In this document: positions 1 through 64,000 of the stretch, one piece after another
How the letters are laid out: each line of letters opens with the position of its first letter
How positions within the stretch are numbered: position 1 is the first letter of the stretch
Assembly (NCBI GenBank): GCA_017442185.1
Contig: JAFSAT010000025.1
Location: 1 to 64,000 of the forward strand
Length of the DNA stretch: 64,000 nt
DNA from: Bacteroidaceae bacterium
GTDB lineage: Bacteria; Bacteroidota; Bacteroidia; Bacteroidales; Bacteroidaceae
Reading direction: 5' to 3'
The notes under the pieces: generated by a model
What the model was told of the DNA's origin: nothing
The model's database searches: none
What the model saw: the letters and a program-made list of their open reading frames with translations, nothing else
Made by a program: the position numbers and the translations under genes

Positions 1-1
1 C

Positions 2-586
2 TGCATCTTTTTCTGCTGGTTGTGGAATCTTAAGTAAGGTGAAGTATGCATCCACTTGAAGTAATCTAATTATATCCTCATATCTTTGGTCGGTCTTTAC
101 ACAAACATCTTCAAATTGAGCATGACGCAACTTATCCCATAACTGAGCGCGGAATACTGGAAATTCATGTAATTTCTTTGTGTAGCTGCCACTACGAATA
201 TAGTCTATCTTCTGAAATGCAACAGGTTCATTAAGTGCCTTGTGAATTCTAATTAACTCAATGTGTTTGCCATCTATTTCAGTTTCATAGAATTCAAAGT
301 CAGCATTTTTAGAAAGAAGATAACGAAGCCAATTCTCTAATTCTTGTTCGCCTTTCTTTGCAAGTTGTAAACGAACTTTAGTGCCAACGATTTCATGACT
401 TTTATCATCCACACCCCATATCATATAGGCATAATCACGATCGTTCAACGTTGCGCTATTGGCAAGAGCACTAATATCCTCTCCAACCATAGTTGGTTCG
501 CAGTTGTTATGCTTAAATTCAACCCATCCAATTTCCTTAGGAAGCTTACATAGTTCTTTTACAAGTCTATCAATATTTCCAATCAT
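2..586 (-). CDS. AlbA_2 (Schlafen-type) domain protein, 3' end outside window
   Basis: The frame runs off the left edge, so only the first 195 codons are visible. The N-terminus matches the AlbA_2 (Schlafen AlbA_2, COG2865) family: WVEFKHNN at about residues 21-28, GEDISALANSA from residue 35, YAYMIWGVDD near 52-61 and RSGSYTK near 130. These proteins bind nucleic acid and often carry a C-terminal helicase-like, HATPase or winged-helix part, which would lie outside the window. The ATG at 586 is chosen because the family motif follows at the usual distance. A TACCTTTG -7 box lies upstream at 741-734 with no well-placed -33 box. AlbA_2 proteins are frequent in mobile and defence regions, and the neighbouring helicase remnant fits that setting. 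The full function cannot be assigned from the N-terminus alone. Confidence 0.8.
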   Translation of the reverse strand, partial: MIGNIDRLVKELCKLPKEIGWVEFKHNNCEPTMVGEDISALANSATLNDRDYAYMIWGVDDKSHEIVGTKVRLQLAKKGEQELENWLRYLLSKNADFEFYETEIDGKHIELIRIHKALNEPVAFQKIDYIRSGSYTKKLHEFPVFRAQLWDKLRHAQFEDVCVKTDQRYEDIIRLLQVDAYFTLLKIPQPAEKDA

Positions 587-1212
587 TCTTTTATTGTCTA
601 TATGTTATGTAATGCACCACGTTCTATATTATTGTCCTAGTTACCTACATTGAACGTTGATAACCAAGTTAAAATATAACGAATAGTATGCAACTTTAGA
701 ATATTCTTATTCAAAATTGCCACAATTTGTATACAAAGGTACAAATAAATACTGCAAGCGCCATACAAAAAAATAAAAATAACCTATTAGCAGTTTAAAA
801 TAGCAAAATATTCAATTACAGAGACTCTTTCCCAATTTGTTTTGGTATTCAGATTTACTTTTCGGTCATCTTTTCGGTCATCATTTGACCTAAAAGAACC
901 ATATCCATCATTGAGTTGCCATGAGTGGTTGAGCTATAACCCATATTTTTTACCACTTATAGCTTAACTTCTTCGAACTTTGCGAACACTGTTTATATAA
1001 TACAAATCCATATAAAAGTCACAAAAAACATTGTGATTTGAGCTAAAAATCCTCGTCCTTGAATATTTAATAAACTTTAGCTTGTACTGAATTTTGTTTG
1101 ATTTCTTTTCAGTTGTTATCATTTTATTATGATTTCTTTTTCACTTGTCTTCTTTCTTTTCCTTTGGCTCCCCATACTCCTGATTAACAAGACTGTTAGC
1201 CTATTTTTGTCT
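587..1212. other. AT-rich intergenic region with a tandem 12-mer and a -7 box
   Basis: I see no supportable gene in this stretch. It holds a TACCTTTG box on the minus strand at 734-741, a plausible -7 element for the AlbA_2 gene. It also holds a perfect tandem 12-mer (CTTTTCGGTCAT, 858-869 and 870-881). Read on the minus strand, the 12-mer ends a short open frame in ...MTEKMTEK followed by a stop. A related TEK-stop sequence occurs near 1776-1788. These could be scars of deleted genes, but nothing proves it. Confidence 0.5.
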
Positions 1213-1244
1213 TTCGTTATTTACGAAAATTATTTATACCTTTG
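1213..1244 (+). promoter_or_regulatory. Bacteroidales promoter (TTCG - 20 - TACCTTTG)
   Basis: A -7 box TACCTTTG at 1237-1244 matches TAnnTTTG exactly. A TTCG at 1213-1216 stands in for the -33 TTTG with the expected spacer of 20. Transcription would begin near 1251, about 18 bases before the ATG at 1269. The promoter looks intact although the gene it serves is only a fragment. Confidence 0.6.
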
Positions 1245-1268
1245 CATGTGAAATAAACAAAAATAGGT

Positions 1269-1328
1269 ATGAGTAAGAAACAATATACACTGCAAAATTT
1301 GACAATAGAATTAGTATTATGCCATTAA
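1269..1328 (+). CDS. 19-residue ORF at the head of the helicase remnant
   Basis: The first ATG after the promoter opens a 19-codon frame beginning MSKKQYTLQN and ending at TAA 1326-1328. It overlaps the helicase fragment in another frame. The Lys-rich start resembles the N-terminus of a longer protein. A reasonable reading is that this is the original start of a gene whose middle was deleted and which is now out of frame with the surviving 3' end. It could equally be a meaningless short frame or a leader peptide. No homology is claimed. Confidence 0.25.
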   Translation: MSKKQYTLQNLTIELVLCH

Positions 1329-1741
1329 TAGAGAACGGGGAAATATATAAATCACTTGTTTCAAATCATCATCAAGAGGATTGTACATCTTCATGTTATG
1401 ACTGCATTAGAGATTATTCAAATCAAAATATACATCATTTGCTCGATTGGAGATTAGGTTTGGATTTGGCTCGATTGTCTTATGATTCAAATTCTAAAAT
1501 TGATTTTACTGTTTCTTATTGGCGTGAATATATAACAAACACTATAAAGAACGTTTTATTAAAACATAAATACATTGTTGAAGAGGTCAAAGATACATTA
1601 ATTGGTATTGATCCATTTGGAGAGAATTATTGTTTAGTTCATCCATTTTGGTCTGCAAAGAAAATCAGTAAATTGATAGGTTCATTGCCTGGACATTACA
1701 AAACAATATCCATATTTGATATATCCAAGCTGAAGAACTAG
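1319..1741 (+). pseudogene. C-terminal remnant of a DUF1998/MrfA/DrmB-type helicase
   Basis: The 140-residue frame carries the zinc-binding signature of the DUF1998 (MZB) region that ends many DEAD/DEAH helicases, including MrfA-type repair helicases and DrmB of DISARM. The key pieces are SSCYDCIRDYSN at about residues 24-35 followed by HHLLDWRLGLDLARL to about residue 53. A tail containing CLVHPFW follows. None of the helicase motor motifs is present, and the in-frame sequence upstream of the ATG stops at 1274-1276. Intact members of the family are several hundred to over a thousand residues, so this is the 3' end left after a deletion. Zinc ligands are intact, and a promoter lies directly upstream. 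Possible remnant of a defence or repair gene, next to an AlbA_2 protein. Confidence 0.65.
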
Positions 1742-1862
1742 TGTAATTAGATATTTAGGTAGATGGCTTGAATTCACTTTTCGGTTATTGAACCCCCAAT
1801 ACCCCATTATAAGAGTATTTGTACAACTGTTTTATTTATATAATAGGATTTGTCATATTGTT

Positions 1863-1910
1863 CCATTTGTCTGGAGTATGCAAGTGAATATGTATACTTC
1901 GGACAAATGG
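1863..1910. repeat. Imperfect inverted repeat
   Basis: The arms CCATTTGTCTGGAGTAT and its near complement ending in ACAAATGG (1863-1879 and 1894-1910) form an 16-17 base-pair stem with one or two mismatches and a short loop. The downstream tract is only moderately T-rich, so it may be a weak terminator for the helicase remnant or a recombination or operator site. The rest of 1742-2057 shows no gene. Confidence 0.45.
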
Positions 1911-2057
1911 TCTTAATTTTAAATCCTGCAGAATATCCACAAACATAGACTTAAACAAAAATACGCATACAGCACCCAAAAAGCGATGAGTGAATACTTG
2001 CTTATCCATCCTGTAAGGAAGAATATGAATTAAACTGTTTCTACAATAGTTTCTGAT

Positions 2058-2106
2058 AAAGCGATAAGCGAGTGACTCTCTTTGTAAGTCACTCGCTTAT
2101 CGCTTT
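2058..2106. terminator. Terminator after dnaK
   Basis: A perfect 20-base-pair inverted repeat (2058-2077 with 2087-2106) encloses a 9-base loop, 22 bases beyond the dnaK stop codon. It has A and T runs at its ends and could work in both directions. Confidence 0.75.
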
Positions 2107-2127
2107 TATTACATTTCTGTTTCGTTA

Positions 2128-4029
2128 TCATTTGACCTCTTCAAATTCAGCATCTTGAACATTGTCGCCATTGCTTTGGCTTGTGCCTTGTGAGGTGTTT
2201 GCATTTTGAGCACCCTGCTGAGCGCCACTTTGTGCATACATCTCGGCACTTGCTGTTTGCCATGCGTTGTTAAGCTCGGCTGTTGCGCTGTCTATTGCTG
2301 CAAGGTCTTGTGCTTTGTGTGCCTCTTTCAGCTTCTCAAGAGCTGCTTCAATGGGGGCCTTTTTGTCGGCAGGAATCTTGTCACCCAATTCTTTAAGCTG
2401 GTTCTCTGTCTGGAATACCATTGAGTCGGCTGCATTCAGCTTGTCTATTTTTTCGCGCTCTCTCTTGTCGGCATCTGCATTTGCCTCTGCATCTGCTTTC
2501 ATGCGCTCAATCTCTTCTTTGCTGAGACCCGATGATGCTTCTATACGTATGGCCTGCTCCTTGCCTGTTGCCTTATCTTTTGCCGATACTTTTAATATAC
2601 CGTTTGCGTCAATGTCAAATGTCACTTCAATCTGAGGAACGCCACGACGTGCGGGAGCAATACCTGTGAGGTTGAATTGTCCGATGGATTTGTTTTGTGC
2701 TGCCATGGGACGTTCGCCCTGAAGTACATGTATTGTAACCTCTGTCTGGTTGTCGGCTGCGGTTGAGAATACCTGGCTCTGCTTGCAGGGTATTGTGGTG
2801 TTTGCGTCGATGAGCTTTGTCATTACACCGCCTAAGGTTTCAATACCCATTGAAAGAGGTGTGACATCAAGAAGCACAATGTCGCTTACTCCCTCTTCGT
2901 TGTTGAGGATGGCGCCTTGGATGGCTGCTCCCACTGCCACTACCTCGTCGGGGTTTACGCCTTTTGAGGGGGCTTTGCCAAAGTAGTCCTCTACCAATTT
3001 CTGTACGGCGGGGATGCGGCTGGAGCCACCCACGAGGATAATCTCGTCTATTTCGGATGTGCTGAGGCCGGCATCCTGCATTGCCTTCTTGCAGGGTTCG
3101 AGGCAGGCTTGTATGAGGTTGTGTGCAAGCGACTCGAATTTTGCACGTGTAAGTGTCTTTACAAGGTGCTTGGGCCCTGTGGCTGTTGCTGTTATGTAGG
3201 GGAGGTTTATCTCGGTGGATGTTGTTGACGAAAGCTCTATTTTTGCCTTTTCGGCAGCCTCTTTCAAACGTTGGAGAGCCATCGGGTCGCTCTTGAGGTC
3301 CATGCCCTCTTCTGCTTTGAATTCTTCGGCAAGCCAATCTATTATAACTTGGTCAAAATCGTCACCGCCAAGATGAGTGTCGCCGTTTGTAGATAGTACC
3401 TCGAATACTCCGCCGCCAAACTCAAGAATCGAGATGTCGAATGTACCGCCGCCAAGGTCGAACACTGCAATCTTCATATCTTTGTTTGCTTTGTCAACAC
3501 CGTAGGCAAGTGCAGCCGCGGTAGGCTCGTTGACAATTCGTTTTACGTCAAGGCCGGCTATCATTCCTGCCTCCTTTGTTGCCTGTCGCTGAGAGTCGGA
3601 GAAATATGCGGGCACTGTAATAACTGCCTCTGTAACCTCTTGCCCCAGATAGTCCTCGGCTGTCTTTTTCATCTTCTGAAGTACCATGGCCGAAATCTCC
3701 TGTGGAGTATACAAACGTCCGTCTATATCCACGCGAGGCATGTTGTTCTCATTTACCACGTTATAAGGTACGCGAGAAATTTCCTTGCTCACTTGCGACC
3801 AATTCTCACCCATGAAACGTTTGATTGAGAATATAGTGCGCTTGGGGTTTGTGATTGCCTGACGCTTGGCAGGGTCTCCTACCTTGCGCTCGCCGTTGTT
3901 GTCGAACGATACAATCGAGGGGGTAGTGCGTTTGCCCTCGCTGTTTGTGATTACTACGGGCTCGTTGCCCTCAAAAACTGCTACACATGAATTTGTTGTA
4001 CCTAAGTCGATACCGATAATCTTTCCCAT
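2128..4029 (-). CDS. dnaK: Molecular chaperone DnaK (Hsp70)
   Basis: DnaK is the cytoplasmic Hsp70 chaperone, an ATPase that cycles with DnaJ and GrpE to fold and rescue proteins. The 633-residue product is full length. It starts [15 protein letters not shown], the phosphate-1 loop of the actin-like ATPase. It then shows the second phosphate motif [11 protein letters not shown] (about residue 190), the adenosine motif [12 protein letters not shown] (about 335), the linker and substrate-binding beta domain (about 385-500), an alpha lid, and the acidic tail ending DAEFEEVK. The gene stands alone, between a strong terminator and a divergent polyamine gene. dnaJ and grpE are not adjacent. The region upstream lacks an obvious TAnnTTTG box but has a sigma54-like motif. 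Identification is certain. Confidence 0.99.
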
Positions 4030-4096
4030 AATTTATCTATTTTTATTTGTTATTTCAATGTTTATAAGTCTCCTTTTGTTCGGACGATGATATAAG

Positions 4097-4113
4097 TACA
4101 AAGTGCGTGCCAA
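4097..4113 (-). promoter_or_regulatory. Sigma54-like -24/-12 motif upstream of dnaK
   Basis: On the minus strand the sequence reads TTGGCACGCACTTTGTA. This fits the RpoN consensus TGGCAC-N5-TTGCA at all but one position (T for C in the -12 GC). The start site it predicts lies near 4086, leaving about 57 bases before the dnaK ATG. No activator binding site is recognised upstream. Confidence 0.45.
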
Positions 4114-4349
4114 CAGCGGTATCATACTCGGAATGGCTGGACAAAAAGACTTTTTGACAAAAATAATATATAAAATATGACATTGTGGCAGAAAACTGTG
4201 ACACGCCGGCGGCTCTGTTTTCTTATACAGGGTAATAAATTATGGGTGAAGATATATTGTCTGTTCATTTTTTCGGGTGACATCAATCGGGCGGCACAAC
4301 AGGTAAAAAGATATGAACATACATCTTGAATATCAAAAAACCTGTAAAA
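4114..4349. other. Intergenic region between divergent dnaK and dehydrogenase genes
   Basis: Nothing codes here that I can support. Apart from the sigma54-like motif to the left and the promoter to the right, it shows no clear operator, hairpin or repeat. Confidence 0.5.
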
Positions 4350-4381
4350 TTTGTTTTTACACATATTTTGTGCTATCTTCG
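4350..4381 (+). promoter_or_regulatory. Bacteroidales promoter (TTTG - 20 - TATCTTCG)
   Basis: TTTG at 4350-4353 and TATCTTCG at 4374-4381 with a 20-base spacer match the Bacteroidota -33/-7 pattern. The leader to the ATG at 4485 is about 95 bases. recA, 55 bases after the first gene, could share the transcript. Confidence 0.7.
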
Positions 4382-4484
4382 CATCTTATAATGCACGGTG
4401 TACGCCTTATCTTGTTAGGCTTATGTACTTTGTTTTATAAAAAGATATGTAAACAGAATATAAACAATATTAAGAAGGTTAAAA

Positions 4485-5678
4485 ATGGGAAAAGTTTTAA
4501 TCATCGGCGCGGGTGGCGTTGGTACTGTTGCAGCGTTTAAGGTTGCTCAGAATAGCGATGTGTTTACGGATATTATGATTGCGAGCCGCACACGCTCCAA
4601 ATGCGATGCAATAGTAAAGGCCATAGGTAATCCTGATATAAAGACGGCAGCGGTAGATGCCGATAATGTAGAAGAACTTGTGGCGCTGTTCAACAGTTTC
4701 AAACCCGAAATAGTGATAAACGTTGCGTTGCCTTATCAAGACCTCACAATAATGGAGGCCTGCTTGCAATGCGGTGTCAATTATCTGGATACAGCGAATT
4801 ATGAGCCTAAGGATGTGGCACACTTTGAATACAGTTGGCAGTGGGCCTACCACGAGCGTTTCAAAGAGGCCGGCCTTACGGCAATTCTCGGTTGCGGCTT
4901 CGACCCGGGAGTGAGTGGCGTTTATACAGCCTATGCAGCAAAGCACTATTTCGACGAGATACACTATCTTGACATTGTAGATTGCAATGCAGGCAATCAT
5001 CACAAAGCATTTGCCACAAACTTCAACCCCGAGATAAACATTCGCGAAATTACTCAGAAAGGACGATATTACGAGGATGGCAAATGGATTGAGACCGAGG
5101 CACTTGAGATACATAAACCTCTCACATATCCCAATATAGGCCCGCGTGAGTCTTATCTGCTCTTTCACGAGGAACTTGAGTCGCTTACAAAGAACTTCCC
5201 CACGATAAAACGTGCACGCTTCTGGATGACTTTCGGCCAAGAGTATCTCACACATTTGCGAGTTATTCAAAATATAGGAATGGCACGCATCGACGAAATA
5301 GACTACAACGGACAGAAAATAGTTCCTTTGCAATTCTTGAAAGCCGTTCTTCCCAATCCTCAAGATTTAGGCGAGAACTACGAAGGCGAAACATCTATCG
5401 GCTGTCGCATACGCGGAATAAAAGATGGCAAAGAACATACCTATTACGTTTATAACAACTGCAGCCATCAAGAGGCCTACAAAGAGACAGGAATGCAAGG
5501 CGTAAGTTACACCACAGGTGTTCCTGCCATGATAGGTGCAATGATGTTCCTCAAAGGATTGTGGCGCAAGCCCGGCGTGTGGAATGTAGAGCAGTTCGAC
5601 CCCGATCCATTCATGGAGCAACTGAATAAACAAGGATTGCCGTGGCACGAGGAATTTGATAAAGACCTTGAACTTTGA
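4485..5678 (+). CDS. Carboxynorspermidine dehydrogenase (saccharopine dehydrogenase family)
   Basis: This cytosolic NADPH-dependent enzyme family reduces the Schiff base of aspartate semialdehyde with a diamine to carboxy(nor)spermidine, the first dedicated step of the alternative spermidine pathway used by Bacteroides. The 397-residue product begins with a Rossmann fold, VLIIGAGGVGTVAA (GxGxxG at residues 8-13). It has IASRTRSKCD around residue 33 and the conserved CGFDPGVSGVYTAYA near residue 140. Length and motifs fit carboxynorspermidine dehydrogenase better than lysine-pathway saccharopine dehydrogenases, but the substrate is inferred from family. The partner decarboxylase is not in the window. 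It has its own promoter and lies 55 bases before recA. Confidence 0.85.
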   Translation: MGKVLIIGAGGVGTVAAFKVAQNSDVFTDIMIASRTRSKCDAIVKAIGNPDIKTAAVDADNVEELVALFNSFKPEIVINVALPYQDLTIMEACLQCGVNYLDTANYEPKDVAHFEYSWQWAYHERFKEAGLTAILGCGFDPGVSGVYTAYAAKHYFDEIHYLDIVDCNAGNHHKAFATNFNPEINIREITQKGRYYEDGKWIETEALEIHKPLTYPNIGPRESYLLFHEELESLTKNFPTIKRARFWMTFGQEYLTHLRVIQNIGMARIDEIDYNGQKIVPLQFLKAVLPNPQDLGENYEGETSIGCRIRGIKDGKEHTYYVYNNCSHQEAYKETGMQGVSYTTGVPAMIGAMMFLKGLWRKPGVWNVEQFDPDPFMEQLNKQGLPWHEEFDKDLEL

Positions 5679-5733
5679 TGAAGAAAAGATAAATCAGCTT
5701 CTAACCAGATAAAAATAAATATAATACATAACA

Positions 5734-6783
5734 ATGGCAAAAAAAGAGGAACAAGAAAATGTTGCGGCATCAGAGAAATTGAAAGCCCTGCAAGCTGCAA
5801 TGGATAAGATAGAGAAGAACTTCGGCAAAGGCTCCATCATGAAGCTCGGCGACGATAGTTTTGAAGAGGTTGATGTAATACCCTCAGGCTCGGTGGGGCT
5901 CAATGCCGCACTTGGAGTCGGCGGTTATCCTCGCGGCCGCATAATAGAAATTTACGGCCCCGAATCATCGGGAAAGACCACTCTTGCCATACACGCCATT
6001 GCCGAAGCTCAAAGAATGGGCGGCATAGCAGCCATAATAGACGCCGAGCATGCTTTCGACCGTTTTTACGCACAAAAATTAGGCGTGGATATTGACAACC
6101 TGCTTATATCGCAACCCGACTGCGGTGAACAGGCACTTGAAATAGCCGAACAGTTGATACGTTCATCGGCAATAGATATTATTGTTATCGACTCTGTGGC
6201 AGCACTTACGCCGAAAGCCGAAATAGAAGGAGAGATGGGCGATAATAAGGTGGGGCTTCAAGCACGCCTTATGTCACAAGCTCTGCGTAAACTGACATCT
6301 GCCATAAGCAAAACAAAAACCACCTGTATATTCATCAATCAGTTGCGCGAGAAGATAGGTGTAATGTTTGGCAACCCCGAGACTACCACAGGAGGTAATG
6401 CTCTTAAGTTCTATGCTTCGGTGCGCCTTGATATACGTCGTGTCAGCCAATTGAAAGATGGCGAAGATGCAATAGGCAATTCGGTGCGTGTAAAAGTGGT
6501 GAAGAACAAAGTGGCTCCTCCGTTCCGCAAAGCAGAATTCGATATAATGTTTGGCGAAGGTATATCGCGTGTGGGCGAGATTGTAGACCTGGGTGTGGCA
6601 TACGGCGTTATCAAAAAAAGCGGCTCTTTCTTCAGCTATAATGAAACAAAGCTGGCACAAGGACGCGACCGCACAAAAGCACTCATAGCCGATAATCCCG
6701 AACTAGCCGAGGAACTTGAAGCAAAAATTGCCGATGCCATGCGCGGTGTAGAGCCCGAGGCGGCAGCTACAGCAGAAGAGTGA
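5734..6783 (+). CDS. recA: Recombinase RecA
   Basis: RecA polymerises on single-stranded DNA, drives homologous strand exchange and triggers SOS repressor cleavage. The 349-residue protein is full length. It has the Walker A motif GPESSGKT at residues 75-82, Walker B in [10 protein letters not shown] near residue 145, the L1 region after EGEMGD, and the L2 loop with [16 protein letters not shown]. The C-terminus is acidic and Ala/Glu-rich. I saw no LexA-type box upstream, and Bacteroidota often lack one. The gene follows the polyamine dehydrogenase by 55 bases, with no terminator between, so they may be co-transcribed. The secreted peptidase follows by 38 bases. Confidence 0.99.
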
Positions 6784-6821
6784 AAAAATAAACATAAAAA
6801 ACAACGATAAAACAAAAATTT

Positions 6822-8030
6822 ATGAAAAAAACTATTTTAATGGCTGCTCTTGCTCTCGTGTCAATAGGAGCAACAGCACAAGAGAATACAAAATCAGAAA
6901 AGTCCGAGGGCTTTGAATTTACAGTAGTAAAAGAGAATCCAATCACAAACATCAAGAACCAGAATCGTGCAGGCACATGCTGGTGCTACTCTTCACTCGC
7001 ATTCATCGAGTCGGAGCTGCTGCGCATGGGCAAAGGCGAGTACGATTTCTCTGAAATGTTCTTAGTGCATAACACCTACCTCGACCGTGCCGATAAGGCA
7101 GTGCGCACACATGGCGACGTCTCTTTCTCACAAGGCGGTTCATTCTATGATGTAATCTACGGAATGGAACAGTTCGGTCTTGTTCCCGAGGCCGAAATGC
7201 GCCCCGGTGTAATGTATGGCGACACACTTAGCAATCACAACGAACTTACCGCAGTGAGCGATGCAGTGGTGGCAGCCATAGCCAAGGGCAACCATCGCAG
7301 CCTGCAGAAAGATGCCAATGGACAACCTCTTTGGAAAAAAGCCATTGCAGCCGTTCACGACATCTATTTGGGAGTGCGTCCCGAGAAATTTATGTACGAA
7401 GGCAAAGAGTACACACCTAAATCATTCTACGAATCTACCGGCCTTAAAGCCTCAGACTATGTATCTTTGACATCATACACACATCATCCTTTTTACAGCT
7501 CATTTGTTCTTGAGATTCAAGACAATTGGCGTTGGGCACAATCTTATAACCTCCCCATAGACGAACTTATCGAGGTGTTTGATAATGCCATCATGGAGGG
7601 TTATACAATAGCATGGGGCAGCGATGTAAGCGAGCAAGGCTTCACACGCGATGGTATTGCACTGCTTCCCGATGCCGATAAAGCACAGGAACTCAGCGGC
7701 TCAGACATGGCACGTTGGCTCAAACTATCACCCTCGGAGAAGAAACTATATACAAAACCTCAGCCGCAAAAGTGGTGCACACAAGAGGAGCGTCAACAAG
7801 CCTACGACAATTGGGAAACCACCGACGATCATGGCATGCAGATATTCGGTATAGCCAAAGACCAAGAGGGTAACGAATATTATATGGTTAAAAACTCATG
7901 GGGCGAGAGTGGAAAATACAAAGGTATTTGGTACGCATCAAAAGCATTTGTTCGCTACAAAACAATGAATATTGTAGTTCATAAGGATGCTCTCCCCAAG
8001 CATATAGCAAAAAAACTTGGTCTTAAATAA
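6822..8030 (+). CDS. Secreted C1 family peptidase (aminopeptidase C / bleomycin hydrolase-like)
   Basis: A papain-fold cysteine peptidase of the bleomycin hydrolase/PepC branch. Residues 1-20 form a signal peptide ending ATAQ, so the enzyme is exported, unlike cytoplasmic PepC of Firmicutes. The catalytic set is visible: Gln47 for the oxyanion hole, Cys53 in AGTCWCYS, His337 in DDHGMQ and Asn358 in MVKNSWG. At 402 residues it is somewhat shorter than classical PepC (about 450). It probably trims peptides in the periplasm or outside the cell. It ends with a strong terminator, so it probably closes a transcript that also includes recA. Exact specificity is unknown. Confidence 0.9.
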   Translation: MKKTILMAALALVSIGATAQENTKSEKSEGFEFTVVKENPITNIKNQNRAGTCWCYSSLAFIESELLRMGKGEYDFSEMFLVHNTYLDRADKAVRTHGDVSFSQGGSFYDVIYGMEQFGLVPEAEMRPGVMYGDTLSNHNELTAVSDAVVAAIAKGNHRSLQKDANGQPLWKKAIAAVHDIYLGVRPEKFMYEGKEYTPKSFYESTGLKASDYVSLTSYTHHPFYSSFVLEIQDNWRWAQSYNLPIDELIEVFDNAIMEGYTIAWGSDVSEQGFTRDGIALLPDADKAQELSGSDMARWLKLSPSEKKLYTKPQPQKWCTQEERQQAYDNWETTDDHGMQIFGIAKDQEGNEYYMVKNSWGESGKYKGIWYASKAFVRYKTMNIVVHKDALPKHIAKKLGLK

Positions 8031-8071
8031 GAAATTCAAATAAATTCTCGATACAACTACTAAAATTTTAT

Positions 8072-8117
8072 AAAAAATGCTGTTTTCCCAAAATAATTCG
8101 GGAAAACAGCATTTTTT
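8072..8117 (+). terminator. Rho-independent terminator
   Basis: An 18-base-pair perfect stem (8072-8089 with 8100-8117), a 10-base loop and a run of T residues, 42 bases after the peptidase stop codon. It isolates recJ from the upstream genes. Confidence 0.9.
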
Positions 8118-8246
8118 TTCCCTCTTTTCTGTAACTTTACAAATTGAAAAAGAATTATTCTGCGGTAAAAGTGGCCGTTTGTGTCGATGACTTTTACATA
8201 AAGCAATGATTCACAAGGTAAAAGCAAAGAATAAAACAATATATAA

Positions 8247-9977
8247 ATGGGTCAGAAATGGAAATATCAACCTCCGACATACAAGCAGACAGAGGAAGCT
8301 GAAAGGCTCGCGGAAGAGTTGGACATCAGTCCCATTCTTTGCGGCTTACTAATAAACCGTGGCGTTACCTCGGCTGCCGAAGCAAGACACTTTTTTCGTC
8401 CCAAACTATCCAATTTGCACAATCCGTTTCTTATGAACGACATGGATGTGGCAGTGAAACGTTTGAACGAGGCTTTGGGGCGTAAAGAGCGTATACTTGT
8501 TTATGGCGACTATGATGTAGACGGAACCACAGCCGTGGCATTAGTGTATAAATTCCTGCAACGATTCTCGCTCAATATAGACTATTATATACCCGACAGG
8601 AACGAGGATGGCTATGGTATATCGAAGAGAGGAGTAGACTATGCACACTCGACAGGTGTGAAACTGATTATAGTGCTCGATTGCGGCATAAAAGCAATAG
8701 ATGAAATTGCATATGCCAAATCTTTGGGAATAGATTTTATTGTGTGCGATCATCATGTGCCCGATGATGAACTGCCCTGTGCCGTGGCAATTTTGAATCC
8801 AAAGCGTCTCGACAACAAATATCCCTATCCGCATTTATCGGGGTGCGGTGTAGGATTCAAGTTTATGCAAGCCTTTGCAATGGACAATGGCATAGCATCG
8901 GAACAACTATATCCGTTATTAGACCTTGTTGCGGTGAGCATAGCATCGGATCTTGTTCCCATAATGGGAGAGAATCGCATATTGGCCTATCATGGTCTTA
9001 AGCAGCTTAACCACGCTCCAAGCACAGGGCTGAAGGCCATAATACAAGTGTGTGGCCTGCGCGACAAAGAGGTTAGCATGAATGACATTATCTTTAAAAT
9101 AGGGCCAAGGATAAATGCTTCGGGACGCATACAGCAAGGTAAAGTGGCAGTAGACCTGCTAATCGAAAATAATCTGCGATTGGCATTAGCCATGAGCGAG
9201 CAGATAAACGAATTTAACGAGACACGCAAAGACCTTGACAAGAGCATGACTGAAGAGGCAAATCGCATTGTCGAGAATCTCGAGAACTTCGACGAGAAAA
9301 GAGCTATCGTAATCTTTAATGAAGATTGGCATCGCGGAGTAATAGGAATAGTAGCATCCCGTCTTACAGAGGTATACCACAGGCCGGCCGTTGTAATAAC
9401 ATGCTCGGGAGATATTGCCACAGGGTCGGCACGCTCGGTGACCGGATTCGATGTATACAGAGCCATAGAAAGTTGTCGTGCGCTGCTCGAAAACTTCGGC
9501 GGACACACATACGCGGCAGGGTTCTCGCTTAAGGTCGAGAATATCGACAAATTTGCACGCAGCTTCGAAGAGTATGTCACCGGAAACATACTGCCCGAAC
9601 AGACCGATCCTATAATAGAGATAGAAGCCGAACTTAACTTTCACGAAATAACACGTAAATTCTTTACCGACTTAAAAAAATTTGCTCCGCACGGCCCCGA
9701 TAATCTTAAACCAATATTCTGTACGCACAACGTCTACGACTATGGTACAAGTAAAGTGGTAGGTCGCCGTCAAGAGCATATAAAGTTAGAATTGGTAGAT
9801 AATAAATCGAGCAATGTAATAAACGGAATAGCCTTTGGGCAGAGTGAACAGGCTAAATATATAAAATCGAAACAATCATTCGACATTTGCTATACACTCG
9901 AAGATAATACATACAAGCATGGCGAGGTACAATTGCAGATAGAGAGTATACGCCCCAAAAGCAAGACCGATAAATAA
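8247..9977 (+). CDS. recJ: Single-stranded-DNA-specific exonuclease RecJ
   Basis: RecJ degrades single-stranded DNA 5' to 3' in recombination, mismatch and base-excision repair. The 576-residue length is typical. The DHH-family metal-binding motifs are all present: GDYDVDG at residues 87-93, LDCG at 144-147 and CDHH at 167-170. The C-terminal DHHA1 region shows GGHTYAAGFSLK around residue 420, followed by an OB-like tail. The gene lies in a recombination group: recA upstream and recQ 21 bases downstream, probably in one transcript with recQ. No clean promoter box was found in the 130 bases between the terminator and the ATG. Confidence 0.98.
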   Translation: MGQKWKYQPPTYKQTEEAERLAEELDISPILCGLLINRGVTSAAEARHFFRPKLSNLHNPFLMNDMDVAVKRLNEALGRKERILVYGDYDVDGTTAVALVYKFLQRFSLNIDYYIPDRNEDGYGISKRGVDYAHSTGVKLIIVLDCGIKAIDEIAYAKSLGIDFIVCDHHVPDDELPCAVAILNPKRLDNKYPYPHLSGCGVGFKFMQAFAMDNGIASEQLYPLLDLVAVSIASDLVPIMGENRILAYHGLKQLNHAPSTGLKAIIQVCGLRDKEVSMNDIIFKIGPRINASGRIQQGKVAVDLLIENNLRLALAMSEQINEFNETRKDLDKSMTEEANRIVENLENFDEKRAIVIFNEDWHRGVIGIVASRLTEVYHRPAVVITCSGDIATGSARSVTGFDVYRAIESCRALLENFGGHTYAAGFSLKVENIDKFARSFEEYVTGNILPEQTDPIIEIEAELNFHEITRKFFTDLKKFAPHGPDNLKPIFCTHNVYDYGTSKVVGRRQEHIKLELVDNKSSNVINGIAFGQSEQAKYIKSKQSFDICYTLEDNTYKHGEVQLQIESIRPKSKTDK

Positions 9978-9998
9978 CAAAACGGCCATGCTCGAACA

Positions 9999-11903
9999 AT
10001 GAATTACAGAGATATACTGAAGAGATATTGGGGCTACGATGATTTTCGCGGTATACAGCGCGAAATCATCGAGAGCATCGGCGCCGGGCGTGACACACTT
10101 GGTCTTATGCCCACCGGAGGAGGAAAAAGCATAACCTTTCAAGTGCCGACATTGGCACAAGAAGGTATATGTATAGTTGTGACCCCCCTTATAGCCCTAA
10201 TGAAGGATCAAGTGGCAAATCTGCGCAGCAGGGGGATAAAAGCGGCGGCAATATACAGCGGAATGCGCTCGGCGGATGTGCTGACAGTGCTCGAAAATTG
10301 TATTTTCGGCAATTATAAGTTCCTTTATATCTCACCTGAACGAATTTCCTCCGATATATTTCTTAATAAGGTGTGTAAAATGCCCGTCTCTCTGATTACA
10401 GTGGATGAGGCACATTGTATATCGCAATGGGGGCACGATTTTCGTCCCGCTTATCGCAGTATCAGTAATCTGCGTACACTTTTTCCCCATGTTCCGGTAC
10501 TCGCGCTCACAGCTACTGCCACCGAAGCAGTTGTAGCAGACATACAGCAACAACTTGCCTTTAAGGAGCAGAACTGTTTCCGAATGAGTTTTGAACGCAA
10601 AAATCTGATATATGTGGTGCGTCGCACCGAAAATAAATATCAGGAACTTATGCACATTTTGAGAAGCCTTCCCGGTTCGGCCATTGTATACACCCTTAAT
10701 CGTAAGAAAACCAAAGAGGTGTGTGAATTTCTGTTATCTCAGGGTGTTACAGCCGAATATTATCATGCAGGACTCTCTGTTGACAGCAAGGATGCCAAAG
10801 AGGAGCTGTGGAAGAGCGGACGTTCGCGAGTGATGGTAGCTACAAACGCATTCGGAATGGGAATAGACAAACCCGACGTGCGACTTGTTGTGCATATAGA
10901 CCTGCCAAGCTCCATAGAGTCTTACTTTCAAGAGGCCGGGCGTGCCGGACGCGATGGTGAACGTGCCTACGCTGTGGCGCTTTTCAGTAAAGCCGACCAT
11001 GCAGTGGTGGTGCGCCGAATCAATGATAACTATCCGCCGCAAACGTTTATTCGTGAGGTTTACGATAATCTTTGTTATTACTATACAATGGCGCTTGGCG
11101 ACGGCTTTGAGTGTACTTATGAATTTTCTCTTATAGACTTCTGTCGCAAATATCATCAGCCGGCAATACAAACAGACAGCGCTCTGCGTATTCTCACTCG
11201 GATGGGATATATCGAGTATGTCGAAGAGATGGAGTATGCTTCGCGTGTGCGCTTTATTTTGGAGCGCGAAGAGCTGTATCGTCTGCAAGCGCTTCCTCCC
11301 GAGTATGATACTCTTATTGTGGCTCTTTTGCGTAATTACAGCGGTCTTTTTTCGGATTATGCTTTTATTGATGAGCGCTATCTGTCGAGAATAACCAAAC
11401 TGACACGTCATAGAATATATGAGATATTGCTGTCACTCTCGCGTAGGCGTATAATAGACTATGCCCCCTCAAAGAGATGCCCAATAGTTACATTCTCGCG
11501 TCACCGAGTGTTGGGCAGTGAATTGCGTTTTGCTCCCGAGGTGTATGATGATAGGCGTAAAGTATTTGCCGAGCGGGTTGAGGCCATGCTTAAATATGCT
11601 GTCACCGATGGTAAGTGTCGCAGCGCCATGTTGTTGAATTATTTTGGTGAATATAATACCGAGGATTGCGGTAATTGTGATGTGTGTGTCTCTAAGCGTG
11701 GTGCCTGCCCCTCGGCCGAGGATGTTGAGCATGACGCTGCACAGGTGTTGTCCCTGCTTTCCGACGGAGCGGCGCACTCTCCGGCTGAGCTTGACAGGCT
11801 TGGCCTTACTCGTGCCAGACAGCGTGTGGTGGTGCGCTATCTTTGCGATGAGGAGCTAATATCGGTTGTCGACGGCAAGGTGGCTCTTGCTGTAAAAAAG
11901 TAG
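9999..11903 (+). CDS. recQ: ATP-dependent DNA helicase RecQ
   Basis: RecQ unwinds DNA 3' to 5' and works with RecJ in RecF-pathway repair and stalled-fork processing; the direct recJ-recQ linkage fits. Motif I is PTGGGKS (residues 38-44), motif II is DEAH (136-139) followed by the RecQ-specific CISQWGHDFRP, and motif VI is QEAGRAGRDG near residue 310. The zinc-binding Cys set (CRSAMLLNYFGE, then CGNCDVC) is near residue 530-555, with a winged-helix region before it. The protein is 634 residues, but no convincing HRDC domain is visible at the end. It is convergent with the GH109-like gene, with a 28-base gap and no obvious terminator. Confidence 0.97.
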   Translation: MNYRDILKRYWGYDDFRGIQREIIESIGAGRDTLGLMPTGGGKSITFQVPTLAQEGICIVVTPLIALMKDQVANLRSRGIKAAAIYSGMRSADVLTVLENCIFGNYKFLYISPERISSDIFLNKVCKMPVSLITVDEAHCISQWGHDFRPAYRSISNLRTLFPHVPVLALTATATEAVVADIQQQLAFKEQNCFRMSFERKNLIYVVRRTENKYQELMHILRSLPGSAIVYTLNRKKTKEVCEFLLSQGVTAEYYHAGLSVDSKDAKEELWKSGRSRVMVATNAFGMGIDKPDVRLVVHIDLPSSIESYFQEAGRAGRDGERAYAVALFSKADHAVVVRRINDNYPPQTFIREVYDNLCYYYTMALGDGFECTYEFSLIDFCRKYHQPAIQTDSALRILTRMGYIEYVEEMEYASRVRFILEREELYRLQALPPEYDTLIVALLRNYSGLFSDYAFIDERYLSRITKLTRHRIYEILLSLSRRRIIDYAPSKRCPIVTFSRHRVLGSELRFAPEVYDDRRKVFAERVEAMLKYAVTDGKCRSAMLLNYFGEYNTEDCGNCDVCVSKRGACPSAEDVEHDAAQVLSLLSDGAAHSPAELDRLGLTRARQRVVVRYLCDEELISVVDGKVALAVKK

Positions 11904-11931
11904 CTTCGCGGGAACTTTCTGCTAAGGCCTT

Positions 11932-13179
11932 TTATTCTGCAAAAGAGGTGCATTTCAGCTTGTTCCAATCGCCGCGTGTGAAATCGGGTATTTCCACGGC
12001 TTTGCCTCCTGCAGCGGCCGAGCGTTCTGTCAGTTCAACCAGGCAACTCCATTCGGCGGCATCGTATACATCCATGTCCAGCGGCAGTCCGTTGCGCAGG
12101 CAGTATATAAGGCGGCTGTCCATTACATAGTCTATCCAGCGGCGGCCGCATAGTTTCTCGCCGTATGCTTTATACTTTTTTACAAATGGATGAATGTGTT
12201 CTTTAAGCATCTGTTGCAGCTTGTCGCCTATGATGGCATAATCGCCTTCGGGGTCGAGCGCCATTAGCGGAATAGGATATTTCTGTGCAAAGCCTTTTGT
12301 GCCACTCAAAAGAAAAGAGCGGCTGTATGGGTGTGGAAGCGATATACAGTGTTGTACTAATATGGTTCGCTCTTGTTCTGTTCTTATTATGGAACTGTTC
12401 ATGGTTCCTGTAAGAGTGTTATTTCCTTGCTCGCCAACCCTCTTGGAAGATAGTGAGACGATACTCTTCATCCTGTCGCCGCGGTGTATGTTCATTGCAA
12501 GTGCCACAGGGCCGAGGCCGTGTGTGGGATAGGGATTCCCATTGTGGCTGTTCATGAAGTCCACCTGCCAATTGCTCCAACGTCGCCCGCCCTCGTCGTT
12601 CGACGAGATACGTTTGCGCAAATCGTGCAGATAGGAGCCTTCGGCATGTATTATTTCGCCCAATATTCCCTTTTGTACCATGTGCAGAAGGGTAAGCTCA
12701 AATTCGTCGTAGCAACAATTTTCGAGCATGATACAGTGACGACGTGTGCGCTCGGCTGTGTCTACAAGTTTCCAGCAATCCTCCACACTCATTGCTGCCG
12801 GAACCTCCATGGCTACATGTTTACCGTTATTGAGGGCATGCAGGGCTATATGTGCATGGCTCAGCCAGTCTGTGCAGATGTAAACTACATCAACGTTGTC
12901 ATGTGTGCATACTTTTTCCCATCCCTCTGCGCTGCAAAAGGTGTCGGCTGCCGGCTTGCCGTTTGTTGTTATTATGGCTTGTGCATCGGCTATATTCTCC
13001 TCTACCAAGTCGCATATTGCAGTAATCTCTGTTCCATCAATGTGAATCATGCGCTCTACTGCACGTTTGGCGCGGACGCCTAAGCCCACAAAGCCTATGC
13101 GTACTACTTCGAGAGGAGCGCATCGCAATTGTAATACATTTTGCTGTTTTTCGGGACGTATGTCGGGGTGGATATTCAT
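11932..13179 (-). CDS. Gfo/Idh/MocA oxidoreductase, GH109-like
   Basis: The N-terminal Rossmann fold starts at about residue 27 (IGFVGLGVRAKRAV), and the second half is the usual oxidoreductase beta-sheet domain. The centre carries sequences typical of glycoside hydrolase family 109, the NAD-dependent alpha-N-acetylgalactosaminidases: ENCCYDEFE near residue 153, LHDLR near 185 and NPYPTHGLGPV near 215. GH109 enzymes cleave by transient oxidation of the sugar. Most secreted GH109 proteins have a Tat or Sec signal; this one starts MNIHPDIRPEKQ with no signal, so it is predicted to be cytoplasmic. It sits 53 bases after cstA and may share its transcript. The substrate is inferred; a plain sugar dehydrogenase is possible. 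Confidence 0.8.
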   Translation of the reverse strand: MNIHPDIRPEKQQNVLQLRCAPLEVVRIGFVGLGVRAKRAVERMIHIDGTEITAICDLVEENIADAQAIITTNGKPAADTFCSAEGWEKVCTHDNVDVVYICTDWLSHAHIALHALNNGKHVAMEVPAAMSVEDCWKLVDTAERTRRHCIMLENCCYDEFELTLLHMVQKGILGEIIHAEGSYLHDLRKRISSNDEGGRRWSNWQVDFMNSHNGNPYPTHGLGPVALAMNIHRGDRMKSIVSLSSKRVGEQGNNTLTGTMNSSIIRTEQERTILVQHCISLPHPYSRSFLLSGTKGFAQKYPIPLMALDPEGDYAIIGDKLQQMLKEHIHPFVKKYKAYGEKLCGRRWIDYVMDSRLIYCLRNGLPLDMDVYDAAEWSCLVELTERSAAAGGKAVEIPDFTRGDWNKLKCTSFAE

Positions 13180-13232
13180 AGAAGCAAACTTTTACGCTTG
13201 GCAAAATAACAAAAAAATGTGCTCTTTTGCAA

Positions 13233-14705
13233 TCATAAATTCTTTTTTCTGAGATTGCGCTCATTCATCCATACAGCAAAGGCAATTGCTATCGTAAGAA
13301 TAGCTCCAAGCAAATATGCGTGCAGGCGATTTTCCATTCCGCACATCATTGGTGATACAAATATGTATGACGAACATACGTAGGTCATTATAAGAGCCGG
13401 AATTGCGCCTATTGCAAGAGGTTTTCTTTTCCGAGACAGGTATACGGTGATGCACCATAGTGTAATTACGGCCAAAGTCTGGTTGGTCCAAGCAAAATAG
13501 CTCCATATCGTTTGGAATGGCAATGCAAATATTATGAACAGTCCGCCCACAAAAAGCGGCAGTGATACTGCCAATCGCTTTATGATACTTCGTTGGCTTA
13601 TGCCCAATATGTCGGTGACAATAAGGCGTGCGCACCGGAATGCTGTGTCTCCCGATGTTATTGCGCAGGCAATTATTCCGAATACCACAGCTGTTGCCAT
13701 GCTGTGTCCCAAAGTTGTCTCTGTTATTATGTTAACAAGTTTGGCTGCGCTTCCGCCATTTTGTGCGATTGCATTATTAAGGCCTTCGACACCACCCCAA
13801 AAAGCCATTGCAATAGCAGCCCATATAAGCGCTATGATACTTTCCGAAATCATTGCACCGTAGAATATCGGACGGCTCTGCTTTTCAGAGGTCATGCAAC
13901 GAGCCATAAGCGGCGATTGTGTGGCGTGGAATCCCGACAAGGCTCCGCACGCGATGGTTGTGAATAACATGGGGATGATGGGAAACTTTTCGGGGTCGGC
14001 AATGCCGTTGCGTAGAGACGTAAGCTCGGGTATAGGATATGTGTCGCTCTTGAAAATAAGTACTCCCAAAAGGCTGAAAGCCATAATAATCAGTGCTAAT
14101 CCGAATATAGGGTACAAACGTCCTATAATTTTGTCAATGGGCATAACGGTTGCAAGCATATAATATGCAAGTATAGTCATCAGCACAATGAACAGTTCCC
14201 ATGATACTCCGTTAAAGGCTGTTACTTCTAATGCCGGAAGGCTTATGTTAGAGGCTATCAGTTCGGCCGGTTGCGATATAAACACTGCGCCTACAAGCAC
14301 CATGAGCAGAACAGAGAAAACGCGCATGAAAAGTTTTGTACCGTTTCCAAGGTATTTGCCGATTATCTCGGGCAGGCTCAGTCCACTGTTTTTAAGCGAT
14401 ATAACACCTGCTGTAAAGTCGTGCATCGCACCCATGAATATGCCGCCTAACGTTATCCATAAGAAAGCTATCGGGCCGTAGGCTGCTCCTAATAGTGCAC
14501 CGAAGATAGGGCCGAGGCCTGCAATGTTCAATAGTTGTATTAAAAATATCTTCCAACACGGCATTGGAAGATAATCTACTCCATCGTACAAGGTCTTTGA
14601 GGGCACAGGATTCTTTTCGTTAATATCACATACGTTCTCCAGATATTTGCCGTATGTGAAATATGCGGTTATCAGTGCTGCAAGGCATATTAAAAACGTA
14701 ATCAT
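13233..14705 (-). CDS. cstA: Carbon starvation protein CstA (peptide/pyruvate transporter family)
   Basis: CstA-family proteins are inner-membrane transporters for peptides or pyruvate, usually raised on nutrient limitation. The 490-residue protein is short for the family (E. coli CstA is about 700) but similar to other compact members. It has more than ten hydrophobic helices, with conserved stretches such as NIAGLGPIFGALLGAAYGP near residue 62, ISLKNSGLSLPEIIGKYLG near 101 and SGDTAFRCARL near 355. A TAAATTTG -7 box lies 37 bases upstream, and a palindromic element separates the gene from the terminator of the next operon. The GH109-like gene follows. Confidence 0.93.
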   Translation of the reverse strand: MITFLICLAALITAYFTYGKYLENVCDINEKNPVPSKTLYDGVDYLPMPCWKIFLIQLLNIAGLGPIFGALLGAAYGPIAFLWITLGGIFMGAMHDFTAGVISLKNSGLSLPEIIGKYLGNGTKLFMRVFSVLLMVLVGAVFISQPAELIASNISLPALEVTAFNGVSWELFIVLMTILAYYMLATVMPIDKIIGRLYPIFGLALIIMAFSLLGVLIFKSDTYPIPELTSLRNGIADPEKFPIIPMLFTTIACGALSGFHATQSPLMARCMTSEKQSRPIFYGAMISESIIALIWAAIAMAFWGGVEGLNNAIAQNGGSAAKLVNIITETTLGHSMATAVVFGIIACAITSGDTAFRCARLIVTDILGISQRSIIKRLAVSLPLFVGGLFIIFALPFQTIWSYFAWTNQTLAVITLWCITVYLSRKRKPLAIGAIPALIMTYVCSSYIFVSPMMCGMENRLHAYLLGAILTIAIAFAVWMNERNLRKKNL

Positions 14706-14741
14706 CTCAGTAGTATTGACAGTGTTTATTCAAAAGGTTTG

Positions 14742-14749
14742 CAAATTTA
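14742..14749 (-). promoter_or_regulatory. Probable -7 box for cstA
   Basis: TAAATTTG on the minus strand matches TAnnTTTG, 37 bases before the cstA ATG. No -33 TTTG is found at 19-21 bases, so the element is only half supported. Confidence 0.4.
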
Positions 14750-14768
14750 CAATTTTTTATTGCAAAAT

Positions 14769-14878
14769 TTAGAAGCTGTTTAAATTTATATCGCTAAATT
14801 TTGCTCTATACAAAATAGCGAAACAAGCGATACGTTTTTCTTAAAAGAATATTTTTTAGAAATTTAAACAGTTTTTAA
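14769..14878. repeat. Dispersed palindromic element, copy A (110 bp)
   Basis: The left end reads TTAGAAGCTGTTTAAATTTA (14769-14788); the right end, AAATTTAAACAGTTTTTAA (14860-14878), is its near complement. About 70 AT-rich bases with no coding potential lie between. It is a member of the repeat family described in the findings, placed upstream of cstA. Confidence 0.75.
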
Positions 14879-14937
14879 AGCAAACAGCCTGTTTTGTATT
14901 CAAACAGCTGCGTTTTTGCAGCTTTTGCCGCTATATG

Positions 14938-14979
14938 AAAAATAAATCTCCGCATTTTTTAGTGCGGAGATTTATTTTT
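14938..14979 (-). terminator. Terminator of the sigma-factor operon
   Basis: A 17-base-pair perfect stem (14938-14954 with 14963-14979) flanked by A and T runs, 14 bases beyond the stop codon of the outer membrane protein gene. Confidence 0.9.
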
Positions 14980-14992
14980 TCCTTTATTTATC

Positions 14993-15985
14993 TCAGTCAA
15001 AGATTGTCAGCGTGATTCCTGCCGAGAATGGCTTGAATGCGGGGCCGAATTCAGTGTCAAGTGCATCTATTGGTGAGTATTTCACATAGAAGCCTACGGG
15101 TTTTATTTTAAGTTCGGCTTTAAGGTCTATGGTTATTGCTTTTTGATGTATGTTGTTGCTTGTCTCTTTGAAGCCCTCTTTTTCTTTACCTTCTCCTATG
15201 GTGTAGCGTGTCTTTAGAGAGCCGTGTGTGTTGAAGTTTACCACGGGGCCTGCACCCAGATATACGTTGCCGAAGAGCTTTTGGTTTAACATCAGCTCAA
15301 GCGTCATGCTGAATATCTTTAGGCGCGAAAATTCTATATCTGCTCCTTCGGGATAGCCTCCCACAATAAGTTTATCTCCCTCTTTAATGAAGCGTGTGTG
15401 TCCTTTCATTCTATAATTACGCCAATCGACGCCTAACGCGAGTGAGAATTTTGTGGTGTTTGTGGGGCGATATTGCCAGCTTATGAGGTTGTTCATTATA
15501 AATTCATATCCGGCATTGTGCATCCTTACGTTCATGCCTTTCTCTTGTGATATTGCACTTGCAAGGCCCATGCCGAATTGAAAGTCGTCAAGTATGTTAA
15601 ATGAGAATTTTGCACGTTTGTATCGGCTCTCTTTTTTCTCCTCTTTGTTATTGTTTATAAACGGTATGTTAAATTCCCACTCTTTGCTGTTCTGTTTTAC
15701 TAACGAGGAGTGTTCTTCGGAGTAGCCTTTTTCTATTGAGTAGTTATAGGCATCGTTACCCGCTTTACCCTTTACTTCTACTTTTATGTAGCCGTTGCCT
15801 TCGCTGATTCGTACTTCGTTGGGATATTTTATTACAAGCAGGCTGTCTGAGGATGTTTGTGTCTCATTCACTGTAACAACTTTAATGGTGCGGTTCCCTT
15901 GCTTTTGAACATAAACAGTGTCTGTTTGTGCTTGCAGAAAGCTTGTTGAAGCAAGCAGTGCCATTGTAAATAGATTTCTTTTCAT
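14993..15985 (-). CDS. Predicted outer membrane beta-barrel protein
   Basis: A 330-residue exported protein of unrecognised family. Residues 1-19 are a Sec signal peptide ending LQAQ. Residues 20-125 are rich in polar and charged residues and contain a Lys/Glu-rich stretch near 115. From about residue 125 alternating hydrophobic/polar strands predominate, ending AGITLTIFD with a C-terminal aromatic residue as in outer membrane barrels. It is the last gene of an operon headed by a sigma factor and a putative anti-sigma protein, so it may be a target of, or a sensor for, that system. No enzymatic motif is visible. Confidence 0.7.
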   Translation of the reverse strand: MKRNLFTMALLASTSFLQAQTDTVYVQKQGNRTIKVVTVNETQTSSDSLLVIKYPNEVRISEGNGYIKVEVKGKAGNDAYNYSIEKGYSEEHSSLVKQNSKEWEFNIPFINNNKEEKKESRYKRAKFSFNILDDFQFGMGLASAISQEKGMNVRMHNAGYEFIMNNLISWQYRPTNTTKFSLALGVDWRNYRMKGHTRFIKEGDKLIVGGYPEGADIEFSRLKIFSMTLELMLNQKLFGNVYLGAGPVVNFNTHGSLKTRYTIGEGKEKEGFKETSNNIHQKAITIDLKAELKIKPVGFYVKYSPIDALDTEFGPAFKPFSAGITLTIFD

Positions 15986-16034
15986 GATTTATGTTTTTTT
16001 ATTATTATGCGTTTTTTGTTCTGTTCTTTTCTGT

Positions 16035-16472
16035 TTATTTGAACATCTTTTTCAGTTCTTCCATTGTGGCGTACCCCTCCATGTATACAAGGGTTACTTC
16101 GTCGGGTTCGTTGCTGCGCAACGAACTGTTGCGATAGAACAGGTAACGGTATTTGTTCTCTTTTGGCTCGAATACGAAAAATCCGTAATATAGTTTGTCG
16201 TTGATATATCCGCACTCTTTGTCTATGGATTTTGTGCCGTCTTTCTCTACGGCTTTTTCAATCTCTTCATATAGGCGGTAGTCGCTTGTGGTGATGCTTC
16301 GGAACAGTGTCAGGTTGTATGGCTTCAGGCTTTTGCCTTTTATATGTGTGGCACTGAATTTTTTTGCCCATTTGCTGTCGCCTTTGAAGAGTGGTGCAAT
16401 GTCAAGACCTTCTTGTGCTTGTATGCCTGCTGCATACATCAGTGCTATGATTGTGATTATAAGGTGTCTCAT
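16035..16472 (-). CDS. Small secreted protein, resembles DUF6108
   Basis: A 145-residue protein with a signal peptide over residues 1-19 ending GIQAQ, and a mature part that begins GLDIAPLF. It contains HIKGKSLKPYNLTLFRS near residues 44-60 and a Tyr-rich C-terminal half. It resembles, from memory, the DUF6108 family found only in Bacteroidales next to sigma-70-like factors; that match is a low-certainty recollection. The gene lies 16 bases after the putative anti-sigma gene and 49 bases before the barrel gene, in one operon. Function is unknown; a periplasmic role in the same envelope circuit is likely. Confidence 0.65.
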   Translation of the reverse strand: MRHLIITIIALMYAAGIQAQEGLDIAPLFKGDSKWAKKFSATHIKGKSLKPYNLTLFRSITTSDYRLYEEIEKAVEKDGTKSIDKECGYINDKLYYGFFVFEPKENKYRYLFYRNSSLRSNEPDEVTLVYMEGYATMEELKKMFK

Positions 16473-16488
16473 GGCTTCTGTTATTTGG

Positions 16489-16989
16489 TTATTGTGTGCA
16501 TTTCTCTATTGTGTTGAATATGTCGGATAGTTGTCTCTCTATGGAGTATTCATGTGTGCCGCATCCTACGGTGGCGAGTGTGCGTCGCATCTGTTCCATC
16601 ACGATTGTTTCGTTGGTGTATTTCTTTCCGTTGATGTAGGCTATACATATATCTTGCGATTCTGCATTGTTGATTATAGTTGTACCGCCAAGGAGTATTG
16701 CTATGGTAATGCCGGCGGCCGCAGACCATTTGATTATTCTTGTATATTGTCGCTTGCGTTGTATATTGTTGCTCTCTCGTGTGTGTAATCTCTTTCCTGT
16801 TGTGATAAATCCCATTACTGCTTTTATTGTGTCGAAGTGGGGATTGTCGGCTGCAGGGGTGGCAAGAAATGCTTTAAGGAGGCGCTCTTCTTCGTCACTT
16901 GTGTCGGCTTCAAAGTAGCGCTCTGCGAGTTGTTGCCAGTATGCAAGCGGTTTCTCGCTTTTTTCGGTGTTGTTTGCTGTTATTTTCAT
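16489..16989 (-). CDS. Putative single-pass anti-sigma-like protein
   Basis: The start at 16989 is preferred over an ATG at 17013. It gives the classical ATGA overlap with the sigma-factor stop and is preceded by a GAGGA ribosome-binding site. The product is then 166 residues. Residues 15-55 are an acidic, helical cytoplasmic stretch (YFEADTSDEEERLLKAFL), and a membrane helix lies near residues 86-103 (WSAAAGITIAILLGG). A periplasmic tail of about 60 residues contains the sequence YINGKKYTN. The layout, directly behind a sigma factor, suggests an anti-sigma protein. It lacks the HxxxCxxC zinc motif and any FecR domain, so the family is not recognised. Confidence 0.65.
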   Translation of the reverse strand: MKITANNTEKSEKPLAYWQQLAERYFEADTSDEEERLLKAFLATPAADNPHFDTIKAVMGFITTGKRLHTRESNNIQRKRQYTRIIKWSAAAGITIAILLGGTTIINNAESQDICIAYINGKKYTNETIVMEQMRRTLATVGCGTHEYSIERQLSDIFNTIEKCTQ

Positions 16990-17480
16990 TGGGGGTTCCT
17001 CTTTTGATAACATTCTTTTATCTTTTTTCTGGCTCTTGAGAGCTGCATTCTTACTGCTGTTGGCTGCATGCCTAATTCTTTGGCAATCTGTTCAAGTGTT
17101 TCTCCTTGGTATTCTTTTCTTTTAAGTATATGTTGTTGGAGTGGTGTCAGTTCTTGTTCTATTATTTCTTCTACCTCTTTGAACAGTTCTTCGTGTTCGA
17201 TGGTGTTGTTCTCTTCTGTTTGGTCGTGTTCTTCGTTTATAGGTTGTGTTTGAATTTTTTGTCGTCTGTGCTTGTCTATGCTTATGTTGCGTAGGGTGGT
17301 TGTGGTTATTGCTGTGGCTTCTTCTATTGTTTTTATTTTGTTTCTGTGTGGCCACAGTCGGCAGAAGGCTTCTTGCAGGGCATCATCGGCTTCGTCGTCG
17401 TCGGTTAGGAAGCGTGATGCTATATGCAGCAGTTTCTTGCGCATCGTGGTGTATGCTGATAATAGTGCTTCTTCGCTCAT
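16986..17480 (-). CDS. ECF-type RNA polymerase sigma factor
   Basis: A 164-residue sigma-70 family factor of the extracytoplasmic-function type. Region 2 covers about residues 10-75 with DDDEADDALQEAFCRLW, the core-binding segment, and TLRNISIDKHRR. Region 4 covers about 105-160 with LTPLQQHILKRKEYQG, then the helix-turn-helix EQIAKELGMQPTAVRMQLSRARKKI. It directs RNA polymerase to a small regulon, probably including its own operon. Its stop overlaps the start of the putative anti-sigma gene, and the two downstream genes encode exported proteins. No TAnnTTTG promoter is seen upstream, consistent with autoregulation from a non-housekeeping promoter, though this is inference. Confidence 0.92.
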   Translation of the reverse strand: MSEEALLSAYTTMRKKLLHIASRFLTDDDEADDALQEAFCRLWPHRNKIKTIEEATAITTTTLRNISIDKHRRQKIQTQPINEEHDQTEENNTIEHEELFKEVEEIIEQELTPLQQHILKRKEYQGETLEQIAKELGMQPTAVRMQLSRARKKIKECYQKRNPQ

Positions 17481-17584
17481 TTTTTTCTGTGTGTCTCTAT
17501 TGTGTATAACGTTGTATTATGTGAAATGTAACATCTTTTTTTCTTTTTTTTTTGCTTGGAAGCTGTTTTTTGCGGATTGTGCGT

Positions 17585-17642
17585 ATAAAATCAGATAATC
17601 TCGGACACACTGCACTGTGTGTCCGAGATTATCTGATTTTAT
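17585..17642 (-). terminator. Strong terminator after ppiD
   Basis: A perfect 26-base-pair stem (17585-17610 with 17617-17642) with a 6-base loop, ending 12 bases from the ppiD stop codon. One of the longest stems in the window. Confidence 0.9.
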
Positions 17643-17654
17643 GTTGCTTATGTT

Positions 17655-19793
17655 TTAGAAGTAGAGGTATCTGTTATCTTCTACATTTGCCTTTTCGTAA
17701 AGGTCGTTCATGAACATATTGGCATTGCGTTGTGCTTGCAGTTTTAGTGTTGCCTGCTCTGTTGTTGCATTAAATTCGCCGCTTTTTGCGTTCTTTGCAA
17801 CAAGTTTAATGACGTAAACTCCGCCTTCTCCTTTTATGGGAGCACTCACTTCGCCGGGTTGCATCTTTGTTACTGCTGCGCTTATAGCGGGTTCGTTGGA
17901 TGATGTGGCGCTTATGAATGTTGATGCCGAGAATGTGATTCTTTTGGCTGCGTCTGACTTGATGTTGGCTGCGCTTGCAAGCTCATCGTAGTTCTTGCCC
18001 TTTATCTCTGCCATTATTTTTTCGGCTTTTTTCTCTTTTATTGCTTTTGTGCGGAGCATGGGTGTGAGCTTGTCTATTGGTGTGTAGCCTTTCTCGTTTA
18101 TGCCGGTGAGGCTTATTACCAAAAGGTTGTCGCCATTGCCACATTCGTAGAGGGGCGATATGTCACCTATGCTTGCCTCGTTGTAGAGCCAACGTACTGC
18201 ATCGCGTGTTCCTGCTAAGTTTGCTACGTTGTATGTGGTGTTGAACACTGCGCGGTTTCCGCTTAGTGTCAACACACGGTAGCCATACTCTTCGGCATTT
18301 TTCTCCAAGTCTTCGGTGTTTTTGCATGATGCAACAAACTGGCTGAACTTGTTGTATGCCTCGTTGTATGTTTCGCTGCTGAATTCTGAGGTTCTGCGGA
18401 GTACTATGGCATGATACTTTGTCTCGGGGTTCTTGGTGTCAATCACCTGGTAGATTATTTTGGTTGGTTGATTCTCTAATGAGAATGCTGCATATTTGTC
18501 TTTCTTCTTTCCGTTGATGATCGTGTTGAGGAAATTCATGTTGTCTCCTGTGACGGGTGCTCCCTCGTACATTGCTGAAGTAAGCCACATTGAGTCTGCA
18601 TTTGCCTGACCGTATTTTGTTGCAATCTCTTTGAAGTTGCCTCCGTTGTTCAGCACGTTCAGCAGGCTGTCGGTAAGCTCGGCAACTCTTTCTGATGTCT
18701 CGGCGCTGATGGTGAGGCTGCGATAGAGGATTGAGTCGGCAACTGTCTCTTTGCCAATGTATTTAAATACGGTGTATGAATCGTCTGATTGATTGTAGAT
18801 GGGGCCTACTACGGTGTTTACGTCTACTGAATCTATGCGCAACTGTACCTCTTCGGGGAAGATGTCTTTTGCCCAACCGATGGCTGAGTAGGGTACTTCG
18901 CTGTTCGAGAGGCGTGCGAGTGTAGCGTAGTCGGTGTTGCCTGCTTTAAGGGAGTCTGCATATGCAGAAAGCTCTTTGTTGAGGTCGGCACGGTCTTGTG
19001 TGCTTGGTGTAACGTGGAAGTTCACGTATTTTATGTCGCGGCTCTCGCTGTATTGTTTGTAGAGGGCTTTCTCTTGCTCGTATGCGCGTTTGATGTCGCT
19101 CTCGCTCACTTTGACTGTCGAGTCGGCTACGGCTGAGTAGGGGTATACGCGATATTCAATATCGTAGGTTGTTCCGTTGCTGTTGTAGTTGTTCTCGGCA
19201 ATTGTGGGGTTTGATATGAATGAGTTTGTGATGAGTGCCTGATACTTTTCTGCAAGAGTATTTTGCATTATGGTTTTCTCTACAAACTTCCAATATTCGT
19301 AAATGGGCTTGTATTGCTGTGCCATAGCCGGGTCGTTCTCGTCGTATGACGCCAGGAACTCGTTGAGAATGTCGAGGTCGAATTTGCCTTGTTCGTTACG
19401 GAAAGGCGACTGAAGCAAAAGCGGATGTGTGCCTTCTGCTACAATGGCTTTAAGCTCGGCGGGGGTTACGGTGAGGCCTATCTTCTCGGCTTCGGCTGCA
19501 ATAATCTTGTGGCTAAGGTATGTGCCCCAAACTTCGTCTTTAATTTGATTCTGCTCTGTTTCGCTGAGGGTGTTTCCGCCTCTCATGAGCTGTACTACAT
19601 TGGAGTACTCTTCGTACATATTTTGGTAGTCGGCTGCTGATATTTCTTCGCCGTTTACCGAACCTACGGGCTGTGAACCCTGTGGACTTTGGAAAATTCT
19701 TAGAGCATCACCTGCAACGAATGCAAGTAGTGCGACACCCACAAATATAACAAGCAGTGGGCCTGCGTTGCGCAGTTTTTGTAATGTGGCCAT
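17655..19793 (-). CDS. ppiD: Peptidyl-prolyl isomerase PpiD/SurA-type membrane chaperone
   Basis: A 712-residue protein anchored in the inner membrane by a helix at about residues 12-30 (AGPLLVIFVGVALLAFVAGDA), with the rest in the periplasm. It has a SurA N-terminal-like chaperone region after GSVNGEEISAADYQNMYEEY, a central parvulin region around residues 250-370, and a C-terminal SurA-like segment with PGEVSAPIKGEGGVYVIKLV near residue 650. PpiD assists folding of outer membrane and periplasmic proteins leaving the Sec translocon. It follows the CNNM gene at the end of an envelope cluster but has its own TATCTTTG -7 box. Parvulin catalytic residues were not checked individually. Confidence 0.9.
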   Translation of the reverse strand: MATLQKLRNAGPLLVIFVGVALLAFVAGDALRIFQSPQGSQPVGSVNGEEISAADYQNMYEEYSNVVQLMRGGNTLSETEQNQIKDEVWGTYLSHKIIAAEAEKIGLTVTPAELKAIVAEGTHPLLLQSPFRNEQGKFDLDILNEFLASYDENDPAMAQQYKPIYEYWKFVEKTIMQNTLAEKYQALITNSFISNPTIAENNYNSNGTTYDIEYRVYPYSAVADSTVKVSESDIKRAYEQEKALYKQYSESRDIKYVNFHVTPSTQDRADLNKELSAYADSLKAGNTDYATLARLSNSEVPYSAIGWAKDIFPEEVQLRIDSVDVNTVVGPIYNQSDDSYTVFKYIGKETVADSILYRSLTISAETSERVAELTDSLLNVLNNGGNFKEIATKYGQANADSMWLTSAMYEGAPVTGDNMNFLNTIINGKKKDKYAAFSLENQPTKIIYQVIDTKNPETKYHAIVLRRTSEFSSETYNEAYNKFSQFVASCKNTEDLEKNAEEYGYRVLTLSGNRAVFNTTYNVANLAGTRDAVRWLYNEASIGDISPLYECGNGDNLLVISLTGINEKGYTPIDKLTPMLRTKAIKEKKAEKIMAEIKGKNYDELASAANIKSDAAKRITFSASTFISATSSNEPAISAAVTKMQPGEVSAPIKGEGGVYVIKLVAKNAKSGEFNATTEQATLKLQAQRNANMFMNDLYEKANVEDNRYLYF

Positions 19794-19858
19794 AATTGTT
19801 TTATTTTTTTAATTTTATTTCGTTTATTTCTTTAATCAAAGTGTTCGACCAAACGCGA

Positions 19859-19866
19859 CAAAGATA
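19859..19866 (-). promoter_or_regulatory. -7 box for ppiD
   Basis: TATCTTTG on the minus strand is an exact TAnnTTTG match, about 66 bases before the ppiD ATG. No convincing -33 box is seen at the usual distance. Confidence 0.45.
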
Positions 19867-19973
19867 CAAAATTGCTTTTAAATTTCACTTATCTTATGAC
19901 AAAAAAGTGATTATGCAATGTTGAAATGTGCAACATGTGGTGATGCTTTGGTGTTATTTGCTTGCTTGGGAGG

Positions 19974-21239
19974 TTATCCTATCACTTTTAGCTTCACCAA
20001 TTCTATTTTCATGCTGCGTTTTTTTATTGTCTGAATTTGGTATTTGTCAATGTTTATTGTTTCGTTTAGTTGGGGGAAACTGCGGTGATGCGACAGTATA
20101 TATCCGCCCAATGTCTGATACTCTTCGGATTCGGGTATGTCAAGCTCAAATTGTTCGTTTATTCTTTCTACTTCGAGGCGTCCCGAGAGCAGGTATTCGT
20201 TGTTGCCCAATGTTCGTGCCACAAGGTCGTTGTTGTCGTGCTCATCTTCAATTTCGCCGATTATCTCTTCGAGTAGGTCTTCGAGTGAGATTATTCCCGA
20301 TGTCCCTCCAAATTCGTCCACTACTGCTGCCAGAGATTTTTTTTGTTGCATGAGTGTGCGCATGAGTGTTTGCGCAGGCAGTGTCTCGGGGACTATGGGC
20401 ATTTTGCAAATGCGTTGTTGCCAATTGTCGCCGCTGCGAAACAGCTCCGACGAGTGTATGTAGCCTATTATATTGTCTATATTGTCTTTGTAAACAATGA
20501 TTTTGGAGTGCCCCGACTCTATGAACAGTGATTTTAGTTCTTCTATTGACGCGGTTGTCTCTACTGCGTCAATCTCGGTGCGTGGAATATAACAATCACG
20601 CACTTTTATGTTGGAAAAGTCGAGTGCATTTTGAAATATTTTTACATCATTGTCAATCTCTTCCTTTTCCTCCTTTGCATTGTCTATACTGCTCTGTATG
20701 AGGCTGTTAAGCTCGGTCTTGCTGAATGTCGTGTCGCGCGACTCTTTGTTAATCTTGATGTTGAAAATGCGTAGCACAAGGCAGGAAATCCATGTGGTGA
20801 AGCGTGCCAACGGATAGAGTAATATGTATATCGGATACATTACTAATGCAAAGCGTTTGAGTGCTCCGTTGGGACTTATTCTGAATAGTGCTTTTGGTAT
20901 AAATTCACCTGTGAAAATTATCACAATGGTTGAGATAAGTGTCTCTAAGATTAGTTGTATGGAGGTTGCTCCTGTCAGTCCGGACAGTATGGTGGAATTA
21001 AGTAAATCGGCCATTAATATACCGTATATTACCAACACAATGTTATTGCCTACAAGAAGGCTCGATATAAAATTGTTGCTGTTGGAGTAGAAGCGGTTTA
21101 TTGCGTATGATGTTAATGTGCGGCTGTTAAGGTCTATCCCCATTAGAAGTTTGTTTGATGCCACGAAAGCTATTTCCATCCCTGAGAAGAGGGCTGAAAA
21201 TGTTATAACCACTATTAGCAGGAGTATTGTCGTTGTCAT
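19974..21239 (-). CDS. CNNM/CorC (hemolysin C family) transporter, GldE-like
   Basis: A 421-residue inner-membrane protein. The N-terminal CNNM (DUF21) domain has four hydrophobic helices up to about residue 155, including FSALFSGMEIAFVASNK, typical of the family. A CBS pair follows at about 200-325, with IPRTEIDAVET and VVDEFGGTSGIISLEDLLEEIIG. A CorC_HlyC domain closes the protein. The family is linked to Mg2+/Co2+ export. In Bacteroidota a member called GldE lies with gliding/lipoprotein genes, but nothing here shows gliding. Its start overlaps the lptC stop by four bases (ATGA), so the two are translationally coupled. Confidence 0.92.
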   Translation of the reverse strand: MTTTILLLIVVITFSALFSGMEIAFVASNKLLMGIDLNSRTLTSYAINRFYSNSNNFISSLLVGNNIVLVIYGILMADLLNSTILSGLTGATSIQLILETLISTIVIIFTGEFIPKALFRISPNGALKRFALVMYPIYILLYPLARFTTWISCLVLRIFNIKINKESRDTTFSKTELNSLIQSSIDNAKEEKEEIDNDVKIFQNALDFSNIKVRDCYIPRTEIDAVETTASIEELKSLFIESGHSKIIVYKDNIDNIIGYIHSSELFRSGDNWQQRICKMPIVPETLPAQTLMRTLMQQKKSLAAVVDEFGGTSGIISLEDLLEEIIGEIEDEHDNNDLVARTLGNNEYLLSGRLEVERINEQFELDIPESEEYQTLGGYILSHHRSFPQLNETINIDKYQIQTIKKRSMKIELVKLKVIG

Positions 21240-21829
21240 TTTTGTTTATCTTCTATGGGGTATATTCCTGTTGTGTTCATTATTTCCCATACGGTCATAT
21301 CTTGATTTGAAGAGAATCCTATTCCTTCGGTTATTTGGTCGCCTTGTTCTATACGTATGTAGCTGTCTGAGTATATGCGTCCGCTGTCGCTGCTCCAAAA
21401 GAGCTTGTCGGTGAATATTTTTTCTCCTTTGCTGTTGTTTATGCGTACATTGCCATAGAGCTTCCACAGGCCCATTTTGTCGTAGTAGTAGGCTGTATCG
21501 CTGCGTAGTGTTGTCTCTATTCTAAGACTGTCGTCGTATTTTTCGAGGTAGGCTCCTTTTTCAAATGCCCAATATGATGGTGAGCGCTTGTCGTACATGA
21601 GCCACTCTTCGGCTTCTATTCTGTATCTTATACGTCCCGAGTCGCTTATCAATGTGTTTACTCCGTATGTGCTCATGAATGCCAATGAGTCGTTGCTTGT
21701 GGCATCGGATGAGGTTACTTTTTTCTCTCCGCTGCATGCGAAAAGAAAAAATAGTACAACTATCGCTGATTTGGCGATAGTTGTACTTATGTGTCTCTTG
21801 CTTTTATCAGCGGATTGTGGTTGTTTCAT
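21236..21829 (-). CDS. lptC: LPS export protein LptC
   Basis: LptC links the LptBFG transporter to the LptA bridge and hands lipopolysaccharide across the periplasm. The 197-residue product has a hydrophobic segment at about residues 19-31 ending in the lipobox-like LFAC, suggesting lipidation rather than the transmembrane anchor of E. coli LptC. The LptC/OstA-type jellyroll follows, with RIEAEEWLMYDKRSPSYWAF near residue 70 and repeated short strands such as GNVRINNSKGEKIFTDKLFW. It overlaps the TPR gene upstream by 23 bases and the CNNM gene downstream by four, so it sits mid-operon. Confidence 0.9.
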   Translation of the reverse strand: MKQPQSADKSKRHISTTIAKSAIVVLFFLFACSGEKKVTSSDATSNDSLAFMSTYGVNTLISDSGRIRYRIEAEEWLMYDKRSPSYWAFEKGAYLEKYDDSLRIETTLRSDTAYYYDKMGLWKLYGNVRINNSKGEKIFTDKLFWSSDSGRIYSDSYIRIEQGDQITEGIGFSSNQDMTVWEIMNTTGIYPIEDKQK

Positions 21830-23237
21830 TTATCCATCCGCCAATATTCACACTCTTGCCTTTGTTGTAGCCGCGCATGAAGAGGTCTTCTGCTGCGGGA
21901 GTATAGTTGGAGTATTGTGCAATGAGCTTGTTTGCCTGTTCTTTAACAGTGGGGTCTATTGCCTTTGCACGGTTGAGCTTGTCTATGGCTGCAAAATAGG
22001 TGCAACCGTTGAGCACATTGTCGTTGCTCCAGTTGGGTGACGCTGCATAGCATTGAGCTATAAGGAGGTAGGGGTCGCCAAACTTTGAATTGAGTGATAT
22101 TGCCTGACGTGCATATTCACGTGCCTTGCTGTACTTTTTGAGGTTCATGTAAATTGCACCCACTTTGTAGCACATTTCGGCTTTGTTGGTGACACTTGTT
22201 TCGAGCTGTATTGCTTGATCGAAAAATTCCATGGCTTTGTCAATCTCACCTCTCTTGAAGTAGCGATAGCCGCAACCCATTGCTGCTTTAGATGTAGGTT
22301 CAATGGCAAGAGCATACTCTGATGCGGTCAGGTAGGCATCTTGTTCGGTGCATTTTAGCATACTCATCAGTGAGATTACTTTGTTGAGATATGCAATGTT
22401 GTTCTTGTTCTCTTCTATTTTGGGTGCGTAAATAGCTTCGAGGTCTTCGCAAGATGCGGCACCGCTGTTAATGAAGTAGCCGTCAATGTTGCTGCGGGCA
22501 ATACGGGCGGCGTCTATCATTTTGCCATAGCCGTCGGCGCGTACACTGTCTTTGGGATCGCCCAATTCTTTGTAGCGGTTGTTGTAGTACTCTATGCGCT
22601 CGTTATATTTGTCGAGTACGTCAACTACATATACCGATGCGTCCAAGTAGTCTTGAATAACTTGCTCACCGTGGCCTGTGGGGTCTTTCTTGTACTTTTG
22701 TGCCGAAAGTTTCATCCAATTTTGTGTTACAAGGTATTCCGATTCTCCTTTCTCCATGCTTATTGATTGTGCAAGCATTGTGTAGGCCGAGTCTAATGAT
22801 GCCTTGGGGATGAAGCGAATGTAGTCGAGGGCTTTTTTACCCAATGTGTTGCCGGCCGAAAGGCGTGTCTTTGTTATCTCTTGAAGTTTGTCGATGTATT
22901 TTATTTGTTGGTCGTAGAGTGCCATAAGCTCGTTGATGTAGTCGAGCTTTTTTTGTTCATCGGTCTCTTTTGCTATAAGGGCTTTTAATATTTTTACTCC
23001 GTTTGTATATGTGTCTACACGTGCCACGGGATATTTTGTGAACAGTTCTTTCCATGCGGGGTATGCTGTTTCAAAGCTTCCGTTTTGTACGTTCACTCGG
23101 CAGTTGCTTATCTGTTGGATGCAGTTGATGCTGTCTTCGCCCACTCCGAAGCGGTTGTCATTGTCAATACCATTGATTTGTGCCGATGCAGTGGCTGCTG
23201 CAACAGCGAATAACATTGATAAAATACTTTTCTTCAT
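21807..23237 (-). CDS. Secreted tetratricopeptide repeat protein
   Basis: A 476-residue protein with a signal peptide over residues 1-19 (ending ASAQ). The N-terminal half is helical with SFETAYPAWKELFTKYP near residue 54. The C-terminal half contains recognisable TPR units, for example YRYFKRGEIDKAMEFFDQAI and VGAIYMNLKKYSKAREYARQ. TPR proteins scaffold protein complexes; here the setting between an outer membrane barrel gene and lptC points to periplasmic envelope assembly. The gene order coaX, barrel, TPR, lptC, CNNM, ppiD is one I recognise from other Bacteroidales. No specific function is known to me. Confidence 0.85.
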   Translation of the reverse strand: MKKSILSMLFAVAAATASAQINGIDNDNRFGVGEDSINCIQQISNCRVNVQNGSFETAYPAWKELFTKYPVARVDTYTNGVKILKALIAKETDEQKKLDYINELMALYDQQIKYIDKLQEITKTRLSAGNTLGKKALDYIRFIPKASLDSAYTMLAQSISMEKGESEYLVTQNWMKLSAQKYKKDPTGHGEQVIQDYLDASVYVVDVLDKYNERIEYYNNRYKELGDPKDSVRADGYGKMIDAARIARSNIDGYFINSGAASCEDLEAIYAPKIEENKNNIAYLNKVISLMSMLKCTEQDAYLTASEYALAIEPTSKAAMGCGYRYFKRGEIDKAMEFFDQAIQLETSVTNKAEMCYKVGAIYMNLKKYSKAREYARQAISLNSKFGDPYLLIAQCYAASPNWSNDNVLNGCTYFAAIDKLNRAKAIDPTVKEQANKLIAQYSNYTPAAEDLFMRGYNKGKSVNIGGWINETTTIR

Positions 23238-23296
23238 GTTGATATTATTTTTATTTTTCGTTCTGTTTATTTATCTTATTTTTTGATGCTTTGTCT

Positions 23297-24571
23297 TTAC
23301 AGCACTTTCATCTTGTTGAACCAACTTTCGTTGAATGTGATTCCGATGTTTATTCTCAGATATGTTTCGGATATCATGCCCGAACTTTTTGGCTCTATTC
23401 TTATACATTGTCCCGATATGTGAAGCGACGAACGATTGTTGTGGCTGTTTATTATGGGTACCGATATTCCGGCACTGATACCAAATTCTTCGCAGCCGTC
23501 GTTGCCGTTTACCTGTGTGTAGGGTTGTGCATAGTACATTCCTGCGCGGTATGTCATTTTTTGGAATATGTTGCCATATATTTTGTTGGGTGAGAATTCT
23601 GCGCCTAATGATATTTTGCTGCGGTCGGCTCCTTTGCTTTCACCGAAGAAGTCCGATGCTCCCCATGCTTGATATGTGTAATCTGCGCCGAATTTCCAAT
23701 TGCCGCGATTATACATGGCTCCTAAGCCCATTGTGTGTGGCAGTTTGAAGCCGTCTTTTATTTTTGTGGTATCGGATGACTGTATCGTGCCATTTTGCAA
23801 TGTCTGTTCAATGAGATTTGCATTGGCATTTAGGTCGTGTCCCAATGAGTATACCAGTCCGAGTGTCAGCCCGCTTTTTTTTGACAATTCAAGGTCGTAT
23901 TGTATACCGAGGTCTACTTTGTAGCTCGAAAGGTCTATGTTGTAGTTGCGCATGCGGCTGCGTATGTTTGTATCGTCGAATGTGGTGCTCACTTTGTGTG
24001 TTATGTCACCGTATATGTATGATGCCATAATTCCCACCGATAAGTTGCCGATAGGGGCCCATCCCAAAGCAATATAGGGCTGGTATATGCCGCCTGTTCC
24101 GTTATATCCCTCGGTGTACGACGAATTGTTGCCGGCGTTGTCGTTTATGTTTATGTTTTTGCTGCTGAATGAGTATCCAACGTTTGAGTAGGGCAGAAAA
24201 CCGAAGCTCATGCCTAAACCCTTGCGCAAACGGAATGCCATTGCCACATAGTCGAAACTTCCGTTGTGTGCATTTATTTTTTTTCCGTTTTCTTCAAAAT
24301 TTACATTCTGCAATGAGAAACCGGCGTCGAATAGCATAGTCAGTGTGTCAACACGTGTCAACGAGGCGGGATTCAGCAGGTTTATGTATCGCATGTCGTG
24401 CATTGCATATCCCAACCCTCCCATCTGACGGTTCACTCCAAGGCTTTGGTCGGAGAGTATGCCCAACCCGAAGCGCGAGTAGGGTGAATTTATGCCGTTA
24501 TCGGCGAATGTGCCTGTAACGACAAGTAAAACAGTCAGAATTGATAGTAGTCTTTTGTAATAAATTGCCAT
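23297..24571 (-). CDS. Outer membrane barrel protein, FadL/OmpP1-like
   Basis: A 424-residue exported protein with a signal peptide to about residue 23. The mature N-terminus, NSPYSRFGLGIL, followed by LGVNRQMGGLGYAM and INLLNPASLTRV, has the flavour of the FadL/OmpP1 group, whose members have a conserved NPA motif near the N-terminus. The remainder consists of alternating beta strands such as LGMSFGFLPYSNVGYSF. The protein may transport hydrophobic compounds or serve as a structural porin. It is only three bases from coaX, so it is surely co-transcribed, and 59 bases from the TPR gene. Function inferred from the family only. Confidence 0.8.
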   Translation of the reverse strand: MAIYYKRLLSILTVLLVVTGTFADNGINSPYSRFGLGILSDQSLGVNRQMGGLGYAMHDMRYINLLNPASLTRVDTLTMLFDAGFSLQNVNFEENGKKINAHNGSFDYVAMAFRLRKGLGMSFGFLPYSNVGYSFSSKNININDNAGNNSSYTEGYNGTGGIYQPYIALGWAPIGNLSVGIMASYIYGDITHKVSTTFDDTNIRSRMRNYNIDLSSYKVDLGIQYDLELSKKSGLTLGLVYSLGHDLNANANLIEQTLQNGTIQSSDTTKIKDGFKLPHTMGLGAMYNRGNWKFGADYTYQAWGASDFFGESKGADRSKISLGAEFSPNKIYGNIFQKMTYRAGMYYAQPYTQVNGNDGCEEFGISAGISVPIINSHNNRSSLHISGQCIRIEPKSSGMISETYLRINIGITFNESWFNKMKVL

Positions 24572-24574
24572 ATC

Positions 24575-25297
24575 TCAGCTTAAGTTCTCTAAAATAATGT
24601 TAAGTCCCTTGGCTACAAGAAACCTGTCTGCAAAGATGCGACTTTTTATGTTATTATTCAATGTTTTTTCGTCACCGCCCGTTAAAAAAACCAAAACTTC
24701 GGGATATTTGCCTTTTGTTTCGGCTATGTAGCCTTCTATTTCGTGGCATATCCCACGTATGACGCCACTGCGTATGGCTGTCTCGGTGTCGTACCCCAAC
24801 GAAGGGGTCTCGCCCTCTTTGTTTACAAGTGGCAGGCGGTCTGTCAGCTTGTGCAGTGCGGTAAGGCGCATCTTTACTCCGGGTGATATGTTGCCTCCTT
24901 TGAAGTGGCCGGCCTTGTCGACAAAGTCGATGGTTATGGCAGTGCCTGCATCTATTATAAGGAGGTCGCGCCCGGGAGCCTTTGCCATTGCACCTATGGC
25001 TGCCGCCATGCGGTCGGTTCCAAGGGTGTGTGGCGTACGGTAGTCTATTTTAATGGGCATCGGAGTGCTGCCGTCGAACCATGTGACGTTGCTGCATGCT
25101 CCCATTATCTGTTCTCTTTGTTTTTCTTTGAGCTCTATTACTGATGACACTATTGTCTTGTCAATGTCGAACTGCGTGGCATACTCTTCTATAAAGTCAA
25201 GGGAAACACCGCTTCGTCTTCCTCTTAAGATAATGTCATCTCCATTGAAGAGGAAATACTTTGTGCTGTTGTTGCCTATGTCGATTATTAGGTTCAA
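24575..25297 (-). CDS. coaX: Type III pantothenate kinase CoaX
   Basis: CoaX phosphorylates pantothenate in the first step of coenzyme A synthesis, in the cytosol. The 240-residue protein shows the ASKHA-fold motifs: IDIGNNSTKY at about residues 5-14, TDRMAAAIGAM near 95, IDAGTAITIDFV near 115 and GGNISPGVKMR near 134. The start is TTG at 25297: no in-frame ATG lies upstream near a ribosome site, and the protein begins exactly where the family does (MNLIIDIGN). A TATCTTTG box lies 26 bases upstream, implying a very short leader. It heads the envelope operon leading to lptC. Confidence 0.96.
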   Translation of the reverse strand: MNLIIDIGNNSTKYFLFNGDDIILRGRRSGVSLDFIEEYATQFDIDKTIVSSVIELKEKQREQIMGACSNVTWFDGSTPMPIKIDYRTPHTLGTDRMAAAIGAMAKAPGRDLLIIDAGTAITIDFVDKAGHFKGGNISPGVKMRLTALHKLTDRLPLVNKEGETPSLGYDTETAIRSGVIRGICHEIEGYIAETKGKYPEVLVFLTGGDEKTLNNNIKSRIFADRFLVAKGLNIILENLS

Positions 25298-25322
25298 TAT
25301 GCCTGTGTTTGGAAAAACTTCG

Positions 25323-25330
25323 CAAAGATA
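25323..25330 (-). promoter_or_regulatory. -7 box for the coaX-lptC operon
   Basis: TATCTTTG on the minus strand, an exact consensus match, predicts a start near 25316 and a leader of under 25 bases before the TTG codon. No -33 box at the usual spacing. Confidence 0.5.
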
Positions 25331-25469
25331 AGGTAAAATATTTGTTTTTATGGCCTTTTTATGCTACTTTTTATTGGTTCTGAATTTATGGTGCTAATTT
25401 TTTGATGGATTTATAATAGGCTTAAGAAGATTGTTAGTATTTTTGCCGATTATAATTATATATCTTTAG

Positions 25470-26648
25470 ATGTTTGCACTCAGGAATATTATCGCAAGTC
25501 TGCTTTTGTCATTCTATATTGTCTCTGTTGTTTCGGCCGATAGCAGAGAGGTGAGCATACTTACCTGTTCGCCCGGTGATAAGGTTTATGAACTGTTTGG
25601 TCATACGGCATTGCGTGTTTGTGACCCTGAAAGGGGTGTCGACGCTGTCTTTAACTATGGTCTTTTCAGTTTCGATAAGCCGGGTTTTATTTGGCGTTTC
25701 GTGTCAGGCGAGACTGATTACCTTTTGGGTGTGATAGATTTTCGACATTTTATGGCCGAGTATGAAGCTCGTGGTTCGGGTGTCACCGAGCAGGTGCTGA
25801 GGCTGGACTCTTTGCAAAAGAGTAATCTCATAAATGCTCTTGTGAGAAATTCTTTACCCGAATATCGCAAGTACAGATATAATTTCTTATATAACAACTG
25901 CACCACCAAGGCTCGTGATGTTGTGTGCGGAGTGTTAAGCGATGAACTTTCTTATGATTTTCCATCAGTGGGCGACACGCTCAGTTTCAGGCAGATAATT
26001 CATGGCTTTACGCGAGATTATCCATGGTATGCCTTTGGAATGGATATTCTCTTGGGTGCACCGGCCGATGTGACGGCCGGCAGGAGCGGTGCTCAGTTTG
26101 CTCCCATTATCTTGAAGAATGAACTTGCCGGTGCAAACATTTTGTATAATGGTGAAATTGTTCCGTTGCTCATATCGCAGCGCGAGCTTTTGTTGCCGCA
26201 ACCCAAATATCATGCTCCTGATAATTTCTCTCCGTTCAACGCCTCTTTGCTGTTGTTGCTTTTCACTTTTGTGGTGATGCTGTGCGAGAAGCGTTCAAAA
26301 AAAACATACCTCTTGTGGGATGTGCTGTTAATGGGGATTCAAGGTGTTGCGGGTTGCATACTTGCTTTTTTGGTGCTTTTTTCGCAGCATCCGGCAGTGG
26401 ACGAGAATTGGTTGTTGCTTTTTCTGAATCCTCTTCCCTTGTTGATGTTACCTTTCTTGATAAAGGCTGTGCGTAACAAAAAAACGCCACATGTGATGTG
26501 GATGCAGGTTGCAATGGTGGTTTTGTTTGTTCTGTTATCGCCGTTGCTTCCGCAATATTTTCCGACACCGCTGTATATATGCGCGGTGACTCTGTTGGTT
26601 CGTTCATTATTTCACATATATAAGAAAAATATATGCGCATTAGATTAA
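25470..26648 (+). CDS. lnb: DUF4105 lipoprotein N-acyltransferase (Lnb family)
   Basis: A 392-residue inner-membrane protein whose N-terminal periplasmic DUF4105 domain belongs to the group shown to N-acylate lipoproteins in Bacteroides, which lack E. coli-type Lnt. A signal or anchor helix spans residues 5-22. The predicted catalytic pair is visible: His45 in ELFGHTALRV and Cys144 in YNNCTTKARD, as in NlpC/P60-like folds. The C-terminal third, from about residue 255, holds about five membrane helices. The stop overlaps the start of the next gene by 16 bases, so both are one unit. A TATTTTTG box at 25438-25445 may be the -7 element. Some Bacteroidota carry several DUF4105 paralogues, so the exact role is inferred. 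Confidence 0.82.
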   Translation: MFALRNIIASLLLSFYIVSVVSADSREVSILTCSPGDKVYELFGHTALRVCDPERGVDAVFNYGLFSFDKPGFIWRFVSGETDYLLGVIDFRHFMAEYEARGSGVTEQVLRLDSLQKSNLINALVRNSLPEYRKYRYNFLYNNCTTKARDVVCGVLSDELSYDFPSVGDTLSFRQIIHGFTRDYPWYAFGMDILLGAPADVTAGRSGAQFAPIILKNELAGANILYNGEIVPLLISQRELLLPQPKYHAPDNFSPFNASLLLLLFTFVVMLCEKRSKKTYLLWDVLLMGIQGVAGCILAFLVLFSQHPAVDENWLLLFLNPLPLLMLPFLIKAVRNKKTPHVMWMQVAMVVLFVLLSPLLPQYFPTPLYICAVTLLVRSLFHIYKKNICALD

Positions 26649-28186
26649 TTATAGTATTAATGTTTGCCACAATATTTACGGGGGTGGCACAAGAGAATAA
26701 GAAAGAGGATAAGAAGGTCAGACTTGTGATTTCCATAAATGTCGACCAAATGCGAAGCGACTTTTTGTACGAATTTGAGGGATTATATACCGACAATGGT
26801 TTTAAACGGCTTATGTCGGGCGGACGTGTCTACTCGAATTCTTATTATGCCTTTGAACAGATAGACCGCGCTTCGGCCACTGCAACCCTTATGACGGGCA
26901 CCAACCCCTATGTGAGTGGAATTGTTGGAGAGCGTTGGCTCGACCGTGGTTCGTTGCGTTTGGTGGGATGTACCGACGATAGCCGTCACAAAGGATTATA
27001 TACAAATGATGCAGTCTCTCCCGCCAAACTGAAATCGTTGACCATTACCGACGAACTTAAACGTGCAACACGCGGTAAGGCACAGGTGTGTGCCATTGCA
27101 CCCGATTGTGATGCCGCAGTGATGTCGGGCGGGCATGCTGCCGATGTTGTATTGTGGAAAAACGATGATACAGGATATTGGTGCAGCTCCTCCTACTATG
27201 GACAGTTCCCACAATGGGCAGCGGACATGAATAAAAAGGTTGTAGGGCGTTCCGCCGATTGGAAACCTTTCTTTCCCACCGAAATGTATCTGAATTATGG
27301 CGAGAAAGCACCAAAAGCATTTAACTACTCTTTTAATGGCTCAAGCGATGTTCGCTCCTACAAAACAAGCGCCTGCATTAACAACGAAATGACCGAGATG
27401 GCAATTGCCTGCCTGAGAAGTGGCAATATGGGTCTCGATGATATAACGGATTTTCTATCGGTGACATACTATGCAGGAAATTTTAATTCCCTGCCAATGG
27501 AAGACCGTCCCATTGAAATTCAAGATATATACACCCGTCTCGATCTTGACATTGCAGCCCTGCTCGACGAGGTTGACAGTCGCATCGGCCTTGAGAATGT
27601 GCTTGTTACATTGGCCTCCACAGGATATATTGTTGAGGGTGAGGATAATGAAGAGCGCTACAATCTGCCCTCGGGATATATACATCTCGACCGCGTCTCG
27701 GCATTGCTGAATGTTTATCTAAGCGCTATATTCGGAAAAGCGCAGTATGTCGAGGGGTATCACAATTCCCAACTTTATATGAACCGTCGTATGATAGAGA
27801 CGCTTAAACTTGATAAGCTTGATGTCATATCGCATGCCGTGGAATTCCTCAAAAGCATTGAAGGGGTTGAGGATGTATTTACGATATATCGCCTTGGCGG
27901 TCTGCTAAGTCCCGAAATGCAGTATGTCAAGAATGGCTACAATGCCAACTGCTCGGGTGATATTTGGTTGCGTTTGATGCCCGGGTGGAAGATGGCCAAG
28001 GATATAGCCTCGGCCTCTAATCTGGTGCGTCGCAGTTCGGTTTTCTTCCCCATGATAATGTTTGGCGGAGGCGTAAAGCAAGGTGTTGTTGAAACTATGA
28101 CTCCCGCCGGCATAATGGCGCCGGAGATTGCACGCATACTGCGCATAAGGCGTCCCAACGATAACTGTTTGAGAATGTTCCAATGA
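26633..28186 (+). CDS. Alkaline phosphatase superfamily protein, probable pseudoenzyme
   Basis: A 517-residue exported protein (signal peptide to about residue 19, VAQ) of the PafA/type I phosphodiesterase family. The first metal ligand is kept: Asp38 in INVDQMRSD. The nucleophile position appears to be Ser81 in IDRASATATLMTG instead of the usual Thr. The later ligands are lost: the DYVGH-type site reads TYYAGN (about residue 283), the DH pair reads ASTG in LASTGYIVEG, and the final His before FGGG reads FF (SSVFFPMIMFGGG). It is therefore predicted not to bind the two zinc ions. Coupled to lnb by a 16-base overlap; convergent with manC. Confidence 0.8.
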   Translation: MRIRLIIVLMFATIFTGVAQENKKEDKKVRLVISINVDQMRSDFLYEFEGLYTDNGFKRLMSGGRVYSNSYYAFEQIDRASATATLMTGTNPYVSGIVGERWLDRGSLRLVGCTDDSRHKGLYTNDAVSPAKLKSLTITDELKRATRGKAQVCAIAPDCDAAVMSGGHAADVVLWKNDDTGYWCSSSYYGQFPQWAADMNKKVVGRSADWKPFFPTEMYLNYGEKAPKAFNYSFNGSSDVRSYKTSACINNEMTEMAIACLRSGNMGLDDITDFLSVTYYAGNFNSLPMEDRPIEIQDIYTRLDLDIAALLDEVDSRIGLENVLVTLASTGYIVEGEDNEERYNLPSGYIHLDRVSALLNVYLSAIFGKAQYVEGYHNSQLYMNRRMIETLKLDKLDVISHAVEFLKSIEGVEDVFTIYRLGGLLSPEMQYVKNGYNANCSGDIWLRLMPGWKMAKDIASASNLVRRSSVFFPMIMFGGGVKQGVVETMTPAGIMAPEIARILRIRRPNDNCLRMFQ

Positions 28187-28200
28187 TGACATTGGAACAT
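28175..28200. terminator. Short hairpin between convergent genes
   Basis: ATGTTCCAATG (28175-28185) pairs perfectly with CATTGGAACAT (28190-28200) across a 4-base loop. The hairpin contains the stop codon of the phosphatase-like gene and lies one base before the manC stop. There is no long T run, so termination would be weak. Confidence 0.45.
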
Positions 28201-28201
28201 T

Positions 28202-29263
28202 TCACTTGTCGGAGAAATCTTTTATTCGTCCCTCCTCGGGAATCTTACATATCAGCAGTTCGTCATTCTGTTCGGCAACAATGCAGTCGTCCAGCCCTAT
28301 GAGCACTACACGCTTGTTCTCTGTGGTGTGTACTATGCAGTTGTGTGTTTCGCACATTTCAACATTTTTCCCTATTATGGCATTTCCGTTGAGGTCGTGT
28401 GCCAGGCGCGAATATAATGAACCCCATGTGCCAAGGTCGCTCCAACCAAAGTCGGCGGGAAATACGAAAATCTCTTCGGCACGCTCCAGAATGGCATAAT
28501 CCACAGAGATATTTCTACATTCGGGGAATTTTTCATCTATTGCGCTTTGCTCCTCTTGCGTATAATATACGGGCAACAGAGATTCAAAGATGTTTGCTAT
28601 TGGCGATTGATATACACGAAAGGCATTTACAATTGTTTGCACATTCCAAATGAATATTCCTGAATTCCAATAGAAATTGTTTTTTGTGATATAGGCTTTG
28701 GCTGTATCAAGGTCGGGTTTTTCTTTGAAAGAATCCACACGAAAAACCTCTTTATTTGACAGAGTGGAATTGCCCAGCACCGCTTCGATATATCCGTAAC
28801 CGGTCTCGGGACGGGTGGGCTTTATGCCGAGCGTAAGTATTGCGTCGGAGTCGGCCACGAATTTCAGTGACGAGTTTATCACTCTGCGAAATTCTACGGT
28901 GTCCGATACAAAATGGTCGCTTGGAGTAACCACCATATTTGCATGCATATCTTTTTTCTTTATTTTCCATGCTGCGTATGCAATGCAGGGGGCTGTGTTT
29001 CTGCGACAAGGCTCCAGCAATATATTCTCCTCGGGAATCATGGGAAGTTGCTCTTTTACCATTGAGGCATACTTTGCCGATGTAAGTACCCAGATATTCT
29101 CTTTCGGACAAATGTCTCCGAAGCGCTCGGCTGTCAATTGCAGCAATGTCTTGCCGCATCCCAATACGTCGATAAACTGTTTGGGCTTGTTCGATGTGCT
29201 TATAGGCCAAAAACGGCTGCCTATACCACCGGCCATTATCACTAGATGATTCGAACTTTTCAT
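28202..29263 (-). CDS. manC: Mannose-1-phosphate guanylyltransferase
   Basis: This cytosolic enzyme makes GDP-mannose from mannose-1-phosphate and GTP, feeding capsule, O-antigen and GDP-fucose synthesis. The 353-residue protein is the short form without the isomerase domain. It has the nucleotidyltransferase signature IMAGGIGSRFWPIST at residues 9-23 with KPKQFID, VTPSDHFV near 114 and the FKEKPD motif near residue 180. The C-terminus has a left-handed-helix-like segment (IGKNVEMCETHNCIVHTTEN). It stands alone, convergent with the phosphatase-like gene. A TACATTCG sequence at 29364-29357 may be its -7 box. Confidence 0.94.
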   Translation of the reverse strand: MKSSNHLVIMAGGIGSRFWPISTSNKPKQFIDVLGCGKTLLQLTAERFGDICPKENIWVLTSAKYASMVKEQLPMIPEENILLEPCRRNTAPCIAYAAWKIKKKDMHANMVVTPSDHFVSDTVEFRRVINSSLKFVADSDAILTLGIKPTRPETGYGYIEAVLGNSTLSNKEVFRVDSFKEKPDLDTAKAYITKNNFYWNSGIFIWNVQTIVNAFRVYQSPIANIFESLLPVYYTQEEQSAIDEKFPECRNISVDYAILERAEEIFVFPADFGWSDLGTWGSLYSRLAHDLNGNAIIGKNVEMCETHNCIVHTTENKRVVLIGLDDCIVAEQNDELLICKIPEEGRIKDFSDK

Positions 29264-29433
29264 TTGGGTAATATTTTATTAAGTTTTGCTCAGAATTTGT
29301 TATACGGTATCACAACTTTTTCAGATACCTGATGTGTTTTTGTTTATTCTTGTCTGCGAATGTAGTGAAAAAACTGTAAACTTAAATGTCGTTTCCATGA
29401 AAATTATCAGCTGCTGAGTATAAATTGTGGGTA

Positions 29434-31758
29434 TCAGAACGGATAACCTATGGCAAAGTGCCATGCAAAGGCATCGCCAAAGTCGGGCAAATTAAAATAT
29501 CCGCTCTTGCCTGTGTTGTAGGGAGCGTGCAGCGCATAGCCGAAGTCTAGGCGCAGAACCATGAATTCAAGGTCGTAACGTATGCCCACACCTGTGTTCA
29601 GTGCTATCTGACGTGCAAAATTCTTTAAACTGAATTCTCCTCCCGGGCGGCTGTCGTCTTTTTCTATCAGCCATATATTACCTGCATCGGCAAACAGTGC
29701 ACCATACAGGTTGCCAAATAGTCCGAAGCGATATTCCACATTTGCTTCGAGTTTCAACGTACCTGTTTCGTCCAGATACGAGTATCGTGTCTCTTTTGCC
29801 GGATGATAGTTGCCCGGGCCGATGGAGCGCACCGTGAATCCGCGCAGGCTGTTGGCTCCTCCTATGTAGAATTGTTCACTGTAAGGTGCATACTCTGAAT
29901 TGCCGTAGCTCTTGATGATGCCTGCCATCAGACGGGTGGCTATGTGGTTTTTGCTGTTTATTTTGTAGAGCTGGCGCAGTTCGGCTGTGAGCTTGAGGAA
30001 TTGTGCATAGGGGTTGTTAAATAGATTTTTGTCTTTTTCGTCCCATTTATCTCCGAACGCCATGAATACAAGCGAGGTTATGTTTCCCGATGATGTTGCC
30101 GACACTTCTAAATGGGTTTTATTGCGGTGGCGTGTGGCTGTGTTGTCATACGTGAATGTATATTGCATTGCCGGTATAAATTGGTTGCGGAAACTATGTG
30201 ATATGGAGGGATTTTCGGCAGCTATCGAGTCGAATTTGGCTGTTGTACGTTGCAGCATGTCATAGGTCAGACGGAAGGGGGTGACGGTGTGTGTGGTGGT
30301 GCGCTTGGAGTAGATGTCGTATTTAACCTCTCCTCCCACGTGCACCATCTTGAAGAATCCCGAGCGGTTCATCTGGTCGCCATAAATGCGCAGGGTGGTG
30401 GTGGCTGGGAAGCGCAGATATTTTCGTTGTATCAGTGGAAAGAATAGACGGGGAAAGGTGAGTGTAACGTCGCTGCCTATTTCCCATGAATTTATTACGG
30501 CTTGTCGCCCTTTCAGGCTGCCGTCGGTCTGCCATTCGTATGAGCCTTGAAGGGTGAGCTTGAGAATCTCTCCGCCACGGAACAGATTGTTTCTCGATAG
30601 GCTTATCTTGCTTCCCGGGCCTATCTGACTGTTGCTCTTTGACGTTGCATTCAGCTCAAAGGTAAAGTAGTAGGGCTTGTCGAGCTGTGCTGTTACGTTC
30701 ATATCAATAGTGTCATTCTCGGGGCGTGGTGTGAATGAAAAGTTTACGCTGCTGAATATGTTCATCTGGCTCAAACGTTGCAGCGATAGCTGCTGTGCCT
30801 CCTGTGAGTAGTAATTTCCTTTGCGCAGAAATATGTTGCGCATTATGGCTCCGGGACGCACAGGAGGTTTCTCGCCTGTGTATATGTAGCTGAAATTACG
30901 GCGGTGCAGTGTGTCGGTGGTGAACCTGCCGTTTCGTATCATGGAGCTTATATTATTGTTAATTATGCGTATGTTTACATTTCCTATCGTGTAGGGGCGT
31001 TTTATGTGTGTGGCAAGGCCTTTTACCGGTTGTACTCTAAGATCGGTTTTGCCGGGTTTGTTTATTGTGTCGGCCAAAAAGTCAATGTATCCTGTTTGGC
31101 TGTAATAGTAACCGTTGTTGCGCAGAAGGGTGTTCAAGCGCTCGCGTTCGCCGCTGAGATTCTGTACGCTGAATTGTTCTCCGCTCTTTAGCAGACGCTC
31201 TTTCCAAGTGGCGGCAATAAGGCTGTCGGCGCGTGGCGTGAATCCTGTATAGGCGATGCTGTCGTAGCTGTATGGCTCATGCAGGGTCACTTTGTATCTT
31301 ATGCTTGCCTTTTTGGGATTTTTTTTGTTTGTTATAACTTCTGATGTTACTTTTCCATGAAAATATCCGTAATAATCGAGTACATTGGTGGCCACTTGTG
31401 CTCGCAGTTCGGGATTAACTTGGGAAATAAGCACCGGTGACGAAGCAAAATTCCTGAAGAACCACTGTCCTATTTTGCTTTTACTGTTGTAAAAGGCGTT
31501 GTACCACCATAGACCGAAAGGGATGCTCTTGAGGCTGGAGCTTCCGGCAATGGAGGCGTTGGGGGCGACGCTCAGTGCTGCTTCAATTTCACTGATTGCT
31601 GTTTCGCCCACGGGCGACGAGGCATACTTCTTTTTTCCGATGAACTCTATTTTGTCTATGCCGGTATAAAGCTGCTCGCCATCGCCTATGTGCTTTGTTG
31701 TCGAGCATGAACACAGCACAAGCAGTATCACTGTAATATATGCCTCTGTTTTTTTCAT
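29434..31758 (-). CDS. BamA/TamA family outer membrane protein
   Basis: A 774-residue Omp85-family protein. After a lipoprotein-type signal (VLCSC, Cys near residue 18) come POTRA-like segments to about residue 330, and a 16-strand barrel (bacterial surface antigen domain) from about residue 400. The barrel has LRGFTVRSIGPG near residue 645, which contains the conserved RGF motif of the L6 lid loop, and ends FAWHFAIGYPF with a terminal Phe. Its start overlaps the tamB stop by four bases (ATGA), so it is the TamA partner that helps move proteins or lipids between membranes. The predicted lipid anchor is unusual for an Omp85 protein, though I recall it from other Bacteroidales. Confidence 0.9.
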   Translation of the reverse strand: MKKTEAYITVILLVLCSCSTTKHIGDGEQLYTGIDKIEFIGKKKYASSPVGETAISEIEAALSVAPNASIAGSSSLKSIPFGLWWYNAFYNSKSKIGQWFFRNFASSPVLISQVNPELRAQVATNVLDYYGYFHGKVTSEVITNKKNPKKASIRYKVTLHEPYSYDSIAYTGFTPRADSLIAATWKERLLKSGEQFSVQNLSGERERLNTLLRNNGYYYSQTGYIDFLADTINKPGKTDLRVQPVKGLATHIKRPYTIGNVNIRIINNNISSMIRNGRFTTDTLHRRNFSYIYTGEKPPVRPGAIMRNIFLRKGNYYSQEAQQLSLQRLSQMNIFSSVNFSFTPRPENDTIDMNVTAQLDKPYYFTFELNATSKSNSQIGPGSKISLSRNNLFRGGEILKLTLQGSYEWQTDGSLKGRQAVINSWEIGSDVTLTFPRLFFPLIQRKYLRFPATTTLRIYGDQMNRSGFFKMVHVGGEVKYDIYSKRTTTHTVTPFRLTYDMLQRTTAKFDSIAAENPSISHSFRNQFIPAMQYTFTYDNTATRHRNKTHLEVSATSSGNITSLVFMAFGDKWDEKDKNLFNNPYAQFLKLTAELRQLYKINSKNHIATRLMAGIIKSYGNSEYAPYSEQFYIGGANSLRGFTVRSIGPGNYHPAKETRYSYLDETGTLKLEANVEYRFGLFGNLYGALFADAGNIWLIEKDDSRPGGEFSLKNFARQIALNTGVGIRYDLEFMVLRLDFGYALHAPYNTGKSGYFNLPDFGDAFAWHFAIGYPF

Positions 31759-34700
31759 CTGTCGATGTTGTTTCTGTTATCCTCGGATTTATTTTGGCGA
31801 GGAGTAATTATAAGTTCTTCGCTATCGTCTTTTTTGCGGATAATAAGCAGTTCGTTCAAATTGTCGAGCTTGCGTTTATATACATAACCCACACCTGTCT
31901 CGATTATTTCGCCTTCGAGTATCGACTCGTAGTTTTTATCGTAGAAAAGACGAAGATAGCGATTGCCGGCTTCGTTTATTTTCCACTCCAAAGATACGTT
32001 GTTTATAAAACTGTCATTCTGTTTTTGAACGTCGCCGCTGTTTACTTCGCCGCCTATTATTACCGTAAGGCGGTCGTTCCAAAAGCGTTTGGCAAAGCTG
32101 AATGAGTAGTTTTTGTATGTTCCGCCTGTCTCGGAATTTTCGACGTCGGTGATTCCCACATTTATGTCGACACTCTTCATCGCATCGCCGGCTATGTCGT
32201 TTATCGTGGCATCGAGGAACGAACTTAGGGCGCTCGAAACGGTTATTCCGCCGTTGTTGCCTATGTAGGCTCCTGTGATGAGCATTGTGACAGCATATTT
32301 GTTCATTGTCTCTTTGTCGAGAGCGTTCAGCTCACTCTGAACTTGTGCATTGTCGGGTGCCGAGAGTATGAAGCTGATGCCCATGTCGTCGAGAGTGTTT
32401 GTGAGTACCACGCCCACATTGAAGGTGACAGCCTGTGAACTTCCGTCCTCCATTGTCACTGATGTGGATGTTCGTTCAAGGGCGGTGATTTCGAGTGTGG
32501 GATTCATCATATTGCCGGTCCAGTTTACATAGCTTCCCTCGCTTATGTTAAGGGTTTTAAGTGGTATGATGGGCAGGGCATATTTCAGTTGGCCGTTGTT
32601 CAGCGTGTAGCGTCCTGTAAGTCCGAGCCCGGCTTCGCTGCTGTATGTCATATTTAGGTTTCCGCCACCCTGCAATTCTATATAGCTTTTGCGCTCAATG
32701 TCAAAGTCGGCATTGATGCGTGCTGCTTCCTCTATATCTATGCGCATGTTCATTGTCAGATTGCCGAAGTCTGCTTTTTTCTCCTCTTTTTTTGCCATCT
32801 GTGTGGTGTCGGCAAAATTCACAAATTGCACAAGCCCGTCTAATTCGTTGTCGGCACTCAGAGGTGTTTCGTTCATCACGTAGGTGATGTCGCTTTTTCC
32901 GAGCATGGTTGCCGAACCGTTCATTTGCAGTGCGTTTATGGGGCCGCGCAGCATCGAATTTAAATTGAGGAATAGGCGACCATATAGCATTGATTTGTTG
33001 TTTCGGCGGGCATTTACAAGTTCATAGTCTTTGGCTCTCATGCTTAAATCGAAGTATGGATACTTCAGGTTTCTTAAATCTATGGTACCGTTTACTTGGA
33101 AAGGAGCCTTGCCATGAGCATATATATCGAAATTATCGAATGTCAGTTTATTGTCTACGATATCTATTGCTCCGTCTTTAAGATGAAGCCGGGTTCCGAA
33201 CATCGGTGCATGGGCATAAACCGAATCGAATTTTATTGAACCGTTGGCCTCTGCATTGTCAATAGGCCCTGTGACGGCAAGTTTGCCGTCAATGTAACCG
33301 TCAAGTTCTAATCCGCTGTTGTTCAGGAATGCATCTGATAGTTGCAGCGGAAAGCGCATAATGTCTGCTTGTGCTTTTATGTCTGGTCGTATGCTGTCGC
33401 TGTGGTAGTCGCCATATATGTTCAGTATATATTTGTCGTTGTGCCAAAGGCCTATATCCAAATAATGTTTTTTGTTGTTTTTGGGGAAATAGGCAATCTC
33501 TATTGTTTCGTTGCCTATCTGATTCCCTTCGTAATGAACATTGTTGCCGTGAATGTCGCTGCTGAGCATTATGTCGTTGCCATTGTCGCGATAATGTAGA
33601 TCCATATTCAGTGTTCCTGCCATGTCAGGGGCATACGGGATGGTGGCTGATGCTGTTTTCAGGTCTATATTAAAAAGCTCAAGGCTGATGTCGCGCAGTT
33701 GTGTGGTATCTTTGCTGCTGTATATGCGCAGTCCCGAATTTATTGTGTCTTTTAATTCAACATCGGCTCTTACGGCCAACTTTTTCCCTAATGTAATGTA
33801 GTTGTTTTTGTTGAATGTGAAGGGGCGGTTGAATAGTGTAGCCTCGGGGCTGAAGTGCATATGAAGCTCCTTGGGCATGAGCAATGTGTTGAGCTTGATG
33901 CGTGCTCCCACATTGTCGTTGTTGTCGCGGAATATAAAGTTTGTTGTCAGACTGTCGTTGTGCAGATTGCCGAACAGTGCTGAGTAGAACTTTAGATTTT
34001 TGCGTGCAGGGTCTAATGAACGTGTGCGTACGCCTGCAAAATATCTCAGTTTCTCATCTTTTTGACGCAACGAAAAATGTATGGTGTCAAGTTGTATATC
34101 TCCTCTTTTCAGGTTGTATATACCGCCGCGACCGTTGATTCCGGCAAGGCTGTCGATTGACAGTCTGAGGTCAAAATTGTTAAATTCTACTTGATTGAAT
34201 CTTAGGAAGTTTGCAAGAATGTTATTCTGTCCGCAATCAATGTCGAGCGTCAGTGTAGGAATCTTCTTTTTATAATCTTGAATATAGTACAGGGTCTTTG
34301 GGCTTGTGGCTGCTTCGGCATACAGGGTGGCAAGGTTGTTGAACGATTCGAGCATCGTGGTGTAACCTGTGTCGAGCGTTCCATCTATCTTAAGGTCTCC
34401 GGTTGTTGCCTTTATGTAGGATGTGTCGGGCGAAGTGTAGGCGCTTAGTTCGAGCCTTGCCGGTGTGAATGTCTTTCTCTTTGTTATCAGCCTGAAGTTG
34501 TCGCCGTTTATTGTGGCGCAGTGTGTTTGTTTCAAATCTGTGAACAGTTTGGCATTTATGGTGAGTGCAGCATCTAATTCCGCCTTTGTCAGCCCCATGC
34601 TTTGCAGATTCGCTTTTGTCACTATCAGTTGCGAACTGTTGCTTATGGCAATGCTGTCGAGACGGGTTTGTGCTCTGAATGTCATTTGAAGGGTGGGTGA

Positions 34701-36407
34701 GAGGGTGTTTATCTGAACATTCGAGGTGTTGTTGTATTGTGTGGCTGCTAAATGTATTCCTTGCAGGAATATGCTGTCGTATCGCAGTGTGTCGATGCGC
34801 AGGTTGCAATTATATTGTGTGGTGCTGTCAAGTGGGTTCAAGCCTGTTCCTTGCACATTCAGCCACATGGTCAGCTCCTTTAACGGTATGTCGGGGAGTA
34901 TGTCGGAGATGTCGAGGCGTTTCACTCTCAGACGGGCGTTGTAACTGTTGTCTGCAATGTTGTAGTTTGCTCTGAGGGCTGTGCGTCCTTTTTTGCTGCG
35001 TGCACGCAATGCCAAGCTGCACAGTTTCTGCTCTATGGAGGCTGTTCCTTGCAAACGCAGCGGCTGTGGTGCAAGGCTGTCGGTGTCGGCGGCTTTGTTT
35101 ATTATATTGCCAAGGTCGTATATATCTCCGTTTATATGAGCGTTTGCTCTTAACAGGTTGGAATTGTGCAGATTATACGCTGTGCCACCCAAGCCTATGT
35201 TTGTCAGTCCGGGTACGTTAACATTCAACGTATCAAGATGTATGGTGTTTAAGTTGCCATGCAATTGCATTTGCACATTCATCATGGAATCGGGCAGAGT
35301 GTGAAGTTGGTTGTAGAGCGAGGTTTTAAGAAATTTTCTAAGGTCGCGCTTGTCGAGATGTATGTCAAGTGTACCGTACATTCTGCCGGCCTCTTCTCCT
35401 TTCAGCATAGACAACGGCATTGTGCCCGATGCTGAAATGTTAGTGCCGTGTGCTGTGCTCAATGTTAATGTCTGCAGATTTAGAGCTGTGCTGTTCGAGC
35501 TTAGTATGATGCGGCCTTTGTTTATGTTCATTCCGTTCTTCTGCATCATGGTAAGACTTTTTATCTCGGCGTTTAGCTCTTGGGCCGAGTATCTTATGGC
35601 TCCTGTCTCAATATCTATATTGTCGATGTGTTGATGGTCGAGTGGGGCAACGCTGTCGCTTTGTGTGCCGCGGTCGTAGTATATGCGGCTGTCTTTCAGT
35701 CGCATGTTTTTCAGTTTGAATGCTCCTGTTGCAAGGTCTATGTCGGCCCCTCGCAGTGTCATGCGGTCTATTACCGATGTAAGTGCTATGCTGTCTGTGG
35801 GCATACTGATGTCTATTTTTATGTTGCGTATGCCGGTACGATGCACTCCTACTGTCCAGTCGATGGGAGTCGTGGTGCTATCCTCCTCTTGCGGTTTAAT
35901 CTCTGCCGTAATATCTGCGTGTGTGTCTACAATGTGCAGATGGCGTATCATGGCTCTTTTTGCATCAAGGTCGATGTTTCGTATGGTGATTCTGAAGTGT
36001 CCTATCTTGCCGTTGATGTGAACCCCGTCTATGATATCTTGTGAATTTACCAAAGTGTTATCAACAGATATGTAGTTTACTTCTACTTCGCCTTTTAGAA
36101 GCGGCAAGGTGTTTATGTCTATCTCAATTTGTTTGCCGTCGAGAATAGCGCTGTCGCCTTTTGAAATATTAAAATCGTCAATTGTTATCCTGAACGGAAA
36201 TTTCAGATGGAATCTTCCTATACTTATGTCAAACCCTGTTTTTTCGCTTGCCATCTGGCACACCTTATCCACTGCATATTCCTGAATGGGAGGAAGATAC
36301 AGTGCAACCACTAACAGCCACAAGAGTATTATCGGGCATAATATTATGGTTGTGATAAACCTGAGAAATCGGCCTATGGGCCCTCTTCTTTCCGCTTGTC
36401 GGTTCAT
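31755..36407 (-). CDS. tamB: Translocation/assembly module TamB (AsmA-like bridge protein)
   Basis: A 1550-residue protein anchored in the inner membrane by one helix at about residues 14-36 (FLRFITTIILCPIILLWLL). The body is a long series of short beta strands, as expected of the hydrophobic groove of TamB/AsmA-type lipid-transfer bridges. The C-terminal DUF490 domain lies from about residue 1180 to 1500, ending near the conserved region with FAKRFWNDRLTVIIGGEVN. TamB spans the periplasm and works with TamA, probably carrying phospholipids to the outer membrane. It precedes and overlaps the TamA-like gene. A TATTTTTG -7 box lies 8 bases upstream of the ATG. The acidic/Lys-rich tail (KKDDSEELI) is poorly conserved. 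Confidence 0.93.
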   Translation of the reverse strand: MNRQAERRGPIGRFLRFITTIILCPIILLWLLVVALYLPPIQEYAVDKVCQMASEKTGFDISIGRFHLKFPFRITIDDFNISKGDSAILDGKQIEIDINTLPLLKGEVEVNYISVDNTLVNSQDIIDGVHINGKIGHFRITIRNIDLDAKRAMIRHLHIVDTHADITAEIKPQEEDSTTTPIDWTVGVHRTGIRNIKIDISMPTDSIALTSVIDRMTLRGADIDLATGAFKLKNMRLKDSRIYYDRGTQSDSVAPLDHQHIDNIDIETGAIRYSAQELNAEIKSLTMMQKNGMNINKGRIILSSNSTALNLQTLTLSTAHGTNISASGTMPLSMLKGEEAGRMYGTLDIHLDKRDLRKFLKTSLYNQLHTLPDSMMNVQMQLHGNLNTIHLDTLNVNVPGLTNIGLGGTAYNLHNSNLLRANAHINGDIYDLGNIINKAADTDSLAPQPLRLQGTASIEQKLCSLALRARSKKGRTALRANYNIADNSYNARLRVKRLDISDILPDIPLKELTMWLNVQGTGLNPLDSTTQYNCNLRIDTLRYDSIFLQGIHLAATQYNNTSNVQINTLSPTLQMTFRAQTRLDSIAISNSSQLIVTKANLQSMGLTKAELDAALTINAKLFTDLKQTHCATINGDNFRLITKRKTFTPARLELSAYTSPDTSYIKATTGDLKIDGTLDTGYTTMLESFNNLATLYAEAATSPKTLYYIQDYKKKIPTLTLDIDCGQNNILANFLRFNQVEFNNFDLRLSIDSLAGINGRGGIYNLKRGDIQLDTIHFSLRQKDEKLRYFAGVRTRSLDPARKNLKFYSALFGNLHNDSLTTNFIFRDNNDNVGARIKLNTLLMPKELHMHFSPEATLFNRPFTFNKNNYITLGKKLAVRADVELKDTINSGLRIYSSKDTTQLRDISLELFNIDLKTASATIPYAPDMAGTLNMDLHYRDNGNDIMLSSDIHGNNVHYEGNQIGNETIEIAYFPKNNKKHYLDIGLWHNDKYILNIYGDYHSDSIRPDIKAQADIMRFPLQLSDAFLNNSGLELDGYIDGKLAVTGPIDNAEANGSIKFDSVYAHAPMFGTRLHLKDGAIDIVDNKLTFDNFDIYAHGKAPFQVNGTIDLRNLKYPYFDLSMRAKDYELVNARRNNKSMLYGRLFLNLNSMLRGPINALQMNGSATMLGKSDITYVMNETPLSADNELDGLVQFVNFADTTQMAKKEEKKADFGNLTMNMRIDIEEAARINADFDIERKSYIELQGGGNLNMTYSSEAGLGLTGRYTLNNGQLKYALPIIPLKTLNISEGSYVNWTGNMMNPTLEITALERTSTSVTMEDGSSQAVTFNVGVVLTNTLDDMGISFILSAPDNAQVQSELNALDKETMNKYAVTMLITGAYIGNNGGITVSSALSSFLDATINDIAGDAMKSVDINVGITDVENSETGGTYKNYSFSFAKRFWNDRLTVIIGGEVNSGDVQKQNDSFINNVSLEWKINEAGNRYLRLFYDKNYESILEGEIIETGVGYVYKRKLDNLNELLIIRKKDDSEELIITPRQNKSEDNRNNIDR

Positions 36408-36414
36408 GATTCTG

Positions 36415-36422
36415 CAAAAATA
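36415..36422 (-). promoter_or_regulatory. Possible -7 box for tamB-tamA
   Basis: TATTTTTG on the minus strand fits TAnnTTTG but ends only 8 bases before the tamB ATG, which would give a leaderless or nearly leaderless mRNA. A distal start or another upstream promoter is possible. Confidence 0.3.
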
Positions 36423-36543
36423 ACCAAAAAACAGCTATGCGCCCTGAAAAAAAAGAATAAACATTCTAAAAAAGAACTATAAAAAATCCAAGGACATAAA
36501 TTTAAACAGTTTATTGGTGATTGTAAAAATATATAATCTCACA

Positions 36544-36577
36544 GTTGCGCTTCTCTCATATTTTTATATTAAATTCG
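36544..36577 (+). promoter_or_regulatory. Possible promoter for prmA
   Basis: GTTG at 36544-36547 and TAAATTCG at 36570-36577 with a 22-base spacer resemble the -33/-7 pair. Leader about 67 bases. The spacer is slightly long. Confidence 0.4.
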
Positions 36578-36650
36578 CCGCATAGAAATTTTAACAGGTT
36601 CATCGGGCTTGTCGTATATTATAACAAATTTACAATACATAGTTTACAAT

Positions 36651-37499
36651 ATGAACGATTATAAAAAAGTAACCTTTGTGTTTTCTCCCTCCGATGAGAT
36701 TGTGTCGGATGTGCTTGCTGCGATGCTTGCCGAGGTGGGGTTCGAGAGCTTTGTTCCCGAAGATGACGGACTTACGGCTTATGTTCCCGATGGGCTTTAC
36801 GATGAGCATGCGGTTGAATCGGTGATAAAGGATTTTCCTATTCAAGGGTATTCCATAGGCTACAAAACCCAACATATAGTGGGCGAGGATTGGAATTCTG
36901 AGTGGGAGAAAAACTATTTTCAGCCTATTGTGTTGGGCGACGAGTGTGTAATACACAGCACTTTTCACACAGATGTGCCAAAGGCTCGATATGATATTCT
37001 CATTGACCCTAAGATGGCTTTCGGCACGGGCTATCACAAGACAACCTGCCACATGATGCGTGCCATTCTCGACGAGGATATGACGGGGCGCAGCGTGCTC
37101 GATATGGGTTGTGGCACAGCTCTTTTGGCCATTCTTGCTCGTAAGCATGGTGCAGGTCGTACCGTGGCGATAGATATTGATGAATTTGCTTATGAGAATG
37201 CCCTTGAGAATATTGTGCTTAATAAAACTCCCGACATTGAGGTGCGTCTTGGCGGTGTTGATGCTTTAAGGGAAGATGACGATTTTGATATTGTGATTGC
37301 AAATATCAATCGCAATATTCTGCTTGCCGACATGCAGCACTATGTCAAATGTATGCATTCAGGCTCGCTACTTTTTGTAAGCGGCTTTTATGAGGAGGAT
37401 ATAGAGGCTTTGCGTACCGAGGCTGCACGTAACGGATTGTGCTATTTGGATTCTGCCGAGGATAATCGTTGGGCTATGATAAAGTTCATAAAAAAGTGA
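36651..37499 (+). CDS. prmA: Ribosomal protein L11 methyltransferase PrmA
   Basis: PrmA trimethylates ribosomal protein L11 using S-adenosylmethionine. The ATG at 36651 (MNDYKKVTFVFSP) is chosen over a TTG 42 bases upstream; it matches the family start and gives 282 residues. The N-terminal substrate-recognition domain covers residues 1-100. The methyltransferase fold follows, with DPKMAFGTGYHKTT near residue 120, motif I VLDMGCGTALLAILA near 148, and the NINRNI catalytic-loop motif near 214, matching the NPPY-like position of PrmA. The gene is a single unit ended by a bidirectional terminator. Confidence 0.95.
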   Translation: MNDYKKVTFVFSPSDEIVSDVLAAMLAEVGFESFVPEDDGLTAYVPDGLYDEHAVESVIKDFPIQGYSIGYKTQHIVGEDWNSEWEKNYFQPIVLGDECVIHSTFHTDVPKARYDILIDPKMAFGTGYHKTTCHMMRAILDEDMTGRSVLDMGCGTALLAILARKHGAGRTVAIDIDEFAYENALENIVLNKTPDIEVRLGGVDALREDDDFDIVIANINRNILLADMQHYVKCMHSGSLLFVSGFYEEDIEALRTEAARNGLCYLDSAEDNRWAMIKFIKK

Positions 37500-37522
37500 G
37501 GTTGGCATACCTGCTGTTTAGC

Positions 37523-37571
37523 AAAAATCACTCCGCCGAATGTATCACAGCTGTTCGGCGGAGTGATTTTT
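37523..37571. terminator. Bidirectional terminator between prmA and the GH130 gene
   Basis: An 18-base-pair perfect stem (37523-37540 with 37554-37571) with A and T runs on its two sides, lying between two convergent stop codons. Confidence 0.9.
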
Positions 37572-37594
37572 TTGCTGAGTGTGGGATGCTCTGT

Positions 37595-38551
37595 TTACTG
37601 CTTTTTCAGCCACTCTATAATTTCGCTTATACGTCCGAATGCAATGCACACAGATGTATCTGCGGCACCATAGTATACTGTAACCTTGTCGCCCTCGACA
37701 AGTGCGGCGCAGGGGAATACCACGTTTTGCACATCGCCCGTAAGTTCGTATGGTGCAGCAGGGGCCAGCAGATACTCCATGCTGCGGTATAGTACCTTTT
37801 CGGGGTTTTCTTTGTCGAGCAGTACTGCACCCATGGAATAGCGAAAACCGTTGCATGTGGTAATTACTCCATGATAGAACATGAGCCATCCCTCGTCGGT
37901 GAGTATAGGCACGTTTCCTGCACCAATCTTTGTGCACTGCCAAGCGCTGTCTTCAAATGGAGTGGGTTTCATCACGCAGCGATGCTCTCCCCAATATTTC
38001 ATGTCGGGGCTGTAGCTTAGGTATATATTGCCGAAGGGGGTGTGCCCGTTGTCGCTTGGACGCGAGAGCATGGCAAATTTCCCGTTTATCTTCTGCGGAA
38101 AGAGCACTCCGTTGCGGTTAAAGGGTAGAAAGGCATTTTCGCACTGAAAAAATTCTTTAAAGTCGAAAGTATATCCGATACCTATTGTGGGGCCGTGGTA
38201 ACCGTTGCACCATGTTATCCAATAGCGGTCTTCTATCCATGTAACGCGAGGGTCATATTTGTAGTCGCTCTCAATCATCTCGGTGTTTCCGGCTTTGAAT
38301 ACAATGGGATTGTGCTCTATTTCCCAATTTATACCATCTTTTGAGAAACCTGCAAATATGTTCATCTGCACACGCTTGTTGTCGCAGCGGAATACGCCTG
38401 CGTATCCGTCGCCGAACGGAACAACAGCACTGTTGAAAATACTGTTCGACGAGGGTATGCTGTAACGCCCTATCACGGGATTCTCGCTATATCGCCACAT
38501 AATATCTGTGCATCCTTCGGGACGCTCCTGCCAAGGTATGTTTTTTGCCAT
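37595..38551 (-). CDS. Glycoside hydrolase family 130 protein (mannoside phosphorylase-like)
   Basis: A 318-residue cytoplasmic protein with the five-bladed beta-propeller pattern of GH130, whose members phosphorolyse or hydrolyse beta-mannosides. Visible markers are [18 protein letters not shown] near residue 40, the catalytic-region [18 protein letters not shown] near 97, and [18 protein letters not shown] near 225, containing the phosphate- or substrate-binding YHG. No signal peptide is present, so it acts on imported oligosaccharides. The upstream GPH transporter gene would supply them. Product specificity (mannosyl-glucose, mannosyl-GlcNAc or mannobiose) cannot be told from sequence alone. 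A 147-bp palindromic element lies between this gene and the transporter. Confidence 0.88.
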
Positions 38552-38629
38552 AGTTGTGTGTGGTTTTTTATTTGTTCTGTTTGTTGAATTTGTCTTGTGT
38601 CGCCAATTTAGAAAGATATAATCTTTAAT

Positions 38630-38776
38630 TTTGAAGCTGTTTAATTTTATTTAGAATTATTTGAGAACTGTTTCAGAGCTGCTTCTCTTTGTTATTTTGC
38701 AGCGAGTGCAGTCTTATATTCGAGATATATCTCGAATTTGGAAAACATTTCCAATGAAATTTAAACGGCTTCTTAA
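38630..38776. repeat. Dispersed palindromic element, copy C (147 bp)
   Basis: Ends TTTGAAGCTGTTTAATTTTA (38630-38649) and AAATTTAAACGGCTTCTTAA (38757-38776) are near complements. The interior contains a separate motif, 38700-38735, that recurs near 62229, centred on the dyad TCGAGATATATCTCGA. The element occupies most of the gap between the transporter and GH130 genes. Confidence 0.75.
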
Positions 38777-38813
38777 AATAAACATCATATTTGAAATAAG
38801 CTCAATCGGCTTT

Positions 38814-40220
38814 TTACTCTCTTATTGCTTTCAATTTTTCGTTAATCTCTTTCATCTTTTTTGTACCAAGAGGGTATATCATTATGAAGAGTATCGAAAT
38901 TAAGGCTATTCCGGCAGGTATCCAGCTCATCAGCAATTGTATGCCATGTATAGCTTCGGAACTTTGTGTTGCTCCTGCCGCTGTGTTGAATCCGAAGGAT
39001 GCAAGAATCCACATTACTGCTGATGCACCGAACGCTCCGCCGAATTTTTGCGCCATGGATGATGACGAGAAAATAAGACCTGTTGATGCAGTCTTGAACT
39101 TAAGTTCGGCATAGTCGGAGATGTCGGCGTACATGCTCCAAACAAGGGGTGATATTATGCCTGTAAGTATGCACACAAGTATTTGCAGAATGAGCAGTGT
39201 CCAATAGGCTGTTGTTCCGCTTGTGGGCACATAGTAGAACGCTATACACAATACTATGAGTGCAGCCAGCGACCACAGGAATGTACTTTTCTTTCCGATT
39301 TTGAAAGTGATGGGAGTGGCTGCTGCCACACCTGCCATATTGGCTACTTCGCCCACGGCAAGGAATATTCCGGCATAGAATATAAAATCCATCGAGAAGA
39401 AACTTAGTGATGCGTCGGCTGCAATGAGTGTGGTAAAATAGAATGGGATTGCCGCGTAGCGTATCGCGTTGAAGAAGTTGAAGAATAGTACTCCGCCCAA
39501 TAGAATCCACCAAGGGCCGTTGTGTAGCAGTGATTTAAGGTCTTCTCCTATGCTTGTTGACTTGGGGGCGGTTTTCACTCGCTCTCGTGTCATTGCAAAG
39601 GTTAGCACAAAAAGAGCAAAACAGACAGCCCCCACAACCATCATTGCGCTCTGCCAAGCCTGTGGGTCGTGTGTGAGTGTCTCGCCCTCTTGCATTGTTC
39701 CTCTCATGTTTGCAAACATGTTGCAAAGAGGCTCCCAGCAGGCCAATACTATGAATGAGCCTGCATAGGCAAAGAACATACGGAATGACGAGAATACGGT
39801 TTTTTCATCAGAATCTTCGGTCATCACTCCAAGCATCGAGCCGTAAGGAACGTTTATGGCGGTATATATCGTCATCATCAAGATGTAGGTTACAAATGCC
39901 CATACGGTGTTTCCTGTTTCGCCAAGGTCGGGTTTGGTGAACAGCAATACTCCGGATATGGCAAAGGGTATTGAAATCCATAGCAGGTAGGGGCGATATT
40001 TTCCCCATTTTGTCTGTGTACGGTCGGCTATGATGCCCATCATGGGGTCTGACACTGCGTCCCAGATTCTCGTTACAAGCATGAGAATACCTGTGACTTC
40101 GAGACTTAAATTGAATACTGTTGCGTAGAAGATTGGGAGATAGGCACTGAATATTTTCCAGAACATGGAGGAGGACATGTCGCCAAATCCGTAACCGATT
40201 TTTTCTTTCAATGTTGCCAT
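38814..40220 (-). CDS. GPH family sugar:cation symporter (MFS)
   Basis: A 468-residue inner-membrane transporter of the glycoside-pentoside-hexuronide:cation symporter family, MelB-like, with about 12 helices. The start at 40220 (MATLKEKIGYGFGDMSSS) is chosen because GPH proteins begin with this KxxYGxGD motif and because the promoter at 40285-40315 lies inside any longer frame. RIWDAVSDPMMGIIADRTQTKWGKYRPYLLW at about residues 51-81 contains the family's cation-site Asp residues and the loop 2-3 signature (given by position). It is the first gene of a transcript with the GH130 enzyme and probably imports the beta-mannoside that enzyme cleaves. Confidence 0.92.
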   Translation of the reverse strand: MATLKEKIGYGFGDMSSSMFWKIFSAYLPIFYATVFNLSLEVTGILMLVTRIWDAVSDPMMGIIADRTQTKWGKYRPYLLWISIPFAISGVLLFTKPDLGETGNTVWAFVTYILMMTIYTAINVPYGSMLGVMTEDSDEKTVFSSFRMFFAYAGSFIVLACWEPLCNMFANMRGTMQEGETLTHDPQAWQSAMMVVGAVCFALFVLTFAMTRERVKTAPKSTSIGEDLKSLLHNGPWWILLGGVLFFNFFNAIRYAAIPFYFTTLIAADASLSFFSMDFIFYAGIFLAVGEVANMAGVAAATPITFKIGKKSTFLWSLAALIVLCIAFYYVPTSGTTAYWTLLILQILVCILTGIISPLVWSMYADISDYAELKFKTASTGLIFSSSSMAQKFGGAFGASAVMWILASFGFNTAAGATQSSEAIHGIQLLMSWIPAGIALISILFIMIYPLGTKKMKEINEKLKAIRE

Positions 40221-40284
40221 TGTTTTTTTTGTATTTATGTTTTTGTATTTGTTTGAGTGATGCTCTTTGGTATGCACATCTTTG

Positions 40285-40315
40285 CAAATGTAGTGCAAGC
40301 GGTGTAAAGTGCAAA
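40285..40315 (-). promoter_or_regulatory. Bacteroidales promoter (TTTG - 19 - TACATTTG)
   Basis: On the minus strand TTTG at 40315-40312 and TACATTTG at 40292-40285 with 19 bases between are an exact match to the -33/-7 consensus. The start would be near 40278, about 58 bases before the transporter ATG. Confidence 0.8.
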
Positions 40316-40386
40316 GCGATTTCGGTTTTTTATTTTTATATTCTGAGTCCATACAGCTTTTCCATACAGCTTTCATACAGCTTCTA

Positions 40387-40425
40387 TTAAGAAATGATTT
40401 ATTGGAAATTTAAACAACTTCTTAA
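40387..40425. repeat. Compact palindromic repeat, copy D (39 bp)
   Basis: TTAAGAAATG...AACTTCTTAA, containing the family core AAATTTAAACA. Next to it (40350-40385) three copies of CATACAGCTT form a short direct repeat. The element lies in the divergent promoter region between the transporter and the cyclophilin gene. Confidence 0.55.
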
Positions 40426-40455
40426 TATTTGAACATCGGACTTTTTTCTTTTTAA

Positions 40456-40486
40456 TGTGAATTTCTTGATTTTTTTACTATCTTCG
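40456..40486 (+). promoter_or_regulatory. Promoter of the cyclophilin-M16 operon
   Basis: TATCTTCG at 40479-40486 is a good -7 box. TGTG at 40456-40459 is a weak -33 element 19 bases upstream. The leader is about 22 bases. Confidence 0.5.
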
Positions 40487-40514
40487 CAAAATCATATTTT
40501 TACATTTTAATTCT

Positions 40515-41426
40515 ATGAAAGTTTTTGTTAAATGTATAATTTTATGCCTTGTGGCTGCATTTGCATCTGCATGCGGGGCCGGTGGCAACGAAGAGGGAGT
40601 GGGCGAATTTGGAATAAGACAGTTGAACGAGGATAGCCCCGACAGTGACCAATATGTACTTATAGAAACAAACCGTGGTAACATAAAGCTGCTTCTATAT
40701 AAAGAGACACCTCTGCATCGCAAAAATTTTGTGAATCTTGTGAAGAACGGATATTACAACGGTCAACTTTTTTTCCGTATAAAAAAGAATTTCATGATTC
40801 AGGCAGGCGACCCAACCTCGCGCAATGCCAAGCCGGGGCAGAAACTTGGCGAGACGGATGTGAGCTACAAAATTCCGGCCGAGATTGACCCCACACGCTT
40901 TTGGCACAAGTATGGCGCACTGTCGGCGGCAAGTCTCAATCCGGCAGTGGAGTCGTCGGGCAGCCACTTCTATATTATAACGGGTAACAAGGTGAAAGAT
41001 TCTCACCTCAATAATCACGAAAAAAAGTACAACAAAACCATACGCAGACAGTTATATGAGGAGCTGCAAAAGCCCTATCAAGATAAAATAAACAAACTGC
41101 ATGCCGAGGCTCAGAAGAGTGCCAAAAAGAAAAGCGAATTTAACGAACTGTTTAAGTTCTTCAGCGAAAAGGCCGACTCGGCTATGGTGGGCAGGGAATT
41201 CAGCTTCTCACCCGAACAGCGCACTCACTATAAAGAGGTGGGCGGTGCATTTCATCTCGATGGCTACTATACGGTGTTTGGCGAAGTGTTGGAGGGAATG
41301 GACATTGTAGAGGCAGTATCGCTCGAGGCATACGATGTTCACGACCGTCCGGTGAAAGATGTTGTAATTAAACGCATCACTCTCTTGGAAAATGAAAATG
41401 CAAATCAACAAACACCGGCTGAATAA
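40515..41426 (+). CDS. Lipoprotein cyclophilin-type peptidyl-prolyl isomerase
   Basis: A 303-residue protein with a lipoprotein signal ending in the lipobox ASAC (Cys20). Bacteroidota lipoproteins like this are anchored in the periplasm or on the outer membrane. The cyclophilin fold begins near residue 45 (YVLIETNRGNIKLLLYKETPLH) and includes FFRIKKNFMIQAGDP near residue 87, with the catalytic-region Arg and Gln, and an insertion of about 60 residues, rich in Lys and Glu, before the final AFHLDGYYTVFGEVLEGMDIV. The 35-base overlap with the M16 peptidase gene indicates tight coupling; both could act on misfolded envelope proteins. Confidence 0.9.
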   Translation: MKVFVKCIILCLVAAFASACGAGGNEEGVGEFGIRQLNEDSPDSDQYVLIETNRGNIKLLLYKETPLHRKNFVNLVKNGYYNGQLFFRIKKNFMIQAGDPTSRNAKPGQKLGETDVSYKIPAEIDPTRFWHKYGALSAASLNPAVESSGSHFYIITGNKVKDSHLNNHEKKYNKTIRRQLYEELQKPYQDKINKLHAEAQKSAKKKSEFNELFKFFSEKADSAMVGREFSFSPEQRTHYKEVGGAFHLDGYYTVFGEVLEGMDIVEAVSLEAYDVHDRPVKDVVIKRITLLENENANQQTPAE

Positions 41427-42633
41427 CGGCCTGCGCATACTGCACACTGCCGATGAGTCTTCACAGATTGTATATGTGAATATTCTTTACGGCGTAGGTG
41501 CACGAAACGAGAGCTATGAATATACAGGTATTGCGCACCTCTTTGAGCATCTTATGTTCGAGGGGACACCCGATGTCCCATCCTTCGACGAACCACTCGA
41601 ACGTGCCGGCGGTGAAAATAATGCCTACACAAATAACGATGTAACAAACTACTACATCTCGCTACCCCGACAAAATGCCGAACTTGCATTTTATATGGAG
41701 AGCGACCGCATGCAGAATATACAGCTCACTCAAGAGAGTGTAGCAGTGCAGCGTCAAGTGGTGATGGAAGAATTTAAGCAAGAGCATCTGAACCGTCCCT
41801 ATGGCGATGTCAGCATGCTGTTGCGCCCGATGGCATTTAAAAAACATCCCTATCGTTGGAGTACGATAGGGCGCAAACTGTCGCACATTGCGAATGTGCC
41901 GGTCGAGGTGCTGAGAGAATTTTACTCTCGTTACTATGCACCCGACAATGCGATACTGTGCGTAGTGGGGAATGTTACATTTGAGCAGGTCGTGGAGTGG
42001 AGCGAAAAGTGGTTCGGCGGAATTCCTGCAAAGAACTATGAGAAACCTGAATTACCGATGGAGCCGCGTCAGATACGTTGCCGTCGCAAGACCGTTCGTC
42101 GCAATGTGCCACAGAATGCACTTTACATGGCTTTTCACATGGGTGGTCGCGGTGATGCCGATTTTTTTCCGTGTGATGTGATTTCCGATATTCTGTCCAA
42201 CGGCTACTCGGGGAGGCTAAATGCTCGTTTGGTTAAAAAAAAGCATATATTCACAAAAATTGATGCCTTTATATCGGGAAGCGAACATCCTGGCCTATTC
42301 TCCATTTATGCGCGTGTTGCCGATGGTGTTACCATGGAGTGTGCCGAAGCTGCTTTATGGCGCGAACTTGAATTGTTGCAACAGCGCCTTGTGCCAAAAG
42401 ACGAGATGGAAAAGGTGCGCAACCGATTCGAGTCGGAGCATATATTCCGTAACATAAACGGTGAGAATCTTGCAGGTAATCTGGCGCTTGCCGAGATGCG
42501 TGGTGCTGCCGAAGATTTCCTGTGCGAAGTGGAGCAGTATCGTGCCGTAACGGCCGAGCAGGTGCGCGAAACGGCTAAAGATTTGTTTCGCAGAGGTAAC
42601 TGTTCGGTACTTCACTATTTAAAAAAGACTTAG
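41392..42633 (+). CDS. M16 family zinc metallopeptidase
   Basis: A 413-residue insulinase/pitrilysin-family peptidase. The inverted zinc motif is HLFEH in TGIAHLFEHLMFEGT at about residues 47-51, with the downstream Glu ligand in the helix near residue 122-128 (VVMEEFKQE). The N-terminal catalytic half and the C-terminal M16_C half (about residues 175-350) are both present, giving one half-sized subunit as in dimeric M16B enzymes. There is no signal peptide, so it is probably cytoplasmic, in contrast to the lipoprotein encoded by the overlapping upstream gene. Starts at 41392 and 41398 are both possible. The stop codon lies inside a palindromic repeat. Confidence 0.92.
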   Translation: MKMQINKHRLNNGLRILHTADESSQIVYVNILYGVGARNESYEYTGIAHLFEHLMFEGTPDVPSFDEPLERAGGENNAYTNNDVTNYYISLPRQNAELAFYMESDRMQNIQLTQESVAVQRQVVMEEFKQEHLNRPYGDVSMLLRPMAFKKHPYRWSTIGRKLSHIANVPVEVLREFYSRYYAPDNAILCVVGNVTFEQVVEWSEKWFGGIPAKNYEKPELPMEPRQIRCRRKTVRRNVPQNALYMAFHMGGRGDADFFPCDVISDILSNGYSGRLNARLVKKKHIFTKIDAFISGSEHPGLFSIYARVADGVTMECAEAALWRELELLQQRLVPKDEMEKVRNRFESEHIFRNINGENLAGNLALAEMRGAAEDFLCEVEQYRAVTAEQVRETAKDLFRRGNCSVLHYLKKT

Positions 42634-42683
42634 AAACTGTTTAAATTTATATAATTGAAATTTAAACAGTTTCTAAGTCTTTT
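42623..42683. repeat. Compact palindromic repeat, copy E, acting as terminator
   Basis: A perfect 26-base-pair palindrome (42623-42648 with 42658-42683) with the family core AGAAACTGTTTAAATTT. It contains the stop codon of the M16 gene and ends 11 bases before the stop of the convergent permease. The flanking A and T runs make it a good bidirectional terminator. Confidence 0.8.
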
Positions 42684-42693
42684 CATATTTTCT

Positions 42694-43917
42694 TCATTCT
42701 CCCAAATATTCGTAGCCAAGAGCGTTTATAACCTCTATGATTTTAGCGGAATCGAAGGTGCCGTCGACGTATGCAACACCCTCGGCAAGTTCTACGCGAA
42801 CGCTTGTCACTCCCTCCACCTGTGCAAGATTCTTCTCCACATTGTTTTTGCAATGGTTGCACATCATTCCTTTTATCTTAAATGAATTTTGCATGGTTGT
42901 ATTGTTTTTAGGTTTTAAATGTTTTATTATGAATGCTGAAATAAGGAGTATGGCAAACAGAATGCTCGATGCACTCTTCCACCATGCAGTCGTGTGTGCG
43001 CTGCAACATTCTGCTGTTTGTGTAGCCGCTCCTGTGATGAACCACTCCGTAGGCAGCAGATAATCTATTGCAAGGCCGAATATAATGGAACCGGCTATTA
43101 TCGTGGAAAGATATATTACAAGTGTACGTCTGCCAAGCACCTTGTTTATCAGAAGAATAGCTGCCATATTGGTGGCAGGGCCTGCCATCAGCAGCACAAG
43201 AGCGGCTCCGGGTGTCAGACCTTTCATCATAAGTGCAACGGCAATGGGGATTGAGCCTGTTGCACACAGATACATCGGTATTGAAAACAACAACACGATG
43301 AGCATGTTAATGATTGGCATATTGTTGTAGGCCGTGAAAAAATCATTGGGCACAAGCACTGTTATTATACCTGCTGCAATAAGTCCTATCACAATCCATT
43401 TTCCTATATCTTGAAGAAACTCAACAAAACCATAGTATAGTGCTCCTTTACATTTTTCCCAAAAACTCTTTTTTTTGCTTGCAGTGTGTGCATGCGAGGT
43501 TGCGAGTGTTTCATCTTCTTTACACAGAATGTTCACAAGGCTGCCGCCTGCGATAGCCGTAATAAATGCAACTATGGGACGAATCAGGGCGAATGGTATT
43601 CCCATGAGTGATGCGGTGGCTATAATAGAATCTACTCCTGTTTGAGGGGTTGATATAAGGAATGATGTTGTTGCACCTTTTGATACACCCTCGCGACGCA
43701 GAGACATGGCTGTAGGGAGTACACCGCACGAACATAAGGGCAGCGGTACTCCGAATAGGGCTGCTAACAACACAGAACTGAAACTTCCTTTGGCGAGCTT
43801 GTGACGGTATATGTACTGTGGCACAAATTCATGCAACAAGCCGGCAATAAAGAAGCCCAATAAAAGGTAGGGCGACATTTCGTTTATCAAGTCAATCAGC
43901 GGTGTTATATATTTCAT
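42694..43917 (-). CDS. Metal efflux permease with C-terminal HMA domain (SO_0444-type)
   Basis: A 407-residue protein. Residues 1-340 form a permease of the DUF318/ArsP-like family with about eight helices; PLCSCGVLPTAMSLR near residue 60 and GPATNMAAILLINKVLG near 222 are typical of the SO_0444 Cu/Zn efflux group. A heavy-metal-associated domain of 66 residues follows, with its metal-binding pair Cys353 and Cys356 in GMMCNHC. The fusion implies soft-metal (copper or zinc) binding followed by export across the inner membrane. A TTTG-N20-TATCTTCG promoter lies about 190 bases upstream, and a palindromic element sits in the leader between promoter and gene. Confidence 0.88.
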   Translation of the reverse strand: MKYITPLIDLINEMSPYLLLGFFIAGLLHEFVPQYIYRHKLAKGSFSSVLLAALFGVPLPLCSCGVLPTAMSLRREGVSKGATTSFLISTPQTGVDSIIATASLMGIPFALIRPIVAFITAIAGGSLVNILCKEDETLATSHAHTASKKKSFWEKCKGALYYGFVEFLQDIGKWIVIGLIAAGIITVLVPNDFFTAYNNMPIINMLIVLLFSIPMYLCATGSIPIAVALMMKGLTPGAALVLLMAGPATNMAAILLINKVLGRRTLVIYLSTIIAGSIIFGLAIDYLLPTEWFITGAATQTAECCSAHTTAWWKSASSILFAILLISAFIIKHLKPKNNTTMQNSFKIKGMMCNHCKNNVEKNLAQVEGVTSVRVELAEGVAYVDGTFDSAKIIEVINALGYEYLGE

Positions 43918-43954
43918 GGTTTTTGACTTTTATATTTTCGACAAATCTGCAGTA

Positions 43955-44091
43955 TTAGGAGAGTGTTTAATTTTCAGGATATTCTCTCAAAGAAGATGTA
44001 TCTCTGTTTCATCCCTCTTATATTGGGGAGATTTCTGTCAATTTCTTTTTTGCCCAAGAAAAAAGTGGTTATAAAATTAAACGCTTCCTAA
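43955..44091. repeat. Dispersed palindromic element, copy F (137 bp), in a 5' leader
   Basis: The ends TTAGGAGAGTGTTTAATTTT (43955-43974) and AAAATTAAACGCTTCCTAA (44073-44091) are near complements. The interior is AT-rich and non-coding. It is a diverged member of the repeat family and would be transcribed as part of the permease mRNA leader. Confidence 0.7.
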
Positions 44092-44109
44092 GAGCCTTAT
44101 AAAACGTTG

Positions 44110-44141
44110 CGAAGATAAAAACTTTTTCCAATATAATCAAA
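44110..44141 (-). promoter_or_regulatory. Bacteroidales promoter for the permease (TTTG - 20 - TATCTTCG)
   Basis: TTTG at 44141-44138 and TATCTTCG at 44117-44110 on the minus strand with a 20-base spacer. It predicts a leader of about 185 bases containing palindromic element F. Confidence 0.7.
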
Positions 44142-44208
44142 ACAGTTTCCATCATCGGATGTTGGTGCCGAGGCTGTTTGCAACTTGATTGCAACTGTGT
44201 GTATGTAA

Positions 44209-44256
44209 TAGAAGCTGTTTAAATTTATCTCTTTGAGATTTTTAAACAGCTTCTTA
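44209..44256 (-). repeat. Compact palindromic repeat, copy G, acting as terminator
   Basis: TAGAAGCTGTTTAAATTTA pairs with TTTTTAAACAGCTTCTTA around the small internal dyad TCTCTTTGAGA. It starts 11 bases beyond the His-rich gene stop and probably terminates that transcript. Confidence 0.7.
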
Positions 44257-44267
44257 TAACTTGTGTG

Positions 44268-44666
44268 CTAATTTGCCAAAAGCGAAACGAGGGCTGCGGT
44301 TCCCAGAATCATTGCGGCTGCTCCGGCAAGCTCGTTGCAATGTTCGTGCACCACAATTGTGCGAGGAGGGTGAGGTGCGTGGTGTTTGTGAACGGGGTAG
44401 TGTTTATGCACTACAACATGCTTGTGAGCGTGGTGGGGAGCATGCACTTTACCATGCTTATGATTGGGCTTGAAGTCTCCTTTCTTTTTGTGCTTATCGT
44501 GTTTCTTATGTGACTCGGGTTTTTTGTTTCCTCCTCTTTTATCATCTCCTCTCTTCACCAACTGAACCTTTTTTTCGACTTTTCTCTCTCGTGCATTCTG
44601 TGCAGAAACTTGTGCAGGCATAAGCAATGCGCCTATCATCACTGCAATAATCATCATTCTTTTCAT
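44268..44666 (-). CDS. Secreted His/Lys-rich protein
   Basis: A 132-residue protein with a signal peptide over residues 1-22 (ending VSAQ). The mature part is highly basic, and from about residue 50 to 110 it is dominated by His and Lys, with HAPHHAHKHVVVHKHYPVHK as the densest piece. The last 25 residues are hydrophobic (AAAMILGTAALVSLLAN), so it may stay membrane-associated. His-rich exported proteins often bind zinc, copper or nickel, and the adjacent gene encodes a metal permease. The two genes have separate promoters, so a shared role is only inference. The family is not recognised. Confidence 0.7.
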   Translation of the reverse strand: MKRMMIIAVMIGALLMPAQVSAQNARERKVEKKVQLVKRGDDKRGGNKKPESHKKHDKHKKKGDFKPNHKHGKVHAPHHAHKHVVVHKHYPVHKHHAPHPPRTIVVHEHCNELAGAAAMILGTAALVSLLAN

Positions 44667-44715
44667 AGCTCATTCTTTTTGCTTGGTTGAACAATTCTCT
44701 TGTTTATCTCTGCTG

Positions 44716-44747
44716 CAAAGATAGGGGCAGAAAAATCTCCTTGCAAC
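44716..44747 (-). promoter_or_regulatory. Promoter of the His-rich gene (GTTG - 20 - TATCTTTG)
   Basis: TATCTTTG at 44723-44716 is an exact -7 box, with GTTG at 44747-44744 20 bases away. The -33 box overlaps one arm of the nan operon terminator. Confidence 0.65.
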
Positions 44748-44777
44748 GTTAATTCCCTAATCGTTGCGAGGAGATTT
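44733..44777 (-). terminator. Terminator of the nan operon
   Basis: A 16-base-pair stem with one mismatch (44733-44748 with 44762-44777) and A/T runs, 25 bases beyond the mutarotase stop codon. Confidence 0.75.
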
Positions 44778-44802
44778 CCTAATGTGAAGAGGTGTTTCTC
44801 TT

Positions 44803-45900
44803 TTATCTGATATGTATCTGAGGAGTACGTATGCCGGGTTTAAGTTCCCCTCCTATGTATAGTATGTTGTCATTGTGACGCACCATGATGGCACCTGCGC
44901 GTGCAAATGATGTGTTGCGTTCTACTGTTTCCCATTTGCCGTTGGTTGTGTTGTAGAGCATCAGGCGTTGATTGAAACGGTACCATTCGGGTTTTTGGTG
45001 CATATAATCCTCTTTTTTTATAAGTTGGTAGCGTCCGGATATTGCATCGGTGAATATTTCGCTGTTAACGCCGCCTGCCGCAACAATGCTACATTCGTCT
45101 GTCGCCAAGATTGCCGTTCCTCCCGAAAGGCTGACGGGTGTGTCGTTGTCTGTGACGTCGGGTAGTGCAGTCCATCTTTTTTCGTTTATGTTGTAACAAA
45201 CTCCATCTGTGTGTGTATGTGCTCTACCTGTGCTGTCCGACGGGGTAAAACCGCCCCACACGTAGAGTGCATCGTTTGTGGCTGCACACACAGGCTGAAC
45301 ACGTGCGCGTGATGGCATCGGTGGCAGCTCCTCCCACCTCTTTATGCTGTCGCCGAGGTTGAGCATGAAGGTGCGGTTCGACGGCTTTCCGTTGCAGTTT
45401 CCGCCTGTGACAAACAGTAAATCCTGTGAAATGGCACCTGCACAGTTCTCTATTGAGCAGGGTAACGAGGGGAGCGTGTCGCTCTTGCATCCGTTGGCCA
45501 TGTCGATGCTGAGGACTGTCGTGAGGGCTTCATCGGTGTTCATCCCACCGACTATTATCAGATGGCTGCCATATTGTGTGGATGCACCGTAGGCCGAGGC
45601 TGTGGGCAGTGTGCCGGCTTTCTCCCAATGCAGTGTGTCGCCAATGGCGGCTTTATATATTCCTTTATAGTAGCGTTTGCTGCCGCCTTGTGCAGCCGGT
45701 GTTTCCGGAAAATTGCATCCGCCTGCAATATATAACGTATCATTATGGACGGCGGCATAACAGGCCGACACTCCTTGCTCGTAGCCTCTCTCAAATGATG
45801 GCATTGTGCCAATCTCTTTCAATGCGGATGCGCTCTTGGGGCTGTTGATGCAGCCCAAGAGCGCAGCTCCCATGAGTAATAAAGAAATGCTTTTTTTCAT
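44803..45900 (-). CDS. nanM: N-acetylneuraminate mutarotase, NanM-like kelch lipoprotein
   Basis: A 365-residue cyclically permuted kelch-propeller protein of the NanM type, which converts alpha-sialic acid released by sialidases to the beta anomer. The signal ends in a lipobox (LLGC, Cys16), so it is lipid-anchored in the envelope. Kelch blades are visible: DTLYIAGGCNFPETPAAQGG near residue 55, HLIIVGGMN near 112, LLFVTGGNCN near 160 and ALYVWGGFTPSDS near 210. It is the last gene of the sialic acid operon; its ATG overlaps the transporter stop by one base. Assignment rests on context plus the kelch pattern. Confidence 0.88.
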   Translation of the reverse strand: MKKSISLLLMGAALLGCINSPKSASALKEIGTMPSFERGYEQGVSACYAAVHNDTLYIAGGCNFPETPAAQGGSKRYYKGIYKAAIGDTLHWEKAGTLPTASAYGASTQYGSHLIIVGGMNTDEALTTVLSIDMANGCKSDTLPSLPCSIENCAGAISQDLLFVTGGNCNGKPSNRTFMLNLGDSIKRWEELPPMPSRARVQPVCAATNDALYVWGGFTPSDSTGRAHTHTDGVCYNINEKRWTALPDVTDNDTPVSLSGGTAILATDECSIVAAGGVNSEIFTDAISGRYQLIKKEDYMHQKPEWYRFNQRLMLYNTTNGKWETVERNTSFARAGAIMVRHNDNILYIGGELKPGIRTPQIHIR

Positions 45901-47168
45901 TATTCCATGTTTACGGTTTTTGGACGCAGCATGATAATCTGTATCAGCAACGATAGCACTGTCACTCCTCCAAGGAGCGCAAATCCTGTGCCGAGCGACA
46001 GATTACCTAATGCAGTGGTGATGGCTGCACCACCAAGCACACCTGACATGTTTATGAAGCCATAAGCCGTAGCGCGTTGACGCGAGGGGATAAACTGACA
46101 CAATATAGGCATGTTGTTTGTGTCGAAGAATCCGTAGCCTATTCCGAAGCATAATATTGCCAATATAACGGCCAAGAGACTGTCGCCAAGACCCATAAAT
46201 ATCAACGATGGAACAATGAGCGCAAGGCCTATGCTGCTGGTATATACGCGTCCGCGTACATTTTTCTGCACCCAATTGTCGGAGAGTTTACCGCCTATCA
46301 TGGCACCGAGGAACGATGCTCCTGCAAGGCTTATCACTGCAATGGGGCCGGCATAGTTCATGGCTACACCCACCTCCATACCCCAATTATCGGCTATTAC
46401 GTTGGCCAAAAGTTCGGGTAACCAGTTCTTTGTGGCCCATCCGGGCATGCTTAGTGTGGTAAATACAAACAGAACAGCCCAGAATGCCATATTGCTGAGC
46501 ACCATTGCAATGCTCTTGGCCACGCTTGGTTGTGCTGAATCGGTGTTTTGTGTTGTACTTGCTGATTTCTTTTCGCGTCCGGGGTCGGTTACAAAAAGTA
46601 TAAGCACCACTGCGTAAATCATACCTGCAAGACCGCAAACAAGGAACACCGTATGCCAATTGAGAAGGCCCGAGAATATCGAACCGAATCCGCCGGCAAT
46701 CTGTCCCAGATATAGTCCGGTCATGTGTATGCCTATTGCCATCGAGCGCGTCTTGCCACTGTGTATGTCGGCAATCAGCGATAGGGCGGCAGGAATGTAG
46801 AGTGCCTCGCTGAAGCCCATCACTGCACGCAAAGCATACAGTTCCCAATAGCTGTCTACAAAGCCCATGAGGAATGTCACTGCCGACCAAACAAAGAGGC
46901 TTCCGACAATGAGATTCTTGCGGTTAAGACGGTCGGCTATGGCGCCGGATATGGGACTCATAAGGCCGTATATCCACATAAAGGCTGCCATAAGGGCGCC
47001 CCAGCCCCACGGACCTGTGTAGCTTGTGGCCACTTCCATTATATCTTCGGACATGGCAAACCTCATGGTGCTTAGCATCTGTCGGTCCATATAGTTGAGG
47101 AATGCAACACCCGAGAGTAGCAGCACCACAAGCCAGGGGTACCATTTCTTTTCTGTTATCTTGCTCAT
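45900..47168 (-). CDS. nanT: Sialic acid transporter, MFS (NanT-type)
   Basis: A 422-residue major facilitator with 12 predicted helices. The loop 2-3 signature is in PISGAIADRLNRKNLI near residue 72, with a second half signature GGKLSDNWVQKNVRGR near residue 280. N-acetylneuraminate uptake in Bacteroides fragilis is by an MFS protein encoded in the nanLET operon, and the same gene order is present here: lyase, epimerase, transporter. It brings free sialic acid across the inner membrane. The mutarotase gene overlaps its stop, and the epimerase gene ends 13 bases before it begins. The assignment is mainly contextual, because MFS sequence alone does not fix the substrate. Confidence 0.85.
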   Translation of the reverse strand: MSKITEKKWYPWLVVLLLSGVAFLNYMDRQMLSTMRFAMSEDIMEVATSYTGPWGWGALMAAFMWIYGLMSPISGAIADRLNRKNLIVGSLFVWSAVTFLMGFVDSYWELYALRAVMGFSEALYIPAALSLIADIHSGKTRSMAIGIHMTGLYLGQIAGGFGSIFSGLLNWHTVFLVCGLAGMIYAVVLILFVTDPGREKKSASTTQNTDSAQPSVAKSIAMVLSNMAFWAVLFVFTTLSMPGWATKNWLPELLANVIADNWGMEVGVAMNYAGPIAVISLAGASFLGAMIGGKLSDNWVQKNVRGRVYTSSIGLALIVPSLIFMGLGDSLLAVILAILCFGIGYGFFDTNNMPILCQFIPSRQRATAYGFINMSGVLGGAAITTALGNLSLGTGFALLGGVTVLSLLIQIIMLRPKTVNME

Positions 47169-47181
47169 TTTTTGTTTGTGA

Positions 47182-48363
47182 TTACATTTTGTCTGTTAAT
47201 ATTCTGCATAGTTCGTAGCTCTTTACAAGCATGCGGGGTATGTGGAAAGGCCCTTTGAAAATGTTGCCCTTGGCAGGTTGTGCCACTGTGCCGTCGCGAT
47301 GCAGATAGCCGTACCACTCGCCATATTCTGTGTCGGGGAAATGGGCGTATGTCCATTCGCTGATTTGTTTGTGCCAAATGAGGTATTTATCGTCGCCGGT
47401 GGCTTCGTAGGCATAGAGTGTGGCTATGATGGCTTCGGTTTGCGGCCACCAGAATTTCATATCCTGTGAATAGTCTTGCGGAGGAAGGTTGCGGCAGTCG
47501 CGGAAATTTATTATGCCGCCATACTGCTTGTCCCATCCCCACTCCCACGACCAATCGAGTATAGTGAGTGCTTGTCGGGTCAGCTCTTCTTCCCAATTGC
47601 GATGTTTGGCCTCTTCCAACAGGAACCATGCTGTTTCGATGCAGTGGCCGGGGTTTATGGTGCGGCCGTTTATTGTGTCGATAAATTCGCCGTTGGGGCC
47701 TACTGTTTCGAGCAGAGCTTTAAATTCGGGCTTCATGAAATCTTTCAGCGATGCTATCGACTCGTTTATCTGTGCATCTAAATCGGGGTCTTCTATCACA
47801 GTGCGTATGCGCGATGCGGTGTTAATGAGAATCATCACCAAGGAGTGCCCCTTTGCCTGAAGGGTCTCTAAATACTTTGGAGGCATGTAGCCGGGGGTAG
47901 CCACAAAGTGGCGTATGTCTTTGAACAGCTTAAGTGCCTTTTGTGCGTATGCGGCATCGCCCGAGGCTTTTGCATATTCGGCCATTGCAATGGCTGCAAA
48001 GCTCTCCGAGAATACGTAGCGGCGCTTGCGCAGGGGTGTACCGTCGGCCATCACCTCGAAATACATGCGTCCGTCACTGTCGAAGCAGTGTGCCTCAATA
48101 AAGTCGAGTGTGAGCTTAGCCGCTTCCAACCATTGTGGATTTTTTTCCACAGTGTTGTAGGCAAAACTGCAAACAAAAGCGAAACGTCCTTGGAACCATA
48201 CAGATTTTGTGCTGTCTATGAGACTGCCGTCGCGGTCGAGGCAGGTGTATACGCCACCGTTCACACGATCCAGCCCATGCTCAAGCCAAAAAGGCATGAT
48301 ATTATCCACAAGGTCTTTGCGGTATTGCGTCTGCCACTCGGTAAGATATTCTTTCCAATTCAT
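47182..48363 (-). CDS. nanE: N-acylglucosamine 2-epimerase (AGE/renin-binding type NanE)
   Basis: A 393-residue cytosolic enzyme with the (alpha/alpha)6-barrel of the AGE family. It interconverts N-acetylmannosamine and N-acetylglucosamine directly, unlike the phosphate-dependent NanE of E. coli. NPGHCIETAWFLLEEA near residue 243 carries the conserved His/Glu of the active site, and a second catalytic His probably lies in the C-terminal third near KFWWPQTEAI. Bacteroides fragilis uses exactly this type of epimerase for sialic acid use. It follows the lyase gene by 26 bases and precedes nanT by 13. Confidence 0.92.
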   Translation of the reverse strand: MNWKEYLTEWQTQYRKDLVDNIMPFWLEHGLDRVNGGVYTCLDRDGSLIDSTKSVWFQGRFAFVCSFAYNTVEKNPQWLEAAKLTLDFIEAHCFDSDGRMYFEVMADGTPLRKRRYVFSESFAAIAMAEYAKASGDAAYAQKALKLFKDIRHFVATPGYMPPKYLETLQAKGHSLVMILINTASRIRTVIEDPDLDAQINESIASLKDFMKPEFKALLETVGPNGEFIDTINGRTINPGHCIETAWFLLEEAKHRNWEEELTRQALTILDWSWEWGWDKQYGGIINFRDCRNLPPQDYSQDMKFWWPQTEAIIATLYAYEATGDDKYLIWHKQISEWTYAHFPDTEYGEWYGYLHRDGTVAQPAKGNIFKGPFHIPRMLVKSYELCRILTDKM

Positions 48364-48389
48364 ATTGCCGTTGGTTTTGAAACTGTTTC

Positions 48390-49307
48390 TCAGAATTTGT
48401 TGCAGCGCTCAAAGAAGTTTATGGCTTCAAGCTCTTTGCGCATTGCAACCTCCTCTTCGTCGGTCATATTGCGGAATGGTGTGCGGTTTTTGCCAAGGTC
48501 AAGGCCTATGAGCTTCATTATTCTCTTTCCACCAACAATGTTACCGCGGTAGTTGCATATTACGTTTATAACCTCTTGTGAGAAATTTTGCAGCTCACGT
48601 GCTTTCTCAAGGTCGCCTGCGTTCCACGCTTCGATGATGCCCACGAGGTTGCAGCCGTTGTAGTTTGTTGTGCCGCCTATACCGCCTTGAGCACCTCCCA
48701 TTGCAAGGCAGGGAAGTATCGTCTCGTCCTGTCCATGAAGCATATCGAATTTACCATTCTTATAAAGGCGGCATTGATTGTATTCGTAGAGACTTTCAAA
48801 TGTATATTTTATTCCTGCGAAATTGGGGATTCTGCCGTCCACTGCTTGCAAGAAGCTTACCATAGACAAGTATGCTCCGTTGAATGCCGGAATATGGTAG
48901 AAGTAGAATGGCAATTCGGGAGCTGCCGATGCTATCTCCTCGCAATATTTTACAAGTTCCTCTACGCGACCAACTTTTGGGAAAGGGGGTGCCATGGCGC
49001 CAATGCCGAATACTCCCAGCTTCTGTGCATGCTCGGCCATGCGGCGGCTCGATTTTACGCATGTGCTACCCACATGTACTATTATCTTGAAGTCTTTGGG
49101 TGCTGCTGCCACCCATGCTTCGGTGAGCTTGATGCGCTCCTCTTCGGTGAGCATATATCCTTCGCCCGATGAGCCATTGATGAATACGCCTTTCAGCCCG
49201 TTCTTTGCGAGCATTTGGGCATAGGCGGGAATGGGTTCGTAGTTTACTTCGCCGTTCTCATAGAAAGGGGTGAACGGTGCATTGATAAGGCCTAAAATCT
49301 TTTCCAT
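48390..49307 (-). CDS. nanL: N-acetylneuraminate lyase
   Basis: A 305-residue class I aldolase of the DapA/NanA family, splitting N-acetylneuraminate into pyruvate and N-acetylmannosamine. The GSSGEGYMLTEEER sequence near residues 45-58 fits the pyruvate-binding motif. FYFYHIPAFNG near residue 136 contains the catalytic-region Tyr, and the Schiff-base Lys is in FAGIKYTFESLYEY near residue 165. Together with the following epimerase and transporter it reproduces the Bacteroides nanLET arrangement. It is the first gene of the operon. No clear promoter or operator is visible in the roughly 150 bases upstream, so regulation is undetermined. Confidence 0.93.
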   Translation of the reverse strand: MEKILGLINAPFTPFYENGEVNYEPIPAYAQMLAKNGLKGVFINGSSGEGYMLTEEERIKLTEAWVAAAPKDFKIIVHVGSTCVKSSRRMAEHAQKLGVFGIGAMAPPFPKVGRVEELVKYCEEIASAAPELPFYFYHIPAFNGAYLSMVSFLQAVDGRIPNFAGIKYTFESLYEYNQCRLYKNGKFDMLHGQDETILPCLAMGGAQGGIGGTTNYNGCNLVGIIEAWNAGDLEKARELQNFSQEVINVICNYRGNIVGGKRIMKLIGLDLGKNRTPFRNMTDEEEVAMRKELEAINFFERCNKF

Positions 49308-49464
49308 AATTTTGTTGGTTTTATTTAGAATTTATATATATGTGCCTGACTGTTGTTTGAGTAGTTTAAAAGTTTTACAATATCTTGCAAAAGAAACGAA
49401 AATTATTTAAAAGCGCAAACGTTGACGGTGAAAATTGTGGCAGTTCTGATATACAGTAAAAAAA

Positions 49465-49522
49465 GCATTATATCATAAAAAATCCGCTCACTGTTGCGAG
49501 CGGATTTTTTATGATATAATGC
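49465..49522 (-). terminator. Strong terminator after the SIMPL gene
   Basis: A perfect 25-base-pair stem (49465-49489 with 49498-49522) with an 8-base loop, 20 bases beyond the stop. It separates the SIMPL gene from the nan operon. Confidence 0.9.
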
Positions 49523-49542
49523 CTGTTGATACTCTCTTTGTA

Positions 49543-50259
49543 TTATTTCAGAAAATAATCAACGGTTGTAACCACGCGAATTTTTTTAAGATGCGGGGTG
49601 CTTTCGTCGCTGTTTGTGATGCTGAATTGTCCTTGGTTGGCTCTGCGTATGCCGCGGAGCTTGCTGTTTGAGTCGTCGGCGAATTTTTGTGCAACGGCGC
49701 GAGCATTGCGTGTGGCCTCTTCTATCATCTCGGGTTTAAGTTCGTTGAGCAGGGTAAAATCGAAGCGGGTTTGCGAGCTATAGTCCTGGTCTATTGCAAC
49801 GCCCCTCTTCATTAGCTCGGCCTGACTGCTCATTAGTTTTATCACCCTCTCCACTTGAGAAGTAATTACGGTAATAACAACCTCGGCCGAGTAGCGATAC
49901 TTTATATTCTCGGGAATGTAGTTGGCAGCTTCGCGGTCATTCACTCTTGGTGCCGAGATGTTTATCTCGTTGTCGGTTATTCCGTTCTTTTTCAAGAAGT
50001 CTACAATTGTTTTTCTGTTGCTTTCTACGTTGGCATATAGGTCGTCGAGATTGTTGCTTACGCATTTATAGGGGAGTGGCCACACTACTTTGTCGGCCAT
50101 CACTTCGCGTTCGGCAAGTCCTTTTACAGTTACGTAGCGGTCTTTGTCTGCCATTTTTTCTATTCCGTCGCCAACGCAATTGCCCAAAACCATCAGACCT
50201 ATCATTATGCAGATGCCTACGCCGGCAAGTCCGGATAGTTCAAATTCAAATTTCTTCAT
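49543..50259 (-). CDS. SIMPL domain protein
   Basis: A 238-residue protein with one N-terminal helix (about residues 12-29, VGICIMIGLMVLGNCVGD) and a periplasmic SIMPL/DUF541 domain. The conserved start of the domain is VTVKGLAEREVMADKVVWPL near residue 44, and the C-terminal half shows LKPEMIEEATRNARAVAQKF. SIMPL proteins are poorly understood, with links to oxidative stress and to oligomeric periplasmic structures. Function here is unknown. It lies between the nan operon and the STAND gene and is transcribed in the same direction as both, but it ends with its own strong terminator. The gap to the STAND gene is 109 bases. Confidence 0.85.
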   Translation of the reverse strand: MKKFEFELSGLAGVGICIMIGLMVLGNCVGDGIEKMADKDRYVTVKGLAEREVMADKVVWPLPYKCVSNNLDDLYANVESNRKTIVDFLKKNGITDNEINISAPRVNDREAANYIPENIKYRYSAEVVITVITSQVERVIKLMSSQAELMKRGVAIDQDYSSQTRFDFTLLNELKPEMIEEATRNARAVAQKFADDSNSKLRGIRRANQGQFSITNSDESTPHLKKIRVVTTVDYFLK

Positions 50260-50368
50260 GATGTATTGTTTGATATATGTTTATACTGTTATTATCCTCT
50301 TTTATGTAGTTAATTAAACGCTTGTGCGGCTGTTTTATTTCTGAAATTTTGTTAATATTGATGATGTT

Positions 50369-53300
50369 TCACTTTTTTATGCTGTGCGCTTCTCTCTCTT
50401 TGTTTAGTCGTTCCAATATTTGCTTATAGTAGCGCGGTTTTAATGAGTATGAATTTATACGTACTCCTAAGGTGTCGCTCTCTACTTTGTAACTATATAC
50501 AGAGTCATTTGTTTCATTATATATCATAATGTTTTTTGTCATTCCATCATAGGTTGATAATTGTGCTTTCAGCGAGTCTATGCTTCCGGTGAAGTGTGTG
50601 GTCATGTCCCAATCGTTAATTTGGAGAACTAATCCTTCGTGCTTCATTCCTTGTTCTGAAAGGGCGCCATCTTCATTTGGCACAAATTCAAACATGTGTG
50701 GATATATGTGCTGTTTGAGTAATCTTTCTATTCTTTTATACTCGGCTGTGGTGCAATAATATTTTTTGTAGCTGATGTTTGATAATTTGCTGTCGCCTAT
50801 GGGAATATCAATGTCCATAAAATCATACTCCTTTGTCTCTTCGTTGAAGCGCAGCACCTTAAAGTGATGCGGAACGTCGTTGCTTGGTTCTGTGTCAAGG
50901 TCGTAGAATGGTACTGATGGATTATCTTTTCTTATCCACATTGTCCAATCGTCCATCTCCACAAGAATGTCGCCGATACGGAATCTGTCGTCTCCGGGAG
51001 CCTCCAATGCGCAGAGCAACGGTTGAAGCGGATTCTCTTTTATTATTAATTCTCCTTGTTCGTTGTAAGATATACCATCATAGTAAACGGAGTAATTATT
51101 ATTTTCACTTCTGATGAGGCTTGGCTCTCCAAATTCATTTACGGCATAATGTCCATAACTCTTATTATCGGGTATGGTCTTTATGGATTTTATATATTTT
51201 GCAGTGTAGAAATATGCGGCATTCTCATAGTATCGGCAAATTCTACTATATTCGTCCAAACTTGATTCTGCTATTATGGTATTGAAGTTTTTATCTGTAT
51301 AAACAAATTTTGTGCCATTGTAAAAATACTCGATTATAGAATCGCTGTCGTCATAGCCTTCGCTTCTTATGTTGTCTGTGGTGTAACGAATAATAGAGCG
51401 AGAGTGTTCCGTTGAATCAACAATTATAACATTTTTGTGATAGGGATATCTTTCTGAATATCTGCATGGTTTATCATCAGTGTTGAAGAATCTCTCTGTT
51501 TCGATGGTTCTTACTGAATCTAAATAGGTATATTCATAAGTGGTTTTATGTAATCCGTCCGAATCACCGAGTGGCTTGTTATCGCTTATGCTGTAATGGG
51601 CGATTAACAGGATTTTGTCGCTCATATCCTTTTCTGTATACTTGTAATAATCGTTGTAAGGATAGTAGTCTTTTATAATTATGATATCTCTTGTTTTATC
51701 TTTATATAGGTGGTAGTAGAGTATGGTATCTCCCTTTTCGGACATTGAAAAGCCTTTGTGGTAGATACATTTGCCATCGGAGGTAAATTCTTTATCTATT
51801 GCCGAGGTTATTCTTGTGGATGTGTCATAGGCATACTCCTTGGTCATATTGCCTTTATCGTCGTAGTCGCGTATTATCAGAAAGTGTCCGTACTTGCTGT
51901 TCACAGGATTGCCTTCGAGATTGAGATTCTCTACTCTTGTTGTTTGCCCGTGTTCGTTGTATTCAAAATTCACTCGATGAACACCCGAGGATATTGTGTC
52001 GGCTGTAAAATTGTCTATATCTTGGTAACTTAAATAGTTTACATCTATATAATCTTTGATTTTCCAATATGATTCCGATATTAATCTGCCATATCCGTCA
52101 TAATCATATTTTTTTATCATCACGCTATCCTCTGTTATACGGCAAGGCTTATTGTCGGCATCATAAAAAATGGTAAGAGTGCCGTTAAAACCATCGTTGG
52201 TTGTACTCAATGTTTTCCACCCGCAATTTCCAACCCTGTCGTTCATCTTTGCTCCGTTCAGGAACAGTGATGCTTCGCTCTCGACAAGGCCGTTGCTAAA
52301 GTATGTGTGTCTTGTTTGGTATGCCTTGTCTTTATTAAAGACCGGAAGACCTTTGTCGTTGTAAAATTCCAACAAGCTCTCTCGCCCATTTTCGTCTAAT
52401 GTTGTGCGTATATATATGTAACACGAGTCGCGCAGAATTATGGGAAAACCGGAATCGTCGGTGTATGTGGATATATACTGCTTTTTGCCGGGAACTTGTG
52501 AATTATTGTAGCAATATATCAAGTTATTCTCCTTGTCGTATGCTTTTTCCTGCATGCAGATTTCGCCTGTATTGTCGGGTATTAGTATCCAACGTACAAC
52601 CTCTTTTAATCTGGATTTAATGGTGTTGTCGACATCTTTATCGGTGTCGTCAAAATGGTTAACAAGATATGTTGACATGTTGTGCTCGGTAGTTAGTTCT
52701 CCATAGCCGTTTCGGGCTTCTACCATGAATGAGTGTGATGCCCAACGTCCTTTTTTGTAGAACCAATAGCAGGAACCAAGATGGCCGGCTTCCTCTTCTG
52801 TGAGAATTTTCATTCCTGCCAGCCATGTGTTATGTTTTGTGGTAGCGGCATATTTTTCAACTTTTACGTCAACCCAACCATCGTAGTAGAACAGTATGGA
52901 TAAAATGATTCCCAATATTATTAGTATAAGGGTGTTTGTGAGCTTGCGCTTCTCTATTTGGGCTTTTTTCAGTAGTTCTTCCTGCTTTGTTTTCTCTAAT
53001 TCTGTTTCTCGCTCGTTACGTCGTTTGATGATTGTGTGGCACAGAATGTCGTGTGAAAATTCTATGCGTAATTCGTCGCGCCAGGGGTATTTGTGCAGCA
53101 GGCGTTGTTTGAGCAGGTATTCAAGTTCGTCGTCGGTGAGGCCGTGTCTCTTTGCTTGCTCTATGTAAATGGCGTCGCGACGTCCCTCTTTTGTTACCAA
53201 GCGACGCTCTAAATATTGAGCCGATGTTTCTGAAATATGTCTTATTGTCTCTTCGTAGAAATCGGGTATAATGTTCTTGCCCTGCTTTATTACATCTTCG

Positions 53301-54355
53301 CGGGTGATTCTTGTTGCCTCCTTCTCTTTTTTCTTATATAGCTCGCTGAGGAAGAGTGAGAGGATGGCCGAGTCTACCTCCAGCTCGGGGTTGTTGTCAA
53401 TCTCGAATGATTCGTATTTTGCTCCGGTTACTTTTGATATTATCTCTTTGGCTACCTCCACCGAGATAAGTCCCGGGCATGGCTTCATGATAATCTCCGA
53501 TGCGCACTCTTCGTTGAGGGGTTGCAAACAGTAGCGGTTGTGCTTGAGCAGTGGTATGTGGGTGATGTTGCGTTCGAGGTGCGAGAGAAAGTCTTCGCGT
53601 ATCGAGATTACAAAATGGAACAGGCTGTCCGTAATATAATCGTTTCGGTGTTGGTTGCTTGCGCCTCCCTTTGTCCTTATTTTTGTTATAAGTGTGCTGT
53701 TGATGCTTTTTTCTACTACATTCTCAACCTCTGACTCTTCAGCTTTACGTGCAGTTAGTTCGTGGGGTGGAATGTTGTTTATAAGTCCGGCAAATTCATC
53801 GAAGAATGATTTTATCTTTTTATCGTTCTTTTGCAGTGTAAATATCTCCTCGAATTGGTCGAACATGAGTGCAGGCATAATATATACCTTTTCGCCATTT
53901 TCGGGATTCAGATATTGGAATTTGTGTCTGTGGAAATATTCCCAAAGTGTCTCCTCTTCGTCGTCGGGGTTGAATTTTGGAACAACGCACTCTTTTGTGC
54001 CTTCTATTATTTGTTGTGTGTAGCCTTGCTCGGTGCACACCTCTATCTTCAGTTTTTGGAGTGCACCCTCTACTGCCGAGAATATTTGTGATGAATATGA
54101 ATTTTGCTCGTCGTCGTGTATAAGGCGGATGTATACGGGGAAAAAGCCGTGTTTGCGCAGTATAGGGAATACTCCGGCTTTGAGCAGTGAGGATTTTCCT
54201 ATTCCCGAGCGTCCGTATATGATTGTTTGGGTGTTATATATGATTTTTTGCGAAAGTTCTGTTATTTCGTTATCGCGTCCGTAGAGCTTTTTACCTTCGG
54301 AGTATGACTTTAGTCCCAACCACGGATTTTGTGTGTTTTGTTTGTTGCTTTCCAT
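50369..54355 (-). CDS. STAND-type (nSTAND1-like) NTPase with membrane helix and repeat-rich outer part
   Basis: A 1328-residue multidomain protein. It opens NPWLGLKSYSEGKKLYGRD, a start typical of nSTAND1 NTPases. Walker A is GRSGIGKS at residues 48-55, Walker B is LMFDQFEE at 163-170, and a sensor-like SIREDFLSHL lies at 251-260. A winged-helix-like segment ends with IEFSHDILCHTIIKRR at 431-446. One membrane helix spans about 473-491. The remaining 830 residues hold degenerate repeats (YDADNKPCRITE, FNTDDKPCRYSE, YDYDGYGRLISE) and two PDZ-like segments near 1128-1190 (GDILVEMDDW) and 1241-1310 (GLVLQINDW). STAND proteins are ATP-gated switches that respond to a ligand; this one could sense from outside the cytoplasm. 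It follows the TIR gene after a 116-base gap that is entirely a repeat element. Confidence 0.85.
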   Translation of the reverse strand: MESNKQNTQNPWLGLKSYSEGKKLYGRDNEITELSQKIIYNTQTIIYGRSGIGKSSLLKAGVFPILRKHGFFPVYIRLIHDDEQNSYSSQIFSAVEGALQKLKIEVCTEQGYTQQIIEGTKECVVPKFNPDDEEETLWEYFHRHKFQYLNPENGEKVYIMPALMFDQFEEIFTLQKNDKKIKSFFDEFAGLINNIPPHELTARKAEESEVENVVEKSINSTLITKIRTKGGASNQHRNDYITDSLFHFVISIREDFLSHLERNITHIPLLKHNRYCLQPLNEECASEIIMKPCPGLISVEVAKEIISKVTGAKYESFEIDNNPELEVDSAILSLFLSELYKKKEKEATRITREDVIKQGKNIIPDFYEETIRHISETSAQYLERRLVTKEGRRDAIYIEQAKRHGLTDDELEYLLKQRLLHKYPWRDELRIEFSHDILCHTIIKRRNERETELEKTKQEELLKKAQIEKRKLTNTLILIILGIILSILFYYDGWVDVKVEKYAATTKHNTWLAGMKILTEEEAGHLGSCYWFYKKGRWASHSFMVEARNGYGELTTEHNMSTYLVNHFDDTDKDVDNTIKSRLKEVVRWILIPDNTGEICMQEKAYDKENNLIYCYNNSQVPGKKQYISTYTDDSGFPIILRDSCYIYIRTTLDENGRESLLEFYNDKGLPVFNKDKAYQTRHTYFSNGLVESEASLFLNGAKMNDRVGNCGWKTLSTTNDGFNGTLTIFYDADNKPCRITEDSVMIKKYDYDGYGRLISESYWKIKDYIDVNYLSYQDIDNFTADTISSGVHRVNFEYNEHGQTTRVENLNLEGNPVNSKYGHFLIIRDYDDKGNMTKEYAYDTSTRITSAIDKEFTSDGKCIYHKGFSMSEKGDTILYYHLYKDKTRDIIIIKDYYPYNDYYKYTEKDMSDKILLIAHYSISDNKPLGDSDGLHKTTYEYTYLDSVRTIETERFFNTDDKPCRYSERYPYHKNVIIVDSTEHSRSIIRYTTDNIRSEGYDDSDSIIEYFYNGTKFVYTDKNFNTIIAESSLDEYSRICRYYENAAYFYTAKYIKSIKTIPDNKSYGHYAVNEFGEPSLIRSENNNYSVYYDGISYNEQGELIIKENPLQPLLCALEAPGDDRFRIGDILVEMDDWTMWIRKDNPSVPFYDLDTEPSNDVPHHFKVLRFNEETKEYDFMDIDIPIGDSKLSNISYKKYYCTTAEYKRIERLLKQHIYPHMFEFVPNEDGALSEQGMKHEGLVLQINDWDMTTHFTGSIDSLKAQLSTYDGMTKNIMIYNETNDSVYSYKVESDTLGVRINSYSLKPRYYKQILERLNKEREAHSIKK

Positions 54356-54358
54356 AGT

Positions 54359-54474
54359 TTAAGAAGCTGTTTTAATTTCTACTAAATAATATGTTTGTTG
54401 TGCTGTTTTATGTTTTTTCGTATCTTTTTGTTTGATGGACAAAGGGGTAACGATTAAATTTCAAACAGCTTCTA
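54359..54474. repeat. Dispersed palindromic element, copy H (116 bp), fills a gene gap
   Basis: Ends TTAAGAAGCTGTTTTAATTT (54359-54378) and TAAATTTCAAACAGCTTCTA (54455-54474) are near complements. The right end supplies the stop codon of the TIR gene, and the left end lies four bases from the STAND ATG, so the element is effectively the whole intergenic spacer. Confidence 0.8.
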
Positions 54475-55800
54475 TGACAGTGCCGACGTTAATGAATCTA
54501 TTATCTCTTTTAGGTCGTCTGATTTTTTCCATTGGCGAGCATTGATGGCTTTAAGGTCGTATGGGAGCTTCATGCCCTCGTCTTTGTAAATGTCGGCATC
54601 ACCTATGCAGATGGGCGACACAAAGTCAATGTCGCTGGCTCTGTGGGCAAGAGCTATATCCCACTCTGTCCTATATGGGTGATGGCTCTGCGATTCGTTT
54701 GCTATATTCTCGGATAGCAGAATGATACATTTTCGTGCAGTGCATATTCCCTTGCGAATGGCTAATTCCCAATCTTCGCCTATACTTATGTTTTTTTTGT
54801 CGTACCAACATTTATAACCTCTTTCGGTCAGTTCTTTGTATAGCTCTGCGGCATACTGTATGTCGCGACGCGAGTAGGAGATAAAAAAGTCGCTATGTTG
54901 TGGAACGGTATCAAACTTCTTCTCTTCATCTTCTATCTCTCTATCTTCCAATTCTTTTAATCGAGATTTTATCTCGTCTAAAACTTTCTTTGGATTATTC
55001 TGAATCTTGATGCTGACGCGCTTAAGGAAATTGAGTAGAGAAATCTCCATCTGTCGGTTGCCTATGAGCACATCCGAACTGATATATAGGTCGTTTCTCA
55101 TTGAGTACCAAAGAAAACGCATAAGCCAATCTGAGTAGTTCACTCCTATGAACAGAAGATATTTTTTTGCTATCACTTTGGATAAGTGTGAACCTTCCAT
55201 GTTAATCAGATGCGATTTACAGAACAGTAGCAGGTCTTCTTCTGTGAGAACAAAGCTGTGTTCTCTGTTGTTGTTTGCTTTTCCGAATATGTAGTATACT
55301 GTGGGGTGTTTTATCTCTGTATCGCTTTTTATGTCGTCGTTCTTCTTGGGGTCGTTGCAGAAGATAAGGCTCTTTACCTCTTTTCCGCGTTTCAGCCATA
55401 TCTCCTTCATGGTCTCTTCTACGGTATAATCTACCGAGGTAGTTATTACAAAGGGAAATTGCTTAATGGAAAGTAAATCTTGCAGAACAGCCGAGGGCTT
55501 GAAGTTTTCTTGGTTTGCTTCGATAAGTCCGGAAATATCTTCGTAAAGATTGGTTCTGTACTCTTCAAATTCTTTATCATAATAGAGGTCTGAAAAAGTC
55601 TCAGGATTGCAGCTTATTTCGTAGTCGGTTGTAATGGCTTCCAAGAGGGCTTTTGCAATTGTGGTATCTTCATTCTCAAGGACAAGACTGTCGCCTATCA
55701 CAGGTATAACATTGCCTTTGAATATTTGTTCGGCTAAGTTATCGTAAAATCTCTCTTCGTCGGTGCGTGTTCTTTTTTTGCGATTTGTGATGAGTCCCAT
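54472..55800 (-). CDS. Degenerate SIR2-like domain fused to a TIR domain
   Basis: A 442-residue cytosolic protein. The start at 55800 (MGLITNRKKR) is chosen because an exact promoter lies at 55839-55869, inside any longer frame. Residues 25-240 follow a SIR2 pattern: NVIPVIGDSLV (30-40), VITTSVDY (118-125), YYIFGK (169-174) and LLFIGVNYSDW (215-225). The usual Asn and His of SIR2 NADases read Ser122 and Phe172, so this half is probably not catalytic. Residues 303-440 are a TIR domain: FFISYSRRDIQYA, GYKCWYDKKNISIGEDW and YRTEWDIALAHR, where Glu379 is at the NADase catalytic position. TIR domains degrade NAD+ or make signalling nucleotides once activated. The STAND gene follows in the same transcript. 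Confidence 0.85.
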   Translation of the reverse strand: MGLITNRKKRTRTDEERFYDNLAEQIFKGNVIPVIGDSLVLENEDTTIAKALLEAITTDYEISCNPETFSDLYYDKEFEEYRTNLYEDISGLIEANQENFKPSAVLQDLLSIKQFPFVITTSVDYTVEETMKEIWLKRGKEVKSLIFCNDPKKNDDIKSDTEIKHPTVYYIFGKANNNREHSFVLTEEDLLLFCKSHLINMEGSHLSKVIAKKYLLFIGVNYSDWLMRFLWYSMRNDLYISSDVLIGNRQMEISLLNFLKRVSIKIQNNPKKVLDEIKSRLKELEDREIEDEEKKFDTVPQHSDFFISYSRRDIQYAAELYKELTERGYKCWYDKKNISIGEDWELAIRKGICTARKCIILLSENIANESQSHHPYRTEWDIALAHRASDIDFVSPICIGDADIYKDEGMKLPYDLKAINARQWKKSDDLKEIIDSLTSALS

Positions 55801-55838
55801 AGTATGTAGATTTATGTCTGTTTGTTCTGCTATTTTGG

Positions 55839-55869
55839 CAAATATATTGTTATTTATCGTTAAATCAAA
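55839..55869 (-). promoter_or_regulatory. Bacteroidales promoter of the TIR-STAND unit (TTTG - 19 - TATATTTG)
   Basis: TTTG at 55869-55866 and TATATTTG at 55846-55839 on the minus strand with a 19-base spacer, an exact consensus match. The start near 55832 leaves a leader of about 30 bases before the ATG at 55800. Confidence 0.8.
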
Positions 55870-55921
55870 AGGTTTATTGTTTTTTTGAATATAAAAGGCG
55901 AAACACACAATATTGTTTCTC

Positions 55922-55959
55922 TTAAGAAAATATTATTTATAAATTTAAACAGCTACTAA
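55922..55959. repeat. Compact palindromic repeat, copy I (38 bp)
   Basis: TTAAGAAAATATT...AAATTTAAACAGCTACTAA, related to copy D. It lies just upstream of the TIR-STAND promoter and next to the terminator of the following operon. Confidence 0.55.
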
Positions 55960-55964
55960 ATATT

Positions 55965-56006
55965 GCGTGGCAGCGTCAAAATGTATTCTTTTTGACGCTG
56001 CCACGC
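55965..56006 (-). terminator. Terminator of the TonB-lipoprotein operon
   Basis: A 17-base-pair perfect GC-rich stem (55965-55981 with 55990-56006) flanked by A/T runs, 23 bases beyond the stop of the choice-of-anchor J gene. Confidence 0.9.
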
Positions 56007-56028
56007 GAGCGGAATTTGTTATTTATTT

Positions 56029-58527
56029 TTATTTCAATTCTATGGTTGTGATGTTAAGTGTTCCTGTGACGCTGAAGGTGACGCTGTTTGCATTGCCGCT
56101 CCATGTGCCTGCATCGAATGTGCCGCTGTCGGCTGTCATGGTTGATACTTTGTTTCCATTGAACTTTATGCTTGTGAGAGTGCTGCCTTGTGGCGCCGAT
56201 ATTGTGATGCTTGAGCCTTTGTAGCTGCGCAGCTCTGTGTCGCCGCCGGTTCTGGTCCAAATGCGCACTTTGTTCGATGCGCTGCCTGTTGTGGCATATA
56301 TGGTGTAGCCGTTGTTTGTGAATGTTATCTCGTCGAATTCAACGCCGGTAGATGGTGCCTCACTTGGTGTTACCGATGGAGTGAGGGCTGTGGGGTTGGT
56401 GAAGTCGAAAGTGGTGGTGTCACTGTTGCCCTCATTGTCATCGCCGTCGTTGCCTCCTTGGTCTCCGCTTGTGCTGCCATCGGCTGCTACCACGCTAACA
56501 GCCATTGTGTTAACATATTTGCCACTGCTTACACCTATTGCATAGCCTGTGACCTTCACTGCTTTTCCGTTGAGGCTTGTGTCGACAAGGCCTTCTTTGG
56601 GGTATGCGATGCTGCCCACTGCGTTGTTTGCTCCGTCTACATTAACATTATAGTAGTAGCCGCTTATGGATAGTGTGCCTGTATATTCGACATATTTTAT
56701 TTGTGGTGCGCTGAGATAAGCATCCAGGTTGGCACCGTTCCATTTTGTTGCGGTGGGTGTTGATACTGTTGCTGTTCCTGTTTTTGTTGCGGTGGATGTG
56801 TTTCCGAATTGCAGCAAGCCGCCGTATACGCTTGTCTCTCCGCTTACCGTAACCACATCGCCTTCTGAGAAGCCATTATCGCTGCCAAGGTACACTAATA
56901 TTGTGCCTGTGTTGTCGCTTACAAGGAATCCGCGTGCGTATGTGGCAATGATTGTTCCCTGTATTGTTGCGCTGCCTCCGCCTGCTGCAATGACACTGCT
57001 GATGCTGCTCACTCCGTCGGGATTAACCGGCTCGTCTGTTGAACCGCCCTCTCCCACAAATTCGTATGCTGTGACGCTCTTCAGTCCTGCAACACCAAAG
57101 TATTTTTCGATGCTTCCGGTGAGCTTAACCTGTTTCTTGTAGTTTCCGGGATTTCCTTTTAGGTTAAGGGCGGTGCGTACTGCTCCGCTTGGAAGTTGTA
57201 CGGGGATGCAGTTGTTTATGTCTGTTTCGTCGGCTGATGCGGCGATGAGCAGATTTGTCTCGGTTGTGGTTGTTGCACCAAAGATGGCGCCATCTGAAAT
57301 GGATTTTCCGTCGATGCTTCCTACAATGTAACCTGTTACTGTTGCGGGCAGTTGTTTTCCGTCGATGTATGCTGCAAGAGCTTCGGTCACTGTGTATTCT
57401 GCCATTTCGGGCTTCTCTTCTTCTGTGGGAATGCCATGGGCAACTACAAAGTTCTTAACCTCCCAGGTACCGGCCTTTGACTCGGCTGTGTATTTTAGGG
57501 CGAATGTAACTCCGGCTTTTCCCATCATCTCCTTGGGAACCGATACGTTTGCTTTGTAGAATGTCAGCCAATCGGCACCTTCTGTTGCGCCATAATCTAT
57601 GTTTGTCCATGTGGCTGCTGCGGGGTCGCCTGTGTAGTCGGCACTGACGAGTAATTGATGGTTGGCTGCCACTTTTCCACTCTCGGCATATCTTATTATA
57701 TATTCAAATGCAACGTAGGCTTCCGTTTCGTTTGTAAAGTCTACCTTTGGAGATATCAACCAACTTTGTGCAGGGTTGTTTTGATTATCAATATAAGATG
57801 TTGCTTTGGCTGTGCTGTAATCTATAATCCAAGGATAGTTGCCGACGGTTTGTGCAAGTGTGAATGCTCCAAAGTCTGTCGAGAATGATTCGTTTATGTA
57901 GTCGCCGCTTTCTGTCTCGTGGCTTCCTTTGCCGTGAGCAACTACAAAGTTCTTAACCTCCCATGTGCCTGCTTTTGATTTTGCGGTGTATTTGAGGGCG
58001 AATGTGACGTTGGATTTTCCCATCACTTCACCGGGAACCGATACGTTGGCTTTGTAGAATGTTTGCCAATCGCTGCCTTCCGTTGCACCATAATCTATGT
58101 TTATCCATGTAGCTGCAGTGGGGTCGCCTGTGTAGTCGGTGCTGACTAATAATTGGTGGTTGGCTGCCACTTTTCCGCTCTCGGAGTATCTTATTATATA
58201 ATCGAAAGCAACGTAGGCTTCTGTTTCGTTTGTAAAATCCACAGGGGCTGAGATGAGCCAGCTTTGTGCAGGGTTGTTTTGATTATCTACATAAGATGTT
58301 GCTTTGGCTGTGCTGTAATCTATAATCCAAGGGTATTCGCCTTCGGTTTCGGCTGTTGTGAATGTGCCGAAGTTGTTGGCAAAACTTGCGTCTATGTATA
58401 CACCCTCGGGAAGAGTGTTGCCACCTGTGTTTTCGCCGGGTAGCGTATAGGGGGCAGGGACGTCCTCACAGGCATTGAATGCCAATGCTGCCATTGCGAT
58501 GATGAATAGGTTTTTTAACTTTTTCAT
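56029..58527 (-). CDS. Lipoprotein with duplicated choice-of-anchor J domains and OB-like domains
   Basis: An 832-residue surface-type lipoprotein; the lipobox is FNAC (Cys20), followed by EDVP. Residues 44-198 and 210-364 are two nearly identical choice-of-anchor J domains, each starting YI(D/N)xSF and ending KNFVVAHG. A DUF6359-like OB domain follows at about 375-485 (TEALAAYIDGKQLPATVTGY), then a second OB-like segment at about 500-620 (IQGTIIATYARGFLVSDNTG). Residues 680-832 form a beta-rich C-terminal domain beginning TTFDFTNPTAL. OB-type domains of this sort occur on secreted nucleases and binding proteins. It is the third gene of the operon, 12 bases after the DUF5689 gene. No catalytic residues are recognised, so a binding role is likely. 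Confidence 0.85.
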   Translation of the reverse strand: MKKLKNLFIIAMAALAFNACEDVPAPYTLPGENTGGNTLPEGVYIDASFANNFGTFTTAETEGEYPWIIDYSTAKATSYVDNQNNPAQSWLISAPVDFTNETEAYVAFDYIIRYSESGKVAANHQLLVSTDYTGDPTAATWINIDYGATEGSDWQTFYKANVSVPGEVMGKSNVTFALKYTAKSKAGTWEVKNFVVAHGKGSHETESGDYINESFSTDFGAFTLAQTVGNYPWIIDYSTAKATSYIDNQNNPAQSWLISPKVDFTNETEAYVAFEYIIRYAESGKVAANHQLLVSADYTGDPAAATWTNIDYGATEGADWLTFYKANVSVPKEMMGKAGVTFALKYTAESKAGTWEVKNFVVAHGIPTEEEKPEMAEYTVTEALAAYIDGKQLPATVTGYIVGSIDGKSISDGAIFGATTTTETNLLIAASADETDINNCIPVQLPSGAVRTALNLKGNPGNYKKQVKLTGSIEKYFGVAGLKSVTAYEFVGEGGSTDEPVNPDGVSSISSVIAAGGGSATIQGTIIATYARGFLVSDNTGTILVYLGSDNGFSEGDVVTVSGETSVYGGLLQFGNTSTATKTGTATVSTPTATKWNGANLDAYLSAPQIKYVEYTGTLSISGYYYNVNVDGANNAVGSIAYPKEGLVDTSLNGKAVKVTGYAIGVSSGKYVNTMAVSVVAADGSTSGDQGGNDGDDNEGNSDTTTFDFTNPTALTPSVTPSEAPSTGVEFDEITFTNNGYTIYATTGSASNKVRIWTRTGGDTELRSYKGSSITISAPQGSTLTSIKFNGNKVSTMTADSGTFDAGTWSGNANSVTFSVTGTLNITTIELK
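57436..57900 (-). repeat. Internal duplication, second copy (465 bp)
   Basis: Encodes residues 210-364 of the choice-of-anchor J lipoprotein. It is a close copy of 57934-58398, with stretches such as YPWIIDYSTAKATSY and DNQNNPAQSWLIS identical in both, which points to a recent tandem duplication. Confidence 0.9.
57934..58398 (-). repeat. Internal duplication, first copy (465 bp)
   Basis: Encodes residues 44-198 of the choice-of-anchor J lipoprotein. The two copies are separated by about 11 codons (KGSHETESGD region) in the protein. Confidence 0.9.
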
Positions 58528-58539
58528 GGTATTATGTTT

Positions 58540-59379
58540 TTATTCGTTTTCTGATTTAATGTCGTTTGTTGAACTTAGCATGAATTGCCAATAGTCGCGG
58601 TAGCGTGTGAGCACTCCTGTTATGTCGAAATTTCCTTGTGGCATCACTTCGTTGGCAAAATCGGCGTATGTGCTGAATCGGAACAGTACTCTTGTGTTTC
58701 CTATTTTTATTGTGCGCTCTACTACATTGTTGTATGCAATATCTTCGGGGGCATACAGCTCTGTGCCGTCGGCCTCTTCAAAGTGTACGTTGTTCATGCG
58801 TACATAGCGGGGCAGTGTGGCTTTGTTGGCATTTGTAAAGAATGTCTCATCAATCACCAATGGTTCTATCCCGTGCATCTCGGGCGAGGGGGTGCCTTCG
58901 AGCTTTACATGAAGGGGGAATGTGAATTTGTTCATGCGACCAATGCTGCCGTTATACAGTCCGCCTATCTGTGCCAATTGTCCGTAGCCGCCAACGTGCA
59001 GTCCTTTGCAATCAATCAAAATTTTTTGTCCGCGTGCCATCACTGCATAGAGGCCCACGTCGTTCACTCCCACTATTATGGAGCCGGTTCCATCGTCAAT
59101 CACAAATTGTTTGTATATATTGCCACTCTCGTCGTTTGCCACCACAACACCCTCGATTATTATATCGTCGGTTATCTCTTCGACACCGCTTGACGATATT
59201 GTAGTTGCATATTTTTCTTTTAATTGTGCGATTGTGGTGTTGGCCTCTCCTATGGCGTTGTTGCCGAATGGGGGGGTCTTGAATTCGGGTTCATCAAAAT
59301 CGTTCATGCACGAAACTGACATAAACAGTGATATACCCAATATAAATATATTCTTAAGGGTTTTCATATTCTTATTCAT
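58540..59379 (-). CDS. DUF5689 lipoprotein
   Basis: A 279-residue lipoprotein. The lipobox is SVSC (Cys24 from the ATG at 59379; an ATG at 59367 is also possible). The mature part contains the DUF5689 pattern: ANTTIAQLKEKYATTISSSG near residue 48, then IEGVVVANDESGNIYKQFVI and DDGTGSIIVGVNDVGLYAVM, an OB-like fold. A second OB-like strand set follows to the end, FDITGVLTRYRDYWQFMLSS. In Bacteroidota DUF5689 proteins accompany TonB receptors and secreted nucleases. Six bases separate it from the receptor gene and 12 from the next, so the three form one operon. Function inferred: surface binding partner of the receptor. Confidence 0.85.
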   Translation of the reverse strand: MNKNMKTLKNIFILGISLFMSVSCMNDFDEPEFKTPPFGNNAIGEANTTIAQLKEKYATTISSSGVEEITDDIIIEGVVVANDESGNIYKQFVIDDGTGSIIVGVNDVGLYAVMARGQKILIDCKGLHVGGYGQLAQIGGLYNGSIGRMNKFTFPLHVKLEGTPSPEMHGIEPLVIDETFFTNANKATLPRYVRMNNVHFEEADGTELYAPEDIAYNNVVERTIKIGNTRVLFRFSTYADFANEVMPQGNFDITGVLTRYRDYWQFMLSSTNDIKSENE

Positions 59380-59385
59380 ATTTTA

Positions 59386-62073
59386 TTAGAAACGGAGTCC
59401 GATGTTCAGGTAGAAATTGAATGCGTTGGCGTAGTAGAGATATGGATTCTTTGAGAATTTGTAGGTGCGTGCTTCTCCATCGGAATAGGAGTCGTCGCGA
59501 TTCTGCTCATATCCGCCTGTAATCATATCTTCGTTGTTAAGTATATTTTGCAGCATCAGGTTGATGTTTAATCGCTTTCCACCGCGCAGATATATGCTTT
59601 TTCCTATTGAGGCATCGACAAGGAATCCGCCGTCGCCGTGGAATTGGTTGGGCTTGTTTAGAACTTCGTTGCCGTTGACGTCAATCACAGGCTCGCCTAC
59701 CACGCTTGACAAGCGTGCGTATGAGGATGCTCCTATATATACGCGATCGTAGTAGTTGGCATTTGCGCTCAGATACCATCCGTTTATGTTGTAGTCTACT
59801 CCTAAGCTCATTGCTGTGAGTGGGGTGCCATCTATATGTGCGCCTTTCATATATACCTTGTCATTTTGTACCACCTCTTCATTTTCGCTGATAAGGAATC
59901 CTGTGGCGTCTTTTGTGTACTCGGCCTCTCCTATGCTGCCTAAGAAGTTCACTGATAGTGCCGATGTTATGTTATATACGATGGCTGCTTCAATTCCGTA
60001 GTGCTTTTTTTGAAGGCCTGTCATTGACAGGTAGGTGAAGTTTGAGAGCATGTCGTTGTAGAATGCGCTCTGCTCTACAACATTGTCGAATTGTGTGTAG
60101 TAGCCTGTGACTTTTGCTGTTACAGGGCCGTATGAGAGCTTGTAGGATATTTCTTGGCTCCACACTCTCTCATTTTCGAGTCCGTAAATAAAATCGTTAC
60201 GCATGCGGGGGGCTACAAATGAATTGTAGGCCAGAGGGGCACGTTCTTCTATTCCGAATCCCATTGCGAAGGTGTTGTTTCCGTTTATGTTCCATTGAAG
60301 GCCTGCTCGTGCACCGCCGCCAAGGAATTTTGCCGTGCCGCTGCTGCCTTTTGAATTGTTTATGGCGCGGCCGTTGCGCATGTTTCCGTATCGTTCCATA
60401 GTGGTTCCGTCGATGTGAGCGCCGGCAACGAATTGGAAGTTACTCTCACTGTGCAGATATTGTCCGAACAGGCGTGCCGTGTTTACGTAAATATCGTAGT
60501 CGTAGCCGAATGTATCGCCCTCTTTGACTATTCTGCCGGGGTGGTCTACATCATTTTGTACGTAGTCGCTGTTGGGGGCAAAGTCGCCAACCGAGAATTT
60601 GTCAATATCGGCGCCATAGCTGTCGGAACCTAAAAGATCGTCGAGTGTTTTATAGTGCATTCCCTTTGTGGTACCAAGATTAAGTCCTATTGTTATTTTG
60701 TTGCTGTTGTTGAACTCGTGGTTGAGTACCGAACTCAGATTGAGCATCATTTGGTCGTTGTTACGTTTCTCTACATAATAGAGGGCGTTGCCGCCTGTTT
60801 CGTTGGCCTGTTGGTTGGCATAGTACATGTAGTCCCAATTTATTTGACGATTGGCCTTGCTTGCTTTCCAATAGTCGTAGCGGCGATACCAATCTGCCAC
60901 CTCGTCTTCGGTGGGTGTGTAGTCGAGGCTCCAAACGTCGTATGCTGCGCTTGGCAGATTCTGATAATAGTTGGGACGAGGGTCGGCAGCATTGCCGTTC
61001 CATCCGAGGGCGGTTGTGCCATATTGGGAGTATTTGCCTGCCAACGATGTGGTGAGCTTGGTTTCGCGGGTAATCTCCCAATCCCATGTGAGGAGTACTG
61101 TGGGCTCGAACGATGTTACCACGCGGGCGTTGCGCTTTTCGCCATTCTGATAGCCCCAGTTGGGGTTGTAGTAGTGGCTGTTGGCCAGCCAATAGGTCTC
61201 TTCGGTGGCTGCACCCTGTTGTGCGCGCTCTGTGGGTGAACCCCATGTGGCTATGGAGATGCTGTGACGGTCGTTGATGATTTTTTGTGCCGAAAGAAAA
61301 TATCCGAATGAATTGTAGAATGTTCCTTCTATCACTCCTTCGTTGGCCCAACGATATGAGGCTGAGCCGGCAAAGGCCCAACCGTTCTCCATAAGTCCTG
61401 TGGCGTATGTATACATGGCTCGGGCAAGATAGTTGCGGTTGCAGCCCACAAGTGAGGCTTTGTGTCCTGCTGCAAACTGACTTGCACGCATGTTGATGTT
61501 GCTTGCTCCTCCCACGGAACTATATCCGAAACTTGCTCCTTCCAAAAATGTTGCACCTTCGCGGTTGCGTGTGGCGTCGTTCAGTCCGCCAATCATTCCG
61601 TAGCTGAAGTTTCCGCGCTCGGCGTCGTTCAAAAGAACTCCGTTGGCATACATGTTATTATACATATTTTCGTATGCTCTTATCCTGAAGCGCATAGGGC
61701 TGAACAGATAGCCTACTTCGGAAAGAAAATAGTCGTCACTCGAGGAGGTGAGTGTGGCGGCTCCTTGAATAACATCCTCATCCTCGTCAAGCTGTCCTTC
61801 GGAGAATGTGAACACATCTTTTCCATCGTTTGCCTGAGCGTCGATGGCCTGCATTTCTCCTAAAAGCAGTGTGTCGGATGGGAAACGAAACGCAGGGTCT
61901 TTTTTTATCTCTTTGTTGAGGGCGTTTTTGCCTCTTTTGTCTTGCACCACCATGCGCTGCGTGCTTTCGTCCACAGATGTGTCGTTTGCTTGCATAGTGC
62001 CACTTGCAAGGGCAATTGCTTCGCAATGGAGCATCAGCATCAATAGTGCGGCGTACTTTGAAAATCTGTTCAT
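59386..62073 (-). CDS. TonB-dependent outer membrane receptor
   Basis: An 895-residue outer membrane receptor. A signal peptide covers about residues 1-24. A plug-like region follows at about 100-220, with MIGGLNDATRNREG and the loop GYSSVGGASNINMRAS, and then a barrel to the final FYLNIGLRF with a terminal Phe. The N-terminus lacks the carboxypeptidase-like domain of SusC proteins, and no SusD gene is adjacent, so it is not a typical polysaccharide utilisation pair. It instead heads an operon with two OB-containing lipoproteins and is divergent from a secreted endonuclease-like gene. The ligand is unknown; nucleic-acid fragments or phosphate esters are possible. Confidence 0.88.
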   Translation of the reverse strand: MNRFSKYAALLMLMLHCEAIALASGTMQANDTSVDESTQRMVVQDKRGKNALNKEIKKDPAFRFPSDTLLLGEMQAIDAQANDGKDVFTFSEGQLDEDEDVIQGAATLTSSSDDYFLSEVGYLFSPMRFRIRAYENMYNNMYANGVLLNDAERGNFSYGMIGGLNDATRNREGATFLEGASFGYSSVGGASNINMRASQFAAGHKASLVGCNRNYLARAMYTYATGLMENGWAFAGSASYRWANEGVIEGTFYNSFGYFLSAQKIINDRHSISIATWGSPTERAQQGAATEETYWLANSHYYNPNWGYQNGEKRNARVVTSFEPTVLLTWDWEITRETKLTTSLAGKYSQYGTTALGWNGNAADPRPNYYQNLPSAAYDVWSLDYTPTEDEVADWYRRYDYWKASKANRQINWDYMYYANQQANETGGNALYYVEKRNNDQMMLNLSSVLNHEFNNSNKITIGLNLGTTKGMHYKTLDDLLGSDSYGADIDKFSVGDFAPNSDYVQNDVDHPGRIVKEGDTFGYDYDIYVNTARLFGQYLHSESNFQFVAGAHIDGTTMERYGNMRNGRAINNSKGSSGTAKFLGGGARAGLQWNINGNNTFAMGFGIEERAPLAYNSFVAPRMRNDFIYGLENERVWSQEISYKLSYGPVTAKVTGYYTQFDNVVEQSAFYNDMLSNFTYLSMTGLQKKHYGIEAAIVYNITSALSVNFLGSIGEAEYTKDATGFLISENEEVVQNDKVYMKGAHIDGTPLTAMSLGVDYNINGWYLSANANYYDRVYIGASSYARLSSVVGEPVIDVNGNEVLNKPNQFHGDGGFLVDASIGKSIYLRGGKRLNINLMLQNILNNEDMITGGYEQNRDDSYSDGEARTYKFSKNPYLYYANAFNFYLNIGLRF

Positions 62074-62172
62074 AAATTTTATTTAAAAGTATTTACTGTT
62101 TCGTTTTATCTTATTACGCATTTCCTTGAACTTTACACTTTTTTCAGGAAGTTCATCTGATAAGGTCTACCT

Positions 62173-62180
62173 CAAAGATA
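62173..62180 (-). promoter_or_regulatory. -7 box for the TonB operon
   Basis: TATCTTTG on the minus strand, exact consensus, about 100 bases before the receptor ATG. The dyad TCAAGCTTGCTTGA at 62203-62216 lies where a -33 element or operator would be. The flanking phrase GGTCTACCTC occurs at 62164-62173 and again near 62279-62288. Confidence 0.45.
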
Positions 62181-62228
62181 GCAACAAACGAGCGAAATAA
62201 TATCAAGCTTGCTTGACTATTTTTTCAC

Positions 62229-62264
62229 AGCGAGTGCCGTCTTATCTTCGAGATTTATCTCAAA
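62229..62264. repeat. Second copy of the AGCGAGTGC-dyad motif
   Basis: AGCGAGTGCCGTCTTATCTT then CGAGATTTATCTC recurs, with four or so changes, at 38701-38735 inside palindromic element C. Here it lies in the divergent region between the TonB receptor and the endonuclease-like gene. Confidence 0.65.
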
Positions 62265-62427
62265 GGTAGGTAAAAAAGGTCTACCTCTCAAAATAAAAAT
62301 TCCTTTTTTTATAAACAAAAGTAAAAAATGAACCGATTGTTGAAAAAAACAGCTTTAAAGTGGCAGGTGCTGCAAAAAAAAGTACTACTTTTACGGAAAT
62401 TTGATTGTAGATACATTTATTCAGAAT
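62265..62427. other. Rest of the 62074-62427 divergent intergenic region
   Basis: No gene is seen in 62074-62427. Besides the -7 box, the dyad and the repeat motif, a TACTTTTA at 62387-62394 may be the -7 element for the rightward endonuclease-like gene. Confidence 0.4.
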
Positions 62428-63465
62428 ATGAGAGTATATATTTCGGCATTGCTGTTTTTGTTGCACTCCTTGGTGTTCGTGCTGTCGGCCCAAGAGAGAA
62501 AATATGAGGTCTACAGTGTGGGTTTCTACAATTTGGAGAACCTCTTTGATACTATACATGATGCGGGAAAGAACGATTTTGAGTATCTTCCCGACGGGGT
62601 TAATAAGTGGGGCACAATGAAATATTCTGCCAAACTGAAGAATATGGCAACGGTGCTCAACGAAATGTCGGCCGATATGTTGCCTATGGGAATGTCGGCA
62701 GTGGGGGTGTCAGAGGTTGAGAATTACAGAGTGCTCGACGACCTTGTAAACCATCCGGTGCTTGCCCATCGCGGTTGGAAGGTTGCACACATCGAGGGCC
62801 CTGATACTCGCGGAGTGGATTGTGCATTGCTCTATAATCCAAAACTTTTTAAACAGATTGATAGTCGATTGGTTCCTTATATCACTGAGGAAAACGATAC
62901 CACTTACAAAACACGCGGATTCCTTGTCGTGAGCGGACAGATGGCAGAGGAACGTGTGCATATTGTGGTGAACCATTGGCCCTCGCGCTATGCTTCGTCG
63001 CAGTCCCGTGAACGTGCAGGAGTGTTGGTGCGTGCTATTAAAGATTCTCTGCTGAGTGTCGACCCGCAGTCGAAAATAATAATAATGGGTGATATGAACG
63101 ACGACCCCGACGACAAAAGCATGAAAAACAGTCTTGGTGCAATGCGTGAGCAGAAGCAGATAAAAACATCGGGCGACCTATACAATCCCTGGTGGAACAT
63201 ATTGCGTAACAAGGGGCTCGGAACACTGAAATATCGCGGAAAGTGGAATCTTTTCGACCAAATTGTGGTGAACGGAAATCTTGTGGGCAAAGACCGCACC
63301 ACATTGAAATATTGGAAACCCGAGATTTTTACACGCAGCTATATGTTGCAGCAAGAGGGTAAATATAAAGGCTCGCCCAAACGTACACATGCCGGCGGAG
63401 TGTGGCTCAACGGTTACAGCGACCACCTTCCGGTGATTATTTATCTTATTAAGGAGCAAAAATAA
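62428..63465 (+). CDS. Secreted endonuclease/exonuclease/phosphatase family protein
   Basis: A 345-residue exported enzyme of the EEP (DNase I-like) superfamily. The ATG at 62428 is chosen over a TTG nine codons upstream because it begins a proper signal peptide (MRVYISALLFLLHSL, ending SAQ). The active-site pattern is visible: FYNLENLFD near residue 32 for the first Asn/metal site, VSEVEN near 95 for the metal-binding Glu, VNHWPSR near 178 for the catalytic His, MGDMNDDPDD near 216 and YSDHLPVII at the end for the final Asp-His. Family members cut nucleic acids or phosphoesters. It is divergent from the TonB operon, which may import its products. Confidence 0.9.
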   Translation: MRVYISALLFLLHSLVFVLSAQERKYEVYSVGFYNLENLFDTIHDAGKNDFEYLPDGVNKWGTMKYSAKLKNMATVLNEMSADMLPMGMSAVGVSEVENYRVLDDLVNHPVLAHRGWKVAHIEGPDTRGVDCALLYNPKLFKQIDSRLVPYITEENDTTYKTRGFLVVSGQMAEERVHIVVNHWPSRYASSQSRERAGVLVRAIKDSLLSVDPQSKIIIMGDMNDDPDDKSMKNSLGAMREQKQIKTSGDLYNPWWNILRNKGLGTLKYRGKWNLFDQIVVNGNLVGKDRTTLKYWKPEIFTRSYMLQQEGKYKGSPKRTHAGGVWLNGYSDHLPVIIYLIKEQK

Positions 63466-63520
63466 CATAATCATAAAACAGGAGCGCTAAATTAAATAGC
63501 GCTCCTGTTTTATGATTATG
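63466..63520. terminator. Bidirectional terminator
   Basis: A stem of over 20 base pairs (CATAATCATAAAACAGGAGC and its complement) fills the whole gap between two convergent stop codons, with A and T runs on both sides. Confidence 0.9.
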
Positions 63521-64000
63521 TTACACATCCATACGGCTCTCTACCATCTCCCAATCGACAATCTCCCATATACGTTTGACATGCTCGGTGCGGCGATTTT
63601 GATAGTCGAGATAATAGGCGTGCTCCCAAACATCTATTCCGAAGAGGGGTTTCATGCGGTAGCGCATGGGATTGTCGCCATTGTGACAGCGCATAATGTC
63701 GAGCTTGCCACTCTCGTCTTGGGTGAGCCACACCCAGCCCGAACCGAAAAGTGCTGCACAAGCCTCTTCCATCTTGCTTTTAAATGTCTCGAAATTGCCA
63801 AAGTCGAAGCGGATGGCACTTAGCAGAGTGCCATGAGGGCGGTTGTTCTGTGGAGAGTAGGGGCTGAATTGCTCAAAATACAATGCGTGATTAAGCACCT
63901 GTCCCGCATTGTTCAACAGCGGCCCCTCGGGAGCGCTTGTCACAATCTCGTGCAACGTCATATCTTCATAGTCGCAGCCCTGTACCAAGCGGTTGAGATT
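63521..64000 (-). CDS. sodB: Superoxide dismutase [Fe/Mn], 5' end outside window
   Basis: SodB converts superoxide to oxygen and hydrogen peroxide in the cytosol. The visible 159 residues are the C-terminal four-fifths; the frame runs off the right edge with NLNRLVQG. The metal ligands of the second half are present: His in NHALYFEQFSP near the start of the visible part (LNNAGQVLNHALYF), Asp in FGIDVWEHAYYLDY and His in that same WEHAYY motif. GSGWVWLTQD matches the core of the family. In Bacteroidales this enzyme is often cambialistic, accepting iron or manganese; the residues seen here do not decide the metal. The first His ligand lies outside the window. Confidence 0.96.
   Translation of the reverse strand, partial: NLNRLVQGCDYEDMTLHEIVTSAPEGPLLNNAGQVLNHALYFEQFSPYSPQNNRPHGTLLSAIRFDFGNFETFKSKMEEACAALFGSGWVWLTQDESGKLDIMRCHNGDNPMRYRMKPLFGIDVWEHAYYLDYQNRRTEHVKRIWEIVDWEMVESRMDV

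Follow-up and report, generated by a model that had tools for sequence, protein, structure and literature searches.

To our knowledge, the well-characterised STAND defence proteins recognise phage components within the cell. In Thoeris, which combines ThsA (SIR2-SLOG) with a separate ThsB (TIR), the effector is a SIR2 or transmembrane protein that carries a SLOG or Macro domain for the ligand. In Avs5, the Sir2-like effector is a domain of the STAND protein itself, which senses an early phage protein within the infected cell (PMC12931631). Proteins of the nSTAND1 clade have been described as counter-invader proteins that carry FGS and EAD domains, with effectors such as TIR either fused or encoded alongside (eLife 2021, PMC8195603). 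For one target protein encoded in a diversity-generating-retroelement locus, a periplasmic location is predicted for the NACHT and lectin-like domains (PNAS 2024, PMC10907252). Zorya, an inner-membrane defence system with a MotAB-like motor, has been proposed to sense peptidoglycan disturbance (PMC11890865).

Here, we describe a two-gene pair in a gut bacterium of the Bacteroidaceae, located in a stretch of 64,000 nucleotides (the window). It encodes a protein with a SIR2-like and a TIR domain (hereafter SIR2-TIR) and a transmembrane nSTAND1 protein. Like Avs/AVAST, the pair brings together a STAND NTPase, a C-terminal sensor and a putative NAD-directed effector; unlike in Avs5 as the accessible part of that account (PMC12931631) describes it, a separate gene encodes the TIR effector together with an apparently inactive SIR2 half, and we predict an extracytoplasmic sensor. 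With Thoeris it shares the TIR and SIR2 folds, ThsA and DSR2 being among the top fold matches of the window protein. In contrast to Thoeris, the putatively dead SIR2-like domain is fused to TIR, and the STAND protein would take the switch role. Neither window protein has a SLOG or Macro match at E ≤1 (Pfam), and the TIR half gives only weak matches to the ThsB models of PADLOC.

The closest accounts, as far as their accessible parts go, are those of the nSTAND1 proteins (PMC8195603) and of the retroelement locus (PMC10907252), the latter of which predicts one periplasmic STAND target. The EAD-linked systems have the same NTPase clade and similarly varied C-terminal sensors, and one relative of our pair carries EAD11; however, the accessible text mentions neither a transmembrane nSTAND1 protein nor a periplasmic sensor, nor a SIR2-TIR partner with a dead SIR2 half (PMC8195603). 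In the window proteins, Pfam finds no EAD domain at E ≤1, and EAD11 occurs only in a Haliscomenobacter relative. The retroelement target shares the predicted periplasmic domains, but this is a single locus with another NTPase clade and sensor, and no SIR2-TIR partner is described in the part of the paper at hand (PMC10907252). Zorya resembles the pair as an inner-membrane system with proposed envelope sensing, but has a MotAB-like motor and, in the accessible account, no STAND or TIR part (PMC11890865).

The initial annotation could match the combination to no named system, and our searches agree. PADLOC finds no match for the STAND protein and, for the TIR half, only partial matches to TIR-type models (the best being the candidate PDC-S66, E 5e-15, aa 267-366), and matches to the NCBIfam models of named TIR systems fall far below the cut-offs. 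In the literature searched, we recognised no paper that describes a SIR2-TIR/transmembrane nSTAND1 pair or names an outside-in design. The STAND, TIR and SIR2 parts are each already known, and the pair is an unnamed variant within that literature.

Layout, distribution and insertion of the pair

The SIR2-TIR gene is followed by the nSTAND1 gene on the same strand after a gap of 116 nt, in the common orientation first noted. The features are as follows.

54472..55800, minus strand: SIR2-like plus TIR protein, 442 aa; ATG at 55800, start backed by the alignment of relatives
55006..55755, minus strand: SIR2-like domain, catalytically dead by sequence, likely scaffold (Pfam, KomC comparison, fold matches)
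54508..54894, minus strand: TIR domain with Glu379, predicted NADase effector (Pfam, alignment, fold matches)
50369..54355, minus strand: transmembrane nSTAND1 protein, 1328 aa (ORF, Pfam, hydropathy)
53033..54325, minus strand: nSTAND1 NTPase domain, aa 11-441 (Pfam)
54188..54214, minus strand: Walker A GRSGIGKSS, aa 48-56, with Lys54 (sequence)
53846..53860, minus strand: Walker B DQFEE, aa 166-170 (sequence)
52886..52942, minus strand: single transmembrane helix, aa 472-490, Lys/Arg-rich on the NTPase side (hydropathy, charge)
50372..52885, minus strand: predicted extracytoplasmic part, aa 491-1328, with YD/Rhs-like beta repeats (about aa 497-970) and then a less certain C-terminal region
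55839..55869, minus strand: Bacteroidales-type promoter-like site TTTG-N19-TATATTTG, count not above chance
55965..56006, minus strand: hairpin, probable terminator of the neighbour gene upstream of the pair

The transcription signals are less clear-cut than the single consensus promoter and the surrounding terminators that had been read from the sequence. Sigma-70-type sites in the region number 17, against a mean of 17.0 in shuffled sequence. A site of the form that we take to be the Bacteroidales promoter type lies 38 nt upstream of the ATG of the SIR2-TIR gene; the window holds 3 such sites where 1.4 are expected by chance, and at least 3 occurred in 13 of 100 shuffles. Because this site falls inside a longer, GTG-started frame, and given the alignment of relatives, the ATG at 55800 is favoured as the start. 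One strong hairpin (56006-55965, 17 bp stem, no clean T run) stands upstream and would terminate the neighbouring gene, and none was found 3' of the STAND gene; terminator-like counts in the region are 6 versus 5.6 in shuffles.

The pairing is conserved, as the annotation had proposed to check. An nSTAND1 gene lies directly downstream at 43 of 44 SIR2-TIR places, with the adjacency at one of them (L039) read from ORFs, and the 44th place ends at a contig edge. These places are partly non-independent, as they include closely related MAGs and two genomes that contribute two each (L047 with L065, L039 with L040). In 301 genomes of the family, the SIR2-TIR protein was found in 8 and the STAND protein in 8 (E ≤1e-20), with both in seven; where a genome had a single match (G111, G259), reading the DNA revealed the missing partner beside it. 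Of the 11 nSTAND1 places in 201 family genomes, seven belong to such a pair. Chance neighbours, or a degraded remnant as the frame-broken relatives L023, L051, L061, L069 and L072 might suggest, can be practically dismissed, being contradicted by this adjacency and by intact window genes with their catalytic residues kept.

Phylum-wide, matches were found in 8 of 395 genomes. Starting from four close sequences, a pattern-based scan of named genomes recovered 29 loci, whose titles are all Bacteroidales or groups that we place there by our own judgement, and a copy in a Paraburkholderia plasmid record has the same gene order. The family is present in many Bacteroidales, extends to other classes of the phylum and reaches at least one Paraburkholderia. 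Plasmid records number one for the SIR2-TIR protein and two for the STAND protein. Phage records yielded no relative, and in a pattern-limited scan of viral contigs none of 12 candidates was confirmed.

In four genomes of the same genus (G067, G046, G020, G696), picked from 44 for having both flanking genes close together on one contig, these genes are 133-276 nt apart with no pair between them, while in the window the same two genes lie about 5.8 kb apart. At least five others of the 44 genomes, with some 6.5-18.5 kb between the flanking genes on a single contig, were left out of this empty-site reading. In G186, the only other same-genus carrier seen among the family genomes, the pair and the copies of the flanking genes are on different contigs, so that placement of the pair differs between genomes. 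The pair also has a lower GC content than most of its flanks. It is an accessory cassette with patchy insertion.

The SIR2-like and TIR domains

Pfam assigns TIR_2 to aa 305-431 (E 5e-20) and SIR2_2 to aa 117-234 (E 5e-9) of the 442-aa protein. Residue 379 of the TIR domain is a glutamate, as initially read, and this catalytic position is kept in 43 of 44 aligned SIR2-TIR proteins. The predicted TIR fold resembles the TIR domains of SARM1, SPARTA and AbTir, and the predicted SIR2-like fold resembles DSR2, KomC and ThsA.

A profile of 11 SIR2-TIR members matches the NADase KomC (E 1e-8), which places Phe172 in the column of KomC His146 and Ser122 in that of the KomC Asn. The catalytic His is found in none of the 42 proteins with a residue in its column (Phe 37, Tyr 3, Leu 2; 2 gaps among the 44 aligned), and the catalytic Asn in none of 41 (Ser 29, Thr 10, Ile 1, Cys 1; 3 gaps). 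One PDB entry of KomC is titled H146N and differs at exactly the His146/Phe172 column. The fold is thus shared with the active SIR2 NADases KomC, DSR2 and ThsA, whereas their catalytic His and Asn are absent in the SIR2-TIR proteins, across which the SIR2-like half is, by this residue loss, predicted to be dead. The "SIR2-like-TIR" protein would therefore not be a double NADase. With the SIR2-like domain lacking both residues, the TIR domain is the likely enzyme and effector, with a predicted NADase activity, and the SIR2-like domain is probably a scaffold.

This assignment of enzyme and scaffold is supported by a distant relative on a Haliscomenobacter plasmid (L028), which keeps a His-less SIR2 domain adjoining nSTAND1 and swaps TIR for EAD11. 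By eye, its SIR2-EAD11 protein has an Asn at the second catalytic position, which limits the double residue loss to the SIR2-TIR proteins rather than extending it to every SIR2 relative. Three more SIR2 matches were seen by eye beside nSTAND1-like genes (L131-L133), one of which (L132) is like the EAD11 case.

Predicted topology and outer part of the STAND protein

The 1328-aa protein matches nSTAND1 at aa 11-441 (E 2e-23; 84.4 bits against a cut-off of 27.1). The Walker A and B motifs first reported are present, with Lys54 in GRSGIGKSS and DQFEE at 166-170, and are invariant except for residue 49 in 15 aligned STAND sequences. Hydropathy predicts one transmembrane helix at 472-490. A helix just after the NTPase is found in 35 of 40 STAND ORFs, the window included; the frame-broken places L023, L051 and L072 were left out of this scoring. 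All 35 show the charge bias of a cytoplasmic N-terminus with the long C-terminal part outside (mean Lys/Arg of 7.5 in the 20 residues before the helix versus 2.5 after), with a margin of 1 in L026, L042 and L043. This topology is based on hydropathy and charge, and is uncertain in relatives with several (L024, L046, L059) or four helices (L042, L043). Two long intact ORFs (L022, L056) lack any helix; in the other exceptions, the helix is at 637 (L039), or at 274 in a shortened ORF (L069), or the ORF is a fragment (L044). Five of 40 ORFs thus have no helix at the expected position, so that an outside part is not a feature of every family member.

The C-terminal half of the window protein most likely lies outside the cytoplasm, and we infer that it is periplasmic. 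"Membrane-anchored", as the protein had been called, is thus right as to the helix but understated, since the evidence places a sensor part of ~840 aa outside the cytoplasm. A sensor placed there is less likely to detect a cytosolic phage protein in the manner of Avs. At 12 loci, the gene that follows encodes a homologue of the window's C-terminal part, and by a crude rule 11 of these 12 have a signal-peptide-like start, compared with 127 of 454 background ORFs. The twelfth has a signal-like stretch upstream, in frame but without an ATG.

Outer parts vary across relatives between YD/Rhs-like, WD40, GH25 and multi-TM forms. A GH25 lysozyme domain follows the helix in L064 (DxE motif by eye), and WD40 repeats follow it in other STAND relatives or occur in separate proteins with secretion-like starts (by eye in L028). 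In some relatives, a BACON-outer-membrane-barrel protein is encoded downstream, in L071 together with TPR. A model of the 832-residue window ectodomain (mean pLDDT 71.8, pTM 0.55), of good quality over roughly residues 1-470, contains a long run of beta hairpins. Foldseek matches to it are led by Rhs/YD-repeat proteins, in agreement with a weak YD-repeat match from sequence, with teneurin ectodomains and OspA lower; the scores were middling on a second look. In the three fused relatives common to both alignments, identity to the window is 40% (L062), 49% (L045) and 44% (L060) for the NTPase, and 29%, 16% and 21%, respectively, for the ectodomain. Such a greater divergence of the ectodomain would be expected if it is a sensor on which selection keeps changing.

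A sensor region that stays in the cytoplasm or along the inner membrane face, in an otherwise ordinary Avs-like system that detects phage proteins and has its TIR effector on another protein, appears improbable to us. WD40 repeats are usually cytosolic, and two relatives have no helix at all. Avs5 offers a precedent for cytoplasmic sensing in the accessible account (PMC12931631). The uniform charge bias of the 35 helix-bearing ORFs, GH25 after the helix in L064, the signal-peptide-like starts of the outer-part homologues and the secreted appearance of the WD40 proteins in L028 (by eye) argue against it.

A candidate outside-in receptor and its alternatives

We think it rather probable that the pair is an accessory conflict module acting as an outside-in receptor, in which a STAND switch triggers a TIR NADase. 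The nSTAND1 protein would reside in the inner membrane, with its NTPase in the cytoplasm and the YD/Rhs-like beta-repeat part of ~840 aa in the periplasm, a location for which the evidence argues strongly. The outer part or its partners would sense a cue on that side of the membrane, such as an incoming phage, the effector of an antagonist or damage to the envelope, and the NTPase would then switch to an ATP-bound oligomer. This oligomer would gather the SIR2-TIR protein via its dead SIR2-like domain, a coupling in which we have moderate confidence, and the TIR domains would assemble into an active NADase, an output that we predict with the same moderate confidence. Loss of NAD+ or an ADP-ribose-type signal may finally stop the infected or attacked cell; of all parts of the model, this defence role and its trigger are held least firmly. 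The division of labour already proposed, in which STAND senses and TIR executes, fits this picture. Against a coupling through the SIR2-like domain stands that distances between TIR sequences track the NTPase, too.

The pair may instead be an envelope-stress or self-monitoring death switch that responds to peptidoglycan damage, type VI attack or bacteriocins and is not anti-phage as such, which we regard as a tentative and rather unlikely alternative. In its favour, a GH25 lysozyme, Rhs/YD-like sheets and outer-membrane-barrel proteins are found among the outer parts and their partners. The window flanks (sugar-catabolic and outer-membrane lipoprotein genes, by eye) look housekeeping-like rather than defensive, RyR genes recur, and a cluster of genes that look sigma-factor-like by eye is represented near 5 of 42 loci, the one scanned having no Pfam match. 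A conflict system, however, accounts better than constant housekeeping for the patchy distribution, the empty sites and the rapid change of the outer part, and such a switch overlaps with the outside-in receptor, whose trigger stays unspecified.

The flanks of the relatives' loci bear on the conflict role itself. PADLOC matches among 80 of their 210 flank proteins are mostly of TIR type, next to TPR (2), PDC-S66 (2), PDC-S33 (1), mad2 (1) and mad8 (1), as raw counts without a control set, and no restriction-modification or CRISPR model is among the 19 families listed. The enrichment near defence genes that the annotation had looked to was thus not seen in this sample, and from these flank contents the conflict role rests on gene content, not on classical defence islands.

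In the same 80 proteins, TIR_2 was found in 5, RyR in 3 and CHAT in 2. These companions raise the possibility that the TIR domain makes a signalling nucleotide and that RyR, TIR-TM and CHAT proteins are the real effectors, with the window copy reduced or using effectors elsewhere. The Haliscomenobacter plasmid, where the effector-associated domain EAD11 stands instead of TIR, would suit this reading, too. We consider it unlikely: no RyR, TIR-TM or CHAT companion adjoins the window pair, and 13 of 40 relatives have no same-strand gene within 400 nt after the STAND gene.

The outside-in receptor could, at about even chances, be a bacterial counterpart of Toll-like receptor logic that is based on a STAND switch. 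Ectodomains that can be exchanged (YD/Rhs sheet, WD40 propellers, lysozyme fold, outer-membrane partners) would read a ligand or a sign of damage outside the cytoplasm and signal through the inner membrane to a TIR enzyme on a dead SIR2 scaffold, with sensors swappable on the outside and, in one clear case, an effector swap on the inside (EAD11 for TIR).

If the outside-in model is true, bacteria would also employ STAND switches for envelope surveillance, triggering TIR before or during entry, and TIR signalling would gain a receptor arrangement parallel to that of Toll-like receptors. A SIR2 domain without catalytic residues would be kept family-wide as the likely coupling part, and the outer parts may be diverse enough for trigger screening.

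Genes beside the pair and its relatives

On either side of the SIR2-TIR/nSTAND1 pair, the window carries the following genes:

45900-49307, genes for an MFS transporter, an epimerase-like and a lyase-like protein
56029-58527, lipoprotein-like gene (832 aa) with internal repeats

By eye, the first group looks like a sialic-acid operon. The lipoprotein-like gene varies in both length and repeat content between genomes of the same genus. Around the relatives L045-L073, two of the 80 flank proteins scanned are, as a raw count, NMN transporters (PF04973); beside a predicted NADase system, these are curious neighbours.

Sigma-factor-like and RyR genes

Further genes recur near relatives of the pair in other genomes:

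L026:2195-7296 and L045:4945-8885, sigma-factor-like gene (by eye), the next gene and a large TM protein, immediately upstream of the pair
L066:16727-18280, 517-aa protein, by eye Rossmann-like at its N-terminus and RyR-like at its C-terminus

The cluster of sigma-factor-like genes, recognised by eye, is present in 5 of the 42 loci, and in L026 the gene that follows carries a RyR domain. The 517-aa protein had no match in a Pfam scan; its blast cluster is found in 14 of the 42 loci.

Domain arrangements in two relatives

L028:732-7709, SIR2-EAD11, nSTAND1-TM and two WD40 proteins, in a row (Haliscomenobacter hydrossis plasmid pHALHY02)
L064:6122-8416, nSTAND1-TM-GH25 lysozyme fusion, in that domain order

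In L028, the effector-associated domain EAD11 stands where the TIR part would be, the accompanying SIR2 domain is His-less and both WD40 proteins have secretion-like starts. The GH25 part of the L064 fusion shows a DxE motif by eye, and a peptidoglycan-cleaving fold is here placed C-terminal to the membrane helix of a STAND protein.
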